A stretch of 64,000 nucleotides of DNA from an uncultured Psychroserpens sp. (GTDB lineage Bacteria; Bacteroidota; Bacteroidia; Flavobacteriales; Flavobacteriaceae). The notes beneath the pieces were generated by a model. The model was given only the letters and a program-made list of their open reading frames with translations, had not been told where the DNA came from and did no database searches. The stretch lies in assembly GCF_947492715.1 (NCBI RefSeq), contig NZ_CANLNS010000002.1, forward strand, positions 372,001 to 436,000, in the 5' to 3' direction. The translations under genes and the position numbers were made by a program. Below are positions 1 through 64,000 of this stretch, one piece after another. Positions within the stretch are counted from its first letter, which is position 1, and each line of letters opens with the position of its first letter.

Positions 1-52
1 AGAACAGAGAGAACATACCAAAACAAAGAACATCAATCTTTTTACAATCATA

Positions 53-1132
53 CTAGTAAAACATAAACGAGAATATCCCTACCACAAAAAAGGCTAAAGG
101 AGCAACAAATAATAAGAACATAAATGTGGCTACACCACTCTTAAACCAGCTTAAAAACCAGCCTTGTCCATAAAAACGCTTAACCGCAAACATTAAATAA
201 AAGAAGGTTGACAAAAACAGCAACCAATCTATCCAATCAGGAATATCAACAATAAGGTTGATTAAATATAAAATACAAAACGCGGTAAATAAAAATGAAA
301 AGAAGTACAAACTAAAGACTAAATGATGTGAATAAGGTCCTTTTTTGTAATACAGAACTTTTAAAATAAGTGCAAAAATTGGCAATAAGAAAAATAAAGC
401 TATAGGTAAACTATTGTATAAGGTGAGTAATATTGTACCAACGCCTTTTTCCTTGTACAATTTAAGCATCTGAGTATAGAATTTTCGCTTAAGAAACCCC
501 GCGTCATCAGGCATTCCCATTGCTCTTATAATCTCATCTTCCTTAGCTTCTATTTTAATTAAAGAGTCTACTTTCTTCTGGTCAAAATCAAATGTTAAGT
601 TTGTATTTCGCGCTTCCTTTGCAGCCTCTGTTCTTATTATAGAATCTAAGACCTTTACATCCTCTTCATTAATTCCTAATGCTTTTTGATTATCCTTTAT
701 AGGTTTGGTTAGCCTTTCAAGTTGTAGTGAATCTAGTGCAGGTTTTTGTATACTATCTAAAGGAACACCCGATAAGGTTACGGCATTATTTTTTTGTAAC
801 TTTTTATTAAGTATATCCGTATTCTCAGTCACTGTAAATGAAAAGACAAAAAAGAAAATAAAGGCAACAAAAAGATACATCTGACCAGGATGTAAATACA
901 CCAAACGCTTACCTTCAATAAACTTTTGAGGAAGAAATCCAGGTTTAAACATCAAAGGGAGAAACCCTCTTAAAAATCTAGCATCAAACGAAAAATAGTT
1001 GCTTATCGTGTTATAAAACAACACGCCCATGGTAAGGTCTTCTTCAGCTTTTTGCCCGCAATTAGGACAAAACTCAAACTGTTTATCTAACTCAGAATCA
1101 CAATTTAAACATTTTGATATTTGGTCTTCCAT
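53..1132 (-). CDS. DUF3667-type zinc-ribbon membrane protein
   Basis: Protein of 359 residues. It opens with a zinc ribbon (Cys8, Cys11, Cys22, Cys25 as CxxC...CPNCG), followed by a motif region around residues 45-85 typical of the DUF3667 family, a first membrane segment near residues 85-103, a charged Lys/Glu-rich loop of about 130 residues, and several hydrophobic segments in the last 130 residues. The family is widespread in Bacteroidetes and has no established function. Starts with ATG at 1132. It is transcribed divergently from the exported protein at 1345, and the 212-bp gap holds that gene's sigma-54-like promoter. Family call is from recognition of the ribbon-plus-membrane layout; biochemical role unknown. 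Confidence 0.8.
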   Translation of the reverse strand: MEDQISKCLNCDSELDKQFEFCPNCGQKAEEDLTMGVLFYNTISNYFSFDARFLRGFLPLMFKPGFLPQKFIEGKRLVYLHPGQMYLFVAFIFFFVFSFTVTENTDILNKKLQKNNAVTLSGVPLDSIQKPALDSLQLERLTKPIKDNQKALGINEEDVKVLDSIIRTEAAKEARNTNLTFDFDQKKVDSLIKIEAKEDEIIRAMGMPDDAGFLKRKFYTQMLKLYKEKGVGTILLTLYNSLPIALFFLLPIFALILKVLYYKKGPYSHHLVFSLYFFSFLFTAFCILYLINLIVDIPDWIDWLLFLSTFFYLMFAVKRFYGQGWFLSWFKSGVATFMFLLFVAPLAFFVVGIFSFMFY

Positions 1133-1260
1133 ATATTGGGTTGGTTAGTCAGATAAAAGTAATAAAAAATTGAATTCTACAGCTCGTTTTTCAATTGAAA
1201 CATTTTCAAAACATTTTAAAAACCAATTTAAATTATTGATTATTAGTCTTTTATAACTTT

Positions 1261-1276
1261 GGCACGCATATTGGTT
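1261..1276 (+). promoter_or_regulatory. sigma-54 (RpoN) -24/-12-like promoter
   Basis: TTTGGCACGCATATTGGT spans this site. GG at 1261-1262 and GG at 1273-1274 are exactly 12 bases apart, matching the sigma-54 pattern TGGCAC-N5-TTGC except for GG in place of GC. A start of transcription near 1286 would give a leader of about 60 nt for the gene at 1345. A nearly identical element precedes the paralogous gene at 2900. Confidence 0.6.
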
Positions 1277-1344
1277 TATTCAAATCAAATAGCGTAAGCC
1301 GAAAAGCTACAATTATGAGTAGGCAAAATTAAAACCTTATTACT

Positions 1345-2043
1345 ATGAAAAAATTAGTACTACTTTTTACAGGATTGTTAATGGGATTAACATCTGTATC
1401 AGCAGCAGAAACAGTAACTGCAACACAAGGAGATGATTTTAATAATTCACGCTATCGTTTTGCAGAACCTATAGTGTTCATTGAGCGTGGTGTAGAATTT
1501 TTAATCTTTCCTGATGGAAGTTTCGATTTCAATACAGAATTCGGAAACAACGTATCAGAAACGTATTATAGAACCTCAAGAACTCGTAGAAGCTCTGTAA
1601 ACACAACTTATGGTGCACCAGGAACAGTAAGTAGAGTGAACTACTCTACGCCTAGACCAAGAGGTGTTATCATTACACATGATAGTAATGGTCAAGTACG
1701 TAGAATTGGCAATGTATTTATTAACTATGATAGACGAGGTCGAATTAAACGTGCAGGATCTGTGTATATGAGTTATCAAAGAGGAAATGGTTTTCTTCGT
1801 CAGGTTGGCGGATTAAGAGTTAACTATAACCGTTGGGGAGAAATTGTACACATTAGTGGAATTGTAAACCATAATAACGCTACACTAAATTGTGGTGTTG
1901 GATCTGGAGTTGGTGGAAACCAATATGACGACTACGGATATGACGGCGATTATGATGACGATTTTTACTACTACAGAAAAAATGGTAAAGTAAAAAAACA
2001 CAAAAAATCTAAACACAAGAAATATAAAAAATATAGAGATTAA
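1345..2043 (+). CDS. Exported protein, paralogue of the gene at 2900
   Basis: Protein of 232 residues with a signal peptide (MKKLVLLFTGLLMGLTSVSAAE, cleavage after Ala-Ala likely). The middle contains repeated short beta-like units of the form IGNVFINYDRRGRI / AGSVYMSYQRG / VGGLRVNYNRWGEI, about 20 residues each and rich in Tyr, Arg, Gly. The tail is Asp/Tyr-rich and then Lys-rich. It shares its FPDG(S/Q)FDF segment and the repeat units with the protein at 2900, so the two are tandem duplicates separated by one unrelated minus-strand gene. I recognise no named family. The sigma-54-like promoter suggests expression under a specific activator; a periplasmic or surface role is inference. Confidence 0.75.
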   Translation: MKKLVLLFTGLLMGLTSVSAAETVTATQGDDFNNSRYRFAEPIVFIERGVEFLIFPDGSFDFNTEFGNNVSETYYRTSRTRRSSVNTTYGAPGTVSRVNYSTPRPRGVIITHDSNGQVRRIGNVFINYDRRGRIKRAGSVYMSYQRGNGFLRQVGGLRVNYNRWGEIVHISGIVNHNNATLNCGVGSGVGGNQYDDYGYDGDYDDDFYYYRKNGKVKKHKKSKHKKYKKYRD

Positions 2044-2053
2044 AAAATCTTGA

Positions 2054-2068
2054 TTTTTTTGGTTGGTT
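2054..2068 (+). repeat. 3'-UTR element ATTTTTTTGGTTGGTT, copy 1
   Basis: A T-run followed by GGTTGGTT begins about ten bases after the stop codon. The same T6-GGTTGGTT string follows the stop of the paralogous gene at 4118-4131. Its retention beyond the coding region suggests either duplication of the whole transcription unit or a shared 3' RNA element. Confidence 0.5.
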
Positions 2069-2087
2069 GTTCACATTATAAGTGAAC
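2069..2087 (+). terminator. Inverted repeat after the exported protein gene
   Basis: GTTCAC (2069-2074) and GTGAAC (2082-2087) form a perfect 6-bp stem with a 7-base loop. A second GC-rich hairpin (CCCC...GGGG, about 2110-2125, followed by TTTTT) is the better intrinsic terminator. It also lies just past the stop of the convergent gene ending at 2129. Confidence 0.45.
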
Positions 2088-2108
2088 ATATATAAAATCC
2101 CGTTGGCT

Positions 2109-2131
2109 ACCCCAAGCCTTCGGGGTTTTTA
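2109..2131 (+). terminator. Intrinsic terminator between convergent genes
   Basis: ACCCC-aagccttc-GGGGT followed by a T-run. The stem is short but GC-rich, and sits between the plus-strand exported protein gene and the minus-strand hydroxylase-like gene. Confidence 0.5.
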
Positions 2132-2728
2132 CTTTACAAAACTATCCTCTATAAGCTGACGTAAATTATCGTTAGGAATCATATCAATGGTTAAATTCAC
2201 ACGTTCTATATTACCCGCATTAATAACACGATGTTTATCGGTAAGTCTCAAATACCAACACTCACCAGGTTCCATTTCAACCGGTGTATCATTTAAATAA
2301 AAAGTAACATCATCATTTTTTACAATGGGAATAGTTAATCTTATAACAGAACGTTCTATTTCTAAACCTAGTGTTGGATCAGTATGCTCTTTAACTTCAG
2401 AGTGAGGCGCTAACCTCAATAACCTCACTAAAGTTACCGTTGTAATTTCCTTAAACGAGTTTATAATATCGTTTAAATATGGAGAATTCATTAAGGCATT
2501 AGTATCTAACCAATCTGTCCACGAACCATCAGCATAGTCTGCCGCTGGAGGTGGTTTAGGTAGTGATTCATCAACAATATGAGCGGGAGCTCTGAGTTGA
2601 ATAACATCATAATATTCAAAATCAGCGGCTTGTAATGCCATATATTCATCAAACAACTTATTTGCATCAAAATGAAATGGCAACTTTACTCGATCATTAA
2701 TTAATTGGGTGGGTTGTACTGTAGTCAT
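2129..2728 (-). CDS. Aspartyl/asparaginyl beta-hydroxylase-like protein
   Basis: Protein of 199 residues resembling the aspartyl/asparaginyl beta-hydroxylase family (cupin fold, Fe(II)/2-oxoglutarate-dependent). The iron-binding facial triad is visible: H-x-D in EHTDPT near residue 117, and a distal His in the segment DKHRVINAGNIERVNL near residue 165 together with the Arg that usually binds 2-oxoglutarate. The strand LTIPIVKNDDVTFYLN is typical of the double-stranded beta helix. The substrate cannot be told from sequence; bacterial members modify proteins or small metabolites. It stands alone, lying between and opposite to the two paralogous exported protein genes. No signal peptide, so cytosolic. 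Confidence 0.75.
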   Translation of the reverse strand: MTTVQPTQLINDRVKLPFHFDANKLFDEYMALQAADFEYYDVIQLRAPAHIVDESLPKPPPAADYADGSWTDWLDTNALMNSPYLNDIINSFKEITTVTLVRLLRLAPHSEVKEHTDPTLGLEIERSVIRLTIPIVKNDDVTFYLNDTPVEMEPGECWYLRLTDKHRVINAGNIERVNLTIDMIPNDNLRQLIEDSFVK

Positions 2729-2851
2729 ATGTTTAGGACATGTAATTTCTATGCACTAAAATAAACGTCACAAACCATATTCTTATAGGTAGATTTACCT
2801 GTTTTTGTAACTTACTGAAAACCAATAAAATAAATAACGTTAACCTTTTTT

Positions 2852-2866
2852 GGCACACTAATTGTT
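2852..2866 (+). promoter_or_regulatory. sigma-54 (RpoN) -24/-12-like promoter, copy 2
   Basis: TTTGGCACACTAATTGTTTT, with GG at 2852-2853 and the -12 G at 2864, again 12 bases apart. It matches the element at 1261 upstream of the paralogue in the TTTGGCAC core and TTG. The predicted transcript start near 2876 would leave a leader of about 24 nt. Confidence 0.6.
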
Positions 2867-2899
2867 TTATAATGAGTGTAATCAAAAATATTTACAATT

Positions 2900-4108
2900 A
2901 TGAAACGAGTATTATCATTTTTTGCTGTATTGTTCCTAGTGGGGACAACAGCGCATGCAACAACCACCAACACAGTAGAGTCAAATGTATCACACAACTA
3001 TGTTAGAGGTTATGGTAATTCTTTCATTTTTGTTGAAGGCGGTATAGAATTTTCCGTTTTTCCAGATGGTCAATTTGATTTTTATATGCAAAATTATGGG
3101 CCAAATGTTAACGTAGGGGTCAATACCGGAAACGTATCAATTAGCTTTAATAGTGGATATGATTATAACCCTTATGTTCAATATGACGATTATGGTGCTA
3201 TCATTCAAATAGAAAACACTCCCATTTATTACGATTATTACGGACGTGTTTCGCAAGTTGGAAATGTCAACATCAATTACAATAGTTATGGACGTGTCGC
3301 TCGTGTAGGAGGCTTATTTGTTCATTATAACAGATACAGAACGTTTACACATTGTACAGGTTTTATTAATGTATACAACAGAGCATATGTATATAGACCT
3401 TGGCACACTTATTATGTGATACCTCCTGTAAACTATTGTGTTGTTTATGCTAGACCTTATAGACAATATTACTCACCTGTTAGGCATACATATTATAGAC
3501 CATATAGAAATAATGTAAGACAGGCTGTTAGAGTTGGTAGTAGACGTGGAACAGTAGCAACTACTAGCCGTAGAGCTAACGAACGTTACAGACAAGAAGC
3601 AACAACTAGACGTAGTGTTGAAAGAAATACTACGCGCTCAACTCGAAGAGGTAATGACAGAAGTGTATCGGCTAACACCAGACGCACTAATAGATCTAAT
3701 ACACAAATAACCAGAGATGATAGTAAAGTAACAACGAGAACAACTCGAGGAACTAGAGCTACTGACAGAACAGTAAGAGGTAATAACAAAACAAATACAA
3801 GAACACAGAGAGATACAAGAATTAGAACTACCAATCCGAGGTCTAATTCAAAAACTAGAGATGTGACCAAACCATCTAGATCTGTGTCTAATAATAAAAC
3901 GACAACTAGAAGTGTTAGAAAAAATTCATCGGTTAGAAAACCAAATTCATCTAATACTCGTATATCTAGTAACAAACGAAGCACTAGACCTTCTTCAACT
4001 GTGAGACAGTCAAGTAGTAGAAAAAAGTCTTCGGTGAGAACACCAAGTTCTAGAAATTCTTCCAAAAGTAGAAGCTCAAGAACATCAAGAGGAAGATCAC
4101 GATCGTAA
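2900..4108 (+). CDS. Exported protein with strongly basic Arg/Ser/Thr-rich tail
   Basis: Protein of 402 residues with a signal peptide (about 20 residues, ending AHA). Residues 35-160 are paralogous to the protein at 1345 (shared FPDGxFDF, repeated VGNVNINYNSYGRVARVGG units). From about residue 200 to the end the chain is almost entirely Arg, Ser, Thr, Asn and Lys, with no hydrophobic core. Such a tail would be disordered and very highly positively charged, suited to binding polyanions such as LPS, DNA or acidic glycans; that role is inference. No named family recognised. The long Leu-rich open frame on the opposite strand (3586-4065) is a shadow of this biased composition. Confidence 0.75.
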   Translation: MKRVLSFFAVLFLVGTTAHATTTNTVESNVSHNYVRGYGNSFIFVEGGIEFSVFPDGQFDFYMQNYGPNVNVGVNTGNVSISFNSGYDYNPYVQYDDYGAIIQIENTPIYYDYYGRVSQVGNVNINYNSYGRVARVGGLFVHYNRYRTFTHCTGFINVYNRAYVYRPWHTYYVIPPVNYCVVYARPYRQYYSPVRHTYYRPYRNNVRQAVRVGSRRGTVATTSRRANERYRQEATTRRSVERNTTRSTRRGNDRSVSANTRRTNRSNTQITRDDSKVTTRTTRGTRATDRTVRGNNKTNTRTQRDTRIRTTNPRSNSKTRDVTKPSRSVSNNKTTTRSVRKNSSVRKPNSSNTRISSNKRSTRPSSTVRQSSSRKKSSVRTPSSRNSSKSRSSRTSRGRSRS

Positions 4109-4116
4109 CAATATAA

Positions 4117-4131
4117 ATTTTTTGGTTGGTT
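4117..4131 (+). repeat. 3'-UTR element ATTTTTTGGTTGGTT, copy 2
   Basis: A T6 run then GGTTGGTT shortly after the stop codon, matching the element after the paralogue at 2054-2068. Confidence 0.5.
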
Positions 4132-4139
4132 AGTAGAAT

Positions 4140-4177
4140 GTCCCGTAAGTAGTATGCCTCAAAGCACCTTATGGGAC
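4140..4177 (+). terminator. Hairpin after the basic exported protein gene
   Basis: GTCCCGTAAG (4140-4149) pairs with CTTATGGGAC (4168-4177), 9 Watson-Crick pairs plus one G-U, with an 18-base loop, followed by TTTCTCGTTTT. Confidence 0.6.
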
Positions 4178-4188
4178 TTTCTCGTTTT

Positions 4189-4213
4189 AAACACCTATAT
4201 CGCTTAGGTGTTT
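4189..4213. terminator. Bidirectional terminator hairpin
   Basis: AAACACCTA (4189-4197) and TAGGTGTTT (4205-4213) are perfectly complementary with a 7-base loop. The hairpin abuts the stop codon of the minus-strand flippase gene (4216-4218) and follows the plus-strand gene, so it can serve both directions. Confidence 0.65.
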
Positions 4214-4215
4214 CT

Positions 4216-5676
4216 TTATTTTATTCTGAAAAATTGACGTACCTGATCGTTTATGTCTTCTGAAATTCGCAATTTATATATAGTAAAACCATATACAACT
4301 CCAATTGCTAAAGATTTCAGAGTTATATTGATAAAAGGGTTAAACGGAAAATCCCAAAAGTAAAACACTGCCACAATAAGAAGTAACAATAACGTGATTT
4401 TTAGTGTTCCATTGGTAAATGGAAGCATTCCAAATTTTTGTTTTACAAAATAAACTTTAATGGTATTGTAAATTACAATGGCTAAAAATGTTGCTAAAGC
4501 CGAACCATTTATGCCATACCTCGGAATCAGAATAAGATTAAGTACTATGGCGAGAATTGCCAAAATCACTCCAAATAACAAAACCACACGATAGTAATCA
4601 CTATTAAATAAAATAGCATTATTATTTCCCAACAGGTTATCATACAGCTTGGCGACACTTATTAAAAACACCACAATTAAACCTCCGCTAAATTCTGGTG
4701 GAATAATAGCATACAATTCGCTAATATTTAAAACAATTAATAAAAATATAAAGCCGCTTACCACATAAAGCGTTAGTGAACTGCGTTTATACAAATCTTT
4801 AAGTTCGCTCTTGTTGTTTTCGTTTAAAAATTTAGCTGTAAGTGGCAATAATATTTGATGCATAGCGCGTTGTGGAACAGCTATAACAGTTGCTATAAAC
4901 ACTGCAACACTATAATGAGCAACAACAGAAATAGGCTCAATAAAGTTATTCAGCATCACTTTGTCTAAATCTAAAATGAGCGTTGCTATAGAACCAGCAA
5001 TTATAATAAGAGATGAATACTTGAGAATTGAACTCAGCTTATCAATTTTATTAAATCGAAATACAGGCAATCGTTTGGTAAATGCATATAACATCATAAC
5101 AAATGCTCGAATGACATAAACACTAACAATGCCTGTAAAAAATTGATCTATAGTAATTATATCAAAATAAATCAAAAACAACAACGTCATGGCGCCTACT
5201 CGATGAAAAACCTCTTTCATAAAATTACCAAACACTGTTTGCATTTGCACTTTTACCCAAGCATAGAAGACTTCAAAATAAGCCATAGCTAAAGCTGTAA
5301 TGTAAATATACCAGAGATACCCTCTAACAATTTCATTTTTTTGAGATAAGATATCTGCGATCGCATCATATCCGAGGTATCCAACCAGAGCCACAGGAAT
5401 AGACAACACCAAGGGCATTAACAGCATTAATGTTAGAAAACTGTTGAGTGAATTTTTGGTTTTAAATGTCGAATAAAATTTAACAATAGTATTATGAGCA
5501 CCAAATGCCATAAGTGGCATCATAATATTTGCTGCTGATAGAATATAAGCAACCAATCCATAATAGTCGTCTGTAATAAAATTGGTGTACAGAAACAGTG
5601 CATTTATAGCTCCTATTCCGAAACCTAAATACGTGGTGATCGTGTTTTTAAAGGATTGATTAATAACAATTCCCAT
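4216..5676 (-). CDS. Wzx-like polysaccharide flippase (MOP superfamily)
   Basis: Polytopic membrane protein of 486 residues with about 14 hydrophobic segments and few long loops, the layout of MOP-superfamily flippases that move lipid-linked glycan units across the inner membrane. The N-terminus (LGFGIGAINALFLYTNFI) and a paired-helix repeat structure fit the Wzx/RfbX group. Its ATG overlaps the stop of the upstream glycosyltransferase gene by one base (TAATG), indicating translational coupling. It is last in the operon DUF4834-YfhO-GT4-flippase, supporting export of a glycan or glycolipid. The exact substrate is unknown. A hairpin terminator follows directly. Confidence 0.85.
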   Translation of the reverse strand: MGIVINQSFKNTITTYLGFGIGAINALFLYTNFITDDYYGLVAYILSAANIMMPLMAFGAHNTIVKFYSTFKTKNSLNSFLTLMLLMPLVLSIPVALVGYLGYDAIADILSQKNEIVRGYLWYIYITALAMAYFEVFYAWVKVQMQTVFGNFMKEVFHRVGAMTLLFLIYFDIITIDQFFTGIVSVYVIRAFVMMLYAFTKRLPVFRFNKIDKLSSILKYSSLIIIAGSIATLILDLDKVMLNNFIEPISVVAHYSVAVFIATVIAVPQRAMHQILLPLTAKFLNENNKSELKDLYKRSSLTLYVVSGFIFLLIVLNISELYAIIPPEFSGGLIVVFLISVAKLYDNLLGNNNAILFNSDYYRVVLLFGVILAILAIVLNLILIPRYGINGSALATFLAIVIYNTIKVYFVKQKFGMLPFTNGTLKITLLLLLIVAVFYFWDFPFNPFINITLKSLAIGVVYGFTIYKLRISEDINDQVRQFFRIK

Positions 5677-6953
5677 TAGATAATCTCAGACAAACGTTTG
5701 GTTAGCGACTTTCTACTATACTGTTCTAATCCAATAGCATGAACAGCCAAGGTATTAGATTTGTATGCTTCAAAATACGATAAAATTTGAGATTTAATAG
5801 TGTCCTTACCATCATAGTAAAAATAATGTCCTGTATTTGTTGATTTCAAAATACCCTCTACATCAGAATCTGTTGGCCCAACCGCAATAATTGGTGTGCC
5901 AGATGCCATATACTCAAATAACTTTCCAGGAATAATAACTTTTGTGTCTTCTGAATCAATTTCGACCATAATTAATACACGCGAGGCCATTTGCTGTTTT
6001 ATAGCGTCTTCATGAGACACATATCCCAAATTATCAATATAGTTTTCTAAACTGTTCTCTCGTAAGGTTTGTAACACATCTTCACTTACAACTCCTATAA
6101 GTTTTAATTGAAAGGCCTTCTCGAAATCGCTATGCTCCTCTAACAACTCACTAATAGCTTGCCACAATTCCTTAGGATTACGCTCTGAAAGCAATGATCC
6201 AATATGCGCCAAAGTAAATTTTTCATCTTTAGATGGTCGCTGTATATGATGGTTATCATAACCGTTTGTAATTACTGAAATTGGACGCTCTGTTTTAGAT
6301 ATAAACTCGTGTTTTGTATTCTTGCTGGTGACTATAATCTCATCGGCATAATTGAGAACAGTCTTTTCTAATTGGTTATGTTTTTCTTCAGAAGGTTTGG
6401 TGAGTTTTAATTTTTTGTGATACCCTATGGTTGTCCAAGGGTCTCTAAAATCGGCAAGCCACTTGACCCCTAATTGTGCTTTAAGTTGACATCCAATTAA
6501 ATGTAAACTGTGCGGTGGACCAGTGGTTATAATAGTATCAATATTATTGTCCTTTATAAGCTTTGTAAGGTATTTCACTGAAGGTTTTACCCAATTCTTA
6601 CGAGCATCAGGAATAAAATAATTGCCACGAACATACAACAATAACTTTTGGACAAAGGACTGTTTTTTTTCCTTTGGAATCACCCCTGAACTAATCTGTT
6701 TAGCGTTTTTTTTGGAAAGCATACTAGCAAACCGATAAGGCTCGCTAATGGGTTGTTTTATAATTCTAATGCCTTCTGGAATCTCAACAAGTAAACTTTC
6801 GTCAACGATGGGATAATTGGGGTTTTCTGGGCAGTAGACTATCGGTTCTACTCCAAATTCGGGCAGATATTTAACAAACTTCAACCATCGCTGTACACCT
6901 GGACCTCCTGCAGGTGGCCAATAGTAAGTAATGATAAGAACTTGTTTCTTCAT
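5676..6953 (-). CDS. Glycosyltransferase family 4
   Basis: Protein of 425 residues with a GT-B fold. The N-terminal half contains YYWPPAGGPGVQRWLKF, a motif common in Bacteroidetes GT4 enzymes, and a donor-side C-terminal half with KLFEYMASGTPIIAVGP, equivalent to the nucleotide-sugar-binding E-x7-E region. It should add a sugar from a nucleotide donor to a lipid- or glycan-linked acceptor on the cytosolic face. It is 25 bp downstream of the YfhO gene and overlaps the flippase start, so it belongs to the same surface-glycan operon. Donor and acceptor cannot be assigned from sequence. Confidence 0.85.
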   Translation of the reverse strand: MKKQVLIITYYWPPAGGPGVQRWLKFVKYLPEFGVEPIVYCPENPNYPIVDESLLVEIPEGIRIIKQPISEPYRFASMLSKKNAKQISSGVIPKEKKQSFVQKLLLYVRGNYFIPDARKNWVKPSVKYLTKLIKDNNIDTIITTGPPHSLHLIGCQLKAQLGVKWLADFRDPWTTIGYHKKLKLTKPSEEKHNQLEKTVLNYADEIIVTSKNTKHEFISKTERPISVITNGYDNHHIQRPSKDEKFTLAHIGSLLSERNPKELWQAISELLEEHSDFEKAFQLKLIGVVSEDVLQTLRENSLENYIDNLGYVSHEDAIKQQMASRVLIMVEIDSEDTKVIIPGKLFEYMASGTPIIAVGPTDSDVEGILKSTNTGHYFYYDGKDTIKSQILSYFEAYKSNTLAVHAIGLEQYSRKSLTKRLSEII

Positions 6954-6978
6954 CCGATTAAATTTTTAAGAGTAAAAA

Positions 6979-9438
6979 TTAATCTTTTCCTTGTTTCAAG
7001 CCAAACCACAATCCACCAATCAACAAGAGTACAAACACAATGGAACTTCCTAAAGAAATCATGCTTCCTGTCTGTACCACATCTGGCTCAAAACTAAATA
7101 CAATCTCATGTGCTCCAGCTGGCACTTCAAGTCCGCGTAATACATAATCTACACGCTGAATACTTTTCTCTTTACCATCAATTGTAGCTTTCCATCCATT
7201 ACCATAGAATATTTCAGAAAACACAGCAAAGCCATCGTTTGTGTTGGTCGACTTATATTTTAAATAATTAGGTTTATATTCTGTTAACGTTATTCCTGCT
7301 AAAGAATCTACGCTATATGTCGATGGTAAGTTCAAAGGGCGTTTGGTAATAATCCCATTACCAGGGTTTGGACCTTCGTAAATAGCCTCTTCTAACGTAT
7401 TCAAGTTTTCTAGAGCCATTATAGCATCATTTGCAGATGGCACCAATGTTAGTTTAGAAACAAACCAGGCATTACCATTGGCATCCTCATTCACAAAAGG
7501 AAATATCTGTCCTTCCTCTTCTGCTATAATATATTTGGTATTTAGCATATTGAGAACATTCATATTATTTCGTGCAATATGAAAATCGAACAATTCATCA
7601 AAGCGCTTTAATTTAGCGGCATGATAACCGCTTAATGAGTTATGAAAATAAGCAGCTCTAGCAGGCATTCCTTGTCCTGCCGAAGACACGTCGATGACTC
7701 TAAAGTGACCATCGTCTTTCATAATTTCTTTATCTGCAGCATTCGCTTGATATGGTTTGTTTACCTTAACTGCCGATACGAAGTTTTCGGTATTTACATA
7801 ACGACGGTCTACACCAACAAGATCAAATAAAATCAGAGCTGCAAAGATGACAACGACTAATGTTTCTGACAACTTCTTTTTCAAAAACATGAAAATTGTC
7901 CCTGCCGACAATACTACTAAAATTAGCGTTCGTAAGGCATCTTGCGTAAAAAAGGATCTTCTATCGTCTCGTAGAGCATCAATATATCCTTGTCCATAAT
8001 CGCCATATAATTGTCTGTAATAGCCGTCATTTACACCTACAAAGTCAAAACTTCCTTTAAACAGTAAAAATAGTACAGCCAAACCAGCTGCAATACCAGC
8101 AGAAATCTTTAAAGCGGTGAGTTTACGCCCATCTTTATCAAAATCATTAAATAGCCTTACCAATCCAAAAATAGCCAACACAGGAATACAGAGTTCTAAA
8201 ATAACCTGAATAGAACTCACAGCCCTAAACTTATCATATAATGGTACGTAATCAATAAAGAAATCGGTTAAAAACGATAAATTCTTCCCATAAGATAGCA
8301 GTAATGATAACAGTGTTCCTCCTACGAGCCACCATTTTAGTCGACCTCGAACTAAAAACAAGGCAAACACAAACAGAAAAATAACAACGGCTCCAACATA
8401 AGCAGGTGCTTCTACAATGGGCTGATCTCCCCAATAGGTTGGCGCTCTTTCAGCCTCTTGTCGTGCCTGCGCAGGTGTTGCGCCTAAATTTCTAAAAAAG
8501 GTATAGATTTCAGAATCTTTACCTACATCTTCATTATTTCCTCCGCCAAAAAGCCTTGGAATATAGAGGTTAAACGTTTCCATTTTCCCATAGCTATATT
8601 CGGTAATATAATCTTTGCTCAAACCTGAAGTGACCACCTTTGGTGAACCATCTGGGTTAATACTAAGTTCACTCTTACCACGTGTACTCTCTTTAACATA
8701 CTCTTGGGTTGCAAGAATATTAGTAGCATTCAACCCTATAGCTAATATTAAAGCCACAACCATAAGTCCTACCGACTTAAAAAAGTGCTGAAGCATTTTC
8801 TTTCTATAGGCGTCAATTAAATAGGAAGCACCTAAAACAAGAACCAAAAGCATTAAGTAATATGTCATCTGGAAATGGTTAGCTCCTATTTCTAAAGCCA
8901 ACGCAATTGCTGTGAGTAAAAAGCCTAAAATGTATTTCTGCCTAAAAGTGAGAACGATTCCTGCTAAAACCATAGGCATATATGCAATGGCATGTGCTTT
9001 ACTATTATGCCCTACACCTAAAATAATTATGAGGTATGTGGAAAATCCAAAGGCGAGTGCGCCTAAAGCTGCCAATTTAAAGTCAACCTTTAGTGCTAAT
9101 AACAATATGTAAAACCCTAAAAAATAGATAAATAAGTAATCTGCTGGACGAGGCAAAAAGCGCAAAACAGAATCTAATTTTTTAACATAATTGTGCGGAT
9201 ATCGTGCACCTAATTGATAGGTTGGCATACCTCCAAAAGCACTGTTGGTCCAATACGTTTCTTCACCAGTTGATGCCTTAAATTCTTTTTGTTGCTGTGC
9301 CATACCAATATAATGCATGATATCGCTCTGCTTAATTTGCTTGCCTTGTAATACAGGGCTAAAATATAATAACGAAACAACCACAAACCCAATAAGAACT
9401 GAAAGGTGTGGTAAGAATTTTTTAAATGAAAACTGCAT
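6979..9438 (-). CDS. YfhO family GT-C-like membrane protein
   Basis: About 819 residues, multi-pass for most of its length, with a first helix near residues 10-30 and a loop containing QSDIMHYIGMAQQQ and TYWTNSAFGGMPTYQ, the DxD/E-type and catalytic-loop region of YfhO proteins. The last 200 residues form an exported beta-rich domain followed by a terminal helix. YfhO of Firmicutes is needed to attach sugars to lipoteichoic acid using a lipid-linked donor; in Bacteroidetes the acceptor is unknown. I set the start at ATG 9438, because the in-frame TTG at 9456 adds only six residues. It lies between the DUF4834 gene and the GT4 gene on the same strand. Confidence 0.85.
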   Translation of the reverse strand: MQFSFKKFLPHLSVLIGFVVVSLLYFSPVLQGKQIKQSDIMHYIGMAQQQKEFKASTGEETYWTNSAFGGMPTYQLGARYPHNYVKKLDSVLRFLPRPADYLFIYFLGFYILLLALKVDFKLAALGALAFGFSTYLIIILGVGHNSKAHAIAYMPMVLAGIVLTFRQKYILGFLLTAIALALEIGANHFQMTYYLMLLVLVLGASYLIDAYRKKMLQHFFKSVGLMVVALILAIGLNATNILATQEYVKESTRGKSELSINPDGSPKVVTSGLSKDYITEYSYGKMETFNLYIPRLFGGGNNEDVGKDSEIYTFFRNLGATPAQARQEAERAPTYWGDQPIVEAPAYVGAVVIFLFVFALFLVRGRLKWWLVGGTLLSLLLSYGKNLSFLTDFFIDYVPLYDKFRAVSSIQVILELCIPVLAIFGLVRLFNDFDKDGRKLTALKISAGIAAGLAVLFLLFKGSFDFVGVNDGYYRQLYGDYGQGYIDALRDDRRSFFTQDALRTLILVVLSAGTIFMFLKKKLSETLVVVIFAALILFDLVGVDRRYVNTENFVSAVKVNKPYQANAADKEIMKDDGHFRVIDVSSAGQGMPARAAYFHNSLSGYHAAKLKRFDELFDFHIARNNMNVLNMLNTKYIIAEEEGQIFPFVNEDANGNAWFVSKLTLVPSANDAIMALENLNTLEEAIYEGPNPGNGIITKRPLNLPSTYSVDSLAGITLTEYKPNYLKYKSTNTNDGFAVFSEIFYGNGWKATIDGKEKSIQRVDYVLRGLEVPAGAHEIVFSFEPDVVQTGSMISLGSSIVFVLLLIGGLWFGLKQGKD

Positions 9439-9468
9439 AGAATAATTGACTTTCAATAGACTCGAAAA

Positions 9469-9753
9469 TTAGTCAATTTCTTCGTAATCTATGTACTCTC
9501 CTACTTTTTTATTTGAAGATGAATTAGCATTAGGTATTTTATCTATAACTGTTTCGCCTTCTTTATGCTGTTGTCCTTGCTGGTGTCTTTGTTGTTGCTG
9601 AAATTGACCTTCAAATTTCTGTTGCATCTTTTTAGACATATAACGCACTAGATAAGGCGCAAACAAGCGCGAAAGGATTTTTAATCCATAATACACCAAA
9701 AGTATAATAAGAATGGTTCTGATAAAACCATATAATGATGCTTCTTGTAACAT
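9469..9753 (-). CDS. DUF4834 family membrane protein
   Basis: Small protein of about 94 residues with one membrane helix (LYGFIRTILIILLVYYGLKIL) and a polar, Gln-rich then acidic cytosolic tail ending YIDYEEID. This matches the Bacteroidetes DUF4834 family, of unknown function. ATG at 9753 is chosen over an in-frame TTG at 9771 because a -7 element lies at 9769-9776. It is the first gene of the operon that continues with YfhO, a glycosyltransferase and a flippase. Confidence 0.75.
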   Translation of the reverse strand: MLQEASLYGFIRTILIILLVYYGLKILSRLFAPYLVRYMSKKMQQKFEGQFQQQQRHQQGQQHKEGETVIDKIPNANSSSNKKVGEYIDYEEID

Positions 9754-9768
9754 TAAATTAAATTTATT

Positions 9769-9776
9769 CAAAAATA
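9769..9776 (-). promoter_or_regulatory. Bacteroidetes -7 element for the glycan operon
   Basis: CAAAAATA on the plus strand reads TATTTTTG on the minus strand, matching TAnnTTTG. It lies 16 bases upstream of the ATG at 9753. No clear TTG -33 box is visible. Confidence 0.4.
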
Positions 9777-9830
9777 CAATTATCTGTACTTAAAAACAGT
9801 TATAAATACTTAAAAAAAATATAAAATCTC

Positions 9831-9838
9831 TATATTTG
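9831..9838 (+). promoter_or_regulatory. Bacteroidetes -7 element
   Basis: TATATTTG matches TAnnTTTG and lies 18 bases before the ATG at 9856. It is divergent from the glycan operon promoter at 9769-9776. Confidence 0.5.
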
Positions 9839-9855
9839 ACTTAAATCGATAACCT

Positions 9856-10833
9856 ATGAACCTTACTAAAAAAGCCCTTTTGTTTACGGCTTTGTTAATC
9901 ACCCAGTTAACATTCTCGCAATATACAGAAGTAATTAATTCTAATAGACCAGGTGTTTCTCGAAGTGCATTTTCTGTAGGAACCAATGTCGCCCAAATTG
10001 AAGTTGGCCCTTACATTATAAAAGAAGAGCATACACCTTTAAAATATGAAGTTTCTGGATTTGGAGCCGACTTTGCAGTGCGTTATGGTTTACTTTTCGA
10101 GCAACTAGAAATTAACTTAGAAGGAACGTATCAAAACGATACTTTTAAAGATAATCGATCTACAATCTCTACGGAAAACAAACGTTCAAACTTTAAGAAT
10201 TTAACTATTGGAGCTAAATATTTAGTATATGATCCTTATAAAAACGCTGAAGAAGATAAGCCTAATTTATATAGCTATCATGCCAATCGTTCGTTTAAAT
10301 GGAAATCGCTAATTCCTGCTGTTGCGGTCTATGCAGGAGCCAATTTTGACACAAAGAACAATCCATATACAGCACCAGGTATAGAAGGTTTTAGTCCGAA
10401 AATCATGGTAGCCACCCAAAATAATTTTTCTGGAGGCTGGGTTTTGGTTCTAAATCTGATTAAAGACCGCATTGGAACCGATTATTCTGATTTTCAGTAT
10501 ATTATTACCCTAACGCATTCTTTCAATCCGCAATGGGTTATTTTTGGTGAAGCTCAAGGAATACAAAGTGATTTTTATGCTGATAATTTATTCCGTTTTG
10601 GTGGTGCTTATTTATGGAGTAAGGATTTTCAACTAGATACAGCCTTAACATTTAACACTAAAGATACACCATCTGTTTTTGGTGTTAATTTTGGAATGTC
10701 GTATCGTTTTGATTTTCACAAAGACAAAGAAACAGATAATAGCACGTCAAGAAGTGATGCCGACAATAGAAAACCTAAAAAGAAAAAAGGTAAAAAGAAA
10801 AGAAGTGATGATTTTGACGATGGAAATCTTTAA
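9856..10833 (+). CDS. Outer-membrane 'transporter' of the phenol meta-pathway type
   Basis: Protein of 325 residues with a signal peptide (MNLTKKALLFTALLITQLTFSQ). The mature part is a run of alternating amphipathic strands (IEVGPYIIK, FAVRYGLLFEQLEINLEGTY, LTIGAKYLVYDP, FGVNFGMSYRFDFHKD) consistent with an outer-membrane beta-barrel of the MetA-pathway-of-phenol-degradation family, usually annotated simply as transporter in Flavobacteria. The C-terminus is Lys-rich and probably periplasmic. Twelve bases separate it from the GNAT-like gene downstream, so the two are likely co-transcribed. Substrate unknown. Confidence 0.7.
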   Translation: MNLTKKALLFTALLITQLTFSQYTEVINSNRPGVSRSAFSVGTNVAQIEVGPYIIKEEHTPLKYEVSGFGADFAVRYGLLFEQLEINLEGTYQNDTFKDNRSTISTENKRSNFKNLTIGAKYLVYDPYKNAEEDKPNLYSYHANRSFKWKSLIPAVAVYAGANFDTKNNPYTAPGIEGFSPKIMVATQNNFSGGWVLVLNLIKDRIGTDYSDFQYIITLTHSFNPQWVIFGEAQGIQSDFYADNLFRFGGAYLWSKDFQLDTALTFNTKDTPSVFGVNFGMSYRFDFHKDKETDNSTSRSDADNRKPKKKKGKKKRSDDFDDGNL

Positions 10834-10845
10834 GCCTATCCCTCT

Positions 10846-11967
10846 ATGATTACAGTTAAAGAAATTCATTCTAAAAAGGACATAAAGGCATTTGTCAAGT
10901 TTCCTTTTAAACTTAATAAAGGATCTTCTTCGTGGGTACCTCCAATCATAAAAGAAGAAATAAAAACCTTTGACAAGACCATTAACCCAGTATTTAAAGA
11001 TGCCGAGGCTCGGTTCTTTTTGGCTTATAAAGACAATGAAATTGTTGGTCGTATTGCAGCAATTATTAATTGGCTGGAGGTAAATGGGAAAAATGAAAAG
11101 AAAATGCGCTTTGGCTGGTTTGATGTTGTCGATGATATCAACGTTACTAGGGCTCTATTAGAAAAAATTCATGAAATTGGAAAGTCACATAGTTTAGATT
11201 ATGTAGAAGGGCCTGTTGGATTTTCAAATTTAGACAAAGTTGGTGTTCTTACTGAAGGATTTGATCAAATTGGTAGTATGATTACATGGCATAACCTACC
11301 TTATTACGCCTCTCATTTTGAGCAATTAGGCTATGATGTAGCGAAACGTTACTCTGAGAATGTCATGGAATTTAAGAATATTCTACCCGAATTCTTCTCT
11401 AGAGTTCAAACGCTTATAAAAAAGCGCTATGAACTTAAGGCTTTAAATTTTACGGAGAACAAAGACATCATGCCTTACACTGATGAAATGTTTGAAGTCT
11501 TTACAAAATCTCATGCTGTCTTATCGTCTTTTGTAGAAATTAATGATGATCAACGTGAATATTTTAAAAAGAAATTTATTGGATTCCTCAACCCTGAATA
11601 TGTAAAATTTGTGCTAGACAAAGAAGGCAAACTTATAGGGTTTGGAATTGTAACGCCTTCGTATGCTAAGGCATTACAAAAAATGAAAGGCAAGTTATTT
11701 CCGTTTGGAATTCGCCATTTATTACATGCAAAAAGGCACGCAAAAACAGTTACCTTTTATTTGATTGGCGTGCTACCCGAATATCAAAACAAAGGAGTAA
11801 CCGCGATTTTGTTTCATGAATTTCATAAAACATTTTCTGAAAAAGGAATACAGCTATGTATTAGAGGGCCAGAACTAGACGATAATGAAGCCATTCATAA
11901 ATTGTGGAAAAACTTTAAGCCTATTACAAATAAAAGACGTTGTACGTTTAAAAAAGATATTGCATAA
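10846..11967 (+). CDS. GNAT-fold protein of the YghO type
   Basis: Protein of 373 residues. The N-terminal half starts ITVKEIHSKKDIKAFVKFPF and includes WVPP, a signature of a conserved family in Bacteroidetes and Proteobacteria. The C-terminal half carries a GNAT-like acyl-CoA-binding turn (YLIGVLPEYQNKGVTAILFHEF). Members are often mislabelled GTP cyclohydrolase; nothing here supports that activity. Acyl transfer to an unknown acceptor is the likely chemistry. It lies 12 bp after the outer-membrane transporter gene and ends at a strong terminator. Confidence 0.7.
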   Translation: MITVKEIHSKKDIKAFVKFPFKLNKGSSSWVPPIIKEEIKTFDKTINPVFKDAEARFFLAYKDNEIVGRIAAIINWLEVNGKNEKKMRFGWFDVVDDINVTRALLEKIHEIGKSHSLDYVEGPVGFSNLDKVGVLTEGFDQIGSMITWHNLPYYASHFEQLGYDVAKRYSENVMEFKNILPEFFSRVQTLIKKRYELKALNFTENKDIMPYTDEMFEVFTKSHAVLSSFVEINDDQREYFKKKFIGFLNPEYVKFVLDKEGKLIGFGIVTPSYAKALQKMKGKLFPFGIRHLLHAKRHAKTVTFYLIGVLPEYQNKGVTAILFHEFHKTFSEKGIQLCIRGPELDDNEAIHKLWKNFKPITNKRRCTFKKDIA

Positions 11968-11968
11968 A

Positions 11969-12005
11969 AAAAATCCGATTCAAAAAATGAATCGGATTTT
12001 TTTTA
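11969..12005. terminator. Bidirectional intrinsic terminator
   Basis: AAATCCGATTCA (11971-11982) pairs perfectly with TGAATCGGATTT (11988-11999) over a 5-base loop, with A-tract and T-tract on either side, between convergent genes. Confidence 0.85.
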
Positions 12006-12017
12006 AATATTATTTCA

Positions 12018-13277
12018 CTACTCACCCATCGCAGCCATAACTGCAGCAGATAAACGTTTATATGTGCCATTTTCTAAACGGTCTCTAATTGCGTCAAAAG
12101 CATCAAGGGTTTCTTCAACATCCTTTAAGGTATGCGTTGCAGTTGGTATCATTCTCAATAAAATCAATCCTTTTGGAATCACAGGATACACAACTATAGA
12201 ACAAAAGATTCCATAATTTTCACGTAAATCACGCACTAAAGCCATCGCTTCTGGAATACTTCCTTTCAAATATACTGGAGTCACACAACTTTGAGTCGTA
12301 CCAATATCAAATCCGCGTTCTTTTAAGCCAGATTGTAACGCATTAACAATGGTCCAAAGGTTTTGTTTAAGCTCTGGCATTGTTCTAAGCATATCCAAAC
12401 GTTTTAAAGCTCCAACAACCAATTGCATTTGCAATGATTTCGCGAACATTTGAGAACGTAAGTTATATTTTAAATAATCAATAATCTCTTGATCGGCAGC
12501 AATAAAAGCACCAGTACTAGCCATAGATTTGGCGAACGTAGCAAAATACACATCAATATCGTCCTGTACACCTTGCTCTTCTCCTGCTCCTGCTCCTGTT
12601 TTTCCTAATGTTCCAAAACCATGAGCATCATCAACAAACAATCTAAAATTAAATTTCTTCTTAAGCGCCACAATTTCCTTTAAACGTCCTTGTTCTCCAC
12701 GCATTCCAAAAACACCTTCAGAAATAACCAAGATACCTCCTCCGGTTTGCTCTGCCATTTTAGTAGCACGTTCTAAGTTCTTTTCTAAACTTTCAACATC
12801 ATTATGCTTATAAGTAAAGCGTTTTCCCATATGAAGACGCACGCCATCAATAATACAAGCATGTGCATCTACGTCATAAACAATAATATCATCTTTAGAA
12901 ACCAAAGCATCAACAGTAGACACCATTCCTTGGTAACCAAAATTCAATAAATATGCTGCTTCTTTACTTACAAATTCAGCAAGTTCATTTTGCAATTTTT
13001 CGTGTAAATCTGTATGACCAGACATCATTCGTGCACCCATAGGGTAAGCTGAGCCATATTGAGCTGCTGCTTCTGCATCTACTTTGCGTACTTCAGGATG
13101 GTTAGCTAAACCAAGATAATCATTGATACTCCAAGTGATCACTTCTTTCCCTTGAAACTTCATTCTATTCGAAATTTGTCCTTCTAGCTTTGGAAACACA
13201 AAATATCCTTCAGCCTGAGAAGCCCATTTCCCTAATGGTCCTTTATCTTTGTAAATCTTCTCAAATAAATCCTTCAT
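12018..13277 (-). CDS. Alpha-oxoamine synthase (serine palmitoyltransferase / cysteate acyltransferase type)
   Basis: PLP-dependent enzyme of 419 residues in the alpha-oxoamine synthase family, which condenses an amino acid with an acyl-CoA and releases CO2. Visible motifs are the substrate-side VDDAHGFGTLG (PLP-binding Asp and stacking His), and the Schiff-base Lys in FATFAKSMASTGAF. Length and the N-terminal segment fit bacterial serine palmitoyltransferases rather than KBL or BioF. The gene is 156 bp downstream of a cysteine-synthase-family gene on the same strand; that pairing matches the CapA/CapB pair of capnine (sulfonolipid) synthesis, in which cysteate and a branched acyl-CoA give 3-ketocapnine. 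Serine palmitoyltransferase is the alternative. The family is certain; the substrate is inferred. Confidence 0.85.
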   Translation of the reverse strand: MKDLFEKIYKDKGPLGKWASQAEGYFVFPKLEGQISNRMKFQGKEVITWSINDYLGLANHPEVRKVDAEAAAQYGSAYPMGARMMSGHTDLHEKLQNELAEFVSKEAAYLLNFGYQGMVSTVDALVSKDDIIVYDVDAHACIIDGVRLHMGKRFTYKHNDVESLEKNLERATKMAEQTGGGILVISEGVFGMRGEQGRLKEIVALKKKFNFRLFVDDAHGFGTLGKTGAGAGEEQGVQDDIDVYFATFAKSMASTGAFIAADQEIIDYLKYNLRSQMFAKSLQMQLVVGALKRLDMLRTMPELKQNLWTIVNALQSGLKERGFDIGTTQSCVTPVYLKGSIPEAMALVRDLRENYGIFCSIVVYPVIPKGLILLRMIPTATHTLKDVEETLDAFDAIRDRLENGTYKRLSAAVMAAMGE

Positions 13278-13308
13278 TAAAGCGAGTTTTTAGTCTTATT
13301 AGTTGGGA

Positions 13309-13316
13309 CAAAATTA
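13309..13316 (-). promoter_or_regulatory. Bacteroidetes -7 element
   Basis: CAAAATTA on the plus strand reads TAATTTTG on the minus strand (TAnnTTTG), 32 bases upstream of the ATG of the alpha-oxoamine synthase. It implies that this gene can be transcribed separately from the upstream cysteine-synthase-like gene. Confidence 0.45.
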
Positions 13317-13433
13317 GGTAATTATATTATGACAGCATAATATTTTTATGAACCAATGTTTATATCCTCATTAAACATAAAAAACCTACCACGATTAAAC
13401 GTGATAGGAATTTTAGTGATTTCTATTATTATT

Positions 13434-14471
13434 TTATTTTATATACTGAATTTTCTCAGTTACTTCTTTCTGGCTATCAAAGAAACCTTGGTCTTCCATC
13501 CATTTATCACTGTATACCTTACTCATGTAACGCGACCCATGATCTGGAAAAATAACCACCACTTTATCCCCTTCTTTAAAGGTTCCTTCTTCATTAAGTT
13601 GTTTTAGAGCTTGCATCGCTGCTCCACTTGTATACCCTACAAATAAACCTTCTGTTCTTGAAATTTCACGAGCTGTATGAGCACTTTCTTCATCTGTAAC
13701 TTTTACAAACTTATCAATCAAATCAAAGTCTGTTGCAGTAGGAATTAAGTTTTTACCTAAACCTTCTATTCGATAAGGGTAAATCTCTTTATCATCAAAT
13801 TCTCTTGTTTCATGGTATTTTTTTAATACCGAACCATAAGCATCTACACCAATCACTTTTACGTCTGGGTTTTGTTCCTTTAAGAACTTAGAAATACCAG
13901 AAATTGTACCTCCTGTTCCGCTGCAAGCTACTAAATGGGTTATTTGACCTTCAGTTTGCTCCCATATTTCAGGACCAGTAGTATGATAATGTGCATCGAG
14001 GTTTAATGCGTTAAAATACTGATTGATATAAACAGAACCTTTAATTTCATTATGCAAACGTTGTGCTACTTGATAGTACGAACGTGGATCGTCTGCACTA
14101 ACATTTGCTGGGCACACATATACTTGCGCTCCCATTGACTTTAACATGTCAATCTTATCTGCAGATGATTTTGAACTTACCGCCAAAATACACTCGTATC
14201 CCTTAATGATACTAACCATAGCAATACTAAAACCTGTATTACCAGATGTCGTTTCTATAATGGTATCTCCAGGCGTCAAAATACCTTGTCTCTCTGCTTC
14301 TTCTATGATATGAAGTGCAATTCTATCTTTTGACGAATGACCTGGATTAAAGGCTTCAACTTTAGCATAAAAGTCTCCGTCAAAATCTTGGGCCATTTTA
14401 TTTAACTTGATAAGAGGTGTTTTACCTATTAACTGTAAAACATTATCAAACACTTGTATGTCTCTTTTCAT
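13434..14471 (-). CDS. Cysteine synthase / CBS family enzyme, candidate cysteate synthase
   Basis: Fold-type II PLP enzyme of 345 residues. It has the PLP lysine (Lys48) in NPGHSSKDR, the substrate loop TSGNTG (75-80) and the phosphate-binding SGTGGT (184-189). The NPGHSSKDR motif differs from the NPGGSVKDR of ordinary O-acetylserine sulfhydrylases, and the C-terminal half ([10 protein letters not shown]) is closer to CBS-like enzymes. There is no CBS regulatory domain. It lies upstream of an acyl-CoA:amino-acid condensing enzyme, the arrangement of capnine synthesis, where phosphoserine plus sulfite gives cysteate. Ordinary cysteine synthase or cystathionine beta-synthase activity remains possible. 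Confidence 0.8.
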
Positions 14472-14522
14472 AAATGCTATTTATCCGTTTCCAATTGAAT
14501 CAATCTAAAACATAAAACCTCG

Positions 14523-14530
14523 CAAAATTA
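14523..14530 (-). promoter_or_regulatory. Bacteroidetes -7 element
   Basis: CAAAATTA on the plus strand reads TAATTTTG on the minus strand, 52 bases upstream of the ATG at 14471. It is the same octamer as the one upstream of the alpha-oxoamine synthase. Confidence 0.45.
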
Positions 14531-14545
14531 AGATTTTTTTTTGAA

Positions 14546-16606
14546 TTAGCTAGTAATTCCCTCTAAGTCTAATAAAAACGCAAATTCTCTGGCATCTTCT
14601 TTTAAGGATTCAAAGCGACCTGAAGCACCGCCATGACCAGCTTCCATGTTCGTGACTAAATATAGTTTGTTGGTATCTTGTTTATAAGTTCTGAGCTTAG
14701 CCGCCCATTTTGCAGGTTCCCAATACTGTACCTGAGAATCATGCAAACCAGCCGTTATCATCAAATTAGGGTAATATTGCCTTTTAATGTTGTCGTATGG
14801 CGAATAACTCTTTATATAATCATAATACATTTTGTCATTAGGGTTTCCCCATTCATCATATTCACCTGTAGTTAATGGTATTGTATCATCTAACATTGTA
14901 GTTACGACATCTACAAATGGTACTGCCGCAATAACCCCGTTATATAAGTTTGGAGCTTCATTAACGATAACCCCCATCAACAAGCCGCCAGCACTTCCTC
15001 CCATGGCATATAAATGCTGAGATGACGTATAGTTTTGTTCTATCAAATATTTTGAACAATCTATGAAATCAGTAAAACTATTTTTCTTTTTTAGAAGTTT
15101 CCCATTTTCATACCATGGCCTTCCAAGGTATTCACCACCTCGAACGTGAGCAATGACATAAATAAATCCACGGTCTAACAAACTCAGTCTAATTGATGAG
15201 AAATAAGGATCAATTGTAGAGCCATAACTTCCATAAGCATATTGTAATACAGGCGCTTTCCCATCTAGTTTTGTGTCTTTTCGCCTCACCAAAGACATTG
15301 GAATTTTGCTCCCATCTTGGGCTGTTGCCCAAATACGCTCTGAAGTATAATTGTCTTTATCAAAATTCGGGTCTAAAACGGCCTGCTCCTTTTTAATCTC
15401 CTTCGTTTTTGTTTTCATATTGAAATCAATTACAGAAGATGGATTTGTCAACGAATTATAACTGTATCTAAGAATTTCAGTATTAAAATCGACATTAGTT
15501 CCAGTATTTGCGGTGTAGGTTTCATTATCAAATGGCAAGTAATAATCCTCTTGATTATCCCAGCGTTTAATTCTAATTTGATTAAGGCCATTAGAGCGTT
15601 CGCTCACTACGAGATAATCCTTAAAAATATCAACATCTTCAAGAAGCACATCATTTCGGTGTCCTATTACTTCAATCCAATGTTCAATTCCTGTCTCGAT
15701 TTCAGGAGTCTTCATTAGTTTAAAATTAACAGCATTGTCGCCATTTGTCAAAATATAAAACTGATTTTCAAAATGTGCGATGCTATATTCTAAACCGCGT
15801 ATACGTTTTTGAAATAGTTTGAATTTCTCATCTGGAGCATCTGCTTTTAACACGTGAAATTCATTAGTTAACGTACTGTAGCAAGCAATAATTATATATT
15901 TTCTAGATTTGGTTTTATAAACAGCCACACCAAAGGCTTCATCTTCCTCTGTAAAAACGAGCGTATCCTTGTCTTCAGGCTCTCCAATTTTATGTTTAAA
16001 AATCTCATTAGAACGCAGTGTTTGTGCATCTTTCTTTGCATAAAATATGGTCGAATTATCATTAGCCCATGTAGAGGATCCTGTTGTATTTTCAATAGCA
16101 TCAGAAAATAACTCGCCAGTAATCAAATTTTTAACCTGAATGGTATATTGACGTCTACCTACTGTATCCATTCCAAAGGTAATCATCGTGTTATCTGGAC
16201 TTACACTTAATCCAACTAGTCTAAAATAGCCATGACCCTCAGCCATGCTATTACAATCAAATAATAATTCTTCATTAGCCTCCAGCGTGTCCTTCTTACG
16301 AGTATATATAGGATAATCTTTACCTTTTTCGTAACGTACTATATACCAATAACCATTGTACTTATAGGGAACAGACGTATCATCTTCCTTAATTCTGGCC
16401 TTCATCTCTTCAAAGAGAGAAGTTTTAAATTCTTTGGTGTGCGATGTCTCCTGTTGGTAAAACTCGTTTTCGGCATTGAGATAATCCAAAACATTATGAT
16501 CTTCCCTTTGATTCAACCAAAAGTAGTCATCTACTCGTTTATCATTATGTTTTTCTAATGTCTTTGGTTGCTTTTTTGCTATGGGCGCTTCGATGGTCGT
16601 CTTCAT
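14546..16606 (-). CDS. ptrB: Oligopeptidase B (S9A prolyl oligopeptidase family)
   Basis: Serine peptidase of about 686 residues. The N-terminal half is a beta-propeller (repeated units such as GMDTVGRRQYTIQVKNL), and the C-terminal alpha/beta-hydrolase has the nucleophile in MGGSAGGLLMG and the His in MEAGHGGASGR. HVRGGEYLGRPWYENGK is characteristic of the family. It cleaves after Arg/Lys in short peptides, in cytosol or periplasm. I place the start at the ATG at 16606 (MKTTIEAPIAKKQPKTLEKH), which gives the family's usual length; the longer open frame upstream runs into the divergent ebfC gene. No signal peptide visible. Confidence 0.9.
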   Translation of the reverse strand: MKTTIEAPIAKKQPKTLEKHNDKRVDDYFWLNQREDHNVLDYLNAENEFYQQETSHTKEFKTSLFEEMKARIKEDDTSVPYKYNGYWYIVRYEKGKDYPIYTRKKDTLEANEELLFDCNSMAEGHGYFRLVGLSVSPDNTMITFGMDTVGRRQYTIQVKNLITGELFSDAIENTTGSSTWANDNSTIFYAKKDAQTLRSNEIFKHKIGEPEDKDTLVFTEEDEAFGVAVYKTKSRKYIIIACYSTLTNEFHVLKADAPDEKFKLFQKRIRGLEYSIAHFENQFYILTNGDNAVNFKLMKTPEIETGIEHWIEVIGHRNDVLLEDVDIFKDYLVVSERSNGLNQIRIKRWDNQEDYYLPFDNETYTANTGTNVDFNTEILRYSYNSLTNPSSVIDFNMKTKTKEIKKEQAVLDPNFDKDNYTSERIWATAQDGSKIPMSLVRRKDTKLDGKAPVLQYAYGSYGSTIDPYFSSIRLSLLDRGFIYVIAHVRGGEYLGRPWYENGKLLKKKNSFTDFIDCSKYLIEQNYTSSQHLYAMGGSAGGLLMGVIVNEAPNLYNGVIAAVPFVDVVTTMLDDTIPLTTGEYDEWGNPNDKMYYDYIKSYSPYDNIKRQYYPNLMITAGLHDSQVQYWEPAKWAAKLRTYKQDTNKLYLVTNMEAGHGGASGRFESLKEDAREFAFLLDLEGITS

Positions 16607-16663
16607 ATAGTATATTAAACAAATATGCTTTGCTTTTTTCTTTTTATAAGTGTGGCAATTTAG

Positions 16664-16671
16664 TAAATTTG
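16664..16671 (+). promoter_or_regulatory. Bacteroidetes -7 element for ebfC
   Basis: TAAATTTG matches TAnnTTTG, 27 bases before the ATG at 16698. Confidence 0.45.
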
Positions 16672-16697
16672 CTTCTATAATTTTAATACTTAGTAAT

Positions 16698-17021
16698 ATG
16701 TTTGGAGATATGATGGGAATGATGGGTAAACTCAAAGAAACCCAAAAGAAAGTTGAAGAAACGAAAGAGCGTTTACATAATGTCCTCATTGACATGAATA
16801 GTCATGACGAAAAACTTAAAGTGACCATTTCAGCAAATAGAACTATTAAATCTATTACTATTGATGACGAACTACTTCAAGATAAAGATATGCTTGAAGA
16901 CTATCTCATTCTTACCATAAACAAAGCTATTGCTCGTGCAACTACAGTTCATGAAACAGAAGTTGCGGCAGTTGCCAAAGAAGGAATGCCAAATATTCCT
17001 GGTATGGATATGTTTAAATAG
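16698..17021 (+). CDS. ebfC: YbaB/EbfC nucleoid-associated protein
   Basis: Protein of 107 residues with the YbaB/EbfC layout: a Met/Gly-rich N-terminus ([21 protein letters not shown]), a helical arm, the central sheet with [19 protein letters not shown], and a C-terminal helix. Dimers bind DNA non-specifically and shape the nucleoid. ATG 16698 gives the standard N-terminus; the frame remains open upstream but that part overlaps the oligopeptidase start region and is not conserved. The usual dnaX-recR neighbours are absent here. It converges on the threonine aldolase gene with 9 bp between stops. Confidence 0.85.
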
Positions 17022-17030
17022 AATACAGCT

Positions 17031-18050
17031 TTAAAAATTATTTAAAATTTCTAAAAGTCGTTCATGCATCGTATTTGTATAGTCTAAATGAGTAACCATT
17101 CTTAGCTTATTACTTCCCATTCCAATAATATGTATATCCTGGCTCGCTAGCTGCGCTAAAAACTCGCTCTCGTCGACATGAGATTCTAATTCAAAGATTA
17201 CGATATTAGTTTCAATAGGTTCTACTTTTTTGATGATAGACAAGTCTTCTAAAACGTCTCCTATTTCCTTTGCTTTTATATGATCATCTACTAAGCGATC
17301 TAAGTGATTGTCTAATGCGTATAAACCCGCAGCAGCCAAATAACCCACCTGACGCATACCTCCTCCTAATATTTTACGAATGCGTAAAGCACCTTGCATT
17401 AATTCTTTATCACCAATGAGGACAGATCCTATTGGGCATCCCAAACCTTTACTCAGACACACTGATATTGTGTCGAATAATTGTCCGTAATCTTTAGCCG
17501 TTTCATTAGTATTAGCCAAAGCGTTCCATAAGCGTGCCCCATCTAAATGGTATCCTAAATCGTGTTTTTTACAAACCGCTTTAATTCGTTTTAATTCCTC
17601 AAAATCCCAACAAGCTCCACCACCTTTATTGGTGGTATTTTCGACTTCAACTAAAGTTGTTAGCGGACTGTGATAAAAATCTGGAGGATTAATAGATTCG
17701 ATAACCTGGTTCGCCGTAAACATACCGCGATCTCCATCTATGAGTTTGCAAGAAATACCGCTATTAAAAGAAGCACCGCCTCCTTCATAATTATATATAT
17801 GAGCATATTTATCACATATAACTTGCTCGCCTGGATTCGTGTGTAGTTTTAAAGCCGCTTGATTTGCCATACTTCCAGTTGGAAAAAACAAAGCCTGCTC
17901 TTTTCCAAACATATGGGCCAAACGTTGTTCTAAAGCATTTACTGTTGGGTCTTCTTTATAAACATCATCACCAACTTTGGCAGTCATCATAGCGTCTAGC
18001 ATGCCTTTTGTAGGCTTAGTTACGGTATCACTTCTTAAATCTATAGTCAT
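17031..18050 (-). CDS. ltaE: Low-specificity L-threonine aldolase
   Basis: PLP-dependent enzyme of 339 residues (fold type I) opening with MTIDLRSDTVTKPT, the signature start of threonine aldolases. It contains DDVYKEDPTVNALE, the HLDGARLWNA segment with PLP-binding Asp, and the Schiff-base Lys in CLSKGLGCPIGSV. It splits threonine and allo-threonine to glycine and acetaldehyde in the cytosol. It starts only 3 bp after the stop of the upstream metalloprotease gene, so the two are probably one transcript, although no functional link is apparent. Confidence 0.9.
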   Translation of the reverse strand: MTIDLRSDTVTKPTKGMLDAMMTAKVGDDVYKEDPTVNALEQRLAHMFGKEQALFFPTGSMANQAALKLHTNPGEQVICDKYAHIYNYEGGGASFNSGISCKLIDGDRGMFTANQVIESINPPDFYHSPLTTLVEVENTTNKGGGACWDFEELKRIKAVCKKHDLGYHLDGARLWNALANTNETAKDYGQLFDTISVCLSKGLGCPIGSVLIGDKELMQGALRIRKILGGGMRQVGYLAAAGLYALDNHLDRLVDDHIKAKEIGDVLEDLSIIKKVEPIETNIVIFELESHVDESEFLAQLASQDIHIIGMGSNKLRMVTHLDYTNTMHERLLEILNNF

Positions 18051-18053
18051 ATT

Positions 18054-20462
18054 TTAATGTTGAATGTAATTACAATGATCGCTTCCAATTGGTGAACCAT
18101 CAGGGATTTTTGGAGCGTTTTTTATTTTAAATTTTTCTGGATGTTCTTGAAATTCTTTTATCATAGCTGCATACTGTGTCGCATATGGAGATGTTCTCCT
18201 TTCACCCGAAAGATACTTTTTTAGTAATGAATTAATGGCCTCATTAGCCTTGGCTTTCACCTGAAAAAAAGATTGTTCATTAACAGCTAAATTCATTAAA
18301 TGTATTAACACACGTTCATTAATAAGCTGTTGGATTTCATTTTTATAAGCTTGTCTATGAGAGGTTCCAAATGACGCATTTAAAACTTGTTCTAACATAT
18401 CTTCTAAACTTAGCTGACTGTCATCCATACTTTTTTGCTGAATTATACGATTAGCACGTTGTGGATGCAATAATAATTTTAATGTCATATCACTTGCTGT
18501 AGCGGCTGCACTCATAGGGTCAAAAGCAACCCCTGTCTTACCAGAAAATGACTCTCGACCTCTCCAATAGCCGAAAGCTCTAGGTGGAAAAAGTTCCAAT
18601 TTCTCTTTAGGAATGGCTAAGTTTTCTACTGAAATAGTCTCTAAAATGGACGTCAAGGCGTCTTTCTGCATTTTTACATCTATTGGTCTTACAATAACTT
18701 GACCGTCTCCTTTAACAGCATAATTATAATCTAATCCACCTACAACCTTAGTTGCCGCTTCAGTTTGATAGCGATGAAAGAAATATAAAGGCACAAAAAC
18801 ATCTTCTAATACAGAATAAGGTTCTCCTTGGCGAATATTATCTTTTGAGAAGTTTGAAATCGCATGATTTCTAACATTCAAAACGTTGTTTAATTCCTGA
18901 GAAGCACTTTTACCATTATCCCATAAATGGGCTAAGGCATGTGCACCTCCTTGTGCTCTAGCATCTGCATCTGTTATAAAACGTAAGCCTGCAAAATCTG
19001 CTACTTTCAGAATTTTATTAAGCTCATCTGTTTCGTTTTTATCATCAGCAAATTCAGAATAACTGTAAGCTACGGTTACTTTATCCCAATCTCCTATACC
19101 AACGGCATAGGCATCACTAAAATCTATATTTCCATTTTTCACGGTAACTGTTGGGTGTGGATAATCCATAACCGATGCTCTTCCATTCGAACTTGCCGCA
19201 AAATTATGAGCAAAACCTATGGTATGGCCGACCTCATGGGCACTTAATTGTCTTATTCTTGCTAAAGCCATGTCCAGCATAGGCTGGTAATTATCATCGC
19301 GTTCAGCAAATGGTTTATTCATTAAAGCTTGGGCAATCATAAAATCTTGTCTAATGCGCAAACTTCCTAAACTTACATGACCTTTAATAATTTCTCCTGT
19401 TCTTGGATCTACAACACTTCCTCCATAACTCCATCCACGAGTAGAACGATGTACCCACTGAATAACATTATACCTACAATCCATTGGATCTGCATCTTCT
19501 GGTAACATTTTTACCTGAAATGCATCTTTAAAACCAATACTTTCATAAGCCTGATTCCACCATTGAGCACCTTCTAAAAGCGCTGAGCGAACAGGCTCTG
19601 GAGTTCCTGGATCGAGATAATAAATAATAGGCTCTTTAGCCTCACTCATCACTTGCTCCGGATTTTTCTTCTCCAATCTATGACGAATGATATAGCGTTT
19701 TCTAATGGGATCCTGTATTGCGGTAGCATAATCTAAATACGACATAGAAATAGCACCACTGCGCACATCAAATACTCTCATTTTGTAACCATCATCTGGT
19801 AACGCAATAAAACTGTGATGCTGAATGACACTTACTAAAGATGATGTTGGTGTTACACTTCTAATATTTCTTCCTTTTGGCTGCCCTTTAAATGTTAAAA
19901 GTGCTTCGAACTCTACATTTTTAGGAAAGGCTTTGGTTCGATGTAATGACAGAGCACTTTTGCTTAAATCAATTTTATAAGACCCTTCAGATTTTAATCG
20001 GTTGGCAACACCATGAGCATCTAACATTAAAAATGGTGTGAGGTCAATAATATAAGTTCCATTATTATCCTCTAAAATTTTAAATCCATAGAGGACAGAT
20101 TTCGCAAACGCTTGTTCTATACTTTTCTTTTCCAATGTATTGCTGGTAATAGCCCTATAGTCTAAGTTTGGCTGAACCAATAATAACTTATTCCCAGCTT
20201 TTTCAAATTTCACTAAACGTTCTTGCCCTAACTGACCACGATCTAAGCCAATATCGTTAGAACCAACACCTGTTGCCAATGAATTCACATAGAGAAATTC
20301 CTTATTTAAATCCTTAATTTCTAAATAGATTTTATCTGTTGCATCTTCATAATGAAAATCGAAAAACCCCTTATATGGCTTTAGGTCTTTCTTACTTAAT
20401 ACTTGAGAAAAAGAGCTGGTTACACTAAAAATAAGTGCAACAAATAGAGTAATTTGCTTCAT
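18054..20462 (-). CDS. Exported zinc-dependent metalloprotease (DUF5117/DUF5118 type)
   Basis: Protein of 802 residues with a signal peptide of about 19 residues (ending SSFSQ). Residues 30-280 form the beta-rich DUF5118/DUF5117 part. The catalytic domain has the metzincin motif HEVGHTIGFAH at residues 409-419 (three zinc-binding His and the catalytic Glu), with a following ASSNGRASVMDYPHP carrying a Met-turn-like VMDYP. The C-terminal DUF4953-like region follows. These proteases are common in Bacteroidetes and are exported to the periplasm or surface; natural substrates are unknown. The start at 20462 places the signal peptide correctly. Confidence 0.85.
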   Translation of the reverse strand: MKQITLFVALIFSVTSSFSQVLSKKDLKPYKGFFDFHYEDATDKIYLEIKDLNKEFLYVNSLATGVGSNDIGLDRGQLGQERLVKFEKAGNKLLLVQPNLDYRAITSNTLEKKSIEQAFAKSVLYGFKILEDNNGTYIIDLTPFLMLDAHGVANRLKSEGSYKIDLSKSALSLHRTKAFPKNVEFEALLTFKGQPKGRNIRSVTPTSSLVSVIQHHSFIALPDDGYKMRVFDVRSGAISMSYLDYATAIQDPIRKRYIIRHRLEKKNPEQVMSEAKEPIIYYLDPGTPEPVRSALLEGAQWWNQAYESIGFKDAFQVKMLPEDADPMDCRYNVIQWVHRSTRGWSYGGSVVDPRTGEIIKGHVSLGSLRIRQDFMIAQALMNKPFAERDDNYQPMLDMALARIRQLSAHEVGHTIGFAHNFAASSNGRASVMDYPHPTVTVKNGNIDFSDAYAVGIGDWDKVTVAYSYSEFADDKNETDELNKILKVADFAGLRFITDADARAQGGAHALAHLWDNGKSASQELNNVLNVRNHAISNFSKDNIRQGEPYSVLEDVFVPLYFFHRYQTEAATKVVGGLDYNYAVKGDGQVIVRPIDVKMQKDALTSILETISVENLAIPKEKLELFPPRAFGYWRGRESFSGKTGVAFDPMSAAATASDMTLKLLLHPQRANRIIQQKSMDDSQLSLEDMLEQVLNASFGTSHRQAYKNEIQQLINERVLIHLMNLAVNEQSFFQVKAKANEAINSLLKKYLSGERRTSPYATQYAAMIKEFQEHPEKFKIKNAPKIPDGSPIGSDHCNYIQH

Positions 20463-20590
20463 GATTTTAAATTAGATTATAAAGCTACATAATTTCGTTC
20501 ACATAATGAATGTGACTTTCTCCTTGAAATAGGGTCTTAACTATTGAAACTTATAGTTGCAGATGTGAGTTTGCGGCTATAGCAATTATT

Positions 20591-20674
20591 GTTATACTGA
20601 AAGCCCTAGTTAACAGAATAAAAATTTTCCTCATACTCATTAAAGATGGACATTTCAAGCCCATTTTTGACGGA
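20591..20674 (+). other. Conserved in-frame 5' extension of the first GNAT-like gene, no canonical start
   Basis: Translation in the frame of the gene at 20675 is open back to 20528 and contains no ATG, GTG or TTG. From 20591 it reads VILKALVNRIKIFLILIKDG, which aligns with VILKTLTYRIRIAFLHLKSG upstream of the second copy (21317 on). The two aligned starts are GTT-ATA-CTG-AAA and GTT-ATT-CTT-AAA. Conservation at protein level suggests that this part is translated, possibly from the near-cognate ATA at 20594. Confidence 0.5.
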
Positions 20675-21259
20675 TTGTCAACACGCTTATATTCACAAGT
20701 AAATTTTATTGGTCTTGAAATCGATGCCAAAGATTTAAAATATAATGAAGCATCTGTTGATTTGTCTATACGTTTATTTGAAGACAGTGATGTTAATGCA
20801 TTAAATGAAGGCTTAAGACATGTAAGACTTGTAGAAGCGTCAATTCCTAGCTGCTATGTTGCCGTAACAAATAATAATGTTGTCGTAAACCGACAATGGG
20901 TATTTAAACATGAGCAAAATGACCAAGTTGCCAATTATTTTGGTCAAATATTCCCTAGATTAAAAGAGTATGAATTACTCATAGAAGGCGTATTCACACA
21001 TCCAGATTATAGAGGCATGCGTATTATGCCTAATGCTATTTTTCAAACACTCACTCAAGAACAATATAAATCTATAGACAGAATCATCGTATTTGTTGAT
21101 CGAACTAACATTGCTAGTCTTAAAGGATTCAAACGTATCGGGTTCAATCCTTATATCTTAAGACAAGAAAAATGGTTTTTATTTAATAGGAAAGTTGCTT
21201 TTGTTCCTATGCCGTCTGCTCTCGAAAAGAGTTATTCTAATCTTTCTCGAATAGCTTAA
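20675..21259 (+). CDS. GNAT-like acyltransferase, copy 1
   Basis: At least 194 residues counted from a TTG at 20675, about 221 if translation begins at ATA 20594. The C-terminal 140 residues look like a GNAT fold: GVFTHPDYRGMRIMPNAIFQ as the acyl-CoA-binding turn and helix, and VDRTNIASLKGFKRIGFNPYILR as the last strands. It is about 45% identical by eye to the gene that follows at 21530, so they are tandem paralogues. Acceptor unknown; the resemblance to N-acyl amino acid synthases is only general. No canonical start codon exists in the conserved 5' part (see the separate entry), so the true start is uncertain. Confidence 0.65.
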   Translation: MSTRLYSQVNFIGLEIDAKDLKYNEASVDLSIRLFEDSDVNALNEGLRHVRLVEASIPSCYVAVTNNNVVVNRQWVFKHEQNDQVANYFGQIFPRLKEYELLIEGVFTHPDYRGMRIMPNAIFQTLTQEQYKSIDRIIVFVDRTNIASLKGFKRIGFNPYILRQEKWFLFNRKVAFVPMPSALEKSYSNLSRIA

Positions 21260-21316
21260 AAACACCCACTTAGAATATTTTTTCTATATTGAAAGCCGTA
21301 AACCCCAAATCGTTAC

Positions 21317-21529
21317 GTTATTCTTAAAACCCTAACATATAGAATACGCATTGCTTTTCTGCACCTAAAATCTGGTGATATTCACCATATTTTCCAAGGT
21401 TTAATCACACGCATTTATTCCAATGTCACCTCTTTTGGATTAGAACATTATGCGTCATATTCAATACAGAATGGGCTAGCTAAAAACGACATCACTATAA
21501 GGCGATTTAATAACTCAGATATCAATGCC
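21317..21529 (+). other. Conserved in-frame 5' extension of the second GNAT-like gene, no canonical start
   Basis: In frame with the gene at 21530 this stretch encodes residues clearly homologous to the annotated part of copy 1 (for example HIFQGLITRIYSNV against PIFDGLSTRLYSQV, and ITIRRFNNSDINAL against LSIRLFEDSDVNAL). A TAA at 21299 closes the frame, and between it and TTG 21530 there is no ATG, GTG or TTG. Initiation at ATT 21320 would give about 217 residues. A degenerate pseudogene start is the alternative. Confidence 0.55.
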
Positions 21530-21973
21530 TTGAAAGAAAATATGAGACACATTCGACTTGTGGAAGAGGATATTCCTACGTGTTACATTGCAGAGAACAA
21601 AGACCAACAGGCCGTATTTAGACAATGGGTTTTTAAACCCAATCAAAATCATCGTGTAACATCCTATTTTGGAGACCTATTCCCTGAACTAAATCACGGA
21701 GAAGCCCTCTTAGAAGGTGGTTTTACACACCCAAATTATAGAGGACAGCGCATTATGGCAAAGTCTATCCTTAACATCATTAATCTTGATGAAAATAATG
21801 ACATCAACCGCTACATCACTTTTGTTGACAAAAATAATCTTGCTAGCCTTAAAGGCTTGTATCGAGCTGGATTTAGACCTTATATATTAAGACACGAGTC
21901 TTGGTTCCTATTTAAACGAGAAGTGAGCTTCACTCCTATTTATATTGAAATTGACAAACCTGTTTTTGCTTAG
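21530..21973 (+). CDS. GNAT-like acyltransferase, copy 2
   Basis: At least 147 residues from TTG 21530; homology continues about 70 residues upstream without a canonical start (see the separate entry). The core matches copy 1: VRLVE/IRLVE followed by IPTCYIAE, GGFTHPNYRGQRIMAKSIL (acyl-CoA-binding region), and VDKNNLASLKGLYRAGFRPYILRHESWFLF. The absence of any stop within more than 650 nt, with conservation mainly at protein level, argues that it is a functional gene. It precedes prfB by 83 bp. Function unknown beyond probable acyl transfer. Confidence 0.6.
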   Translation: MKENMRHIRLVEEDIPTCYIAENKDQQAVFRQWVFKPNQNHRVTSYFGDLFPELNHGEALLEGGFTHPNYRGQRIMAKSILNIINLDENNDINRYITFVDKNNLASLKGLYRAGFRPYILRHESWFLFKREVSFTPIYIEIDKPVFA

Positions 21974-22056
21974 GATTTCAGTCAAATTATCAAACATCTT
22001 TTGTTTTTATTTTATCTAACGAATTTATATGTTAATTTCGCTGAAAATTATTTTCT

Positions 22057-23167
22057 ATGATTACATCAGATCAAATTAAAGATCTAAATACACGCCTTGA
22101 TAAACTAAGGCACTATCTTTGACATAGATGCCAAACTCATCGAAATTTCAAACGAAGAAGAACAAACGTTTGACCCCAATTTCTGGAACGATTCTAAGCA
22201 AGCCGAAATTATCATGAAATCCCTTCGTGAGAAAAAAAGTTGGGTAAAAGATTATAACGATTCTAAAACATTAATCGAAGATCTTGAAGTTATTTATGAA
22301 TTCTTCAAGGAAGACGAAGCCTCTGCAGAAGATGTTGAAAACAGGTACAATAAAGCCTTACTTCTTATTGAAAAACTAGAGTTTAAAAACATGCTATCTG
22401 AAGAAGGTGATTCACTTAGTGCAGTACTCCAAATTACGGCTGGTGCAGGTGGAACAGAGTCCTGCGATTGGGCCAGTATGCTCATGCGTATGTATTTGAT
22501 GTATGCCGAAAAAAGCGGATTTAAAGTTAAAGAACTAAACTTTCAAGAAGGTGACGTGGCTGGAATAAAAACGGTAACCTTAGAAATTGAAGGCGATTAT
22601 GCTTTCGGGTGGCTTAAAGGCGAAAATGGCGTGCATCGTTTGGTGAGAATTTCACCTTTTGACAGTAATGCCAAACGTCATACAAGTTTCGCTTCTGTCT
22701 ATGTTTATCCTTTGGTAGACGATACTATTGAGATTGATATCAATCCTGCCGATATTGAGATAACAACAGCGCGTTCATCTGGTGCTGGTGGTCAAAATGT
22801 AAACAAAGTAGAAACTAAAGTCCAATTAACACATAAGCCCACTGGCATTCAAATTTCATGCTCTGAAACACGCTCCCAGCATGACAATAGAGCTAGAGCC
22901 ATGCAAATGCTGAAATCTCAACTGTACGAAATTGAATTGCAAAAGCAAATGGCGCAACGCGATGATATTGAAGCTGGTAAAATGAAAATTGAATGGGGAA
23001 GCCAAATTAGAAATTATGTTATGCATCCTTATAAATTAGTAAAAGACGTGCGTTCTAGTCATGAAACAGGAAATGTAGATGCGGTTATGGATGGCGATAT
23101 AGAACCATTTTTAAAATCGTATCTCATGATGATGGGACAAAAAGAAGATAATCCTAACGAATTATAA
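22057..23167 (+). CDS. prfB: Peptide chain release factor 2, with programmed +1 frameshift
   Basis: The gene begins with ATG at 22057, and 21 codons later meets an in-frame TGA at 22120 within CTTTGAC. A +1 shift at CTT-T continues in the frame that runs to 23167, giving about 369 residues, the normal RF2 length. The second frame carries the stop-codon-reading SPF tripeptide ([10 protein letters not shown]) and the catalytic GGQ loop ([11 protein letters not shown]). RF2 releases peptides at UGA and UAA. The internal UGA makes expression self-limiting: when RF2 is scarce, the pause favours the shift. A gene call starting at ATG 22214 would miss about 52 N-terminal residues. An ArsC-like gene follows after 10 bp. 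Confidence 0.92.
22108..22123 (+). promoter_or_regulatory. RF2 programmed +1 frameshift site
   Basis: AGG-CAC-TAT-CTT-TGA-C: the canonical slippery CTT-TGA-C with an AGG (preceded by A, giving AAGG) six bases upstream of CTT, the position of the Shine-Dalgarno-like stimulator in E. coli prfB (AGG-GGG-TAT-CTT-TGA-C). Confidence 0.9.
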
Positions 23168-23177
23168 TATAAATTAG

Positions 23178-23519
23178 ATGATAACAATATACCACAACCC
23201 AAGATGTAGCAAGTCTCGCGAAGGATTTTCGCTTTTAGAAAATTCTGGCAAAGATTTTGAAGTTATAAAGTATCTTGATGATCCAATGTCCGAAGCACAA
23301 TTAAAAGAAATTATTGCACGTTTAGGAATAAAACCTATAGATTTGGTACGTAAAGGTGAAGCGATTTGGAAATCAGATTATAAAACAAAAACATTAACAG
23401 ATGCAGCTGTAATTAAAGCCATGGTCAAACATCCAAAATTAATTGAACGTCCTATCGTTATTAGCGGTAAAAAAGCAGTTATTGGTAGACCACCAAGCAT
23501 CATATTAGACATTATTTAA
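23178..23519 (+). CDS. arsC: ArsC/Spx-family glutaredoxin-like arsenate reductase
   Basis: Protein of 113 residues with a thioredoxin-like fold. The catalytic Cys sits in HNPRCSKSREGF, and the Arg in RPIVISG and the GRPPS near the C-terminus are the arsenate-binding positions of glutaredoxin-coupled ArsC. No ars operon partners are nearby, so it may act as a general thiol oxidoreductase instead. It begins 10 bp after prfB and is followed after one base by a small secreted protein gene, so all three may share a transcript. Confidence 0.85.
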   Translation: MITIYHNPRCSKSREGFSLLENSGKDFEVIKYLDDPMSEAQLKEIIARLGIKPIDLVRKGEAIWKSDYKTKTLTDAAVIKAMVKHPKLIERPIVISGKKAVIGRPPSIILDII

Positions 23520-23520
23520 A

Positions 23521-23976
23521 ATGAAGAAGATTTTTTTAAGCCTTTTGGTATTTAGCATGTTTGTGAGTTTCTCTGATGCGCAAGTGAGAAACCGTAGACA
23601 GCGTCAAGCTCCAAAAGTTGTCAATGAAGAAAAGGAAAAAGAAAAGTACGAAGCTAAAATTGAAGAAAGGAAAAAGAAGTACATCAATGATTTTATTGAA
23701 ACCCTAAAAGTAGACGAGTTTCAACAAGAAATTATATACCAAAAAATGTACACTTATTTCGACGAACTTACCAAGGTTAATAAACTCGGACTAAAAAAAT
23801 ACGAGAGAGAAAAGGAAATTGAGCGTTTAGATATAGCCCATTTTAAGGATGTAAAAATTATGGTCTCTGAAGATGTGATGGCAAAAATCATGGATGCTAT
23901 TAAAGGTAAGTGGGATCAAAAAGAAGAAAACAAAAAGAAGAAGAAACGGAAGAAAAAAAATAAAGACAAAAACTAA
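23521..23976 (+). CDS. Small secreted Lys-rich protein
   Basis: Protein of 151 residues with a signal peptide (MKKIFLSLLVFSMFVSFSDAQ) and a mature part that is mostly charged helix: Glu/Lys-rich residues 35-60, then a helical segment DFIETLKVDEFQQEIIYQKMYTYF, and a C-terminal run of lysines. The layout resembles small periplasmic helical proteins such as the Spy/CpxP-like group that Flavobacteria carry, but I cannot confirm this. It follows arsC with one base between stop and ATG. Confidence 0.65.
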   Translation: MKKIFLSLLVFSMFVSFSDAQVRNRRQRQAPKVVNEEKEKEKYEAKIEERKKKYINDFIETLKVDEFQQEIIYQKMYTYFDELTKVNKLGLKKYEREKEIERLDIAHFKDVKIMVSEDVMAKIMDAIKGKWDQKEENKKKKKRKKKNKDKN

Positions 23977-23985
23977 AGTTTAAAT

Positions 23986-24027
23986 AAAAGGCTGAAACTC
24001 TTATCATTAAGAATTTTAGCCTTTTTT
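23986..24027 (+). terminator. Intrinsic terminator
   Basis: AAAAGGCT-gaaac-TCTT...AAGA-atttt-AGCCTTTTTT forms a long hairpin with an outer AAGGCT/AGCCTT stem followed by a T-run. It closes the prfB-arsC unit. Confidence 0.7.
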
Positions 24028-24067
24028 GTTTAACATAAGATTAACCTTCATGCGGCGCAAGGAATCT

Positions 24068-24075
24068 TACATTTG
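24068..24075 (+). promoter_or_regulatory. Bacteroidetes -7 element for the outer-membrane receptor
   Basis: TACATTTG matches TAnnTTTG, 35 bases upstream of the ATG at 24111. Confidence 0.45.
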
Positions 24076-24110
24076 TTCATCTAAATAGCAAAACACTATA
24101 AACCATTCAG

Positions 24111-26540
24111 ATGAAATTAAAAGTAACTCTGTTAGTCTTTACCCTATTTACCTACACTATTGGTATAGCTCAAAATGATATTACTATTACCGGAACTGTC
24201 ATTGATGCCGACGATAAAGTTCCGCTAGAATATGCAACCGTTTCCTTTTTCAGTAAAAAAGAAAATAAAATAGTCACTGGTGGAATTACCAATAATAAAG
24301 GTGTTTTCAAAATTGATGTACCAGCTGGTACTTATAATGTTTCGGTTGAATATTTATCATACAAAACCAAAACTTACGAAGATAGAACATTATCTAGAGA
24401 TATAAATTTAGGAACAGTATCACTAGCACTCAATCTTGAAGCCCTAGATGCTGTAGAGGTTGTAGCCGAAAAAACTACTGTTGAAATAAAACTAGACAAG
24501 AAAATTTACAATGTAGGGAGAGACCTTACGGTAAGAGGCGGAACCGTAAGTGATGTCTTGGATAATGTACCTTCTGTTTCTGTTGATGTTGAAGGTAATG
24601 TTGCTTTACGTGGTAATGAGAATGTTCGTATTTTAATTAATGGAAAACCTTCCGGATTGGTTGGTTTAAATTCTACCGATGCACTAAGACAGCTGCCTGC
24701 CGAGTCTATTGAGCGCGTTGAAGTGATCACTTCGCCTTCCGCACGATACGACGCCGAAGGTACCGCAGGAATTTTAAACATCATTTTAAGACGAAGTAAG
24801 TTACAAGGTCTTAATGGAGCTGTAACTCTTAACGCTGGAGATCCTCCGCAAGCAGGTGTTTCTGGGAATATTAATTATAGAACTGGCGATTTTAACTTCT
24901 TTAACACCTCTGGTTATCGTTACAGAGAATCGCCTGGAAACGCCACCACAACAACCGAATATTTTAATGACGATGATCCGAGTACCTTTTTCGAAGAATC
25001 AAGAATTTTTGACAGAAAGAGTAAAGGGTTTAATACCAATATTGGTGTTGAATGGTACGTAAATGAAACCTCGTCGATAACAGCCTCTTTTTTATATCGA
25101 GATAGTGACCAAGATAACGACAACTCTAATGTGATTAGAGAATTTGATAGCAATCGTAACTTGGTTAACGAGTCGCTGCGTTTAGATCCTGAGGCCGAAA
25201 CAGATAATACAAGGCAATATTCGTTTAATTACGACAAACAATTTGAAGGTGATAGCCAACACCGATTGACATTCGATTTTCAATATGAAGATAATGGCGA
25301 GGAAGAACGGTCGATTATTGCTCAAGATGGCGATGCCGCAGAACGCGTGAGGACTTTAGAAAATCAAAATGAAGTTCTACTACAATTAGATTACACCAAA
25401 CCTATTGGTGAAGTCAGTAATTTCGAATTTGGATATCGAGGAACATTCGAAGAACTCGATACCGATTATACCTTAGAATTTAATGAGGATGGTACCTTTG
25501 TTCTTGATGAGAATGTGAGTAATAACTTAATTTATCGTCAATATGTAAATGCAGTATACTCGCAATTTGGTAGTAAGATTAAGGAGAAATTTTCATTCTT
25601 ATTAGGATTGCGTATGGAGAATTCTCGAATTACCATAGACCAAATGACTAGCAATGACTTTGATCGTAAAAGTTATACAGACCTCTTCCCTACTGTTAAT
25701 TTAGGTTATGAGATTACTGAAAAGCAAAGTATTACTTTAGGCTACAACCGACGTATTAGGCGTCCGCGTTCTCGTTTTATCAATCCATTTCCTTCAAGAA
25801 GTAGTGCTACTAACCTATTTCAAGGAAATCCAGATTTAGATCCTAGTTACTCCAATACTTTGGATTTAGGGTATTTAAATCGCTTCGGAAAGATGACACT
25901 TAATTCTTCTGTGTACTATTCACGTTCTACCGATGTCTTTACATTTGTAAGTTTAGACACGGGAGAAACTACGGTAATTGGTGGTACAGAAGTTCCAATT
26001 GTGCAACGTTCGCCTATTAATTTAGCAACTAATGATCGTTACGGATTTGAATTTACACTCACCTACAGGCCTTCTAAAAAATGGAATGTAAACGGAAACC
26101 TTAACTTATTTCACTCTGTAACTGAGGGCTTTTTTGAAGGCACCGATTTTGGAGCTGATAACTTTAGTTGGTTTGCCAGAATTAATAACAAATACACCTT
26201 ACCAGGAAAAGTAGATTGGCAAACGCGACTCTTTTATCGTGGACCAAGTGAAAACGCACAAAATAAAAGGGATGGTATTTTCTCAACAGATCTAGCATTT
26301 AGTAAAGACTTGTTTAAAGAGAAAGCCTCATTGGCTATAAACATACGTGATGTCTTTAACTCCAGAAAACGTAATTCTACCTCAACAACACCAACCTTTA
26401 TAAGTGAGGGCGAATTTCAATTTAGACAGCGTAGTTTTAATGTCACGTTTACCTATCGTTTTAATCAGCAGAAACAACGTCAACGTAACAATAGAGGAAA
26501 CTCAGGAAATGGTGGTGACGATTTTGACTTTGAAGGTTAA
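24111..26540 (+). CDS. TonB-dependent-receptor-like outer-membrane beta-barrel protein
   Basis: Protein of 809 residues. In order: signal peptide (about 21 residues), a carboxypeptidase regulatory-like domain (ITGTVIDADDKVPLEYATVSF, residues 25-110), a plug domain (GGTVSDVLDNVPSVSVDVEGNVALRGNE, with RVEVITSPSARYDAEGTAG), and an outer-membrane beta-barrel of the OMP_b-brl_3 type to the end. The C-terminus has a Gln/Arg/Asn-rich stretch after the last strand (FNVTFTYRFNQQ). Such receptors import large or scarce solutes using TonB energy. There is no SusD neighbour, so a glycan substrate is not indicated. Flanked by its own promoter and terminator: monocistronic. Confidence 0.85.
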   Translation: MKLKVTLLVFTLFTYTIGIAQNDITITGTVIDADDKVPLEYATVSFFSKKENKIVTGGITNNKGVFKIDVPAGTYNVSVEYLSYKTKTYEDRTLSRDINLGTVSLALNLEALDAVEVVAEKTTVEIKLDKKIYNVGRDLTVRGGTVSDVLDNVPSVSVDVEGNVALRGNENVRILINGKPSGLVGLNSTDALRQLPAESIERVEVITSPSARYDAEGTAGILNIILRRSKLQGLNGAVTLNAGDPPQAGVSGNINYRTGDFNFFNTSGYRYRESPGNATTTTEYFNDDDPSTFFEESRIFDRKSKGFNTNIGVEWYVNETSSITASFLYRDSDQDNDNSNVIREFDSNRNLVNESLRLDPEAETDNTRQYSFNYDKQFEGDSQHRLTFDFQYEDNGEEERSIIAQDGDAAERVRTLENQNEVLLQLDYTKPIGEVSNFEFGYRGTFEELDTDYTLEFNEDGTFVLDENVSNNLIYRQYVNAVYSQFGSKIKEKFSFLLGLRMENSRITIDQMTSNDFDRKSYTDLFPTVNLGYEITEKQSITLGYNRRIRRPRSRFINPFPSRSSATNLFQGNPDLDPSYSNTLDLGYLNRFGKMTLNSSVYYSRSTDVFTFVSLDTGETTVIGGTEVPIVQRSPINLATNDRYGFEFTLTYRPSKKWNVNGNLNLFHSVTEGFFEGTDFGADNFSWFARINNKYTLPGKVDWQTRLFYRGPSENAQNKRDGIFSTDLAFSKDLFKEKASLAINIRDVFNSRKRNSTSTTPTFISEGEFQFRQRSFNVTFTYRFNQQKQRQRNNRGNSGNGGDDFDFEG

Positions 26541-26562
26541 TATGTTTGCAACTATAACGTAT

Positions 26563-26597
26563 AAAAAAAGGAAACCAAATTGGTTTCCTTTTTTTTA
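26563..26597. terminator. Bidirectional intrinsic terminator
   Basis: AAAAAAAGGAAACCAA and TTGGTTTCCTTTTTTTT form a near-perfect hairpin with A- and T-tracts, between the receptor gene and the convergent small membrane protein gene. Confidence 0.85.
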
Positions 26598-26616
26598 GTA
26601 TATGATACAAAACAGC

Positions 26617-26799
26617 TTAGTGTGCCGCTGCTTCTCTCTTAGCCTTCTTTTCTTCTTTGATTTCTTTTAAACGCTCAATAAGCGACCCACCAATCCAATA
26701 AGGGATAACAAAAGTTAATAGAAAAATCATTAACCAGAATCCTATCGTTAAGATGGTTAAAAATGCTAAAAATCCTAAATATTGGTCAAAATCGAACAT
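26617..26799 (-). CDS. Small single-pass membrane protein
   Basis: About 60 residues: MFDFDQYLGFL, a hydrophobic segment of about 30 residues (FLTILTIGFWLMIFLLTFVI), then a charged helix rich in Lys/Glu (LIERLKEIKEEKKAKREAAA). ATG 26799 is preferred over an upstream one because a good promoter (TTG-N20-TATCTTTG on the minus strand) lies at 26820-26850. Function unknown. Confidence 0.65.
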   Translation of the reverse strand: MFDFDQYLGFLAFLTILTIGFWLMIFLLTFVIPYWIGGSLIERLKEIKEEKKAKREAAAH

Positions 26800-26819
26800 G
26801 TGGTTTTTTTTTGTTGGCA

Positions 26820-26850
26820 CAAAGATATAATAAAGCACTTTGTTTTGCAA
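26820..26850 (-). promoter_or_regulatory. Bacteroidetes-type promoter
   Basis: On the minus strand: TTG (26848-26850), 20-base spacer, TATCTTTG (26820-26827), fitting the TTG / TAnnTTTG consensus. It serves the small membrane protein gene starting at 26799. Confidence 0.55.
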
Positions 26851-26927
26851 TAGTAAATTTGAGATTTATTAACAGGTTGTGAAGAAATGAAAGTTTTCTA
26901 TCATAAATTGTTCTTTTTAATCATCTA

Positions 26928-28262
26928 TTAACTCAATTCTTCATTCACAATTTTTGGAGATGGTCTAGTCCAAGTGCTTACATGTTGAACAATTCCCTCA
27001 TAGTATTCTAAAACCATGTTCTCTATCAAAACTATAAACTTTTTTACACTCGAAAAGTTCACTCCAAATCCTCTGTTTAATGTAATTCTAAATTCTTGAA
27101 TCTCTTTATCTTTAGTCAATTCAATCAATGTATCAAGTTCAGATAGTTTCACTTTAATATTTGCCTGCGCATACTTAATATTGGCTTCAACTATCAAATC
27201 CTTTTCAAGTTTTGAAAACAAAATTTCATTCTTCTTTTTACAATTTTCAAGCTGCTTACCAATCCAAGTAATACGAGCCTTATTTCCTTTATCCAAAGGA
27301 GGCGTTAATTTAACAGCCATAGAAACAATTCTGCGCTCAAATTCTGCAATAAGTTTAATGTCAGAAACAGAATTTTTAATAATTAGTTCTCCGTTTATAC
27401 AGTTATCTTTTATTAATTTTTTGATATCTTTTTTTAAACTTTCTTTGTTCTTAGAAGAAGATTTCACCAAAACGCCTAGTTTTCTACTTAAAAGTAAGGC
27501 CATATCTTTTTCTTCTTCATACCAACTCAAAACGGCTTCCTCTATATATTGATCAGACTGTTTTAAAGTCTTTTGTGCTCTTATACTTTCAGCGAGTTCT
27601 TTCCATCCAGCTTTCATTTGGATGAAACCACAAATTCCAGATTCAGAACTTTCAAAGTAATGAAGCGCCTCTGACATTATTTCAACCTGATCATTGTCTT
27701 GTATTCTTAAATCGTTTTTAAAAAGTAAAAGCCTTCCTTTTGTTATAAGGAACGTCCAAGAAAAGTGATACAGCGAGATATTTCTTGGAACTTTCACCTT
27801 TATAGGTGAATGAGTCGAGTCTGCCACAAATTCATTGGAAACAGTAACTAATTTATTAACCTTTAAACTTTTTGAAATGGAAAGATAGTCTTCAATTTGT
27901 TTTTGATCAATTCCATTGTTTTTATTTTTCATTTCGAAAAAAACGGCATCTGAGATTACTCCTTTAGTAACAACAATTATTAAACCATCTATTCTAGATG
28001 CACTGATGTCATTAAACGTGACTTCTGTATAATAAAATGCCTTTCCTGCTCGACTTAATTTCACACTTTTGAAAATTCCATCTCTATATTCTTTAACTAA
28101 TCGAACCGTAGATAAAAAAATTGAAGTCAATGCCATTTCATGACCAGTTTTCAATGTAGGAATTAGTCTGGTCTGTTGTAATTTGATTTGTCCGTTTTGT
28201 ACGAACAAATCAAAATCAGTTTTTTTAAGTCCAATAAGTTTAGTTAGTTTCTTTTGAATCAT
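26928..28262 (-). CDS. Predicted PD-(D/E)XK-fold nuclease-like protein
   Basis: Protein of 444 residues with no family I can name. Residues 80-130 show the core of the PD-(D/E)XK nuclease fold: Asp92 in SRIDGLIIVV, then Glu110-Met-Lys112 (ExK) in AVFFEMKNKN, then Gln122 in the helix KQIEDYLSI. The rest is helical, Lys-rich, without membrane segments. The gene is alone, with no methylase, helicase or toxin partner next to it, so it could be a stand-alone restriction or repair nuclease, or an inactive relative. The fold call is from motif reading only. Confidence 0.55.
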   Translation of the reverse strand: MIQKKLTKLIGLKKTDFDLFVQNGQIKLQQTRLIPTLKTGHEMALTSIFLSTVRLVKEYRDGIFKSVKLSRAGKAFYYTEVTFNDISASRIDGLIIVVTKGVISDAVFFEMKNKNNGIDQKQIEDYLSISKSLKVNKLVTVSNEFVADSTHSPIKVKVPRNISLYHFSWTFLITKGRLLLFKNDLRIQDNDQVEIMSEALHYFESSESGICGFIQMKAGWKELAESIRAQKTLKQSDQYIEEAVLSWYEEEKDMALLLSRKLGVLVKSSSKNKESLKKDIKKLIKDNCINGELIIKNSVSDIKLIAEFERRIVSMAVKLTPPLDKGNKARITWIGKQLENCKKKNEILFSKLEKDLIVEANIKYAQANIKVKLSELDTLIELTKDKEIQEFRITLNRGFGVNFSSVKKFIVLIENMVLEYYEGIVQHVSTWTRPSPKIVNEELS

Positions 28263-28352
28263 AGTTTTAGCTGTGTTGACTTTAATTCCAACTAGTAAAT
28301 TAAAATATAACTTTATTTTTAACGAAAGTATCTAATGATAGGCAAACCTGCA

Positions 28353-28370
28353 ATACGTAACTCTACGTAT
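28353..28370 (-). other. Perfect inverted repeat after the HEAGH gene
   Basis: ATACGTA (28353-28359) and TACGTAT (28364-28370) with an ACTC loop, 2 bp past the stop codon of the minus-strand gene at 28373. It lacks a T-run, so it may be a weak terminator, 3'-end stabiliser or binding site. Confidence 0.35.
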
Positions 28371-28372
28371 AT

Positions 28373-28840
28373 TTAACGCAACCAGGTCTTCATTTTTGGG
28401 AACTCATCTTCCTCACAAAGTCCCATCCAACTCAGTAATGGTAATCCCATATAGACGCCATTTGTAAACTGTTCGATAAACCATGGCGACGCATTTTTAT
28501 AACCTTCTTCATGAAATACCACCTTTGGGTCAAACTCTAAATGATGCAATGCAGCATACGACCATAATATGGCTACAATTTCATCGCCCAGTTCTGGCCA
28601 GTTCGCTCCTATGTCGTCCGTGCCAATAAGAGGCCGTAAGTCAGGTTGGGTTACAGCAATATGGCCTGCCTCATGAAGGAGATCTCCTGGATATTTTAGT
28701 TTAGATAGATCTACTAAAATCTGCTGTCCTTCTAATCGTAAACCTGGTAAGAAAGTATCATCGCCTAAAGCGGTATCTATCACCTTGATGCCAATGGATT
28801 CTAAAAACTTAGTAATGCGTGCTAGAATAGTGTCCGTCAT
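28373..28840 (-). CDS. HEAGH-containing putative zincin-like protein
   Basis: Protein of 155 residues without signal peptide. It contains HEAGH at residues 56-60, the zinc-binding HExxH of zincins, within LKYPGDLLHEAGHIAVT. The following GDEIVAILWSY could provide a third, glutamate, ligand. The size is too small for most exported metalloproteases and closer to the ImmA/IrrE-like minimal zincin group, but I do not recognise the family. Its start is 6 bp past the stop of the calcineurin-like lipoprotein gene, so the two are co-transcribed. Confidence 0.6.
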   Translation of the reverse strand: MTDTILARITKFLESIGIKVIDTALGDDTFLPGLRLEGQQILVDLSKLKYPGDLLHEAGHIAVTQPDLRPLIGTDDIGANWPELGDEIVAILWSYAALHHLEFDPKVVFHEEGYKNASPWFIEQFTNGVYMGLPLLSWMGLCEEDEFPKMKTWLR

Positions 28841-28846
28841 TGGTGC

Positions 28847-30217
28847 TTATTGCTGAAATATAACATCCAAAGCCAGATTGTAATCAAACTTTTCGGTTGG
28901 ATAAGTATCATTAGACCTTACATATAAGATTTTCTTAGTATACGCATTAATAATATGACGATGTACCATACCATCAATTGCTGAGAATATGGTCATTTTA
29001 GGATCGGTAATATTATAGGTGCCTTTAAATGTATAGGACTTAGACTGGTATTTAAAATTTTCGTCTTTATAGGGATTGCTTCCAGAACTTGCCGTTGGCT
29101 CAGCATAATAGGTTGTAAAATCTATAAGATCGAAATTACTTTTGTCGAAGCTAAAAGATTTAAACGCAGGATTATTACTATGGTATACCGAAATCCCAGG
29201 CGTTGATATACTTAAAGCCACCATTTCTTGCTGATAAAAGGTATCATTCGCATATAAACGTCTTAAACCATCCAAATGGGTATGACTCGTTAGTATGCCT
29301 CTTATTTTTGGTTTGTGATTACTCAGTACTTTTAAAAAGTTATTTTGAACACGATCACTTACCGTGTCTTTATTATTTACATAAAGATTGTCATTCCACA
29401 TTTTCCCATGACCATAACCATCACGTCCTGGTGGAATATGCATGGCAATCAAAACATTATCATTAGACCCCAAACTATCTAGTTTCCTTTCAAACCACGA
29501 AAACTGAATCTGAGCGGCAGATTGCTGTGATACCTTATCATCATCTATATACTGATGCCGGCTTGTAGGTTCACAAAAAATGACAGAATTGAGCGCAATA
29601 ACATGCAACTTTTCATTATCTATAGTTAATTCTACCAAGTAGAATCCGAATTGTTTATTATACTCAATGGTTCCTACTGTTGTTGTCGTAGAGTTTCTAT
29701 TGATAATAGGCCAAGGTTCGCTACTGCTTGGGTCTAATGAAAAAATGTTAACGCCACCATTTGCATTTGAATCATCCTGAAACGAATGGTAATCCCCTTT
29801 CATTGTGTCGTTGTTTCCTGGTAAAAACAAAATAGGATAATCACCAGATAGGGTTCGTAAGTCTTTAAGTACCTTACCTATATTATCTGTGATGTCTTCG
29901 GTATAGTTTGGTAAATCGCCTAAATACATCATGAACTTAGGTTTTGTTACTCCAGCAACGGTGTTGATTTCTGTCATGGTTCTATTCCAAGTATCAATGC
30001 CAGTGCTAAGAACATCTCCATAAGCTATATTGGTTTGGGAACTATCTAGATGAACATCCGAAAGGGTTAAGAAGTTAGCCGTTTCAAAGGTGTCTAATAC
30101 ATCATCTTCAATTATAGTCGGATCATCATCGGAAGGAACGTCTGGTTTCTTATCGTCTTTGCAATTAAACATTAAAAAACAACATAAACAAAAGGTAAAA
30201 AAATGAATAGATTTCAT
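28847..30217 (-). CDS. Calcineurin-like phosphoesterase lipoprotein
   Basis: Lipoprotein of 456 residues: lipobox FNC with Cys19 after a short hydrophobic stretch, then an Asp-rich linker. The metallophosphoesterase motifs are all present: D-x-H in LSDVHLDSS (Asp54, His56), GD in YLGDLPNY, GNND in FLPGNNDT, His in AMHIPPGRD, and GxHxH-like in LTSHTHLDG. The arrangement (long, C-terminal extension of about 120 residues) is nearest to acid sphingomyelinase-like phosphodiesterases. It is likely anchored in the outer or inner membrane facing the periplasm. A phosphodiester head group or a nucleotide could be the substrate. It is followed by the HEAGH protein gene after 6 bp. Confidence 0.8.
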   Translation of the reverse strand: MKSIHFFTFCLCCFLMFNCKDDKKPDVPSDDDPTIIEDDVLDTFETANFLTLSDVHLDSSQTNIAYGDVLSTGIDTWNRTMTEINTVAGVTKPKFMMYLGDLPNYTEDITDNIGKVLKDLRTLSGDYPILFLPGNNDTMKGDYHSFQDDSNANGGVNIFSLDPSSSEPWPIINRNSTTTTVGTIEYNKQFGFYLVELTIDNEKLHVIALNSVIFCEPTSRHQYIDDDKVSQQSAAQIQFSWFERKLDSLGSNDNVLIAMHIPPGRDGYGHGKMWNDNLYVNNKDTVSDRVQNNFLKVLSNHKPKIRGILTSHTHLDGLRRLYANDTFYQQEMVALSISTPGISVYHSNNPAFKSFSFDKSNFDLIDFTTYYAEPTASSGSNPYKDENFKYQSKSYTFKGTYNITDPKMTIFSAIDGMVHRHIINAYTKKILYVRSNDTYPTEKFDYNLALDVIFQQ

Positions 30218-30388
30218 GGTTGCGCGTTTTAATTACTACTTGTTAAAACTAAGAACTGACGCTCAAAAATCTATGCGTATAAATACCCGATTTCCAATAT
30301 TCAATTTAGGAATAAAACTGAGAATCGATTATTCCCATTTCCGAGGTAATAAAACTAAAAATGCGTAAGAAATAACATTCAAAAATCG

Positions 30389-30396
30389 TAACTTTG
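30389..30396 (+). promoter_or_regulatory. Bacteroidetes -7 element for fumC
   Basis: TAACTTTG matches TAnnTTTG, 27 bases upstream of the fumC ATG. Confidence 0.5.
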
Positions 30397-30423
30397 TAGG
30401 ACCTAAAAAACGTACAACCAATT

Positions 30424-31821
30424 ATGGAATTTAGAATAGAAAAAGATACGATGGGCAACGTTAATGTGCCTGCTGATAAACTTTGGGGTGCACAGACCGA
30501 ACGCTCTAGAAATAACTTTAAAATTGGGGCTGCTGCATCTATGCCGCTTGAAATCGTCTATGGTTTCGCCTACCTTAAAAAAGCTGCAGCTTACACCAAC
30601 GCTGAACTTGGAGTGCTAGACAATGAAAAACGTGATCTTATTGCTCAAGTATGTGATGAAATTTTAGAAGGTAAACATGACGAGCAGTTTCCTTTGGTAA
30701 TCTGGCAAACAGGGTCTGGAACCCAGAGTAACATGAACGTTAATGAAGTGATTGCTAATAGAGCGCATCAAATTGCGGGAAAAGTGATTGGCGAAGGTGA
30801 CAAAACCATTCAGCCGAATGATGACGTGAACAAATCGCAATCCTCTAACGATACATTCCCTACAGGAATGCATATTGCTATTTATAAAAAAGTGGTTGAA
30901 AATACTATTTCTGGTGTTATTAAATTAAGAAATACACTTCATGAAAAATCAATAGCTTTTAATAATGTGGTTAAAATAGGTCGTACACATTTAATGGACG
31001 CTACACCTTTGACACTCGGACAAGAATTTTCGGGTTATGTATCACAATTAGATCACGGATTAAAAGCCTTAGAGAATACCTTACCTCACTTAGCTGAGTT
31101 GGCTCTTGGAGGCACAGCAGTTGGAACAGGATTAAACACACCTGAAGGTTATAGTGAACTAGTTGCAGAGCATATTGCTAAATTTACAGGCTTACCATTT
31201 GTATCGGCAGAGAACAAATTTGAAGCTCTTGCTGCTCATGATGCACTGGTAGAAACCCATGGTGCATTAAAGCAAATTGCAGTATCTCTTAATAAAATCG
31301 CGAATGATATTCGTATGATGGCTTCTGGTCCTAGAAGTGGAATTGGAGAAATTATTATTCCTGCAAATGAACCTGGAAGCTCTATTATGCCAGGAAAAAT
31401 AAACCCGACACAATGTGAGGCTTTAACTATGGTATGTGCTCAGGTTATGGGTAATGATGTTGCCGTAACTGTTGGAGGTACTCAAGGACATTATGAACTC
31501 AATGTATTTAAGCCTATGATGGCTGCCAATGTTATTCAGTCGGCACAGCTTATTGGTGATGCCTGCGTGAGTTTTGAAGCGCACTGTGCATCTGGTATTG
31601 AGCCTAACCATGATGTGATTAAAGAATTATTAAACAACTCTTTAATGTTAGTCACTGCTTTAAATACTAAAATTGGGTATTATAAGGCTGCTGAAATCGC
31701 CAACACAGCACATAAAAACGGAACAACTTTAAAAGAAGAAGCCATTAATCTTGGTTATGTTACCGCCGAAGAATATAATGCTTGGGTAAAACCTGAGGAT
31801 ATGACTGGTAACTTAAAATAA
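30424..31821 (+). CDS. fumC: Class II fumarate hydratase
   Basis: Protein of 465 residues, normal for class II fumarases. It includes the superfamily signature [13 protein letters not shown], the active-site [21 protein letters not shown] and the N-terminal [18 protein letters not shown]. It interconverts fumarate and malate in the TCA cycle, as an oxygen-stable, iron-free tetramer. Monocistronic, with its own promoter and a terminator hairpin immediately after the stop. Confidence 0.95.
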
Positions 31822-31835
31822 CGACAAAACGCACA

Positions 31836-31870
31836 AAAACATCGACAAAATACTGTTTTGTCGGTGTTTT
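31836..31870 (+). terminator. fumC terminator
   Basis: AAAACATCGACAAAA (31836-31850) pairs with TTTTGTCGGTGTTTT (31856-31870) with one mismatch, followed by T-rich sequence. Confidence 0.75.
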
Positions 31871-31902
31871 TATATATATTAGCACTTATAAATCAAACAA
31901 TT

Positions 31903-33330
31903 ATGAAAAAAACTTTACGCTGTATTATCTTTTTAACTTTGCTTAGTAATTTTATGTTTGCACAACCATTTGCGGCTGTTCAAACTATAGACGCAAGTGC
32001 TGGAACCGATCCTTATGAATTTGCATCAGGAGATCTTGATGGTGATGGTGACATTGATTTGGTCATGGCAACTTATGACTTTAATGGAGGAACTCCTGCA
32101 CAAGATTATATCAGATGGTATAAGAATGATGGGAATGGAAACTTCACAATTCAAACTGATGTTTCTACAACAATACAGTATGTTGACGGACTTACAGTTG
32201 CAGATATCGATGGACAGTATGGACTAGACATTATTGCAACATCTGCCAATCAGGATAAACTCGTCTATTTCTTAAGTAATGCTGCTGAGGGTTTTGACCC
32301 TGAAGTTGTTATCGATGGAGCCCTTATTGGTCCTGGTGAAGTTGTAGCTGGTGACATTAATATGGATGGAAATATAGATATTGCTACAATTTCGTTTTCA
32401 AACAGTAGAACACAATGGTATTCTGGTGATGGTGCCGGAAACTTTACTGCCGAAGCAGATATTGAAAGTGGCACAGCAAATTCTACATTATATATTAATT
32501 TGGCCGATTTAGATGGTGACACCGATCTAGATGCCGTAGTAACGTATTACGGAGACCAGTCTATCGAAATTTTTTATAATCAATATATAGAAAGTGGTTC
32601 TACAGCAGTAACTTGGATTAAAGATACAGTAACCGTAGAAAGTAGCTCCACAGCGACATCGTTTATATTTAATGTTATTACTGGAGATGTTAATAATGAT
32701 GGTAATTTAAATATCATTGCTGTAGATAATTTTTCTGGAGATGTAACGTGGTATGAGAAAGTAAAAAATGGAAGCTCCACGCCACATGCAATATCTGACG
32801 ATTCTATAATTGATAGACCAGCCGTAGCTGTTGTAGCAGATATAAATAATGATGGCGAAAATGATGTGCTTTTAACCGATGGAGGTTCGGCAGACGATGC
32901 TATTATTTGGTTTCAAGGTGCTGATAATGCCAGTCCAAGTACTACACCACAACTGGTTGCAGATAACAACTTTCAAATGTATGACTTTACTGTAGATGAT
33001 TATGATGGTGATGGTGATAAGGACATCGCTTCTATAGGTTTTTTTAACGACACTGTATTTTGGTATGAGAATGAACTCATCACACTTGATGTGCCTGAAT
33101 TTGCTATTGAAGAATTAATTTTATACCCTAACCCAGCTCAAACTCACATTTCTATCAAAGGTAGTTTTAACGATGCTCTTAGTATTTCTATTTTAAATAC
33201 TTTAGGGCAAGAAGTCATGAATACTGAGGTTATCAATAATGAACCATTAGACATTTCAAAATTAAACACTGGTCTCTATATGATTAAATTTGAAACGTAT
33301 GGAGTTACATACAAATTTGTAAAAGAATAA
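31903..33330 (+). CDS. Secreted FG-GAP/VCBS repeat protein with T9SS sorting tail
   Basis: About 475 residues. The signal peptide starts MKKTLRCIIFLTLLSNFMFAQ; ATG 31903 is chosen because the upstream in-frame ATG lies inside the fumC terminator. The body is a beta-propeller-like set of at least seven calcium-binding repeats with Asp-rich loops (GDLDGDGDIDLV, GDINMDGNIDIA, ADLDGDTDLDAV, GDVNNDGNLNII, DDYDGDGDKDIA). The last about 75 residues (LYPNPAQTHISIKG ... LNTGLYMIKF ... YKFVKE) are a type A T9SS C-terminal domain, directing secretion and surface attachment. Function likely adhesion or ligand binding. A terminator follows. Confidence 0.85.
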   Translation: MKKTLRCIIFLTLLSNFMFAQPFAAVQTIDASAGTDPYEFASGDLDGDGDIDLVMATYDFNGGTPAQDYIRWYKNDGNGNFTIQTDVSTTIQYVDGLTVADIDGQYGLDIIATSANQDKLVYFLSNAAEGFDPEVVIDGALIGPGEVVAGDINMDGNIDIATISFSNSRTQWYSGDGAGNFTAEADIESGTANSTLYINLADLDGDTDLDAVVTYYGDQSIEIFYNQYIESGSTAVTWIKDTVTVESSSTATSFIFNVITGDVNNDGNLNIIAVDNFSGDVTWYEKVKNGSSTPHAISDDSIIDRPAVAVVADINNDGENDVLLTDGGSADDAIIWFQGADNASPSTTPQLVADNNFQMYDFTVDDYDGDGDKDIASIGFFNDTVFWYENELITLDVPEFAIEELILYPNPAQTHISIKGSFNDALSISILNTLGQEVMNTEVINNEPLDISKLNTGLYMIKFETYGVTYKFVKE

Positions 33331-33351
33331 GTCAATAGAACAACAATATAT

Positions 33352-33386
33352 AAAAGCTGCCGTTTCATTACATTAGGCAGCTTTTT
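33352..33386 (+). terminator. Intrinsic terminator
   Basis: AAAAGCTGCC (33352-33361) and GGCAGCTTTT (33376-33385) are perfectly complementary, followed by a T-run. Confidence 0.85.
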
Positions 33387-33434
33387 TTATGCCAAAGATT
33401 TATATATTTATAGCTGCAATCAAACCAACGACAC

Positions 33435-34670
33435 ATGTCAGTACTCATTACCAATATAAAAGAACTCCTTCAAGTAAGGGAAGAACATGTTACCATTGTA
33501 AAAGGTAGTGATATGAAAATTTTACCTACACTTAAGAATGCTTATCTTTTGATAGAGCACGATACCATTGTAGACTATGGTAGTATGGAAGATTGTAAGG
33601 CTATAGAAGCCGATGAAACTATCGATGCTTCTGGAAAGATTGTACTCCCAACATGGTGTGATTCGCATACACATATTGTATATGCTGGAGATCGTACTCA
33701 AGAGTTTGTTGATCGAATTAATGGCTTATCCTATGAAGACATTGCCAATCGTGGCGGTGGAATTTTAAATTCTGCAGAGCAGTTACAAAATACATCTGAA
33801 GACGAGCTTTACCATCAAGCGGCTAGGCGTCTCAAAGAAGTGATAAAATTGGGTACAGGTGCTGTAGAAATTAAATCGGGTTATGGACTAACGGTAGATG
33901 CCGAGCTAAAGATGTTACGCGTTATTAAACGCTTAAAAAAGGATTTCGCTATTAAAGTGAAACCAACCTTACTTGCCGCTCACGCACTACCAAAAGAATT
34001 TAAAGCCAATAAGAAAGGCTTTATTGATCTGGTGGTTAATGAGATGATTCCTGCTGTGGCAAAAGAACAGTTGGCAGAATATATTGATGTGTTTTGTGAA
34101 AAAGGTTATTTCGATTTAGAAGATACCGAACGCGTATTACAAGCGGCAGAGTCTTATCATTTAATTCCTAAAATACATGTTAACCAATTTAATGCTTTTG
34201 GAGGTGTTGCCCTTGGGGTTAAATATAAGGCCTTATCTGTAGATCATTTGGAAGAAATGAATCCAGAAGATATTTCAGTATTAAAATCATCTAACACGAT
34301 GCCTGTCGCATTACCATCCTGCTCATACTTTTTGAGTATTCCTTATACACCTGGACGTGCTATAATAGATGCCGGATTACCATTAGCATTAGCTACCGAT
34401 TACAACCCTGGATCTACCCCTAGCGGAAATATGAATTTCGTGGTCTCTACGGCTTGTATAAAAATGAAGTTAACGCCTGAAGAGGCTATTAATGCTGGAA
34501 CCATAAATGGTGCCTATGCGATGGGGATTTCTAATCTTTATGGTAGTATTTGTCGTGGAAAAAAAGCCAATTTGATTATTACAAAAGCCATCCCAAATTA
34601 TTATCACTTGCCTTACGCCTTTGGTGACGACCTCATTGATACAGTTATGATTAATGGACAAATCTATTAA
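33435..34670 (+). CDS. hutI: Imidazolonepropionase
   Basis: Amidohydrolase of 411 residues. It has the metal-binding HxH in DSHTHIVYAGDR, the substrate region GGGILNS, the metal His in AAHALPKEF and HVNQFNAFGG, and the terminal metal Asp in LATDYNPGS, all in the order expected for HutI. It opens imidazolone-5-propionate to N-formimino-glutamate in histidine degradation. Its last 17 bases overlap the next gene. hutG lies 1.6 kb downstream; hutH and hutU are not in the window. Confidence 0.93.
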   Translation: MSVLITNIKELLQVREEHVTIVKGSDMKILPTLKNAYLLIEHDTIVDYGSMEDCKAIEADETIDASGKIVLPTWCDSHTHIVYAGDRTQEFVDRINGLSYEDIANRGGGILNSAEQLQNTSEDELYHQAARRLKEVIKLGTGAVEIKSGYGLTVDAELKMLRVIKRLKKDFAIKVKPTLLAAHALPKEFKANKKGFIDLVVNEMIPAVAKEQLAEYIDVFCEKGYFDLEDTERVLQAAESYHLIPKIHVNQFNAFGGVALGVKYKALSVDHLEEMNPEDISVLKSSNTMPVALPSCSYFLSIPYTPGRAIIDAGLPLALATDYNPGSTPSGNMNFVVSTACIKMKLTPEEAINAGTINGAYAMGISNLYGSICRGKKANLIITKAIPNYYHLPYAFGDDLIDTVMINGQIY

Positions 34671-35217
34671 ACTATCACCAGCACAGCCACTGTCAAAAGT
34701 GTGCTTAGATAAAGGGCTATCAGATTTTGAAGCTGTTTTTAACTTTGTCAAGCAACTTCCCTACGGAAGAACAACTAACCGAAGTGATTTTACACAGGTT
34801 TTACAAGAGCATAAAGGTACTTGTTCGACAAAACATGCCTTGTTAAAAGCAATCGCCATTGAAAATGATATTGATGATTTAAAACTCTGCTTGGGTGTTT
34901 TTGAAATGAATTCCAAAAATACGCCAAAAATCAAGCACGTTTTAGAACAATATCATCTCGATTACATCCCAGAAGCTCATTGTTATTTAAGGCATCACAA
35001 TGACATTATAGATATTACATTTAATAGTACTACTGAACCTAGTTTTTCTGAAACGCTCCAATATGAAGTACACATTGAACCTAATCAAATAGGCGACTAT
35101 AAAGTGACATTCCACAAATCATATTTAAAGACTTGGATAAAAAATGAACAATTACATCTTAGTTTTAATCAACTTTGGAAAATTAGAGAGGCCTGTATTT
35201 TAGCCATTTCAGAATAG
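34654..35217 (+). CDS. Transglutaminase-like protein overlapping hutI
   Basis: Protein of 187 residues without signal peptide. A papain/transglutaminase-like triad can be read as Cys57 (HKGTCSTKHALL), His109 (EAHCYLR) and Asp120 (NDIIDITF); the GTCSxKH context is that of transglutaminase-core proteins. Cytosolic members of this kind are uncharacterised. It begins inside hutI (17-base overlap, different frame), implying translational coupling with histidine degradation, though no hut role is known. It ends at a terminator. Confidence 0.65.
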   Translation: MDKSIKLSPAQPLSKVCLDKGLSDFEAVFNFVKQLPYGRTTNRSDFTQVLQEHKGTCSTKHALLKAIAIENDIDDLKLCLGVFEMNSKNTPKIKHVLEQYHLDYIPEAHCYLRHHNDIIDITFNSTTEPSFSETLQYEVHIEPNQIGDYKVTFHKSYLKTWIKNEQLHLSFNQLWKIREACILAISE

Positions 35218-35227
35218 ATACAAAAAA

Positions 35228-35252
35228 ATCCGAAAACACAATGTTTCCGGAT
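35228..35252. terminator. Terminator hairpin between convergent genes
   Basis: ATCCG-A-AAACA / TGTTT-C-CGGAT with a 3-base loop and an A-tract on the left; serves genes ending at 35217 (plus) and 35281 (minus). Confidence 0.6.
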
Positions 35253-35280
35253 CTTTCTTAACCTAACCTATTGTTATATA

Positions 35281-36162
35281 CTACTTCAGCGTAAACTCTG
35301 AAGAAGAAATTAATTCTTTGTTATTAAAAACGTTAACCACATAACGTCCTTTTTCAAACTTATCATTTGGTCCTACAAATTCACAAATGTTTAAGTTTCT
35401 ATTTTCGTAATTAAACTTACTAATTAAGCTATAGTTTAAAACTGTTTCATCAAACTGAACTTGCTCATTAGCACCTAAAACATTGTTTTTAGGATCTAAT
35501 ACTTGCACATACAATTCCTTATCTCCAGCACCAACCAATCTATTCTTAGCAACTGTATAACATACCCTGATTTTGTCGCTACGTCTTGCACGTTCTGTAG
35601 GAATCAATTTTCCCGAACTTCTTTCTATAACACCAAACCCTTTTAAATCGGTAGTTTGCAATACTGCCGCATTTTCTACAACTTCGGCCAATTGTGTGTT
35701 TTGAACTAAGAGAGAATCGGTAAAAACGGTACGCTCGGCCAACTGTACATTTGTACTGTCTAGTGTAGAAGCCAATAAAGAATTTTCTACTTTAAGCTGA
35801 TCATTTTCCGCCATAATGACGTCCATCTCCTCTTGTAATGCTAAGAACTTCTTCTTGTATCTCCAAAGGCTATTGACACTATTTTGAGATAATTTTAAAG
35901 AATCCATTAAACCTTGAATGCGTTCTCTTGCACCCAACAACTTCTCATTAGCGACCTCATTTTCTCCAATAGCAACGTCATATTGCTTTGCCATTGTACT
36001 TAAATCTGCCATAACCTGCTCTTTCTCACGAATGAGAGTGGCTTCGTTTTCTTTTTTCTCATTGTACAGTTTTGAAGTGTAAAAACCTGTACCTAAAAAC
36101 AATGCTAATAAAATTCCTAATGCAATTTTTAATCCTGTACTCTTACTGTTTGAATTATCCAT
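35281..36162 (-). CDS. Membrane-anchored coiled-coil protein
   Basis: Protein of 293 residues: a membrane helix near residues 11-28 (LKIALGILLALFLGTGFY), then about 130 residues of heptad-like coiled coil (EKKENEATLIREKEQVMADL onward), then a C-terminal beta-rich domain of about 115 residues (GVIERSSGKLIPTERARRSDKIRVCYTV ... KGRYVVNVFNNKELISSSEFTL) exposed to the periplasm. Similar proteins occur throughout Flavobacteria and are sometimes misnamed chromosome partitioning proteins. Function unknown. It sits opposite to the hut genes on both sides. Confidence 0.7.
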   Translation of the reverse strand: MDNSNSKSTGLKIALGILLALFLGTGFYTSKLYNEKKENEATLIREKEQVMADLSTMAKQYDVAIGENEVANEKLLGARERIQGLMDSLKLSQNSVNSLWRYKKKFLALQEEMDVIMAENDQLKVENSLLASTLDSTNVQLAERTVFTDSLLVQNTQLAEVVENAAVLQTTDLKGFGVIERSSGKLIPTERARRSDKIRVCYTVAKNRLVGAGDKELYVQVLDPKNNVLGANEQVQFDETVLNYSLISKFNYENRNLNICEFVGPNDKFEKGRYVVNVFNNKELISSSEFTLK

Positions 36163-36282
36163 AAGTTAATTTTTGTTACGAGTTATTTTAAACGTTAATT
36201 GTTTCAATTTTATTTGATATTCTTAGAAGCTTGAAAATAAAAAACTGTACTTTTAATACATCAAAATTAATCAATTTTGTAA

Positions 36283-37305
36283 ATGGAACACTTAAAACCT
36301 TTTACGAATTCAGAATTAAAATCCATTCTGAAAAAACGTCCTAAAGAAACCAAATTTGGAGAACATATTTTGTTACTTCCTAACTTCTCCAATATATACG
36401 AACAACTATTAAAATTAGATGTTTCTTATGTAATTTTTGGGATAAAAGAAGATGTTGGTGTTTTTGCCAATTACGGTAATACAGGGACTTCCAGCGCTTG
36501 GGATGCCGCAATTAATATTTTGTTAAACGTCCAAAGTAATGCGTATACACATCCAAAAAAAGTGCTGATTTTGGGTCATCTTGAGTTCGATACTTATCAA
36601 GAAAAGCTAAAACAATTAGATCAAAAAAAGAGAAAAGACATTCAAAAAGCTCGAAAGAAAGTTTCGAAAATAGATGAAGCCGTCACCCATTTAGTATCTC
36701 AAATTGTAAGTGCAGGTAAAATTCCTATTATTATTGGAGGTGGTCATAACAATGCCTACGGAAATATCAAAGGCACGTCCTTAGGGCTTAAAAAACAGAT
36801 AAACGCTATTAATTTTGATGCGCACCACGATTTCAGAGCAGAGGAAGGAAGACATAGTGGAAACGGCTTTAGTTACGCCTATGCAGAAGGCTTCCTAAAA
36901 CATTATTTTATTTTTGGACTACACGAAAATTATACTTCAGATACCATATTTAAAACACTTAACAAACTAAGGCGTGTTAAATACAGTACGTTTGAAAGTA
37001 TGATGATAAGACGTGATACTAACTTTGATACCGAAATGGAAATAGCGTCACAACATATTACATCAAAAGCTTTTGGACTAGAAATTGATTGCGATGCTAT
37101 ACAAAATATTCCAAGTAGCGCTATGACACCTAGTGGGTTTTCTGTAAATAAGGCTAGAGCTTTTATTCATCATTTCGGGAAACAACAGCATGTAGCATAT
37201 CTCCATATTTGTGAGGCCGCACCTACCCTAGAGACCGAAGTGCAAGTAGGAAAACTAATATCCTACTTAATAACAGACTTTATTAGAGCTCATGAAATTA
37301 TTTGA
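36283..37305 (+). CDS. hutG: Formimidoylglutamase (arginase/ureohydrolase family)
   Basis: Protein of 340 residues in the ureohydrolase fold. Manganese-binding motifs are visible: GGGHNNAYGN, NFDAHHDFR and EIDCDAI, in the expected order. The insert EEGRHSGNGFSYA is typical of formimidoylglutamases of Bacteroidetes. It hydrolyses N-formimino-glutamate to glutamate and formamide, the step after HutI. A sequence resembling a -7 box (CAATTTTG) ends 4 bases before the ATG, so the message may be nearly leaderless. Confidence 0.88.
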   Translation: MEHLKPFTNSELKSILKKRPKETKFGEHILLLPNFSNIYEQLLKLDVSYVIFGIKEDVGVFANYGNTGTSSAWDAAINILLNVQSNAYTHPKKVLILGHLEFDTYQEKLKQLDQKKRKDIQKARKKVSKIDEAVTHLVSQIVSAGKIPIIIGGGHNNAYGNIKGTSLGLKKQINAINFDAHHDFRAEEGRHSGNGFSYAYAEGFLKHYFIFGLHENYTSDTIFKTLNKLRRVKYSTFESMMIRRDTNFDTEMEIASQHITSKAFGLEIDCDAIQNIPSSAMTPSGFSVNKARAFIHHFGKQQHVAYLHICEAAPTLETEVQVGKLISYLITDFIRAHEII

Positions 37306-37359
37306 GGTCGTCGAATAATTTTATATATTTACATAAGCACTTATATAAATAGATATACA

Positions 37360-38310
37360 ATGGATGCATTACGAGGATTTAGTGAACTGGCATTAGGCTC
37401 ACGTCTAAAGCGATTGAGTGATTTTGTTATGAAGGAGGTTCAATGCACCTATGACTATTTTAATATAGAATTTGATCCTTACTTATTCCCTATTATAAAA
37501 ATCATTGATAATAAAAATGGCGTAACAAATGTTGAAATTAAAACCGCTTTAAAGTTATCGCAACCTGCTATAAGTCAAGCTGTCAATAAACTCATTGCTA
37601 AAGAATTGCTACATCTAGAAAGCGATACAATAGATAAAAGAAAAAAAATACTAACCTTATCAGACAAAGGAAAACACCTAGTGGCTCGAATGAAGCCTTT
37701 ATGGGCTGTCATTGACAACGTCATAAAAGAGTACACGACGCATTCGTCTAACTCTTTAACCGAACACCTCAATAAACTAGAAGATAAATTACAACATAAA
37801 AGTTTAAGTAAAACGATTATTAATATGGCAAAAATGGAAGTGAACAATGACTTTGAAATTATTAATTATGACGAGCGTTATGCTCCAAATTTTTACGATT
37901 TAAATATTGAATGGCTTAAAACCTATTTCTACGTTGAAACCTTTGATGAGGAGGTACTTAGCAAACCAGAGCATTACATTATTAATAAAGGTGGTTATAT
38001 CTTTTTTGCAAAACGCGATGACCTCATATTAGGAACCGTTGCGCTTATGCCGACTCATGATCCACTAGTGTATGAATTAACCAAAATGGCTGTTTTGTCT
38101 AATCAGCGCGGACAAAAAATTGGGCAACGCCTTATGCAGCATTGTATAGATTTTGCCCAAGCCAATGGATTTAAAGCACTTATGCTCTACTCTAATACAA
38201 TATTAGAAAATGCCATTTATATCTATAAGAAATATGGGTTTATAGAACTAGAATTGGAAAAAGATAGCCCTTATGAACGTAGCAATATTAAAATGGAGTT
38301 AACATTATAA
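37360..38310 (+). CDS. MarR-type regulator fused to a GNAT acetyltransferase
   Basis: Protein of 316 residues with two domains. Residues 1-150 are a MarR-like winged helix (AISQAVNKLIAKELLHLESDTIDKRKKILTLSDKG, the recognition helix and wing). Residues 155-316 are a GNAT domain with the acetyl-CoA loop MAVLSNQRGQKIGQRLM and the C-terminal NAIYIYKKYGFIELEL. Fused HTH-GNAT proteins are known in many bacteria and may couple acetylation of a small ligand to regulation; the target is unknown. It follows hutG by 54 bp on the same strand, so regulation of hut genes is possible. Its stop overlaps the convergent gene by 6 bp. Confidence 0.85.
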   Translation: MDALRGFSELALGSRLKRLSDFVMKEVQCTYDYFNIEFDPYLFPIIKIIDNKNGVTNVEIKTALKLSQPAISQAVNKLIAKELLHLESDTIDKRKKILTLSDKGKHLVARMKPLWAVIDNVIKEYTTHSSNSLTEHLNKLEDKLQHKSLSKTIINMAKMEVNNDFEIINYDERYAPNFYDLNIEWLKTYFYVETFDEEVLSKPEHYIINKGGYIFFAKRDDLILGTVALMPTHDPLVYELTKMAVLSNQRGQKIGQRLMQHCIDFAQANGFKALMLYSNTILENAIYIYKKYGFIELELEKDSPYERSNIKMELTL

Positions 38311-38799
38311 CGACTGGTTTAACATCTTATCCAGATCAGCACAGTATGTGTTAGCATCCTCACACAATGCGCTCAATGTTTCTATCAATAATTGCTGCAA
38401 TTTTTCATTCTTAGGATAGATGGCATAAGCTAACTTAAATTCGGAATATGCACCAGTCAGGTTATTTCTTTTTAGTCTTTGTATACCAGATGATATTAAA
38501 AATTTAAATGCCTCATCATTTGCGTTTTGAATATAGGCTTGTTTTTGGGCACGTATTGTATTGGAATGTTCTAAAAGTACTGGCGCCTTAAAATAAAAAA
38601 CCGAGAATAATAGTCCAAGAAAAAGAAGACTCATTACAATATAAAAATTGCTTTTTGGCTTTGAAGGTTGCATCTTAAATTGCCTACTGTAACCAGGTAT
38701 CGTATTGCATGTAGGTTTGCCTTTCTTTTTAGAAAATGCTTTATTTGGGCGCTGTTTATAAATCCAAGACGCCATACCAAACCCCATGTAACCTCCCAT
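38305..38799 (-). CDS. Single-pass membrane protein with TPR-like periplasmic part
   Basis: Protein of 164 residues: a basic N-terminus (about 50 residues, Lys/Arg/Ser-rich), a membrane helix (FYIVMSLLFLGLLFSVFYF, about residues 52-70), and a helical C-terminal part with a TPR-like pair (AFKFLISSGIQRLKRNNLTGAYSEFKLAYAIYPKNEKL). Start uncertain: Met residues at 1, 5 and 9 all precede the basic region. Function unknown. Convergent with the MarR-GNAT gene, overlapping by 6 bp. Confidence 0.6.
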   Translation of the reverse strand: MGGYMGFGMASWIYKQRPNKAFSKKKGKPTCNTIPGYSRQFKMQPSKPKSNFYIVMSLLFLGLLFSVFYFKAPVLLEHSNTIRAQKQAYIQNANDEAFKFLISSGIQRLKRNNLTGAYSEFKLAYAIYPKNEKLQQLLIETLSALCEDANTYCADLDKMLNQSL

Positions 38800-38933
38800 A
38801 ATAGTCTTTATTTATAAGTCAGGAAAACCCAAGTTTTGTTACAACACTTGCCTGTTAATTCGGGTATATTTACTCATAGACGCCCGCCTTTGGTTGCCTA
38901 AATTTATACACTACTAATCAACCATTATTTATC

Positions 38934-40394
38934 ATGAAAAAAGCACTTACATTCTTCTTAATTAGTTGTTTGTTTGCTTGCAACGAAAAATCGAATCAAC
39001 ACGATTACGTCGCTAGCACAGATACTATTTTAACAGACGCCTGTCCTACTCTAGACTCTATAAGGTTTTGTGAGAATAGAACTAACGAATTATGTTCAAA
39101 TTTACCATTAGAAGTATACTTCCTTGGAAGCCCAGATGGGCAATTTCAAAATGGGTATTCTTCGGTATTAGCGCCAGAAATTCAACCTTCATTTGATAAC
39201 TTTTCTTGGCAGAGTTTTGTAGCACTAAACTGGCCTTCTGATGCTTCTGGCAAACCTATAGGTTCCAATATTACAGACTATCCAGATTCATTAAGAGTTT
39301 GGGAACGTTTTACTGAAGCCTCTAAAGTTTTTAGCGCTGGCGACAAAAGTTTGGCAGAATTTAAAAGTAAAAACCCTAAATCTAAAATTGTGTCTCAAGA
39401 TTCAAAAGTTGCTGATGATTTACATCTCTCAGGGTTTTTAGAAGCCGATGATTATCCGCTTATTGATAGAAACTTAAACTTTGTCATTTATGAGGTAAAG
39501 ATGAATGCCGTTGAAGAACAATACATAAAGGATAATAATTTGAATACCAAAGAAGGCATATACAATTACTATAAATCAAAAAATACTATTGAACTTCCAA
39601 CACAAACCAATACGCTTCCTGGTGCTATAGAAATAAAGGCCAGTTGGAGAATACTCGATCAAAATAAAGGTGACGACCCTAATAAATACTATACACAAAA
39701 TGCCACTATTTTTGTGACTTCGGAAAATAGCATTTCGGGAGAGGCTTTTTCCTTCGATTGTACTATAGGGCTAGTAGGTTTGCATGTTCTTAGAAAAACT
39801 CATGAATTTGAAAATTGGATATGGAGTACTTTTGAACATATCGATAACGTGCCAGACAATGTTCAAAAAGCACAAACAGATCAAGAAAAACAATGGTCGT
39901 TTTACAATTCTGAGTGTTTGAGTTGTCCAGTAAACCAGCCGCCTTCACATGTACCTGGTGATGTTGTAAAAAAAGATACTGTCTATAAATGGAATACCAA
40001 AGCGCCTTACGCAGAACGTTATGCAACAGTAATTCCTGGAGAGGCTATAGGTCAAAAATTTGGAACTCAGGTTACACGAGTATATCCTATTTATTATTGC
40101 ACAGAACAATTAAATGCCATATGGCAGGCCAAATTGAAATCTTTAGGTTCAGTTTTTGAAAATTATAAACTTGTAGGCACTCAGTGGATGGTCCCTACAG
40201 ATGGTACGCCACCTCCATTAAAAATTAATGCGCCTTATCTGTTAGCAAATACTACTGCCGAAACCTATATGCAGGAAACATCGTCATGTATTAGCTGTCA
40301 TACTTTTGCAGGAATTGAATATAACATAAAGGCCCAAGATACTACGATTTTTATCCCGTCAGATTTTAGTTTTACCTTTTTGTATGCACAATAA
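38934..40394 (+). CDS. Lipoprotein with C-terminal CxxCH haem site
   Basis: Protein of 486 residues with a lipobox (FACNEK, Cys16). Most of the chain belongs to no family I can name; it is rich in aromatic residues and Asp. Near the C-terminus SSCISCHTFAGI is a c-type haem attachment motif (CxxCH), and an earlier ECLSCPVN is a CxxC without the following His. It is therefore probably a periplasm-facing, membrane-anchored mono-haem protein. A redox or peroxidase-like role is inference. Own transcription unit, closed by a very strong terminator shared with the convergent nine-gene operon. Confidence 0.65.
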   Translation: MKKALTFFLISCLFACNEKSNQHDYVASTDTILTDACPTLDSIRFCENRTNELCSNLPLEVYFLGSPDGQFQNGYSSVLAPEIQPSFDNFSWQSFVALNWPSDASGKPIGSNITDYPDSLRVWERFTEASKVFSAGDKSLAEFKSKNPKSKIVSQDSKVADDLHLSGFLEADDYPLIDRNLNFVIYEVKMNAVEEQYIKDNNLNTKEGIYNYYKSKNTIELPTQTNTLPGAIEIKASWRILDQNKGDDPNKYYTQNATIFVTSENSISGEAFSFDCTIGLVGLHVLRKTHEFENWIWSTFEHIDNVPDNVQKAQTDQEKQWSFYNSECLSCPVNQPPSHVPGDVVKKDTVYKWNTKAPYAERYATVIPGEAIGQKFGTQVTRVYPIYYCTEQLNAIWQAKLKSLGSVFENYKLVGTQWMVPTDGTPPPLKINAPYLLANTTAETYMQETSSCISCHTFAGIEYNIKAQDTTIFIPSDFSFTFLYAQ

Positions 40395-40398
40395 AACA

Positions 40399-40438
40399 TA
40401 AAAAAAAGAGCCGTCGATTAAGACGGCTCTTTTTTTTA
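40399..40438. terminator. Strong bidirectional terminator
   Basis: AAGAGCCGTC (40406-40415) and GACGGCTCTT (40422-40431) pair perfectly over a 6-base loop, with A-tract and T-tract extending the stem. It ends both the plus-strand lipoprotein gene and the minus-strand AAA+ operon. Confidence 0.9.
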
Positions 40439-42145
40439 TTGTTTGTCTAGCGCTTGCAACGAATCTAACTTTCTCTTGAGTCGTTCAATTTCGGCTTGAT
40501 TACCATTAGATGCGCTTGTGCTATCAATGGCTTTAAATTTCTCTTGGATTTCGGCTTCTAATATATCGGCATCAGTTTTATCTTCATCATAAAAATAACC
40601 TATTCCTTCACTAGAACGCCAGGCTTCGTTTAATTGGTCGTATACTGTTTTGTCCCATGTACTAGGATGTTTAACGTCAATCCAAATCACATCGCGATAT
40701 TCGCTATCAATAAGGACTAAATCTGGAGTAGCAGAACCATCAAATTGCTGCGCATTTGTATCACTAATTGCAGAGATAGTTCCTAAAAAGAACATGCGCT
40801 TACGCCCTGCGATATCTTTAACATAAGGTCTAAATTCTACAGGAGTATTAGCTGTCCAATCTATTTCTTTTCTTGATTCTTTTACTTTTAGAGGCATCGC
40901 CGAAACACCTGCATATCCCTGTTTTTTAGAAGCATGGTCATAATAATACAATTTATCAGTTCCATCGGCTGGTACAAATACACTATAGCTCAAACTAGTA
41001 CGTTCTTCTCCAACTGGTTCTAAACCAAACCAATGGTATAATCCACTATAGGCATCACTTTCTGAGCCTGAAAAATCAAAATCGGTCACATAAGGTTGTT
41101 GGTTTTGATCTTTCGGCATTTCAGGTATTTTTACCGCAGTTTCCATATTCCAAGGTAATGGATCACTAAATCCTCCTAAAAATTTCAGTGATTCGGACTG
41201 TAATCGAGATACCTTCTCTGATAATGTATTTTGTTTGGTGAGAAATGGATAGTTTTTCATATCCTCGGGTGCAATAAACGTTCCCTTTCCTATAGCAATA
41301 CGCTCTAAATAGTCGTTAAAATCATGCTCGCCACTTTCAATCACCATGACACCTCCAAAGGTTGGGTAAGGAAAGAAAAAACCACGCCAGCGTATTAAAC
41401 TTACCACTTGAACCCATTCGCCTGAGTCGTTTTTCATATAAAATGTATCGCTTGGCTCATAATTAAATAACATCCAAGGATTAAAACGCTGTACTACCGC
41501 ATTGTATGTGTTACGGCTAAATTTCAAAGATTCTCCTATCGAAAATGTTACAGGAATTCTGTTGTCATTTGAAAATCTAGGAAATGGCGTAGTACTGGAA
41601 ACAGAAAACACTTCTTCGGTATTGTCACTAATACGCTGCATAATATATTTTTCAGAAGGTTGTATAGCCATCGTCCATTTGTTTTCGTCATCTACACGTA
41701 CCAAATGCGGTAAGGACACGTCTTTGGTCTCTCCTACACTTTCATTAGCCATTGAAAAAATATTACGTAACGGTTGGATACGTTCGTTTTGCGTTAATGG
41801 TAGTTCGTTAATTTCTACTTTATCTAAATCATTAAAAACGTTATAAGTCTTCATATAATCATATAAGCCTACATTCCAACCTGCAAAATAAAGGAGTCCA
41901 AAAAATGCTGCAAGTAAACCTAATATACCAAGGCGCTTTCCCGTACTCGCGGTTTTTCGGAATTTTTTTAACCCGAAAAACAACACAATCAAACTTAGAA
42001 TGATAATAAAAATATACTTCCTAAAAAATAATAAAGCTGGTTGATAATCATCACGAAGTATAAATAATGCAATAAGCAAAATAAGACCTACAATAATGGT
42101 AATGGTCTTTTGCTTCTTTCCTTTGTTCCAATAGTTCTTTAGCAT
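40436..42145 (-). CDS. AAA+ operon membrane protein with large soluble domain
   Basis: Protein of 569 residues, last gene of the nine-gene operon. Three hydrophobic helices occupy residues about 13-31, 42-60 and 70-92; the remaining 470 residues are soluble, aromatic-rich and beta-like (PTFGGVMVIESGEHDF, LYHWFGLEPVGEE, YSVFVPADGTDKLYYYDHA), ending in a short coiled coil (IERLKRKLDSLQAL). I recognise no family. It starts 2 bases past the stop of the 64-residue membrane protein gene. By its position it could be the extracytoplasmic sensor or effector of the system. Confidence 0.7.
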   Translation of the reverse strand: MLKNYWNKGKKQKTITIIVGLILLIALFILRDDYQPALLFFRKYIFIIILSLIVLFFGLKKFRKTASTGKRLGILGLLAAFFGLLYFAGWNVGLYDYMKTYNVFNDLDKVEINELPLTQNERIQPLRNIFSMANESVGETKDVSLPHLVRVDDENKWTMAIQPSEKYIMQRISDNTEEVFSVSSTTPFPRFSNDNRIPVTFSIGESLKFSRNTYNAVVQRFNPWMLFNYEPSDTFYMKNDSGEWVQVVSLIRWRGFFFPYPTFGGVMVIESGEHDFNDYLERIAIGKGTFIAPEDMKNYPFLTKQNTLSEKVSRLQSESLKFLGGFSDPLPWNMETAVKIPEMPKDQNQQPYVTDFDFSGSESDAYSGLYHWFGLEPVGEERTSLSYSVFVPADGTDKLYYYDHASKKQGYAGVSAMPLKVKESRKEIDWTANTPVEFRPYVKDIAGRKRMFFLGTISAISDTNAQQFDGSATPDLVLIDSEYRDVIWIDVKHPSTWDKTVYDQLNEAWRSSEGIGYFYDEDKTDADILEAEIQEKFKAIDSTSASNGNQAEIERLKRKLDSLQALDKQ

Positions 42146-42147
42146 CT

Positions 42148-42342
42148 CTAGTTTTCCGTTTTTTTATTTATATCTCTTAGCGTAACATACATACCTAATA
42201 TAATAAAGACATTACTTAATGGTCCTAACAAGTCTTTATAATCAAAATTTGAGTAATCTATAATTGCAAAATGAGCAATCATAACAACCACAGACATCCA
42301 TAATACAAACTGGATAATTTTTTTACGTCTCGCTTCTTTCAT
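42148..42342 (-). CDS. AAA+ operon small membrane protein (64 residues)
   Basis: Two hydrophobic segments: IIQFVLWMSVVVMIAHFAII (about residues 9-28) and LGPLSNVFIILGMYVTL (about 38-55), with a basic N-terminus (MKEARRKK) and a Lys/Asn-rich C-terminus. The ATG overlaps the previous stop codon by one base (TAATG), indicating translational coupling. No family recognised. Confidence 0.65.
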   Translation of the reverse strand: MKEARRKKIIQFVLWMSVVVMIAHFAIIDYSNFDYKDLLGPLSNVFIILGMYVTLRDINKKTEN

Positions 42343-42884
42343 TACATTAGACCCTTATCTTTTAATCGGTCACGAGCTGATTTTTCATTTGCCTTTGGCT
42401 CTGGCTCAGTTTTTATCTCCTCCTTTGTGTCTTCAACAACCTTGTTGTCTTTAGGCTTTAAATCTTCAATAAATTCTTTTCCTTTTTCTACGACATTTTC
42501 AAATTTATCTTCTAACGATTCACTTTGTGCTTCAATAACTTTTCCTGATTTTATAACCAGGTTCGCTAAATACGTTCCTAATAATGTTCCTGCCGCAAAA
42601 GATGCAAATGCCGATATACCATAGTAACTAGCAAACACTGAAATAGGCGTTAAAAACTCAACAACAAGAGCGGCTACTAACACTACGGTAACTACAAATA
42701 TAAGTCTCGGGATAAACGCTTGTTTATAAACGAAACCCTTAGGATTATCTGCGTTCATTTGCAGTTCTTTACTGTTGACAATTTTATTAATAAAGCGATA
42801 AGCACCATTGCCATTAGATTCTCTCCAATAGATAAAAATTCCGAATAGTACGGCTACGATAAAAATGATGATATCTGTTCCCAT
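42342..42884 (-). CDS. AAA+ operon membrane protein with acidic/basic tail
   Basis: Protein of 180 residues with an N-terminal helix (IIIFIVAVLFGIFIYW), a cytosolic loop, then two more helices (LIFVVTVVLVAALVVEFL and ISAFASFAAGTLLGTYLANLVI), followed by about 75 residues of Lys/Glu-rich cytosolic tail. The tail could contact the AAA+ ATPase or the coiled-coil protein. No family recognised. Overlaps the next gene by one base. Confidence 0.65.
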   Translation of the reverse strand: MGTDIIIFIVAVLFGIFIYWRESNGNGAYRFINKIVNSKELQMNADNPKGFVYKQAFIPRLIFVVTVVLVAALVVEFLTPISVFASYYGISAFASFAAGTLLGTYLANLVIKSGKVIEAQSESLEDKFENVVEKGKEFIEDLKPKDNKVVEDTKEEIKTEPEPKANEKSARDRLKDKGLM

Positions 42885-42928
42885 GATTGCTGTTTTAGTT
42901 GATCCTTTATAAAGTTAGTCTAAAATTC

Positions 42929-44164
42929 TTAAATATTGTTACTAATGGTCTCAATGACCCAATCCTGTAGCGAAGGATCCCAAGTTTCATATTGTTTGTA
43001 AAATTCCTGCTTATCATACCAATACATGAACAGCACATCTTTTGGAGCAATATTAACTAAGAGCTTCCAAATAAGGTCTTGATGTTTAGGGTGTAAACTA
43101 GAATGTGGCTCGTGCAAGGCCTCAAATAAATCATCATCAACAATATCAGAAATTTTATACTGGTTACTCTTTTCGAGTTTTTCCAAGTAACGTTCTACAC
43201 TCATCACCTTCTTACGTGTGTCTATATCGACTTTATTAAGGTAACTTTTAAATAATAGTTGGTCACTTAATATATCTTTAATTGGATGCTTCGTTTTTTT
43301 AAGGTGCTGCGAAAATTCAAATTTCTTAATGCGCTCATATCGTTTGGTTTTTACGATATCTTCCAAATCATATGCAATAATGATATGATCTCTTAGTTTC
43401 TCCATCAATTGCGGTTGCTTGATATGAAAAATAAGAACGTCATGAACTGTATCTTTTATCGCTTCCTTATACCATTTCTTGCTTTCAAAAACGACAATTG
43501 GAGATATAAAATCTCGCAATACATAGACACCTCCAAAAGATTTGGTATAGAATGAATCGGTTACATAATTCATGGATTCAAGATTAAGATCCCGTTCTCT
43601 TAAATCACCATATTTATTGGCAGATTCCAGAAGTTGACTATGAATATTTTCGTCTATAAAATTATTTCCTTGTTTGAATTTTTCTATAAGCTGAAGTTGT
43701 TCTTCTCTAACATTATCGAGGTTATCAATTAAATGAAATCGTATGGTAACTGTTTGATACCTCAGCACATCCAAAGGCTCGTAAAAGGCATCTATACTTT
43801 GATCGAAATCGATACAAATGGCAGAATCTCTGGTGATATCATTAATCTTACTGCCGTGTTTTTTAAAGACCTGCATCATCATATCTCTATCAAATGTATG
43901 ATATGGTAAATACACTGGTTTTTTATTTTGTAAAGGTGAAATGATAATACCATGCGGATTTGATTCTCCGTTACATAAATAGTTTTCATCGTCCTTCTCT
44001 TCAGCCACTTCAGGGCTCCAACCGATACCATCTATATGAAAATGATCAAGTTCAGTCACTGTAAAACCCAGCTTAAGTAAGCATTTATTATAACGCTCTA
44101 CCAGTTTACCCGAAATTGGAATTAATTCACTTCTATATAAATTTGCTGCTTTAAGCTTATTCAT
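42929..44164 (-). CDS. AAA+ operon soluble protein (DUF6638-like)
   Basis: Soluble protein of 411 residues without signal peptide or membrane segment, beginning MNKLKAANLYRSELIPISG. I believe it corresponds to a conserved Bacteroidetes family annotated DUF6638, but this is memory rather than a search. Mixed alpha/beta composition with no nucleotide-binding or catalytic motif that I can see. It starts 6 bp after the stop of the AAA+ ATPase gene, so it is a likely partner or adaptor for it. Confidence 0.65.
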   Translation of the reverse strand: MNKLKAANLYRSELIPISGKLVERYNKCLLKLGFTVTELDHFHIDGIGWSPEVAEEKDDENYLCNGESNPHGIIISPLQNKKPVYLPYHTFDRDMMMQVFKKHGSKINDITRDSAICIDFDQSIDAFYEPLDVLRYQTVTIRFHLIDNLDNVREEQLQLIEKFKQGNNFIDENIHSQLLESANKYGDLRERDLNLESMNYVTDSFYTKSFGGVYVLRDFISPIVVFESKKWYKEAIKDTVHDVLIFHIKQPQLMEKLRDHIIIAYDLEDIVKTKRYERIKKFEFSQHLKKTKHPIKDILSDQLLFKSYLNKVDIDTRKKVMSVERYLEKLEKSNQYKISDIVDDDLFEALHEPHSSLHPKHQDLIWKLLVNIAPKDVLFMYWYDKQEFYKQYETWDPSLQDWVIETISNNI

Positions 44165-44170
44165 TTCCTA

Positions 44171-46129
44171 TTATCTTTTCCCAAACTGTTCTCTTGCTTC
44201 AGTTTCAATATTTAATTGATTGATTCTAGCATCTACTTTTCGTTTAAAATCGGTATCGGCAATGGTTGCTACGTTATCTAAATAGCGCACTACCTCTTGA
44301 CGACGTATTTCTGAAAAATCTAAACCTTTCATATTTGCACGCATCAATTCTTGAAGCATACTAAACTTGGTTTCATAGTCCTTTTTGAAATAAATGTCTG
44401 GATTCTCAAACCAGTCCTGTTCTAAATCAAAATCGGTTAAACGTAGTGATACTGCACTTTGAATATTACGCACATCTCGTGATGAGAAAAACGGAAACAA
44501 CTTCTGAATTTCTTTATACAAATTGGCGTAGAATAAATGTTCTGTTGATTTAAATTGCTTTTCTACCTTATCATATGCTTCTAATACGCGTTCTTCTGTT
44601 GGTTTATCAGACACGTTTAAAATTTCACCCATATTCTTGGCCAAACCTTGATCTTGTAAATAGTCATAATCACTTGGTCCTTGCATATTTACAAAGTCGG
44701 GCATGGTTGAGTCTAACTTTCGCCACCACAGATGATCTTGGTCTAAGAAATCATGTTCTGTACGTGCACCATCAATTTTGAAACGACCTTGAACACGAGA
44801 AATAACAGCTTTATCCAACATTTCTGGCAAATTGGTAAACAATCCTATTGAACTATTTCCGTAGTTAACTGCATAAGCACCTTCGGTATACCTCAAAAAC
44901 ACGCCAATCACTTCTTTAACACCTGCAGAAACTCCTTGAGCAGTACGCTCTTGCAAATTGTTTTCGGCATCATCAATTGGTGCAAATATGAGTTTTGACG
45001 GGTCCTGTAATGGCTTCATCCATTCTACCATTTTCTCTGCAGATCCACCTTGAAACGTAGAAATTAAAGTATCTGGCATTGGATGGAACAAAAACGGAAT
45101 ATCTAAATTATCACAGTGCTCTTTTAAACGGGTTGCAATGGCTGCAATCAACATACTTTTTCCCGTCCCAGGAATTCCATATCCCATAAATACTGGCATG
45201 AAACCGCCTAATTCTTGAAATGGGTTTTTCTTCGCATCAAAATCGTAACTTAACATACGTTCGGTTAAACGACGTGCAAAATGCTTTGCATCTCTGTTTC
45301 CAACGATCTGCTCAAATTGAATTTTATTAAATTCAACACTTTTCGCTGCACCTTGAAATACATTATCCCAGCCTGAAACAGCAAAATCAGAATGTTCTAG
45401 TTTATAGGTTCTATCTGTTACCGTTTCTGTATATTCCAAACTACTCTTACGCATTTGGATTTCGGCAATTAAGGCTTCAAAATAAACTACAGTAAAATCG
45501 ATGACATCTTTATCTGATTTGATAATCTCTGGATGTCCTAAATATTTGTCATAATAGAATAAGGCACATGAGATCCCTTTAAGAGGTGACATTAAGGACA
45601 CCTCCGGAATGCCCGCGAATTTGTTCTTCATCACACTCAAATCATCAGATGCAACCGTTTTTAAATCATGTAATATTTTGTATGCCGTTGCAAACAGCAT
45701 AAATGCTGTTCCTGTTTGCATTTTACTTTCGTACTCACGCTTTCCAGAAGCATCTAAAGCCGATTTATTTTCGGATAAACTTGATAAGCCAGAAGCGTCA
45801 TAATAACTGTCTTTTATCCAAATCCCGAGTGTTATACCTTCTTGAACTGCATATAGCGTTTGATTAAGATGTAAAGGAATGGCTATCGACTCTGGTAATA
45901 GCCGCTTTTTCAGCTCTAATATTGTTTTAGAAACTGAAGTGATTTCAGCACCACCATTTCCTTTAGCTCTTGACAAATACAATAATATAGACTCGTCTTT
46001 AGCGTCTTTATCTTTGTTTTTTGCGCGTTGACCCTGCTCCCATTGAATACTTTTAATGTAAGATGTGGCTTCATCACGAAGCATATCGAGTTCGTTTTGT
46101 TTTATAGGAAATGTGGAATTATGCTCCAT
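44171..46129 (-). CDS. Classical AAA+ ATPase with unusual Walker B
   Basis: Protein of 652 residues. Residues 1-290 are helical and unrecognised. The AAA+ domain follows: Walker A GIPGTGKS (318-325), a pore-loop-1-like STFQGGSAEK (aromatic Phe359), Walker B IFAPIDDAE (Asp386, Asp387), sensor 1 in GLFTNLPEMLD (Asn433) and arginine-finger candidates Arg445 and Arg449 in ISRVQGRF. The sensor-1/finger segment closely follows the TNxPxxLDxAxxxRxGRF pattern of classical AAA proteins such as FtsH or katanin. In place of the catalytic Glu of Walker B stands Asp387, with Glu389 two residues on. Residues 500-652 are a helical C-terminal domain. Likely a hexameric threading or remodelling ATPase; the substrate is unknown. 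Confidence 0.85.
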   Translation of the reverse strand: MEHNSTFPIKQNELDMLRDEATSYIKSIQWEQGQRAKNKDKDAKDESILLYLSRAKGNGGAEITSVSKTILELKKRLLPESIAIPLHLNQTLYAVQEGITLGIWIKDSYYDASGLSSLSENKSALDASGKREYESKMQTGTAFMLFATAYKILHDLKTVASDDLSVMKNKFAGIPEVSLMSPLKGISCALFYYDKYLGHPEIIKSDKDVIDFTVVYFEALIAEIQMRKSSLEYTETVTDRTYKLEHSDFAVSGWDNVFQGAAKSVEFNKIQFEQIVGNRDAKHFARRLTERMLSYDFDAKKNPFQELGGFMPVFMGYGIPGTGKSMLIAAIATRLKEHCDNLDIPFLFHPMPDTLISTFQGGSAEKMVEWMKPLQDPSKLIFAPIDDAENNLQERTAQGVSAGVKEVIGVFLRYTEGAYAVNYGNSSIGLFTNLPEMLDKAVISRVQGRFKIDGARTEHDFLDQDHLWWRKLDSTMPDFVNMQGPSDYDYLQDQGLAKNMGEILNVSDKPTEERVLEAYDKVEKQFKSTEHLFYANLYKEIQKLFPFFSSRDVRNIQSAVSLRLTDFDLEQDWFENPDIYFKKDYETKFSMLQELMRANMKGLDFSEIRRQEVVRYLDNVATIADTDFKRKVDARINQLNIETEAREQFGKR

Positions 46130-46145
46130 ACTGCTTTTTAATTTT

Positions 46146-46376
46146 TTATTGTGTCTTTAATTTATAGTTGTCAATTGTAATCCTGTAGCCCTTTATATGT
46201 TTAAATGAAGTGGCATGAAAATCGTAGCCTAGGCTAGCAAAAATTACAGTGAAAATTTTCACATACCACTCTGGCATCATAAAGATATTCCACACAAACA
46301 TTAAACCTCCCAACAAACCTAATGGAATACTTAATATGTATTTTAATGGAGGAGAATATTTAAAAGTTTGATTCAA
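46146..46376 (-). CDS. AAA+ operon small membrane protein (76 residues, TTG start)
   Basis: Two hydrophobic segments (LKYILSIPLGLLGGLMFVWNIF and VKIFTVIFASLGY), with a polar C-terminus. No ATG precedes the first helix; TTG at 46376 is 2 bases past the stop of the upstream gene, which supports coupled initiation there. Function unknown; conserved position in the operon suggests a membrane subunit. Confidence 0.55.
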   Translation of the reverse strand: MNQTFKYSPPLKYILSIPLGLLGGLMFVWNIFMMPEWYVKIFTVIFASLGYDFHATSFKHIKGYRITIDNYKLKTQ

Positions 46377-46378
46377 TT

Positions 46379-47422
46379 TTACTTCATGTTTAAATCTGCA
46401 ATCTGAATAGGTGCTTTTGCCAACTTATTCATAATTTCAGGGGTTTTGTTATACAATAACTGTATGATTCTATGAGGTGCAAAAATATAGCGCTGTCTAA
46501 ATACCGCATCCCAGTTCTGAAAAGTTTGTTTACTAAAGAAACTTCCTTCTTTGAATTCGCTTTTTGAACTCACCTCGTCTATCTTAAATGAAATGGCATA
46601 CGATTCTAGTGGAATTGTTTTTTTAGAAATCCCTTCTAATATGGCATGTGTTACCTTATTTTCATCTTTTGCAAAAACATTATGAATTGGCCCCAAGTCT
46701 ACACGTTTTACCAATTTAGGGAACACTTTAGGCAATCGTTTATCTATAGCATAGGCCATCATGTCTAATGCCAATTCACGATCTGCTACTGTTTTTAACG
46801 CATAATAGATATCCTCTCTATCTTTTTGTGGATGACTACCATCATAATTAAAATACATATAACAAATAAACGGCCTATTATGTGAGACCTCATAAAAACT
46901 CCAGCTTACAAGGTATTGTCCCGGAGATCCCTGAGGAGCTTCGATGATTTTACCTTGAACAAAACGATTAAATATGTATTCTTTCTTCGCCGATGTATAA
47001 TAAACAATTGAAGATGCTTGAAATAACTTTCGTTTAGCAATTGGTTCTTTCTTTCTCAACAAAGTATCCAGAAATTCCTGTTTTAATACATCAATATTGG
47101 TTAATTTTCCTAAGTAATCTTCACGTAAGCCTAAATCGTTAAAGAGGTAACGAAATTCTAAATAGTTTGGAAACCCAGAGTCGGTTAAATCTACCTTCAT
47201 ATTTTCCTCCTCATCATACATGTATTTTACGCGCATAGCCTCTATAGAATATAATAACAAATCGCAATACTGTTTAAACAAAATAACCTCCTGCTCATTA
47301 AGGATTTGTTTTTGCTGCACTGCAACAATCAATTCTTTAAGCGTAAAGTCTATCATTTTATGATAAAACACATACTGCTCTTTAGAGTCTAATACTGCCG
47401 AATCTAATGGTGTTACAATCAT
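46379..47422 (-). CDS. AAA+ operon soluble protein of unknown family
   Basis: Protein of 347 residues, mixed alpha/beta, no signal peptide or membrane segment. The N-terminal 100 residues are helical (FYHKMIDFTLKELIVAVQQK), followed by a beta-rich part (GQYLVSWSFYEVSHNRPFICYMYFNYDG) and a C-terminal helix-rich segment ending PIQIADLNMK. No catalytic motif recognised. It is the third gene of the operon and directly abuts the small TTG-start membrane protein. Confidence 0.6.
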   Translation of the reverse strand: MIVTPLDSAVLDSKEQYVFYHKMIDFTLKELIVAVQQKQILNEQEVILFKQYCDLLLYSIEAMRVKYMYDEEENMKVDLTDSGFPNYLEFRYLFNDLGLREDYLGKLTNIDVLKQEFLDTLLRKKEPIAKRKLFQASSIVYYTSAKKEYIFNRFVQGKIIEAPQGSPGQYLVSWSFYEVSHNRPFICYMYFNYDGSHPQKDREDIYYALKTVADRELALDMMAYAIDKRLPKVFPKLVKRVDLGPIHNVFAKDENKVTHAILEGISKKTIPLESYAISFKIDEVSSKSEFKEGSFFSKQTFQNWDAVFRQRYIFAPHRIIQLLYNKTPEIMNKLAKAPIQIADLNMK

Positions 47423-47445
47423 TTGTTAGCTATACCTTCTATGAT

Positions 47446-47628
47446 TTAAAAATTGAATTTCTCTTTACAAACATGAGTTTCTGTCTTTACCGTTTCGCCT
47501 TGTTCCCCTTGAGTTATTTCTGTTAATGTTTCACACGCTGTGTGATCATTAGAGAAATAGATAAATGTAATAAAGCCTGAGGCTAATAATACCAACGTAA
47601 AAGACACTAAAAAATATTTTCTATTCAT
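47446..47628 (-). CDS. AAA+ operon small membrane-anchored protein (60 residues)
   Basis: MNRKYF then a hydrophobic helix (LVSFTLVLLASGFITFIYF), then about 35 polar residues with two Cys (TACETLTE and HVCKEKF). The two cysteines, if exported, could form a disulphide. It starts 162 bp downstream of the coiled-coil gene; the gap contains an ACCCTCT/AGAGGGT hairpin but no second gene. Confidence 0.55.
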   Translation of the reverse strand: MNRKYFLVSFTLVLLASGFITFIYFSNDHTACETLTEITQGEQGETVKTETHVCKEKFNF

Positions 47629-47703
47629 AATTATGTTCTGCGTTAAGGATTGATACGGTATCCTTTTTTCGTTTTTCAGAAAAAAGATATAGAGGAAAGC
47701 CTG

Positions 47704-47733
47704 ACCCTCTGTAGTTTTTCAACGAAAGAGGGT
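47704..47733 (-). other. Hairpin within the AAA+ operon
   Basis: ACCCTCT (47704-47710) pairs with AGAGGGT (47727-47733) over a 16-base loop, in the 162-bp gap between the coiled-coil gene and the rest of the operon. No T-run follows on the minus strand, so it may be an RNA-stability or attenuation element rather than a full terminator; it could set a higher level of the first gene. Confidence 0.4.
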
Positions 47734-47790
47734 AACGCCCATTAATTTGTTATTACGCTTTTTTTTTCAAAAAATCGCCTAATACGAGGT

Positions 47791-49134
47791 TTAGGACAAT
47801 AAATCGTCGTCGTTAGATTCTGGTTTTGGTTCACCTTCTGGTTCACCGCCTCCATCTCCAGGTGCATTTGGATCTGCATTATAATATTCATCGAAAATCT
47901 CTTTCATATCAATACCATAGCGATCTGCAAAGTTTTTCTGGATTTCAGAATCCTTCGTTCTAATCTCTTTCAAGGCTTCTGCATAACTTCCATATACACC
48001 TTGCATTACTTTTTCATGAACAGGAATATTATCCATCATTTCCTGACGTGCTTTAGCACTAGCTGTATGCATCGCAGCTAAGGTTTCTCCAATATGTTCA
48101 TCTGTTTTCACACCTAAATGCTCTAAAATAGCTGCAAACTCTTGATCTGTTCTTGCTTTTAACGCCACAACATATCCATCGTAATACTTCAAACGTTCAT
48201 CAGTATCACTCTTTAATTTAGCACGATGTGTTTGTAAATTACTACGCAGAGATGTTAATACTTTTATAGTTAAGTTATGTTTATGTACGAAACTATCTTT
48301 TGAAGCCGCTAATGTCGTATAAGCATTTTTAAGGCCTTCTAACTCTTCAACTTTTTGCTCAAGTTGCGTTACTTTTTCTAAGGCTTCGGAATATTCTGTA
48401 GACTGTTTATCTGCAACCTCTTCTAATGCTTGACGCGCTTGTTTTAACAAGGCATATTGTTCTTCTAACTGTGCCTCTACTTGCTTCTTCTTCTCTAAAG
48501 CCTTTGTATGGTTATTACTTGCTTCGACAATTGCCGTTTTTAAACTTTCTTCAACTTCTTTGATTTCAAGTTCACGATCTTTTAAACGTTTAATTGCTGC
48601 TTGACTTTTAAATGACAACTCATTTAAGAGTGTTTGTACATCTGCGCTTTCGATACGTTGTTGAAATAAAGCCTTTGCTTTATTATCTGAGGCATCTCTT
48701 TCTTTTTGGGCAGCTTGAAGCTCCTCTTCTGCTTTTTTGATTTTACTTTTTCGTCCCCAAAGGTTGTTCCACCAGGTATCGGGTGTTTTGTTAGCATCTT
48801 CTAACTCTACCTTTGCACGCTCTAAACGCTTTATCGCATCATCTATGATTTTCTGTTCGGCAGCGTTTAATGCTGAAAAACCTTCAAACATAATACCTAC
48901 TTCATCCTGATAATCAGTAAGGTCCTTTATAGCATCAAGTAAGGTGGATCTATCTTTTTCTGCCATATCTACAACATTATCTAATGTTGCGTTAAGTATT
49001 TTCTGACGACTTTCTGGATCATCCTCTTGCGCCAATTTAGACTTCATTTGGTCTATGGCCTTTCCCCAATTTACATCTACTTTCTCAGTTTTTTCGTTGG
49101 AATTTGTTTCTAATAAATCAAAATCATCAGACAT
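47791..49134 (-). CDS. AAA+ operon long coiled-coil protein
   Basis: About 447 residues, soluble. Residues about 70-310 are nearly continuous heptad-type coiled coil (for example KKQVEAQLEEQYALLKQARQ), followed by a helical domain (residues 310-420) and a Gly/Pro/Glu-rich acidic tail. The protein starts MSDDFDLLETNS and ends SNDDDLLS: the same short acidic DLL motif at both termini. Homologues are often auto-named microtubule-binding protein from coiled-coil similarity, which should not be believed. A distant likeness to TelA-type tellurite-resistance proteins is possible but unproven. ATG 49134 is preferred over an in-frame TTG at 49161. It is the first gene of the operon. Confidence 0.7.
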   Translation of the reverse strand: MSDDFDLLETNSNEKTEKVDVNWGKAIDQMKSKLAQEDDPESRQKILNATLDNVVDMAEKDRSTLLDAIKDLTDYQDEVGIMFEGFSALNAAEQKIIDDAIKRLERAKVELEDANKTPDTWWNNLWGRKSKIKKAEEELQAAQKERDASDNKAKALFQQRIESADVQTLLNELSFKSQAAIKRLKDRELEIKEVEESLKTAIVEASNNHTKALEKKKQVEAQLEEQYALLKQARQALEEVADKQSTEYSEALEKVTQLEQKVEELEGLKNAYTTLAASKDSFVHKHNLTIKVLTSLRSNLQTHRAKLKSDTDERLKYYDGYVVALKARTDQEFAAILEHLGVKTDEHIGETLAAMHTASAKARQEMMDNIPVHEKVMQGVYGSYAEALKEIRTKDSEIQKNFADRYGIDMKEIFDEYYNADPNAPGDGGGEPEGEPKPESNDDDLLS

Positions 49135-49304
49135 ATTATGTTGTGTATTAAAGTTGAACAATATTTAGGACAAGCAATTTCGTTAAAAAATATGATTTTT
49201 AAAACTTAATCTACCTAAAATATCAGTAGTAAAATATAATATTTTGTTACAAACTTTATTCGTTATCGATTTGTAATTATCTTTAGGTTTTAAAATGATA
49301 TGCT

Positions 49305-50102
49305 ATGAAATACCTAAACCTTTTAATGATTGCTGCCTGTATCTCTGTTTTTTCATGTAAAACAGATTCTAAAGAAAATGCTATTGATACTATAGAGTCT
49401 AATAATGAAGATGTTGTTACCAACGCATCAAAGGAAGATAATAGCTTAGAGATTCATCCTATTTCGCATGCTACAATGGTGTTAACCTTTAAGAACAAGG
49501 ATATTTATGTAGACCCAACTGGTGGCGCCGAGACATTTGCGTCATTTTCTGCTCCCGAGTTTATTTTAATCACAGATATCCATGGAGATCATTTTAATAT
49601 TGAAACATTAAAAGCTCTAGATTTATCGGCTACCACTATTATTGCTCCAAAAGCTGTTTTTGACAGGTTCCCAGAGGATATAAACCCACAAAAAACTGTG
49701 ACCCTCAATAACGGAGACTCTATCGCCTTAGATGGTTTAGTGTTTAAGGCAATACCAATGTATAATTTGAGAAAAGACGCTTTGCAGTTTCATACTAAAG
49801 GACGTGGAAATGGTTATGTATTAACGCTTGGAGATGAACGCATTTATATATCTGGTGATACCGAAGATATTCCTGAAATGCGCGCTCTTGAAAATATAGA
49901 CAAGGCATTTGTATGCATGAATTTACCTTGGACAATGACGATTGATAAGGCTGCAGAAGCGGTATTAGAATTTAAACCGAAAGCTGTTTATCCTTACCAT
50001 TACAGAGGAAAAGATGGGATGAGCGACGTTGAAAAATTCAAAACATTGATACATCAAGGCGACGAAAGCATAGAGGTCGTTCAATTGGAATGGTATCGCT
50101 AA
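49305..50102 (+). CDS. UlaG-like metallo-beta-lactamase-fold lipoprotein
   Basis: Lipoprotein of 265 residues (lipobox FSCK, Cys18). The MBL-fold metal motifs are present: ITDIHGDHFN (HxHxDH-like, as HGDH), SGDTED (bridging Asp) and YPYHYRG (last His). The opening HATMVLTFKNKDIYVDP is characteristic of UlaG/YycJ-like hydrolases of the L-ascorbate lactonase type. Exposed on the periplasmic side of a membrane. Substrate unknown; a lactone or phosphodiester is likely. Divergent from the AAA+ operon. Confidence 0.82.
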   Translation: MKYLNLLMIAACISVFSCKTDSKENAIDTIESNNEDVVTNASKEDNSLEIHPISHATMVLTFKNKDIYVDPTGGAETFASFSAPEFILITDIHGDHFNIETLKALDLSATTIIAPKAVFDRFPEDINPQKTVTLNNGDSIALDGLVFKAIPMYNLRKDALQFHTKGRGNGYVLTLGDERIYISGDTEDIPEMRALENIDKAFVCMNLPWTMTIDKAAEAVLEFKPKAVYPYHYRGKDGMSDVEKFKTLIHQGDESIEVVQLEWYR

Positions 50103-50150
50103 TTTCAGCTTGTTTTATCGATTAAGTGTAACTTTTTATAGATAAATTGC

Positions 50151-50178
50151 TTGTTTTTTAAATATTATTGTATATTTG
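50151..50178 (+). promoter_or_regulatory. Bacteroidetes-type promoter for the microprotein pair
   Basis: TTG (50151-50153), 17-base spacer, TATATTTG (50171-50178), a good match to TTG / TAnnTTTG, 28 bases upstream of the ATG at 50207. Confidence 0.6.
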
Positions 50179-50206
50179 AAGACCAAATCAAGACAAACCT
50201 AGTGTA

Positions 50207-50440
50207 ATGCTAACTACTTATACTTCAAATATTTCACTCGTAAGCACGATGCAGCTAACCATAGTTCTCATTGTAACGGCTTCTATATTTTTAATTTTCA
50301 TTGCTATTGCAATTATTAAAATGTATAAGTTAAAGGCAGAAAACAAAAGGTTAACCGATAACAGTTTCTATAAATCTGAAATAGATAAAAGCTATCAAGA
50401 TTTCACTGATGGGCATTTGTATGACAATAATAACAATTAA
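50207..50440 (+). CDS. Membrane microprotein 1 (77 residues)
   Basis: A single hydrophobic helix (LTIVLIVTASIFLIFIAIAI) followed by KMYKLKAENKRL and a polar Asp/Asn-rich tail. ATG 50207 or an in-frame ATG at 50249 could be the start; 50207 fits the promoter. It resembles the next, shorter protein in helix position and in the following K-x-K-x-E-N-K motif, suggesting a tandem duplication. Function unknown. Confidence 0.65.
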   Translation: MLTTYTSNISLVSTMQLTIVLIVTASIFLIFIAIAIIKMYKLKAENKRLTDNSFYKSEIDKSYQDFTDGHLYDNNNN

Positions 50441-50443
50441 ATT

Positions 50444-50587
50444 ATGGATACTAATCTAGCAAAAATAACTACGATATTATCTATTGCTTTAGTTACAATT
50501 TTAGGCCTATTGGTATTAAACTTAGTTAAAGTTTATGCCCTAAAAAAAGAGAATAAAGCACTTAGAAAACAAATAAATAAAGAATAA
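50444..50587 (+). CDS. Membrane microprotein 2 (47 residues)
   Basis: Read directly: ATG at 50444, TAA at 50585-50587. MDTNLAKI, a hydrophobic helix (TILSIALVTILGLLVLNLV), then KVYALKKENKALRKQINKE, a short basic coiled-coil tail. It starts 3 bp after the stop of microprotein 1 and shares the helix-then-(K)Y-LK-ENK pattern. A strong terminator follows immediately, so the two small genes form a complete unit. Confidence 0.65.
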   Translation: MDTNLAKITTILSIALVTILGLLVLNLVKVYALKKENKALRKQINKE

Positions 50588-50618
50588 AAAAAAGCCAGCG
50601 ATTGCTGGCTTTTTTTTA
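50588..50618. terminator. Bidirectional intrinsic terminator
   Basis: AAAGCCAGC (50591-50599) and GCTGGCTTT (50604-50612) with a GATT loop and flanking A- and T-tracts, between the microproteins and the convergent ettA. Confidence 0.88.
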
Positions 50619-50638
50619 TTCTTTATTGGAAAAGACAA

Positions 50639-52330
50639 TTATCTCACCAACTTTTTATATTTAATTCGTTTAGGCATTAAATCACCGCCTAAGCGTTTCT
50701 TCTTATTTTCTTCATAATCTGAAAAACTACCTTCAAAGAAGTAAACTTGGCTATCTCCTTCAAAAGCTAAAATATGCGTGCAAATACGATCTAAAAACCA
50801 TCTGTCGTGAGAAATAACAACAGCACATCCTGCAAAGTTTTCTAAACCCTCTTCTAAAGCTCTCAACGTATTAACATCTAGATCGTTGGTAGGCTCATCT
50901 AAAAGTAAAACATTGCCTTCCTCTTTAAGTGTCATTGCTAAATGCAATCGGTTTCGTTCTCCTCCAGATAACAAATCTACTTTTTTATTTTGCTCACTAC
51001 CCGAAAAATTAAAACGGCTGAGATAAGCCCTAGAGTTTACCTGTTTTCCTCCCATCATAACTAGTTCCTGCTCATCACTAAAGTTCTGCCAGATTGATTT
51101 ATTGGGATCAATATTAGAATGCGCTTGATCTACATAAGCAATTTTAGCAGTGTCACCAACAACAAATTCTCCTTTATCTGGTGTTTCTTCTCCCATTATC
51201 ATTCTAAAAATGGTAGTCTTACCAGCACCATTGGGTCCAATAACTCCAACAATTCCTGCTTGAGGTAAATTGAAATTTAAATCTTCATACAATAGCTTAT
51301 CATCATATCCTTTACTCACACCTTTAGCTTCAATAACATTTGTACCTAATCGTGGTCCATTTGGAATGTAAATTTCTAATTTTTCATCCAATTGCTTTTG
51401 ATCCTGGCTCATGAGTTTATCATAATTCTTTAAACGAGCTTTTTGCTTAGTTTGACGACCCTTAGCTCCTTGACGTACCCATTCTAGCTCACGCTCTAGC
51501 GTTTTTTGACGTTTAGATGCGGTTTTACTTTCTTGCGCCATTCGCTTCGATTTTTGGTCTAACCAAGATGAATAATTTCCTTTCCATGGAATACCTTCAC
51601 CTCTATCGAGTTCTAAAATCCATCCAGCAACATTATCCAAGAAATATCTATCGTGAGTTACTGCTATAACCGTTCCTTTATATTGAGCTAAGTGATGCTC
51701 TAACCAATGTACAGATTCGGCATCCAAGTGGTTGGTAGGCTCATCCAATAACAACACGTCTGGCTCTTTCAATAACAAACGACATAAAGCCACACGACGA
51801 CGTTCTCCACCAGATAAAACACCAATTTTCTTATCGCCATCAGGTGTACGTAAAGCGTCCATTGCGATTTCCAATTTAGTATCTAATTCCCATGCATTTG
51901 AAGCGTCTATTTGATCTTGAAGTTCAGCTTGACGGTTCATTAGCTTCTCCATTTTATCAGGGTTACTATAAACTTCTTCCAAGCCAAATTGGTCATTAAT
52001 TTTGTTATACTCGTCCAAAATAGCAACAGTCTCGGCGGCACCTTCTCTTACTACTTCCATAACTGTTTTATCGTCATCGAGCTTAGGCTCTTGTTCTAAG
52101 TATCCTACAGAGTAATCTTGAGAAAACACGACATCTCCTTGATAGTTTTTATCAACACCCGCAATTATTTTAAGAAGGGTTGATTTACCAGAACCATTGA
52201 GACCTAATATTCCAATTTTAGCTCCATAAAAAAAACTGAGATATATATTTTTAAGAACAGGTGTATTAGCAGACTGAAACGTCTTTGTTACACCAGACAT
52301 TGAGAAAATTATTTTTTTATCGTCACTCAT
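50639..52330 (-). CDS. ettA: EttA-type ABC-F translation factor
   Basis: ABC-F protein of 563 residues with two nucleotide-binding domains. Walker A: GLNGSGKST and GPNGAGKTT; signature: LSGGERRRVALCRL and LSGGERNRLHLAMTL; Walker B followed by DEPTNHLD and DEPTNDLD. The arm segment and linker (about residues 250-320, basic, WVRQGAKGRQTKQKARLKNYD) fit EttA, which binds the ribosomal E site and gates entry into elongation according to energy state. No membrane domain. It overlaps the following small membrane protein gene's stop/start by one base. Confidence 0.92.
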   Translation of the reverse strand: MSDDKKIIFSMSGVTKTFQSANTPVLKNIYLSFFYGAKIGILGLNGSGKSTLLKIIAGVDKNYQGDVVFSQDYSVGYLEQEPKLDDDKTVMEVVREGAAETVAILDEYNKINDQFGLEEVYSNPDKMEKLMNRQAELQDQIDASNAWELDTKLEIAMDALRTPDGDKKIGVLSGGERRRVALCRLLLKEPDVLLLDEPTNHLDAESVHWLEHHLAQYKGTVIAVTHDRYFLDNVAGWILELDRGEGIPWKGNYSSWLDQKSKRMAQESKTASKRQKTLERELEWVRQGAKGRQTKQKARLKNYDKLMSQDQKQLDEKLEIYIPNGPRLGTNVIEAKGVSKGYDDKLLYEDLNFNLPQAGIVGVIGPNGAGKTTIFRMIMGEETPDKGEFVVGDTAKIAYVDQAHSNIDPNKSIWQNFSDEQELVMMGGKQVNSRAYLSRFNFSGSEQNKKVDLLSGGERNRLHLAMTLKEEGNVLLLDEPTNDLDVNTLRALEEGLENFAGCAVVISHDRWFLDRICTHILAFEGDSQVYFFEGSFSDYEENKKKRLGGDLMPKRIKYKKLVR

Positions 52331-52512
52331 TATACTCTCCCTTTTAAAGCATTAAACACCCAGGCAATAGCAAAAAAACCTATACCAACAGCAGCAAAAC
52401 CCCAACCTGCTACTTCGTCATAGCGAAAGGCTCCAAGTGCTATTAATCCAAGTCCTACTATTATCATTATTGTGGTAGCCCATGCTAACACAGTATTTTT
52501 ATTCATAGCCAT
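52330..52512 (-). CDS. CAL67264 family membrane protein
   Basis: 60 residues with two hydrophobic helices (VLAWATTIMIIVGLGLIALGA and GWGFAAVGIGFFAIAWVFNAL), matching the Flavobacteria-restricted family named after a Gramella forsetii gene. Its stop overlaps the ettA ATG, so ettA may be read from the same transcript. Function unknown. Confidence 0.75.
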   Translation of the reverse strand: MAMNKNTVLAWATTIMIIVGLGLIALGAFRYDEVAGWGFAAVGIGFFAIAWVFNALKGRV

Positions 52513-52565
52513 ATTTCTTAATTTTAGATAGTTAGTCTAACCACAAATATCGTGATTTTAAACTA

Positions 52566-52598
52566 AAAAAAAGCATTCTAAATTAGAATGCTTTTTCT
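52566..52598 (-). terminator. Terminator of the pirin operon
   Basis: AAAGCATTCTAA (52570-52581) and TTAGAATGCTTT (52583-52594) pair perfectly around a single central base; the A-tract on the plus strand is a T-run for the minus-strand transcript, just past the stop of the second pirin gene. Confidence 0.85.
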
Positions 52599-52619
52599 CT
52601 ATTAATAGATTATGTTTTA

Positions 52620-53330
52620 TCAATGCATAGGGACTTCAACAATAATCAATTCTGAATTCTTAGTTGCTTTAATTTCAATATTTTCGGCGTCAAAAACACC
52701 AATTGCATCTCTACTCCCTAGCTTATCATTAGCTACAGAAACTTCTCCTTCAACAACAAAAATATAGAATCCATTTTGAATAGATTTAACCTTCAAGTCT
52801 ACCCGACTAGACTCATCCAAGCGAGCACGATAAATATAGGCTTCTTGATTAATTGGTAAAGCAAGCCCATCTAGTTTGCCTATTGGTGCTACAAGCGTTT
52901 GAAGTTTATTCTCCTCGACAGTAAACTGTCGTTGCTCATAATTAGGCGCTACATTCGATTCTTTTGGAATGATCCACAACTGAAGAAAGTTAGTTTCATC
53001 AGTTGAGCTCGCGTTAAACTCAGAATGCGTCAATCCTGTACCTGCACTCATTACTTGCACTTCACCTACTTCAATAGCCCTTACATTTCCCATGCTATCT
53101 TTATGCGACAAGGCGCCTTTTAAAGGAATTGAAATTATTTCCATATTTTGATGAGGATGTGTCCCAAACCCCATTTTAGGTTGAACAATATCATCATTTA
53201 AGACACGTAATGCTCCAAAATTCATTCGCTCTGGATTTTGATAATTTGCAAAACTAAAGCTATGATAAGATGTTAACCATCCATGATTCGCATATCCTCT
53301 TGTTTCTGCTTTGTGTACTATAGTTTTCAT
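52620..53330 (-). CDS. Pirin family protein 2
   Basis: Bicupin of 236 residues. The N-terminal cupin carries the metal ligands in GFGTHPHQNMEI (two His) and SHKDSMGN (His), typical of the YhhW-like pirins, which act as quercetin 2,3-dioxygenases or redox-linked regulators. It opens HKAETRGYANHGWLTSYHSF, the usual pirin start. It lies 17 bp downstream of the first pirin gene and ends at a terminator. By its neighbours, it belongs to a MarR-controlled stress unit. Confidence 0.88.
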   Translation of the reverse strand: MKTIVHKAETRGYANHGWLTSYHSFSFANYQNPERMNFGALRVLNDDIVQPKMGFGTHPHQNMEIISIPLKGALSHKDSMGNVRAIEVGEVQVMSAGTGLTHSEFNASSTDETNFLQLWIIPKESNVAPNYEQRQFTVEENKLQTLVAPIGKLDGLALPINQEAYIYRARLDESSRVDLKVKSIQNGFYIFVVEGEVSVANDKLGSRDAIGVFDAENIEIKATKNSELIIVEVPMH

Positions 53331-53347
53331 AATATTTCTATCTCAAT

Positions 53348-54220
53348 TTAATGTGCTGGAAGAAAGCCCATTTTACCCATTTGATAATCGCGCATTGCTT
53401 CCAATAATTCAGTTTGTGAGTTCATTACATAAGGTCCGTATGTTGCAACTGGTTCCTTAATAGGTGCTCCAGACAAGAATAACAACTTGCTATCCTTTTC
53501 AGCCTTTATAGAGAACCCTTCTCCGTCTTGATTGAACTCCATTAGTTGATTTTTATCTAGTTCAATATGCTCCACATTGTTAACATTTACCTTACCATTG
53601 AGTAAGTACAATAGCCCTTGGTGCGTATCTGAATAACTTATAAACTCTTCTCCTCCCGCTTTCGCATCAATCATAAAGGCATTTACGGGAGTTTGAGTGG
53701 CTATTTTGCCATAGCTATTATTTAACGCTCCGGCTATAACTCGTGTTTCAACATTTCTATCTTCGGAAAAAATCACGTTAAAATCCTCATGTCTTGCATG
53801 CTGATAATTGGACGACATCATTTTTTTTTCGGCAGGAAGATTTAACCATAATTGAATACCTTCAATAGTTCCTCCCTTTTTGACAAGGTTCTTTGTTGGG
53901 CCTTCGGCATGAATAATACCCCTACCAGCGGTTGTCCATTGCACATCTCCTGCTTTTACCACACTTTCATTACCTAAAGAATCGCGATGTAATTGCTCAC
54001 CCTGCACCAAAAATGTTACGGGTTCAAATCCTCGATGAGGATGTGGTCCCAAATCGAACGGGTTATTAGTTTCGGATATCTCATAAGGTCCATAATGATG
54101 TAATAATATAAATGGATCAATCATTTCTATGGCTTGTGTTGGAAAAGGCTGTCTTAAGCGAATTGGTCCCATATTTACAAAATGGCTCTTCCCTGCTCTT
54201 TTTATAGTATTTAGTTTCAT
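53348..54220 (-). CDS. Pirin family protein 1
   Basis: Bicupin of about 290 residues from the ATG at 54220 (MKLNTIKRAGKSHF). The cupin motif LGPHPHRGFEPVTFLVQG with LHRDSLGN holds the metal-binding His residues; the C-terminal cupin follows with the PVATYGPYVMN motif of longer pirins. An iron-dependent oxygenase or redox sensor by family knowledge. A palindrome (54241-54260) lies 21 bp upstream of the ATG, between this gene and the marR gene, making it the likely regulated target. Confidence 0.88.
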   Translation of the reverse strand: MKLNTIKRAGKSHFVNMGPIRLRQPFPTQAIEMIDPFILLHHYGPYEISETNNPFDLGPHPHRGFEPVTFLVQGEQLHRDSLGNESVVKAGDVQWTTAGRGIIHAEGPTKNLVKKGGTIEGIQLWLNLPAEKKMMSSNYQHARHEDFNVIFSEDRNVETRVIAGALNNSYGKIATQTPVNAFMIDAKAGGEEFISYSDTHQGLLYLLNGKVNVNNVEHIELDKNQLMEFNQDGEGFSIKAEKDSKLLFLSGAPIKEPVATYGPYVMNSQTELLEAMRDYQMGKMGFLPAH

Positions 54221-54240
54221 TTTAATAATCTTTAATTGCA

Positions 54241-54260
54241 ATAGTTTCCATGGAAACTAT
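54241..54260. promoter_or_regulatory. Perfect 20-bp palindrome, probable MarR operator
   Basis: ATAGTTTCCATGGAAACTAT is identical to its own reverse complement. It sits in the short gap between the marR stop (54279) and the pirin start (54220). The half-site GGAAACTA recurs upstream of the operon that contains marR (55958-55970), as expected for an autoregulated MarR regulon. Confidence 0.65.
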
Positions 54261-54278
54261 TTGGTTAAAAAAATACGG

Positions 54279-54716
54279 TCAACGTATTTTGTCGAGCAAG
54301 TCACTAAGAGTACTTGCTTCTTTTTCAGTTAAATTTTCTAATAAATCTTCTTTAAACTCTTTAGAGATAAGGTCTAACAAATTGCGTCCGTTTTGAGTAA
54401 TTTCAATATGTACAACTCGCCTATCTCCTGGGCATGGCAAACGTCTTATCAATGACTTATCGCATAATTTATCCATTAATCGTGTTGCATTAGGTGCACG
54501 CTCTAACATTCGTTCTTTAATGGTTTGCACTTTTATAGCTTTACCTGCTCCTCTTAAAATCCTTAAAATATTAAATTGCTGCGGTGATATTCCGTAAGGT
54601 TTAAAGAAAGCATTTTGATGACTATTTATCCAGTTAGCTGTATAAATAATATTTAATAGTGCCTTGACTTTATCGTTTGGAAATGTCGAATTAATATCTT
54701 TAGAAATATCTCCCAT
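54279..54716 (-). CDS. MarR family transcriptional regulator
   Basis: Protein of 145 residues with the MarR dimer/winged-helix layout: GISPQQFNILRILRGAG, the recognition-helix region RAPNATRLMDKLCDKSLIRR and the wing CPGDRRVVHIEIT. Cys in the wing segment (PCPGD) could sense oxidants, but this is speculative. Last gene of the operon DoxX-FMN reductase-GNAT-marR, with palindromic operator candidates both upstream of that operon and just beyond its own stop, in front of the pirin genes. Likely a repressor relieved by electrophiles or quinones. Confidence 0.88.
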   Translation of the reverse strand: MGDISKDINSTFPNDKVKALLNIIYTANWINSHQNAFFKPYGISPQQFNILRILRGAGKAIKVQTIKERMLERAPNATRLMDKLCDKSLIRRLPCPGDRRVVHIEITQNGRNLLDLISKEFKEDLLENLTEKEASTLSDLLDKIR

Positions 54717-54726
54717 AGTTTAAATT

Positions 54727-55008
54727 TTAGAATAACACATCATTATATTTAGTTCTCTTTTTGAATACTGCAGCGGCAAAAGGACATAAAGGTAAAATCT
54801 TAATACTATTAGCTCGTGCATAATCTACAGATGCTTCTACCAACATATAACCTATACCTTGACCTTTTAAAGACGGATCTACTTCCGTATGATCAATAAT
54901 TATTTTGTCGGCGCCAGCATGACTATAGGTCATAAGCCCTTTTTCTTTGCCGTTCAATTCATAATAGAAACGACCTTTGTTACCATAATCTTCATGTTTA
55001 ATCTCCAT
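54727..55008 (-). CDS. Small GNAT acetyltransferase (NATD1-like)
   Basis: Compact protein of 93 residues of the Acetyltransf_CG/NATD1 type. It has LKGQGIGYMLVEASVDYARAN as the acetyl-CoA-binding turn and helix, and the family-typical ILPLCPFAAAVFKK end. Such mini-GNATs are common in stress operons; the acceptor is unknown. It lies 2 bp after the FMN reductase gene and 10 bp before marR. Confidence 0.85.
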   Translation of the reverse strand: MEIKHEDYGNKGRFYYELNGKEKGLMTYSHAGADKIIIDHTEVDPSLKGQGIGYMLVEASVDYARANSIKILPLCPFAAAVFKKRTKYNDVLF

Positions 55009-55010
55009 GA

Positions 55011-55541
55011 TTATAGACTATTTTCAAATTGTTTTACCTCTTCAATTAACTGTTGATTTAATTCTTCATTAGACATTTTTCCTCCTTCAAAATTAGCTCC
55101 AAAAGAAGGTAATGAAAAAACTCCAACAATATTACCTCCCATATATGGGAAGCGTCCTTTCGCTATTTCTAATACAGTTGCTCCACCTCTTCCGCCTGGA
55201 GATGTTGCCATTAACAACATGGGTTTATCACTCCATAGTTTATTATCAATTCTTGACATCCAATCAAAAATATTTTTAAAAACAGTAGCATAGGCTCCAT
55301 TGTGTTCTGCCAGTGACAAAACGATGCCGTCTGAAGATTTAATATGCTCTAAAAAATTACGAGCATTATCTGGAATACCGTGTTCTATTTCAAAATCAAT
55401 ACTGTAGATAGGTAATTCAAAATCATTTAAATCTAAAACTGTAACATCACCATTCTCCACAAGTGAGGCTGCATAAATAGATAATTGTTTATTAATCGAG
55501 TTTTTACTATTACTTCCTGCAAAGGCAATTATTTTCTTCAT
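55011..55541 (-). CDS. NADPH-dependent FMN reductase
   Basis: Flavodoxin-like protein of 176 residues. The phosphate-binding loop of FMN is GSNSKNSINKQL; the aromatic/loop region LAEHNGAYATVFKNIFDWMSR and the motif ATSPGGRGGATVLE match the NADPH-dependent FMN reductase/azoreductase group. Probably reduces quinones, azo or chromate compounds, and so fits a detoxification operon. Directly between DoxX-like and GNAT genes with 2-bp gaps. Confidence 0.88.
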   Translation of the reverse strand: MKKIIAFAGSNSKNSINKQLSIYAASLVENGDVTVLDLNDFELPIYSIDFEIEHGIPDNARNFLEHIKSSDGIVLSLAEHNGAYATVFKNIFDWMSRIDNKLWSDKPMLLMATSPGGRGGATVLEIAKGRFPYMGGNIVGVFSLPSFGANFEGGKMSNEELNQQLIEEVKQFENSL

Positions 55542-55543
55542 AA

Positions 55544-55903
55544 TTATTGTTTGTTAATTCTCTTGTTAAAAATGTACGATACACTTAGTAATATAAGTGC
55601 TACCAATGCTCCTGTTTGCTCGCCGTCACCAATCATATAATGCGCAAAAAAAGCAAGGACAAAGGCAAAAAAGAACCCTGCATATGCCCACTCTTTAATG
55701 ATTTTAAAATTAGGGTTCCATAATGCGAATAGCCCTAAAAGTTTTGCTACAGCATAAGGATATATAATATAGGTTGGATATCCAAAACTTGTAAACATTT
55801 CTGCCACATCATCGTGCTTAAAAAAATACATACTTACTGAAAACAACATCAATAACGTTAGTAATCCGGTAGCAACATAATAAATAATTCTATCTCTTTT
55901 CAT
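55544..55903 (-). CDS. DoxX-like membrane protein
   Basis: 119 residues with four hydrophobic helices (YYVATGLLTLLMLFSVSMYF; IIYPYAVAKLLGLFALW; WAYAGFFFAFVLAFFAHYMI; LVALILLSVSYIF). This is the DoxX-like four-helix family, linked in other bacteria with thiol/oxidant stress. ATG 55903 is preferred to the in-frame TTG at 55936, because the promoter's -7 box lies at 55926-55933. First gene of the MarR-controlled operon. Confidence 0.82.
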   Translation of the reverse strand: MKRDRIIYYVATGLLTLLMLFSVSMYFFKHDDVAEMFTSFGYPTYIIYPYAVAKLLGLFALWNPNFKIIKEWAYAGFFFAFVLAFFAHYMIGDGEQTGALVALILLSVSYIFNKRINKQ

Positions 55904-55925
55904 CTTAAATTGGTTTTTGTTGGTA

Positions 55926-55933
55926 CAAATATA
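55926..55933 (-). promoter_or_regulatory. Bacteroidetes -7 element of the doxX-marR operon
   Basis: CAAATATA on the plus strand reads TATATTTG on the minus strand, matching TAnnTTTG, 23 bases upstream of the ATG at 55903. Confidence 0.55.
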
Positions 55934-55957
55934 CAAAAAATATTTAATATATACCTA

Positions 55958-55970
55958 GGAAACTATTTCC
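55958..55970. promoter_or_regulatory. Inverted repeat in the -33 region, second MarR operator candidate
   Basis: GGAAA-CTA-TTTCC, containing the half-site GGAAACTA of the perfect palindrome at 54241-54260. It lies 25 bases upstream of the -7 box, where a bound repressor would block the -33 region. Confidence 0.55.
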
Positions 55971-56048
55971 GTGTAATATATTTTAACAAATTATTCACTT
56001 TCTAATCCGTTATGGGTTTTGTAAATTCGTAGGAAATAAAAACACACT

Positions 56049-57677
56049 ATGGATTTAAACTTCAATAAAAACGAAGATCATAATAAATTACTCCTATCAG
56101 AATTAAAAAAACGCTTAGCCAAAGTTAAACTTGGTGGTGGAGAGAAGCGCATTACTAAACATCATGCCAAAGGTAAAATGACTGCCCGAGAGCGTATAGA
56201 CTTCTTGTTGGATTCAAAAAAACCATCTATAGAAGTTGGCGCCTTTGCTGGAGAAGGAATGTATAAAGAACATGGTGGTTGCCCTTCAGGTGGTGTTGTA
56301 GTAAAAATAGGATATGTAAAAGGCAAACAATGTATTGTTGTTGCTAATGACGCCACCGTGAAAGCTGGTGCATGGTTTCCTATCACTGGTAAAAAGAACT
56401 TAAGAGCTCAGGAAATTGCTATTGAAAACAGATTACCCATTATTTATTTGGTAGATTCGGCAGGTGTGTTTTTACCTATGCAAGATGAGATTTTTCCTGA
56501 TAAAGAGCATTTTGGCCGCATTTTTAGAAACAATGCTGTAATGAGCAGTATGGGTATTACACAAATAGCCGCCGTAATGGGAAGTTGTGTTGCTGGTGGA
56601 GCCTACTTACCTATAATGAGTGATGAAGCCTTAATTGTTGACAAGACAGGTAGTATTTTCCTAGCTGGAAGTTATTTGGTTAAGGCAGCTATTGGAGAAT
56701 CTATTGATAATGAGACTTTAGGAGGAGCCACAACTCATTGTGAAATTTCTGGTGTTACCGATTATAAAGCCAAAGACGACAAAGACGCACTAAGTACCAT
56801 ACAACGTTTAATGGATAAAATTGGAGATTACGATAAAGCTGGTTTTAATCGTGTAGCTTCAAAAAAACCAAACGCTAATCCTGATGATGTTTTCGGAATA
56901 TTACCACGCTCACGAGCAGATCAATACGATATGAGAGAAATTATATCTCGTCTTGTTGATAATTCTGAATTTGATGAATACAAGAAAGGCTATGGTCAAA
57001 CTATTATTACAGCTTATGCCAGAATTGACGGATGGGCAGTTGGTATTGTTGCCAACCAGCGTAAACTTGTAAAAACAAAAAAGGGGGAAATGCAATTTGG
57101 TGGTGTTATCTACAATGACAGTGCAGATAAGGCCACGCGTTTTATTGCTAACTGCAATCAGAAGAAAATACCTTTGGTCTTTTTACAAGACGTAACAGGA
57201 TTTATGGTAGGAAGTAAATCTGAACATGGAGGCATTATTAAAGATGGCGCTAAAATGGTAAATGCCGTAAGTAATTCGGTGGTACCAAAATTCACTATTG
57301 TTATAGGGAATAGCTATGGAGCAGGAAATTATGCCATGTGTGGAAAGGCCTACGACCCTAGACTAATTGTGGCCTGGCCAAGTGCCGAATTAGCAGTAAT
57401 GAGTGGTAATAGTGCAGCTAAAGTATTATTGCAAATTGAAAAGGCATCGCTTGAAAAGCAAGGCGAAAAAATAACTCCTGAAAAAGAAAAAGAACTATTT
57501 GATAAGATTAAAAATAGATACGACGATCAAGTATCTCCTTATTATGCAGCGGCTCGAATTTGGACGGATGCCGTAATTAATCCTTTAGACACTAGAACTT
57601 GGATAAGTATGGGAATAGAAGCGGCCGACCACGCTCCTATTGAAAAGCCATTTAATATGGGGGTACTGCAAGTATAA
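56049..57677 (+). CDS. Acyl-CoA carboxylase beta subunit, methylcrotonyl-CoA type
   Basis: Carboxyltransferase of 542 residues. The start GKMTARERIDFLLD, the acyl-CoA-binding VANDATVKAGAWFPITGKK, and especially MQDEIFPDKEHFGRIF with AAVMGSCVAGGAYLPIMSDE match 3-methylcrotonyl-CoA carboxylase beta (leucine degradation) better than propionyl-CoA carboxylase. The biotin-carboxylase/carrier alpha subunit is not adjacent. The stop overlaps the ATG of the MFS gene by one base, so the two are coupled. Confidence 0.85.
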   Translation: MDLNFNKNEDHNKLLLSELKKRLAKVKLGGGEKRITKHHAKGKMTARERIDFLLDSKKPSIEVGAFAGEGMYKEHGGCPSGGVVVKIGYVKGKQCIVVANDATVKAGAWFPITGKKNLRAQEIAIENRLPIIYLVDSAGVFLPMQDEIFPDKEHFGRIFRNNAVMSSMGITQIAAVMGSCVAGGAYLPIMSDEALIVDKTGSIFLAGSYLVKAAIGESIDNETLGGATTHCEISGVTDYKAKDDKDALSTIQRLMDKIGDYDKAGFNRVASKKPNANPDDVFGILPRSRADQYDMREIISRLVDNSEFDEYKKGYGQTIITAYARIDGWAVGIVANQRKLVKTKKGEMQFGGVIYNDSADKATRFIANCNQKKIPLVFLQDVTGFMVGSKSEHGGIIKDGAKMVNAVSNSVVPKFTIVIGNSYGAGNYAMCGKAYDPRLIVAWPSAELAVMSGNSAAKVLLQIEKASLEKQGEKITPEKEKELFDKIKNRYDDQVSPYYAAARIWTDAVINPLDTRTWISMGIEAADHAPIEKPFNMGVLQV

Positions 57678-58957
57678 TGGCACTTCAAGAGAAAAAGAAC
57701 AAACAACCCATTTATGTCATAATATTACTCATATTAGCGGCTGAGGCTGTTTTTATTTTACCTTTCGTTTTACAACGAATTTTTAAAACCACGTTTTTAG
57801 AATCGTTCTCTATTACGAACGTCCAGTTGGGAAGTTGCTTTTCTATTTATGGAACAGTTGCTCTTTTTTCTTACCTATTTGGTGGTCCTTTAGCCGACAA
57901 GTTCCGACCTCATGTATTAATGTCTGTTGCATTATTTCTTACAGCTGTTGGCGGTCTTTATTTAGCGACCTACCCGACATTATTTAATCTGCATGTACTT
58001 TATGGATTCTGGGGCTTTACTACAATATTTTTGTTTTGGGCAGCCATGATAAAAGCTACTAGAATTTGGGGAGGTAGTAATAAGCAAGGTATTGCTTTTG
58101 GTTTCTTAGATGGTGGTCGAGGTTTAGTTGCAGCTATTTTTGGATCTGTTGGTGTTTTAATATTCTCATTATTTATTACCAAAGACATAGAACTCACATC
58201 TATTGAAGAACGTCGTGATGCATTTAAGCATGTCATTACCTATACGTCTTTTGCTGTTATGGTTATTGCTGCTCTCGTATTTTTCTTTTTACGATTCAAA
58301 ATTGAAGAACCAGTTCATAAACATAAAGACAAGTTTCTAACTTTAGACAATTTCAAAACAGTAATGAAATATAAGTCGGTTTGGCTTCTCATGATTATCA
58401 TTTTATGTGCATATTATGGCTACAAAATGACAGATATTTTTAGTCAATACGCCGAAGAAGTAATGCTCTACAATAAGATTGAAGCAGCAAAAATTGGAAC
58501 CTATCTTCTTTATATGAGACCTGTTATTGGTGTTGTTATCGGGTTATTAGCCGATCGTACTAGAGCCTCTTTATGGATTGTCATCGGTTTTATATTGATG
58601 GCCTTTACTAGTCTTATTTTTGCCTCGGGAATCATTAGTGATAATTCTGTAGTATTATTTATATTATCAATTGGCACTATGGCTTTGGGTGTTTATTCTG
58701 CAAGAGTTCTTTATTTTGCAACATTAGAAGAGGCAAAAATTCCTTTGGCAATAACTGGTACTGCTGTTGGGTTTATCTCTATAGTAGGCTATACACCCGA
58801 TATTTTTGCTGGTCTTTTATATGGTTATTTTTTAGATGCTTACAAAGGCTTAGAAACTGGTCATCAAATTGCCTTTGGTATTATGGCTGGTTTTGCAATA
58901 CTAGGATGCATCGCCTCGTTTATGCTTTACAAGCACACTAAAAAGATAGTTACTTAA
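57677..58957 (+). CDS. MFS transporter coupled to the carboxylase subunit
   Basis: Protein of 426 residues with 12 hydrophobic helices and an MFS cytoplasmic loop (GGPLADKFRPHVLMS, between helices 2 and 3) and a second such loop (GLLADRTRASLW) in the C-terminal half. Its ATG shares the A of the carboxylase stop codon (TAATG). Coupling suggests import or export of a leucine/isovalerate pathway intermediate or of a related acid, but the substrate is unknown. Its 3' end overlaps the convergent menE by 8 bp. Confidence 0.82.
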   Translation: MALQEKKNKQPIYVIILLILAAEAVFILPFVLQRIFKTTFLESFSITNVQLGSCFSIYGTVALFSYLFGGPLADKFRPHVLMSVALFLTAVGGLYLATYPTLFNLHVLYGFWGFTTIFLFWAAMIKATRIWGGSNKQGIAFGFLDGGRGLVAAIFGSVGVLIFSLFITKDIELTSIEERRDAFKHVITYTSFAVMVIAALVFFFLRFKIEEPVHKHKDKFLTLDNFKTVMKYKSVWLLMIIILCAYYGYKMTDIFSQYAEEVMLYNKIEAAKIGTYLLYMRPVIGVVIGLLADRTRASLWIVIGFILMAFTSLIFASGIISDNSVVLFILSIGTMALGVYSARVLYFATLEEAKIPLAITGTAVGFISIVGYTPDIFAGLLYGYFLDAYKGLETGHQIAFGIMAGFAILGCIASFMLYKHTKKIVT

Positions 58958-60014
58958 TTATACTCTTAAACGTCTTTTGGCGCTGAAGTTTTCCTGTTTC
59001 AGTTTCAATAAATTTAGTCGTGTGATATACCTTTTTTGGGATTTCAAATTTTGATAAGCCTCCAAAAACATCTTTATTGAATGTTTTAGAATCACCTTCT
59101 AAAACAAGAACAACCTTTTGACCTAAATCTTTATCAGGTTCTGAAGTAATAAAAAATCTTGATTTTATATTATCGCTAAGCTTTGCCTCAATTAATTCGG
59201 GAAATAGTTTTACACCACCAGAATTAATCATATTATCAAAACGTCCTATAATATCAAACTCCGATTTAGAAACCACATCTACAACATCATTGGTAGTTAT
59301 GATATCATCGGTTAGTTGCTTTGCTTCAATTACTAAACACCCTCTGTTATCGGCATGTATTTTGATATCCTTTAAAATTTGAAAATGTGCTCCTTTTTCC
59401 GAAGTAAAATTAAGACACCTTACGGCAATATGGCTAACTGTTTCGGTCATCCCATAAGTTTCAAAAACTCTAGTATCTAAACCCTTCAATTCTTCTTTTA
59501 AACTATTTGAAACCGATGCTCCTCCAACAATCAACGTCTTTATTTGCATCAATTGACCTAAAGATTTCTTGAGTTGTAATGGTATCATCGCACAAAAATC
59601 ATAAGGTTTCAAATGCTGATAAGCAGGCATTGAAGATGGAGCCACCATGTCTAGTTCAAGCCCTAGAATCATAGCTCTAACAAGCATCATTTTACCTGCT
59701 ATATATTGACTAGGCAGGCAATGCAGTGCTGTATCTCCTGGTTTCAGTTTAAAGAAATCACCGGTCATAATTGCAGAATTGACCATGGCTTGCTTTTTGA
59801 GTTTTATGGTTTTTTGCACTCCTGTAGAGCCAGATGTTTTAACTAAGACGAAGTCTTTGTCGTCCAACCAATCTAACAGGAAATTACCTGTTACTCGTTC
59901 ATAGGATTCACCTTCCTTAACTAAACTATAAGCCACTTCTTTAAGTCCTTCGCGGTCATAATTAATACCGTTTAGCCGAAATTTTAAATGTATTTTATTA
60001 AATAGAGGTGTCAT
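58950..60014 (-). CDS. menE: o-Succinylbenzoate-CoA ligase (AMP-binding, short form)
   Basis: Adenylate-forming enzyme of 354 residues, shorter than the usual 450-490 but in line with Bacteroidetes MenE. Core motifs: KTSGSTGVQKTIKLKK (A3 phosphate loop), FETYGMTETVSH (A5), IIGRFDNMINSGGVKLFP (A7/A8). Lys in the ETGKLQRQKTFK terminal A10-like motif is present. It activates o-succinylbenzoate to its CoA thioester in menaquinone synthesis. It is the last gene of a menC-CPBP-menE operon, 18 bp after the CPBP gene. Confidence 0.88.
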   Translation of the reverse strand: MTPLFNKIHLKFRLNGINYDREGLKEVAYSLVKEGESYERVTGNFLLDWLDDKDFVLVKTSGSTGVQKTIKLKKQAMVNSAIMTGDFFKLKPGDTALHCLPSQYIAGKMMLVRAMILGLELDMVAPSSMPAYQHLKPYDFCAMIPLQLKKSLGQLMQIKTLIVGGASVSNSLKEELKGLDTRVFETYGMTETVSHIAVRCLNFTSEKGAHFQILKDIKIHADNRGCLVIEAKQLTDDIITTNDVVDVVSKSEFDIIGRFDNMINSGGVKLFPELIEAKLSDNIKSRFFITSEPDKDLGQKVVLVLEGDSKTFNKDVFGGLSKFEIPKKVYHTTKFIETETGKLQRQKTFKSIIK

Positions 60015-60032
60015 TTGACGCTAGTTATGGCC

Positions 60033-60977
60033 TTACTCTCCTATAATTTTATAATCTTCTTTTGGCGGTTCTTCTACGCGACCAAACAAATTCGCTTTCC
60101 AATGCTTCCATTTGTACTTTTTGGCCATGATTAATAAAATAATAGGATATACAATTAAAATAGGAATTAAGATCTCTGAAATGTGAGTACTCGCTTCTGT
60201 GGCAGTAGATTTAAATAATGCATCGGTTTGTAAGGCCGACCAATCTGACGTTACCAATAAAGATGCCATTAAGTTATTACCAAAATGAAATCCTAAGGCC
60301 AATTCTAAACCATCATCCATTAAGGTCATGATACCCAACAATAAACCAGTTCCTATATAAAATATCATAACAATTGGTCCCATTTCGTCAACCTCTGGAT
60401 TTCCACTATGCAAGACACCAAACATCACTGATGTCACAATTAGCGGGAACCATCTGTTTTTTACGACAATAGCCAACTGCTGCATAAGATATCCTCTAAA
60501 AAGATACTCTTCCAAACCAATTTGAAGCGGAAACAAGAGTAAACTTACAACAACTAAAATGGTGAATTTCAATGGGTCTAGTTGAAATGTTACACTAGAT
60601 GGGTCTGAAAAATAGCTCACCATAAATAAACCAATGGTAATAACAGTAATTAACGAAAACGAAAAGAAAACACGTTTCCAATCAATTTTATCTCGTGCTG
60701 TTGTAAGCGACATCAGGCTGCGCTTATGCAAAAATTTAACAAACAAAAACAGGAACAATAATAGAAATGCAAAGGGCAGCAAGTTAAATGCAAGCCAAAA
60801 GTTTTTACTTGGCACTAATTCTAACAACTTTTTTTGTTCTTCGATAACATCAAAACCGTCTGCAAAGAAAAATAAAAAAATGAGATTAAAAATAAAAAGT
60901 CCTGAAACAACCAAAACAGTTAAAATGACTTTCCAAGGTTCATTTTCCCCTTTATATGCTTGCTGTAAATAATTCAT
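60033..60977 (-). CDS. CPBP family intramembrane glutamic endopeptidase
   Basis: Multi-pass membrane protein of 314 residues (about 8 helices). The ABI/CPBP signature is complete: EEYLFRGYL (Glu-Glu and Arg) and FGVLHSGN (catalytic His), as in the CAAX-processing and bacteriocin-self-immunity proteases. A cytosolic tail (KWKHWKANLFGRVEEPPKEDYKIIGE) follows. It lies between menC (2 bp gap) and menE, an arrangement recurrent in Bacteroidetes; its substrate is unknown and a role in menaquinone synthesis is unproven. Confidence 0.87.
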   Translation of the reverse strand: MNYLQQAYKGENEPWKVILTVLVVSGLFIFNLIFLFFFADGFDVIEEQKKLLELVPSKNFWLAFNLLPFAFLLLFLFLFVKFLHKRSLMSLTTARDKIDWKRVFFSFSLITVITIGLFMVSYFSDPSSVTFQLDPLKFTILVVVSLLLFPLQIGLEEYLFRGYLMQQLAIVVKNRWFPLIVTSVMFGVLHSGNPEVDEMGPIVMIFYIGTGLLLGIMTLMDDGLELALGFHFGNNLMASLLVTSDWSALQTDALFKSTATEASTHISEILIPILIVYPIILLIMAKKYKWKHWKANLFGRVEEPPKEDYKIIGE

Positions 60978-60979
60978 AG

Positions 60980-62014
60980 TTAAATATTAAAATTCCAAGG
61001 TGTTTGTTTTCTGTAGTGCAATGTACCATTTTTTACAACTAATGGCGAATCAAAGTTATTTGTAAATAAAGCGCCTGTACCAAGTCCTTGTGGTAATCTA
61101 TTTTGAAGTGTATAGGTCCATTGAGCAATAGCATTCAATCCAATATTACTTTCTAAAGCACTCGTAATCCACCAGCCAATGCCATGCTCATTGGCATGAG
61201 AAATCCAAGATTCGCTTCCATTGAACCCTCCAACCAAAGTAGGTTTTAAAATGATATATTGCGGATTAATACCTTGAAGTAATTCTTTTTTTATGTCGTC
61301 AGAATGTATCCCAATAAGTTCTTCATCTAAGGCAATGGGCAAAGGTGTTTCTAAACATAACTTAGACATTTCTTCCCATTGTCCTTGTTTAATGGGTTGC
61401 TCAATAGAATGTAAATTTAAATCAGATAATCGCTTTAATTTTTCCAAAGCTTCATCTATAGAAAACGCTCCATTAGCATCTACTCGTAATTCAATATCAT
61501 TTACGGAGAACTCTTTTCGAATGGATTTCAAAAGCTTCAATTCGGTTTGAAAGTCTAAAGCCCCAATTTTCATTTTTATACATCGAAAACCTGCCTGAAT
61601 TTTTTCTTTTATCTGAGTCCTCATAAAGTCTTCATTTCCCATCCAAATAAGTCCGTTAATAGCAATTGACGACTCTCCTCTTGAAAAAGGAGATTGAAAC
61701 AACTTAAAGCCATCACTACTATCTAAAGACTTAAAGGCCATTTCTAATCCAAACTGGATACTAGGAAACTCATTAAGCGCTTTGTATAAGTTATCAAGTC
61801 CTAAAGAGATGTGATCACAAACCCATTGCAGCTTAGATTCGAAATCTGGTCTATCATCATAGCTTAAACCTTTAAACATACCACATTCTCCAATCCCTTT
61901 CTTTCCATTATCATCAATAATAATGAACCAAGTATCTTTTGTTTTCAAGATTCCTCGAGATGTGCCACTGGCATTTTTAAAATGTAGTGTATATGATTTA
62001 TACGTTGCTATCAT
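60980..62014 (-). CDS. menC: o-Succinylbenzoate synthase
   Basis: Enolase-superfamily protein of 344 residues: catalytic Lys pair KxK in CIKMKIG, metal ligands LRVDANGAF (Asp), SIEQPI (Glu) and ALDEEL (Asp), and the terminal catalytic Lys in LKPTLVGG. It dehydrates SHCHC to o-succinylbenzoate, the step before MenE, whose gene is two genes downstream in the same operon. First gene of the operon. Confidence 0.9.
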   Translation of the reverse strand: MIATYKSYTLHFKNASGTSRGILKTKDTWFIIIDDNGKKGIGECGMFKGLSYDDRPDFESKLQWVCDHISLGLDNLYKALNEFPSIQFGLEMAFKSLDSSDGFKLFQSPFSRGESSIAINGLIWMGNEDFMRTQIKEKIQAGFRCIKMKIGALDFQTELKLLKSIRKEFSVNDIELRVDANGAFSIDEALEKLKRLSDLNLHSIEQPIKQGQWEEMSKLCLETPLPIALDEELIGIHSDDIKKELLQGINPQYIILKPTLVGGFNGSESWISHANEHGIGWWITSALESNIGLNAIAQWTYTLQNRLPQGLGTGALFTNNFDSPLVVKNGTLHYRKQTPWNFNI

Positions 62015-62073
62015 AATTTATGTACTCACCACAAAAATAAGAAATATGCCTGCAATAAGATTGAGAAATAGAC

Positions 62074-62763
62074 TTAGAAATTATGATGGAAACTTAGCTG
62101 TAATTGGGCTTTACCAACACTATTTGTCTTTTGGTTCATCCAACCCAATTGAAATTTCATTCCTGGTTTTAGCACATAACCTACACCTAAATAAGTACGG
62201 TTACGATCAAAGAATTCTACTTCTCTATTATCTCCAATATCACGCTGACCATTAACGAATAATTCATTATACAATGCAGCATATATGGCACCTTTTTCTA
62301 AAGCACTTTTATTAAAAGGTACATTCAAAAATAAATTATAACGATATCTTGTTCTAAAATCTTGATCTTCTACAAAACGCTGTTCATATCTAAAGCGATG
62401 CGTAAGATAAACGCGATTTCCAAGTTTATGAGGCAATAATGCTTCTTGATAAATTCTACTTTCAGTTGACGTATTGTCACTTTCTCCAAAAGCTCCTGAC
62501 GTAATATGTGCATAACCTAAGGTAAATTTAGCATTAACCCCTTTGGGTCTATACGTAAGTCCAGAACGCAGTAGTAGTTGCTCTAAGTCGCCACCTAAAT
62601 TCCAATTTCGATATTGTATATCTCCTTGAATTCCAAATTGACTTTCTTTAAATTGATGGTCATAGAAATACATGTACCAAGCACCTGTTTTACCAGATGC
62701 AACTTGAGCCATCATTTTCACTGAAATACAAAAAATGATAAGAAAAGTAAGTTTTAGTTTCAT
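62074..62763 (-). CDS. DUF2490 outer-membrane-like protein
   Basis: About 229 residues from the ATG at 62763 (the frame is open further upstream but only this start gives a signal peptide: MKLKLTFLIIFCISVKMMAQ). The mature protein is beta-strand-rich, with alternating aromatic segments (GAWYMYFYDHQFKES, LGNRVYLTHRFRYEQRF, LNVPFNKSALEKGAIYAALYNELF) as in DUF2490 outer-membrane barrels. Function unknown. Divergent from the sterol-desaturase-like gene. Confidence 0.78.
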   Translation of the reverse strand: MKLKLTFLIIFCISVKMMAQVASGKTGAWYMYFYDHQFKESQFGIQGDIQYRNWNLGGDLEQLLLRSGLTYRPKGVNAKFTLGYAHITSGAFGESDNTSTESRIYQEALLPHKLGNRVYLTHRFRYEQRFVEDQDFRTRYRYNLFLNVPFNKSALEKGAIYAALYNELFVNGQRDIGDNREVEFFDRNRTYLGVGYVLKPGMKFQLGWMNQKTNSVGKAQLQLSFHHNF

Positions 62764-62875
62764 TGTTGGTTTATTTTGTTGCAAAATAACATCTACATTT
62801 TTTGTGTAAAAATCATTAGTCGTAAATAACAGATTTTTAACAATTTTGTACTTTAGCTGAAATCTATTATTAGAG

Positions 62876-63784
62876 ATGCAAGATCCAAATTTTCCCAATA
62901 TCATTTTATTTGCTATTCCCTTTTTTATAGTGTCTATGCTATTAGAGCTTTACGTCACGATAAAGCAAGATATGAAAACCTACGAAACAAAAGACGCCTT
63001 TTCTTCAATAGCTATGGGATTAGGAAATGTTTTTCTCGGTTTTTTTAGTAAAGCCATTGTGCTCTTAGCTTTTTTCTTCGTTTATGAGCATTTTAGACTA
63101 TTTACAATTCCAATTGTATGGTGGAGTTTTATTCTCATTTTTTTTGCAGATGATCTTGCCTATTATTGGTTTCATCGTATCTCACATGAATGCCGTTTAT
63201 TTTGGGCATCGCACGTAGTCCACCATTCGTCTCAACATTACAATTTGAGCACAGCATTGCGACAAACATGGTCTGGCGGATTTTACTCTTTTGTATTTTG
63301 GCTGTGGTTACCTTTATTGGGATTTCATCCAGGTATGATATTATTACAAATGTCCATTAGTTTATTGTATCAGTTTTGGATTCATACCGAAACTATACAA
63401 AAAATGCCACGTTGGTTTGAAGCTGTTTTTAACACACCATCACATCATCGTGTACATCATGGTAGTAACCCAATCTATTTAGACAGAAACCACGCAGGTA
63501 TTTTGATTATCTGGGATAAAATCTTTGGAACTTTTCAACCCGAATTAGATCATGAAAAAGTTGTTTATGGCCTGGTCAAAAACATAAATACATATAACCC
63601 TATAAAAATAGCTTTTGTAGAATGGATATACATGTTCAAAGACACATTTTCTGGGCGAAAATCACTAAAAAATCGACTCCTATACCTTATTAAACCACCA
63701 GGATGGAAACATGATGGCAGTGGCCAAATATCTGAAGATTTAAGAAGAGAATGGCTAACTAAAAATTCCAAAAATGAAACTTAA
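62876..63784 (+). CDS. Sterol desaturase / fatty acid hydroxylase family protein
   Basis: Membrane protein of 302 residues with the eight-histidine di-iron motifs: HRISH, HVVHHSSQHYN and HHRVHHGSN, set between hydrophobic helices. Members insert oxygen into lipids (sterol, ceramide or carotenoid type). Substrate is unknown here. The start of the next gene, an SDR, lies within its last codons (ATG 63774), so the two are probably coupled. Confidence 0.88.
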   Translation: MQDPNFPNIILFAIPFFIVSMLLELYVTIKQDMKTYETKDAFSSIAMGLGNVFLGFFSKAIVLLAFFFVYEHFRLFTIPIVWWSFILIFFADDLAYYWFHRISHECRLFWASHVVHHSSQHYNLSTALRQTWSGGFYSFVFWLWLPLLGFHPGMILLQMSISLLYQFWIHTETIQKMPRWFEAVFNTPSHHRVHHGSNPIYLDRNHAGILIIWDKIFGTFQPELDHEKVVYGLVKNINTYNPIKIAFVEWIYMFKDTFSGRKSLKNRLLYLIKPPGWKHDGSGQISEDLRREWLTKNSKNET

Positions 63785-64000
63785 CAATAAAACAATATGG
63801 ATTACTGGAGCGTCTAGTGGAATAGGAAAAAGTTTGGCAATTGCCTTATCTAAATATGATTGTAAACTTATTCTTTCGGCTAGAAGAACTGAAGAATTAG
63901 AAAAAGTAAAAGCATTATGTAAACAGCCTAACGATGTATCTATTCTTCCTTTAGACCTTGCGAATAGCGAAGCGATGACGTCTATGGCGCATAAAGCTAT
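63774..64000 (+). CDS. Short-chain dehydrogenase/reductase, truncated by the window
   Basis: Read from ATG 63774 to the window end (about 75 residues, no stop). The Rossmann glycine motif GASSGIGK follows the first strand (MKLNNKTIWIT), then SARRTEELEKV, typical of classical SDRs, which oxidise or reduce alcohols and ketones with NAD(P). It overlaps the stop of the sterol-desaturase-like gene in another frame, so both probably act on one lipid substrate. Confidence 0.85.
   Translation, partial: MKLNNKTIWITGASSGIGKSLAIALSKYDCKLILSARRTEELEKVKALCKQPNDVSILPLDLANSEAMTSMAHKA

Follow-up and report, generated by a model that had tools for sequence, protein, structure and literature searches.

The coiled-coil protein I, the soluble protein G, the AAA+ ATPase E and the DUF6638 protein D are encoded by a four-gene core, I-G-E-D, that is shown here to be common to Bacteroidia and Proteobacteria, and that in Psychroserpens belongs to a six-gene unit reading, in transcription order, I (447 aa), G (347 aa), E (652 aa), D (411 aa), C (180 aa) and A (569 aa). 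For this observed gene unit we infer from sequence a tentative mechanism, to which we give a probability of roughly 0.4: the operon would encode a single remodelling machine, powered by ATP and seated on the cytoplasmic side of the inner membrane, in which a hexameric AAA+ ATPase would act on I, G and D would serve as its cofactors, and C and A would form the membrane module. Only E has a mechanism that is readable from its sequence. No known function was found for the other five proteins of the unit, one of which bears a DUF number (D) while four match no family. Since these five partners are kept together across families, and three of them with E across phyla, they display the pattern expected of a genuine machine built from several proteins.

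The window, i.e., the whole 64,000-nucleotide stretch analysed, carries nine minus-strand ORFs at 40436-49134, each at the place and with the length given by the first-pass annotation. These ORFs, the motifs of E and the terminator are listed below in order of transcription.

47791..49134, minus strand: I, coiled-coil protein of 447 aa, heading the unit, found in 79 of 80 related loci
47446..47628, minus strand: H, small membrane ORF of 60 aa, apparently accessory, in 9 of 80 loci by tblastn and 10 of 80 by ORF-level blastp
46379..47422, minus strand: G, soluble core protein of 347 aa, no family, found in 79 of 80 loci
46146..46376, minus strand: F, small membrane ORF of 76 aa with a TTG start, apparently accessory, in 1 of 80 loci by tblastn and by blastp
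44171..46129, minus strand: E, AAA+ ATPase of 652 aa, PF00004 at 36 bits against a cut-off of 21.2
45155..45178, minus strand: Walker A of E, residues 318-325 (GIPGTGKS), with G318 and P320-K324 unchanged in all 16 aligned rows
44969..44986, minus strand: Walker B of E, residues 382-387 (FAPIDD), with D386 and D387 identical in all 16 aligned rows
44783..44797, minus strand: R445 and R449 of E, presumed arginine-finger positions, invariant in 16 of 16 rows
42929..44164, minus strand: D, DUF6638 protein of 411 aa, found in 80 of 80 loci
42342..42884, minus strand: C, membrane protein of 180 aa with two strong hydrophobic segments, in 77 of 80 loci
42148..42342, minus strand: B, small membrane ORF of 64 aa, apparently accessory, in 3 of 80 loci by tblastn and by blastp
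40436..42145, minus strand: A, 569 aa with three N-terminal transmembrane segments (12-30, 38-56, 72-90), in 77 of 80 loci
40398..40439, both strands: bidirectional intrinsic terminator, 18-pair stem with a T-rich tail on both strands

The junctions between these genes, described beforehand as mostly overlaps or gaps under 50 bp, fit that description with the sole exception of I-H (162 bp), the others being H-G 23 bp, G-F 2, F-E 16, E-D 6, D-C 44, C-B a 1-bp overlap and B-A 2. The block does end, as had been proposed, at a strong terminator, which is bidirectional and is common to the nine ORFs and to a convergent ORF at 38934-40394. Sigma-70-like promoter matches are not enriched in 38500-51500 (52 vs. 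a shuffle mean of 51.6). Translation of I starts at the ATG at 49134; the alternative listed, a TTG ORF reaching 49161, is unlikely because all 15 aligned relatives retain the beginning MS(D/N)DFDLLE.

The six genes I-G-E-D-C-A lie on one strand and in the same order in 77 of the 80 related loci, which were collected with E as the query gene (hence present in 80/80); the remaining three are whole short contigs. All six are also complete in each of the six loci read from Bacteroidia families outside Flavobacteriaceae, so that the genes are not scattered and the neighbourhood is conserved in Bacteroidia. The occurrence of the operon is nevertheless patchy, the coiled-coil gene I being present in 48 of 149 Flavobacteriaceae genomes and the ATPase gene E in 9 of 395 genomes of Bacteroidia, which makes the operon dispensable to the group at large. 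Many marine bacteria keep the six-gene set together. By contrast with these six, H, F and B look accessory, although tblastn and blastp may miss proteins this short; dN/dS of H, which five of six relatives carry, is 0.22-0.43. The first-pass annotation, which had presented a nine-gene operon, was thus right that the ORFs are real, but the conserved unit comprises six genes and the cross-phylum core four.

Outside Bacteroidia, I-G-E-D occur in the same order and on one strand in all five proteobacterial loci read (Vibrio and rhizobia, including Sinorhizobium); D, E and the rhizobial G all matched the same 10 records of a plasmid collection, and five loci were analysed. Cross-phylum profile scores exceed the best of 25 shuffled decoys for every core protein (I, 114.9 vs. 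34.7; G, 213.3 vs. 75.9; E, 451.2 vs. 72.7; D, 304.9 vs. 98.7), and any two of the gene trees have 6-13 splits in common, compared with no more than 3 after label shuffling. In S. meliloti, D is followed by a fifth gene, for a DUF2333 protein (PF10095), and relatives of that protein follow D in Sinorhizobium K101 and Shinella, i.e., in three of the four rhizobial loci in all; no DUF2333 gene is adjacent to the Vibrio locus or present within the stretch read in R. leguminosarum.

E scores above the gathering threshold of the AAA family (PF00004) and has the Walker A, Walker B and arginine-finger positions, the last being R445 and R449, which are labelled arginine fingers by motif. The description of E as a classical AAA+ protein is borne out, its Walker A, pore-loop and arginine-finger positions being conserved across two phyla. 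VCP/Cdc48, Rpt, Afg2, Vps4 and Pch2 are among the solved AAA modules closest to E in the best 60 of 163 matches. The place of the usual Walker-B Glu is occupied by Asp387, an Asp in 16 of 16 sequences, and the Asp-Asp pair aligns with the D-E of a VCP-like ATPase; this substitution could slow ATP hydrolysis. I, which has a conserved DDLL tail at its C-terminus and whose proteobacterial counterpart measures about 360 aa, was modelled by AF2 as all-helical with low confidence (pLDDT 67.6), and a Foldseek search with this low-confidence model returned solely proteins with long helices (a chemoreceptor, Rad50, alpha-pore toxins), the best E being 0.061, so that the filamentous partner supposed by the first-pass annotation is no more than a possibility. 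G yielded a confident alpha/beta model (pLDDT 87.8, pTM 0.84) with zero PDB matches in Foldseek at E<=0.001. Both G and D had been called soluble proteins lacking recognised catalytic motifs. G matches no family; D is a member of the named family DUF6638 (PF20343; 121.7 bits vs. a cut-off of 27, over two stretches), as are proteobacterial D proteins (199.1 and 256 bits). No function was found for DUF6638 or DUF2333.

The membrane protein C is 22-25% identical in other Bacteroidia families. The approximately 479 residues that follow the transmembrane segments of A are probably periplasmic, judging from hydropathy and K+R counts. No counterpart of A or C is detectable in the five proteobacterial loci, where their best matches have E-values of 0.59 and 2.2, respectively; A has no match to PF10095, and its hhalign score against DUF2333 (21.5) is equalled by 9 of 150 decoys, i.e., within noise. 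For these reasons the membrane module may not be a general component. The same observations bear on a somewhat unlikely alternative, in which E, G and D would form a dedicated assembly chaperone for one client (A and C, or DUF2333), with I as a scaffold and not a substrate, by analogy with MoxR/RavA or Rubisco activase. The linkage of G and D to E, as strict as that of I, and the high conservation of A (105 invariant columns over 12 rows) argue for it; on the other hand, A and C are undetectable in proteobacterial loci despite the presence of the core, so that the client could not be the same in both groups.

According to the preferred reading, a remodelling machine acting on I, E would assemble as a hexamer whose pore loops pull on assemblies of I, take them apart or reset them, while G and D would be obligate cofactors, either adaptors or subunits that load the substrate. 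C and A would dock the machine to the membrane, where the large, probably periplasmic domain of A might signal the state of the envelope or be the client itself; in three of the four rhizobial loci, the DUF2333 membrane protein would take the place of this module. In the cell, the machine most likely serves the constitutive maintenance of the envelope rather than mobile defence. E and I are under strong purifying selection (dN/dS 0.009-0.045; 0.009-0.026 for E and 0.016-0.045 for I), and the operon has recurrent chromosomal neighbours, an ABC-F gene in 66 of 80 fetched stretches and a 316-aa gene in 57 of 80. Both findings speak against an anti-phage or stress-island module in which partners accompany an IetA-like ATPase or a coiled-coil protein of Lamassu type, as do the lack of any match in phage records or in a weak viral-contig scan and the lack of a protease family among the nine proteins. 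Such a module, suggested by weak PADLOC matches (E to IetA, best 9.3e-5; I to LmuB, 3.3e-4; I to JetC, 6.1e-4), is very improbable. Weak PADLOC matches of this sort are common for AAA+ and coiled-coil proteins.

Family and defence profile searches and a literature search revealed no named system that convincingly matches the gene set, in agreement with the first-pass annotation, which knew of no characterised pathway having it. IetAS consists of the IetA ATPase and a subtilase-type protease partner; E resembles the former weakly and the latter has no equivalent here. TelA of the Ter systems (PF05816) is likewise helical, with about 360-390 aa, and in three of four TelA loci the gene that follows encodes a soluble product of 315-328 aa. 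I has no TelA match in Pfam at E<=1, its hhalign score against four TelA proteins (15.6) is reached by 7 of 25 decoys, TelA is absent from this genome and no TerD match exists among the nine proteins. DUF6638 and DUF2333 are tied to the operon by D itself and by the three rhizobial loci, the score of A against DUF2333 remaining within noise.

Close parallels are also found in Vps4/ESCRT-III and archaeal CdvC/CdvB, which likewise combine a classical AAA+ protein bearing an aromatic pore loop, a helical partner and a membrane setting. They differ in that E has no MIT or Vps4 C-terminal match and neither I nor two proteobacterial I proteins match ESCRT-III/Snf7 or PspA (PF03357, PF04012), all in Pfam at E<=1, and in that G and D are additionally linked here. 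I is presumably about twice the length of an ESCRT-III protein. It is quite improbable that I is a strongly diverged member of the ESCRT-III superfamily and E its Vps4, a reading to which the shared logic, the presence of Vps4 among the AAA modules nearest to E and the PspA proteins with AAA+ partners described in the excerpted text of PMC11237479 lend support, against which stand the missing domain matches, the length of I proteins (about 360-470 aa overall) and the abstract of PMC10936438, according to which no homologues of ESCRT can be recognised among bacterial proteins, although the excerpted text of that paper places PspA in the ESCRT-III family. The PspA systems, as excerpted from PMC11237479, also couple a bacterial coiled-coil protein to AAA+ and membrane genes, but the nine proteins have no PspA domain, Band-7, DUF350, DUF4178, Toastrack or CesT (Pfam, E<=1). 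We consider it doubtful, at this stage, that the operon represents an undescribed membrane-remodelling machine of Bacteroidota and Pseudomonadota, Vps4/ESCRT-III-like but with unrelated partner families, in which an AAA+ ring with a fixed Asp-Asp in Walker B would drive a coiled-coil polymer through cycles governed by a membrane protein whose periplasmic domain is large. With Sinorhizobium, Winogradskyella and Psychroserpens as tractable hosts, the operon provides a parts list for asking whether bacteria have AAA+-driven coiled-coil remodelling beyond PspA.

An ORF and terminator check of the window, part of a 4.2-Mb genome, upheld the nine ORFs and strong intrinsic terminator described in the first-pass annotation, and the features referred to here are as follows.

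40436-49134, minus strand: operon with the conserved genes, in transcription order, I (coiled-coil, 447 aa), G (347 aa), E (AAA+, 652 aa), D (DUF6638, 411 aa), C (membrane, 180 aa) and A (membrane, 569 aa), and the apparently accessory small membrane ORFs H (60 aa), F (76 aa) and B (64 aa)
37360-38310: 316-aa protein, by eye a fusion of MarR-type regulator and GNAT acetyltransferase, with a match in 57 of 80 related stretches
50207-50587: two neighbouring genes whose products are small, similar-looking membrane proteins of 77 and 47 aa; the pair is flanked by an ABC-F-like gene on one side and a 265-aa gene on the other (named by eye)

The operon is a real, conserved system for which a broader search of the open-licence PubMed Central literature yielded no description, and support for its gene set is strong. 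Among the best 80 of 301 loci from genome contigs, E and D are present in all 80, I and G in 79, and C and A in 77. All 77 full-set loci keep the order I-G-E-D-C-A on one strand over 8.0-13.3 kb, and the three others (L035, L063 and L064) are each an entire contig of 3.4-12 kb. Homologues of H, B and F are detectable in few loci (9, 3 and 1 of 80, respectively). The genes are under purifying constraint as judged by dN/dS against six close relatives, with dS near saturation: 0.009-0.026 for E and 0.016-0.045 for I and, where computable, 0.011-0.034 for G, 0.018-0.045 for D, 0.036-0.052 for A, 0.035-0.095 for C and 0.22-0.43 for H. The gene trees of E, I, G, D and A have 6-13 splits in common per pair (maximum 24 with 27 taxa, 20 with 23 taxa) and 200 label shuffles gave at most three; agreement is thus partial, yet far above chance.

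Only E and D matched Pfam above cut-off, as AAA (PF00004, 36 bits) and DUF6638 (PF20343, 121.7 bits), respectively. In NCBIfam, PADLOC and PHROGs the nine proteins gave nothing beyond weak matches: E with IetA (9.3e-5) and phrog_3757 (2.4e-5) and I with LmuB (3.3e-4) and JetC (6.1e-4). Among named relatives, those nearest to E come from Psychroserpens (at most 98% identical). No mention of DUF6638 was found in open-licence PubMed Central literature, and the retrieved sections of a PSP paper (PMC11237479) and an ESCRT paper (PMC10936438) contain no description of the operon.

Within Bacteroidia, the A profile matched 5 of 198 genomes, four of them outside Flavobacteriaceae, and the E profile 9 of 395, six of them outside this family and in four families, in genome samples that overlap. 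All six non-Flavobacteriaceae loci read (L139-L142, L151 and L152, with L140 and L142 from a single genus) hold the six genes in order, C of L141 being assigned by position since it lies below the first profile's reach; its match to a wider C profile is circular, that profile having included it when built. The set is also complete in the Flavobacteriaceae loci L153, L156 and L154, the last with E and D ~9.1 kb apart, and the stretch read from L155 contains I, G and E but none of D, C and A. A phylum scan found E in 5 of 395 genomes, all Flavobacteriaceae, and DUF6638 in 4 of 296, and I occurs in 48 of 149 Flavobacteriaceae genomes; such low counts indicate a patchy system. Upstream of the operon, L140 (12724-13467) and L142 (4460-5221) encode a protein of 247-253 aa that has a membrane segment, and a Pfam search with the L142 copy gave no match.

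The four-gene core I-G-E-D extends to Proteobacteria. Searches of plasmid records by tblastn with D, E and rhizobial G returned the same 10 records each time (4 Vibrio, 4 Sinorhizobium, 1 Shinella and 1 Rhizobium); the Vibrio D matches covered just 13% of the query (4e-4 to 5e-4), and one Vibrio D scored 199 bits against Pfam DUF6638. The five loci analysed (L123, L124, L126, L127 and L128) carry I-G-E-D on one strand. Bacteroidota profiles recovered G, E and D in all five and I directly in one (9.1e-8), the remaining four I proteins matching Vibrio I at 3.3e-49 or lower. In profile-profile comparison between Bacteroidia and Proteobacteria, I, G, E and D each scored above 25 of 25 block-shuffled decoys by wide margins. 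The C and A profiles gave no match in these five loci (best E-values 2.2 and 0.59, respectively). A DUF2333-type membrane protein follows D in three of four rhizobial loci, one assigned by Pfam and two as BLAST relatives of that one; in the open-licence PubMed Central literature, one paper mentions DUF2333, within a T6SS locus.

Gaps in the operon are insertion spots (e.g., L056 9575-9934; L087 13840-14142). By ORF clustering, one NudK/YffH-type Nudix ORF lies between E and D in each of 53 of 77 loci (the one member tested matched NCBIfam TIGR00052 at 8.5e-41), and a stricter Nudix-box pattern places one there in 16 of 78; the window's 6-bp E-D gap leaves no space for it. The D-to-E interval of L154 (5213-14339) includes a Nudix gene and encodes a 1490-aa protein that, from its opening residues, we take to be CheB/CheR-like, and a 1618-aa relative lies downstream of E in L155. 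Elsewhere, a 208-aa ORF separates G and E in L140, and in Sinorhizobium meliloti Ak57 (L124 13491-15236) E is separated from D by an IS4-family transposase and a gene with an endonuclease domain. Other gap ORFs form clusters: 22, from 18 loci, group with a 23S rRNA-intervening-sequence protein (one matched PF05635 at 4.3e-31), and nine group with an apparent GIY-YIG protein (by eye).

An alignment of 16 E sequences representing three groups has 63 invariant columns. Among them are G318 and P320-K324 of Walker A, D386-D387 of Walker B, S357, Q360 and G361 next to the aromatic pore-loop residue, N433, R445 and R449. The aromatic is F in Flavobacteriaceae and Y in Proteobacteria among the rows listed. 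In alignment with a VCP-like ATPase, Asp387 takes the place of the catalytic Glu; Rubisco activase likewise has Asp at this position, so that Asp387 need not signal a dead enzyme. Among the best 60 of 163 profile matches to solved structures, all fall within residues ~300-470, which leaves the N-terminal ~250 residues of E without a solved relative in this set. The I model is all-helical and of low confidence (pLDDT 67.6), and the alpha/beta G model is confident (pLDDT 87.8, pTM 0.84); Foldseek returned no match for either at E<=0.001. In I, L307, D310, T311, R314 and Y318 are invariant in 16 of 16 rows, and the DDLL tail is kept in all 15 aligned Flavobacteriaceae sequences. A has three TM segments, and the positive-inside rule predicts that its C-terminal ~479 residues are periplasmic.

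Judged solely from motor homology and operon anatomy, the likeliest mechanism is that the AAA+ protein remodels I, its coiled-coil partner, at the inner membrane, assisted by two cofactors that are soluble and by a membrane module that varies. The system is of a known general kind, that of AAA+/coiled-coil/membrane operons, and its working principle is one that we infer.
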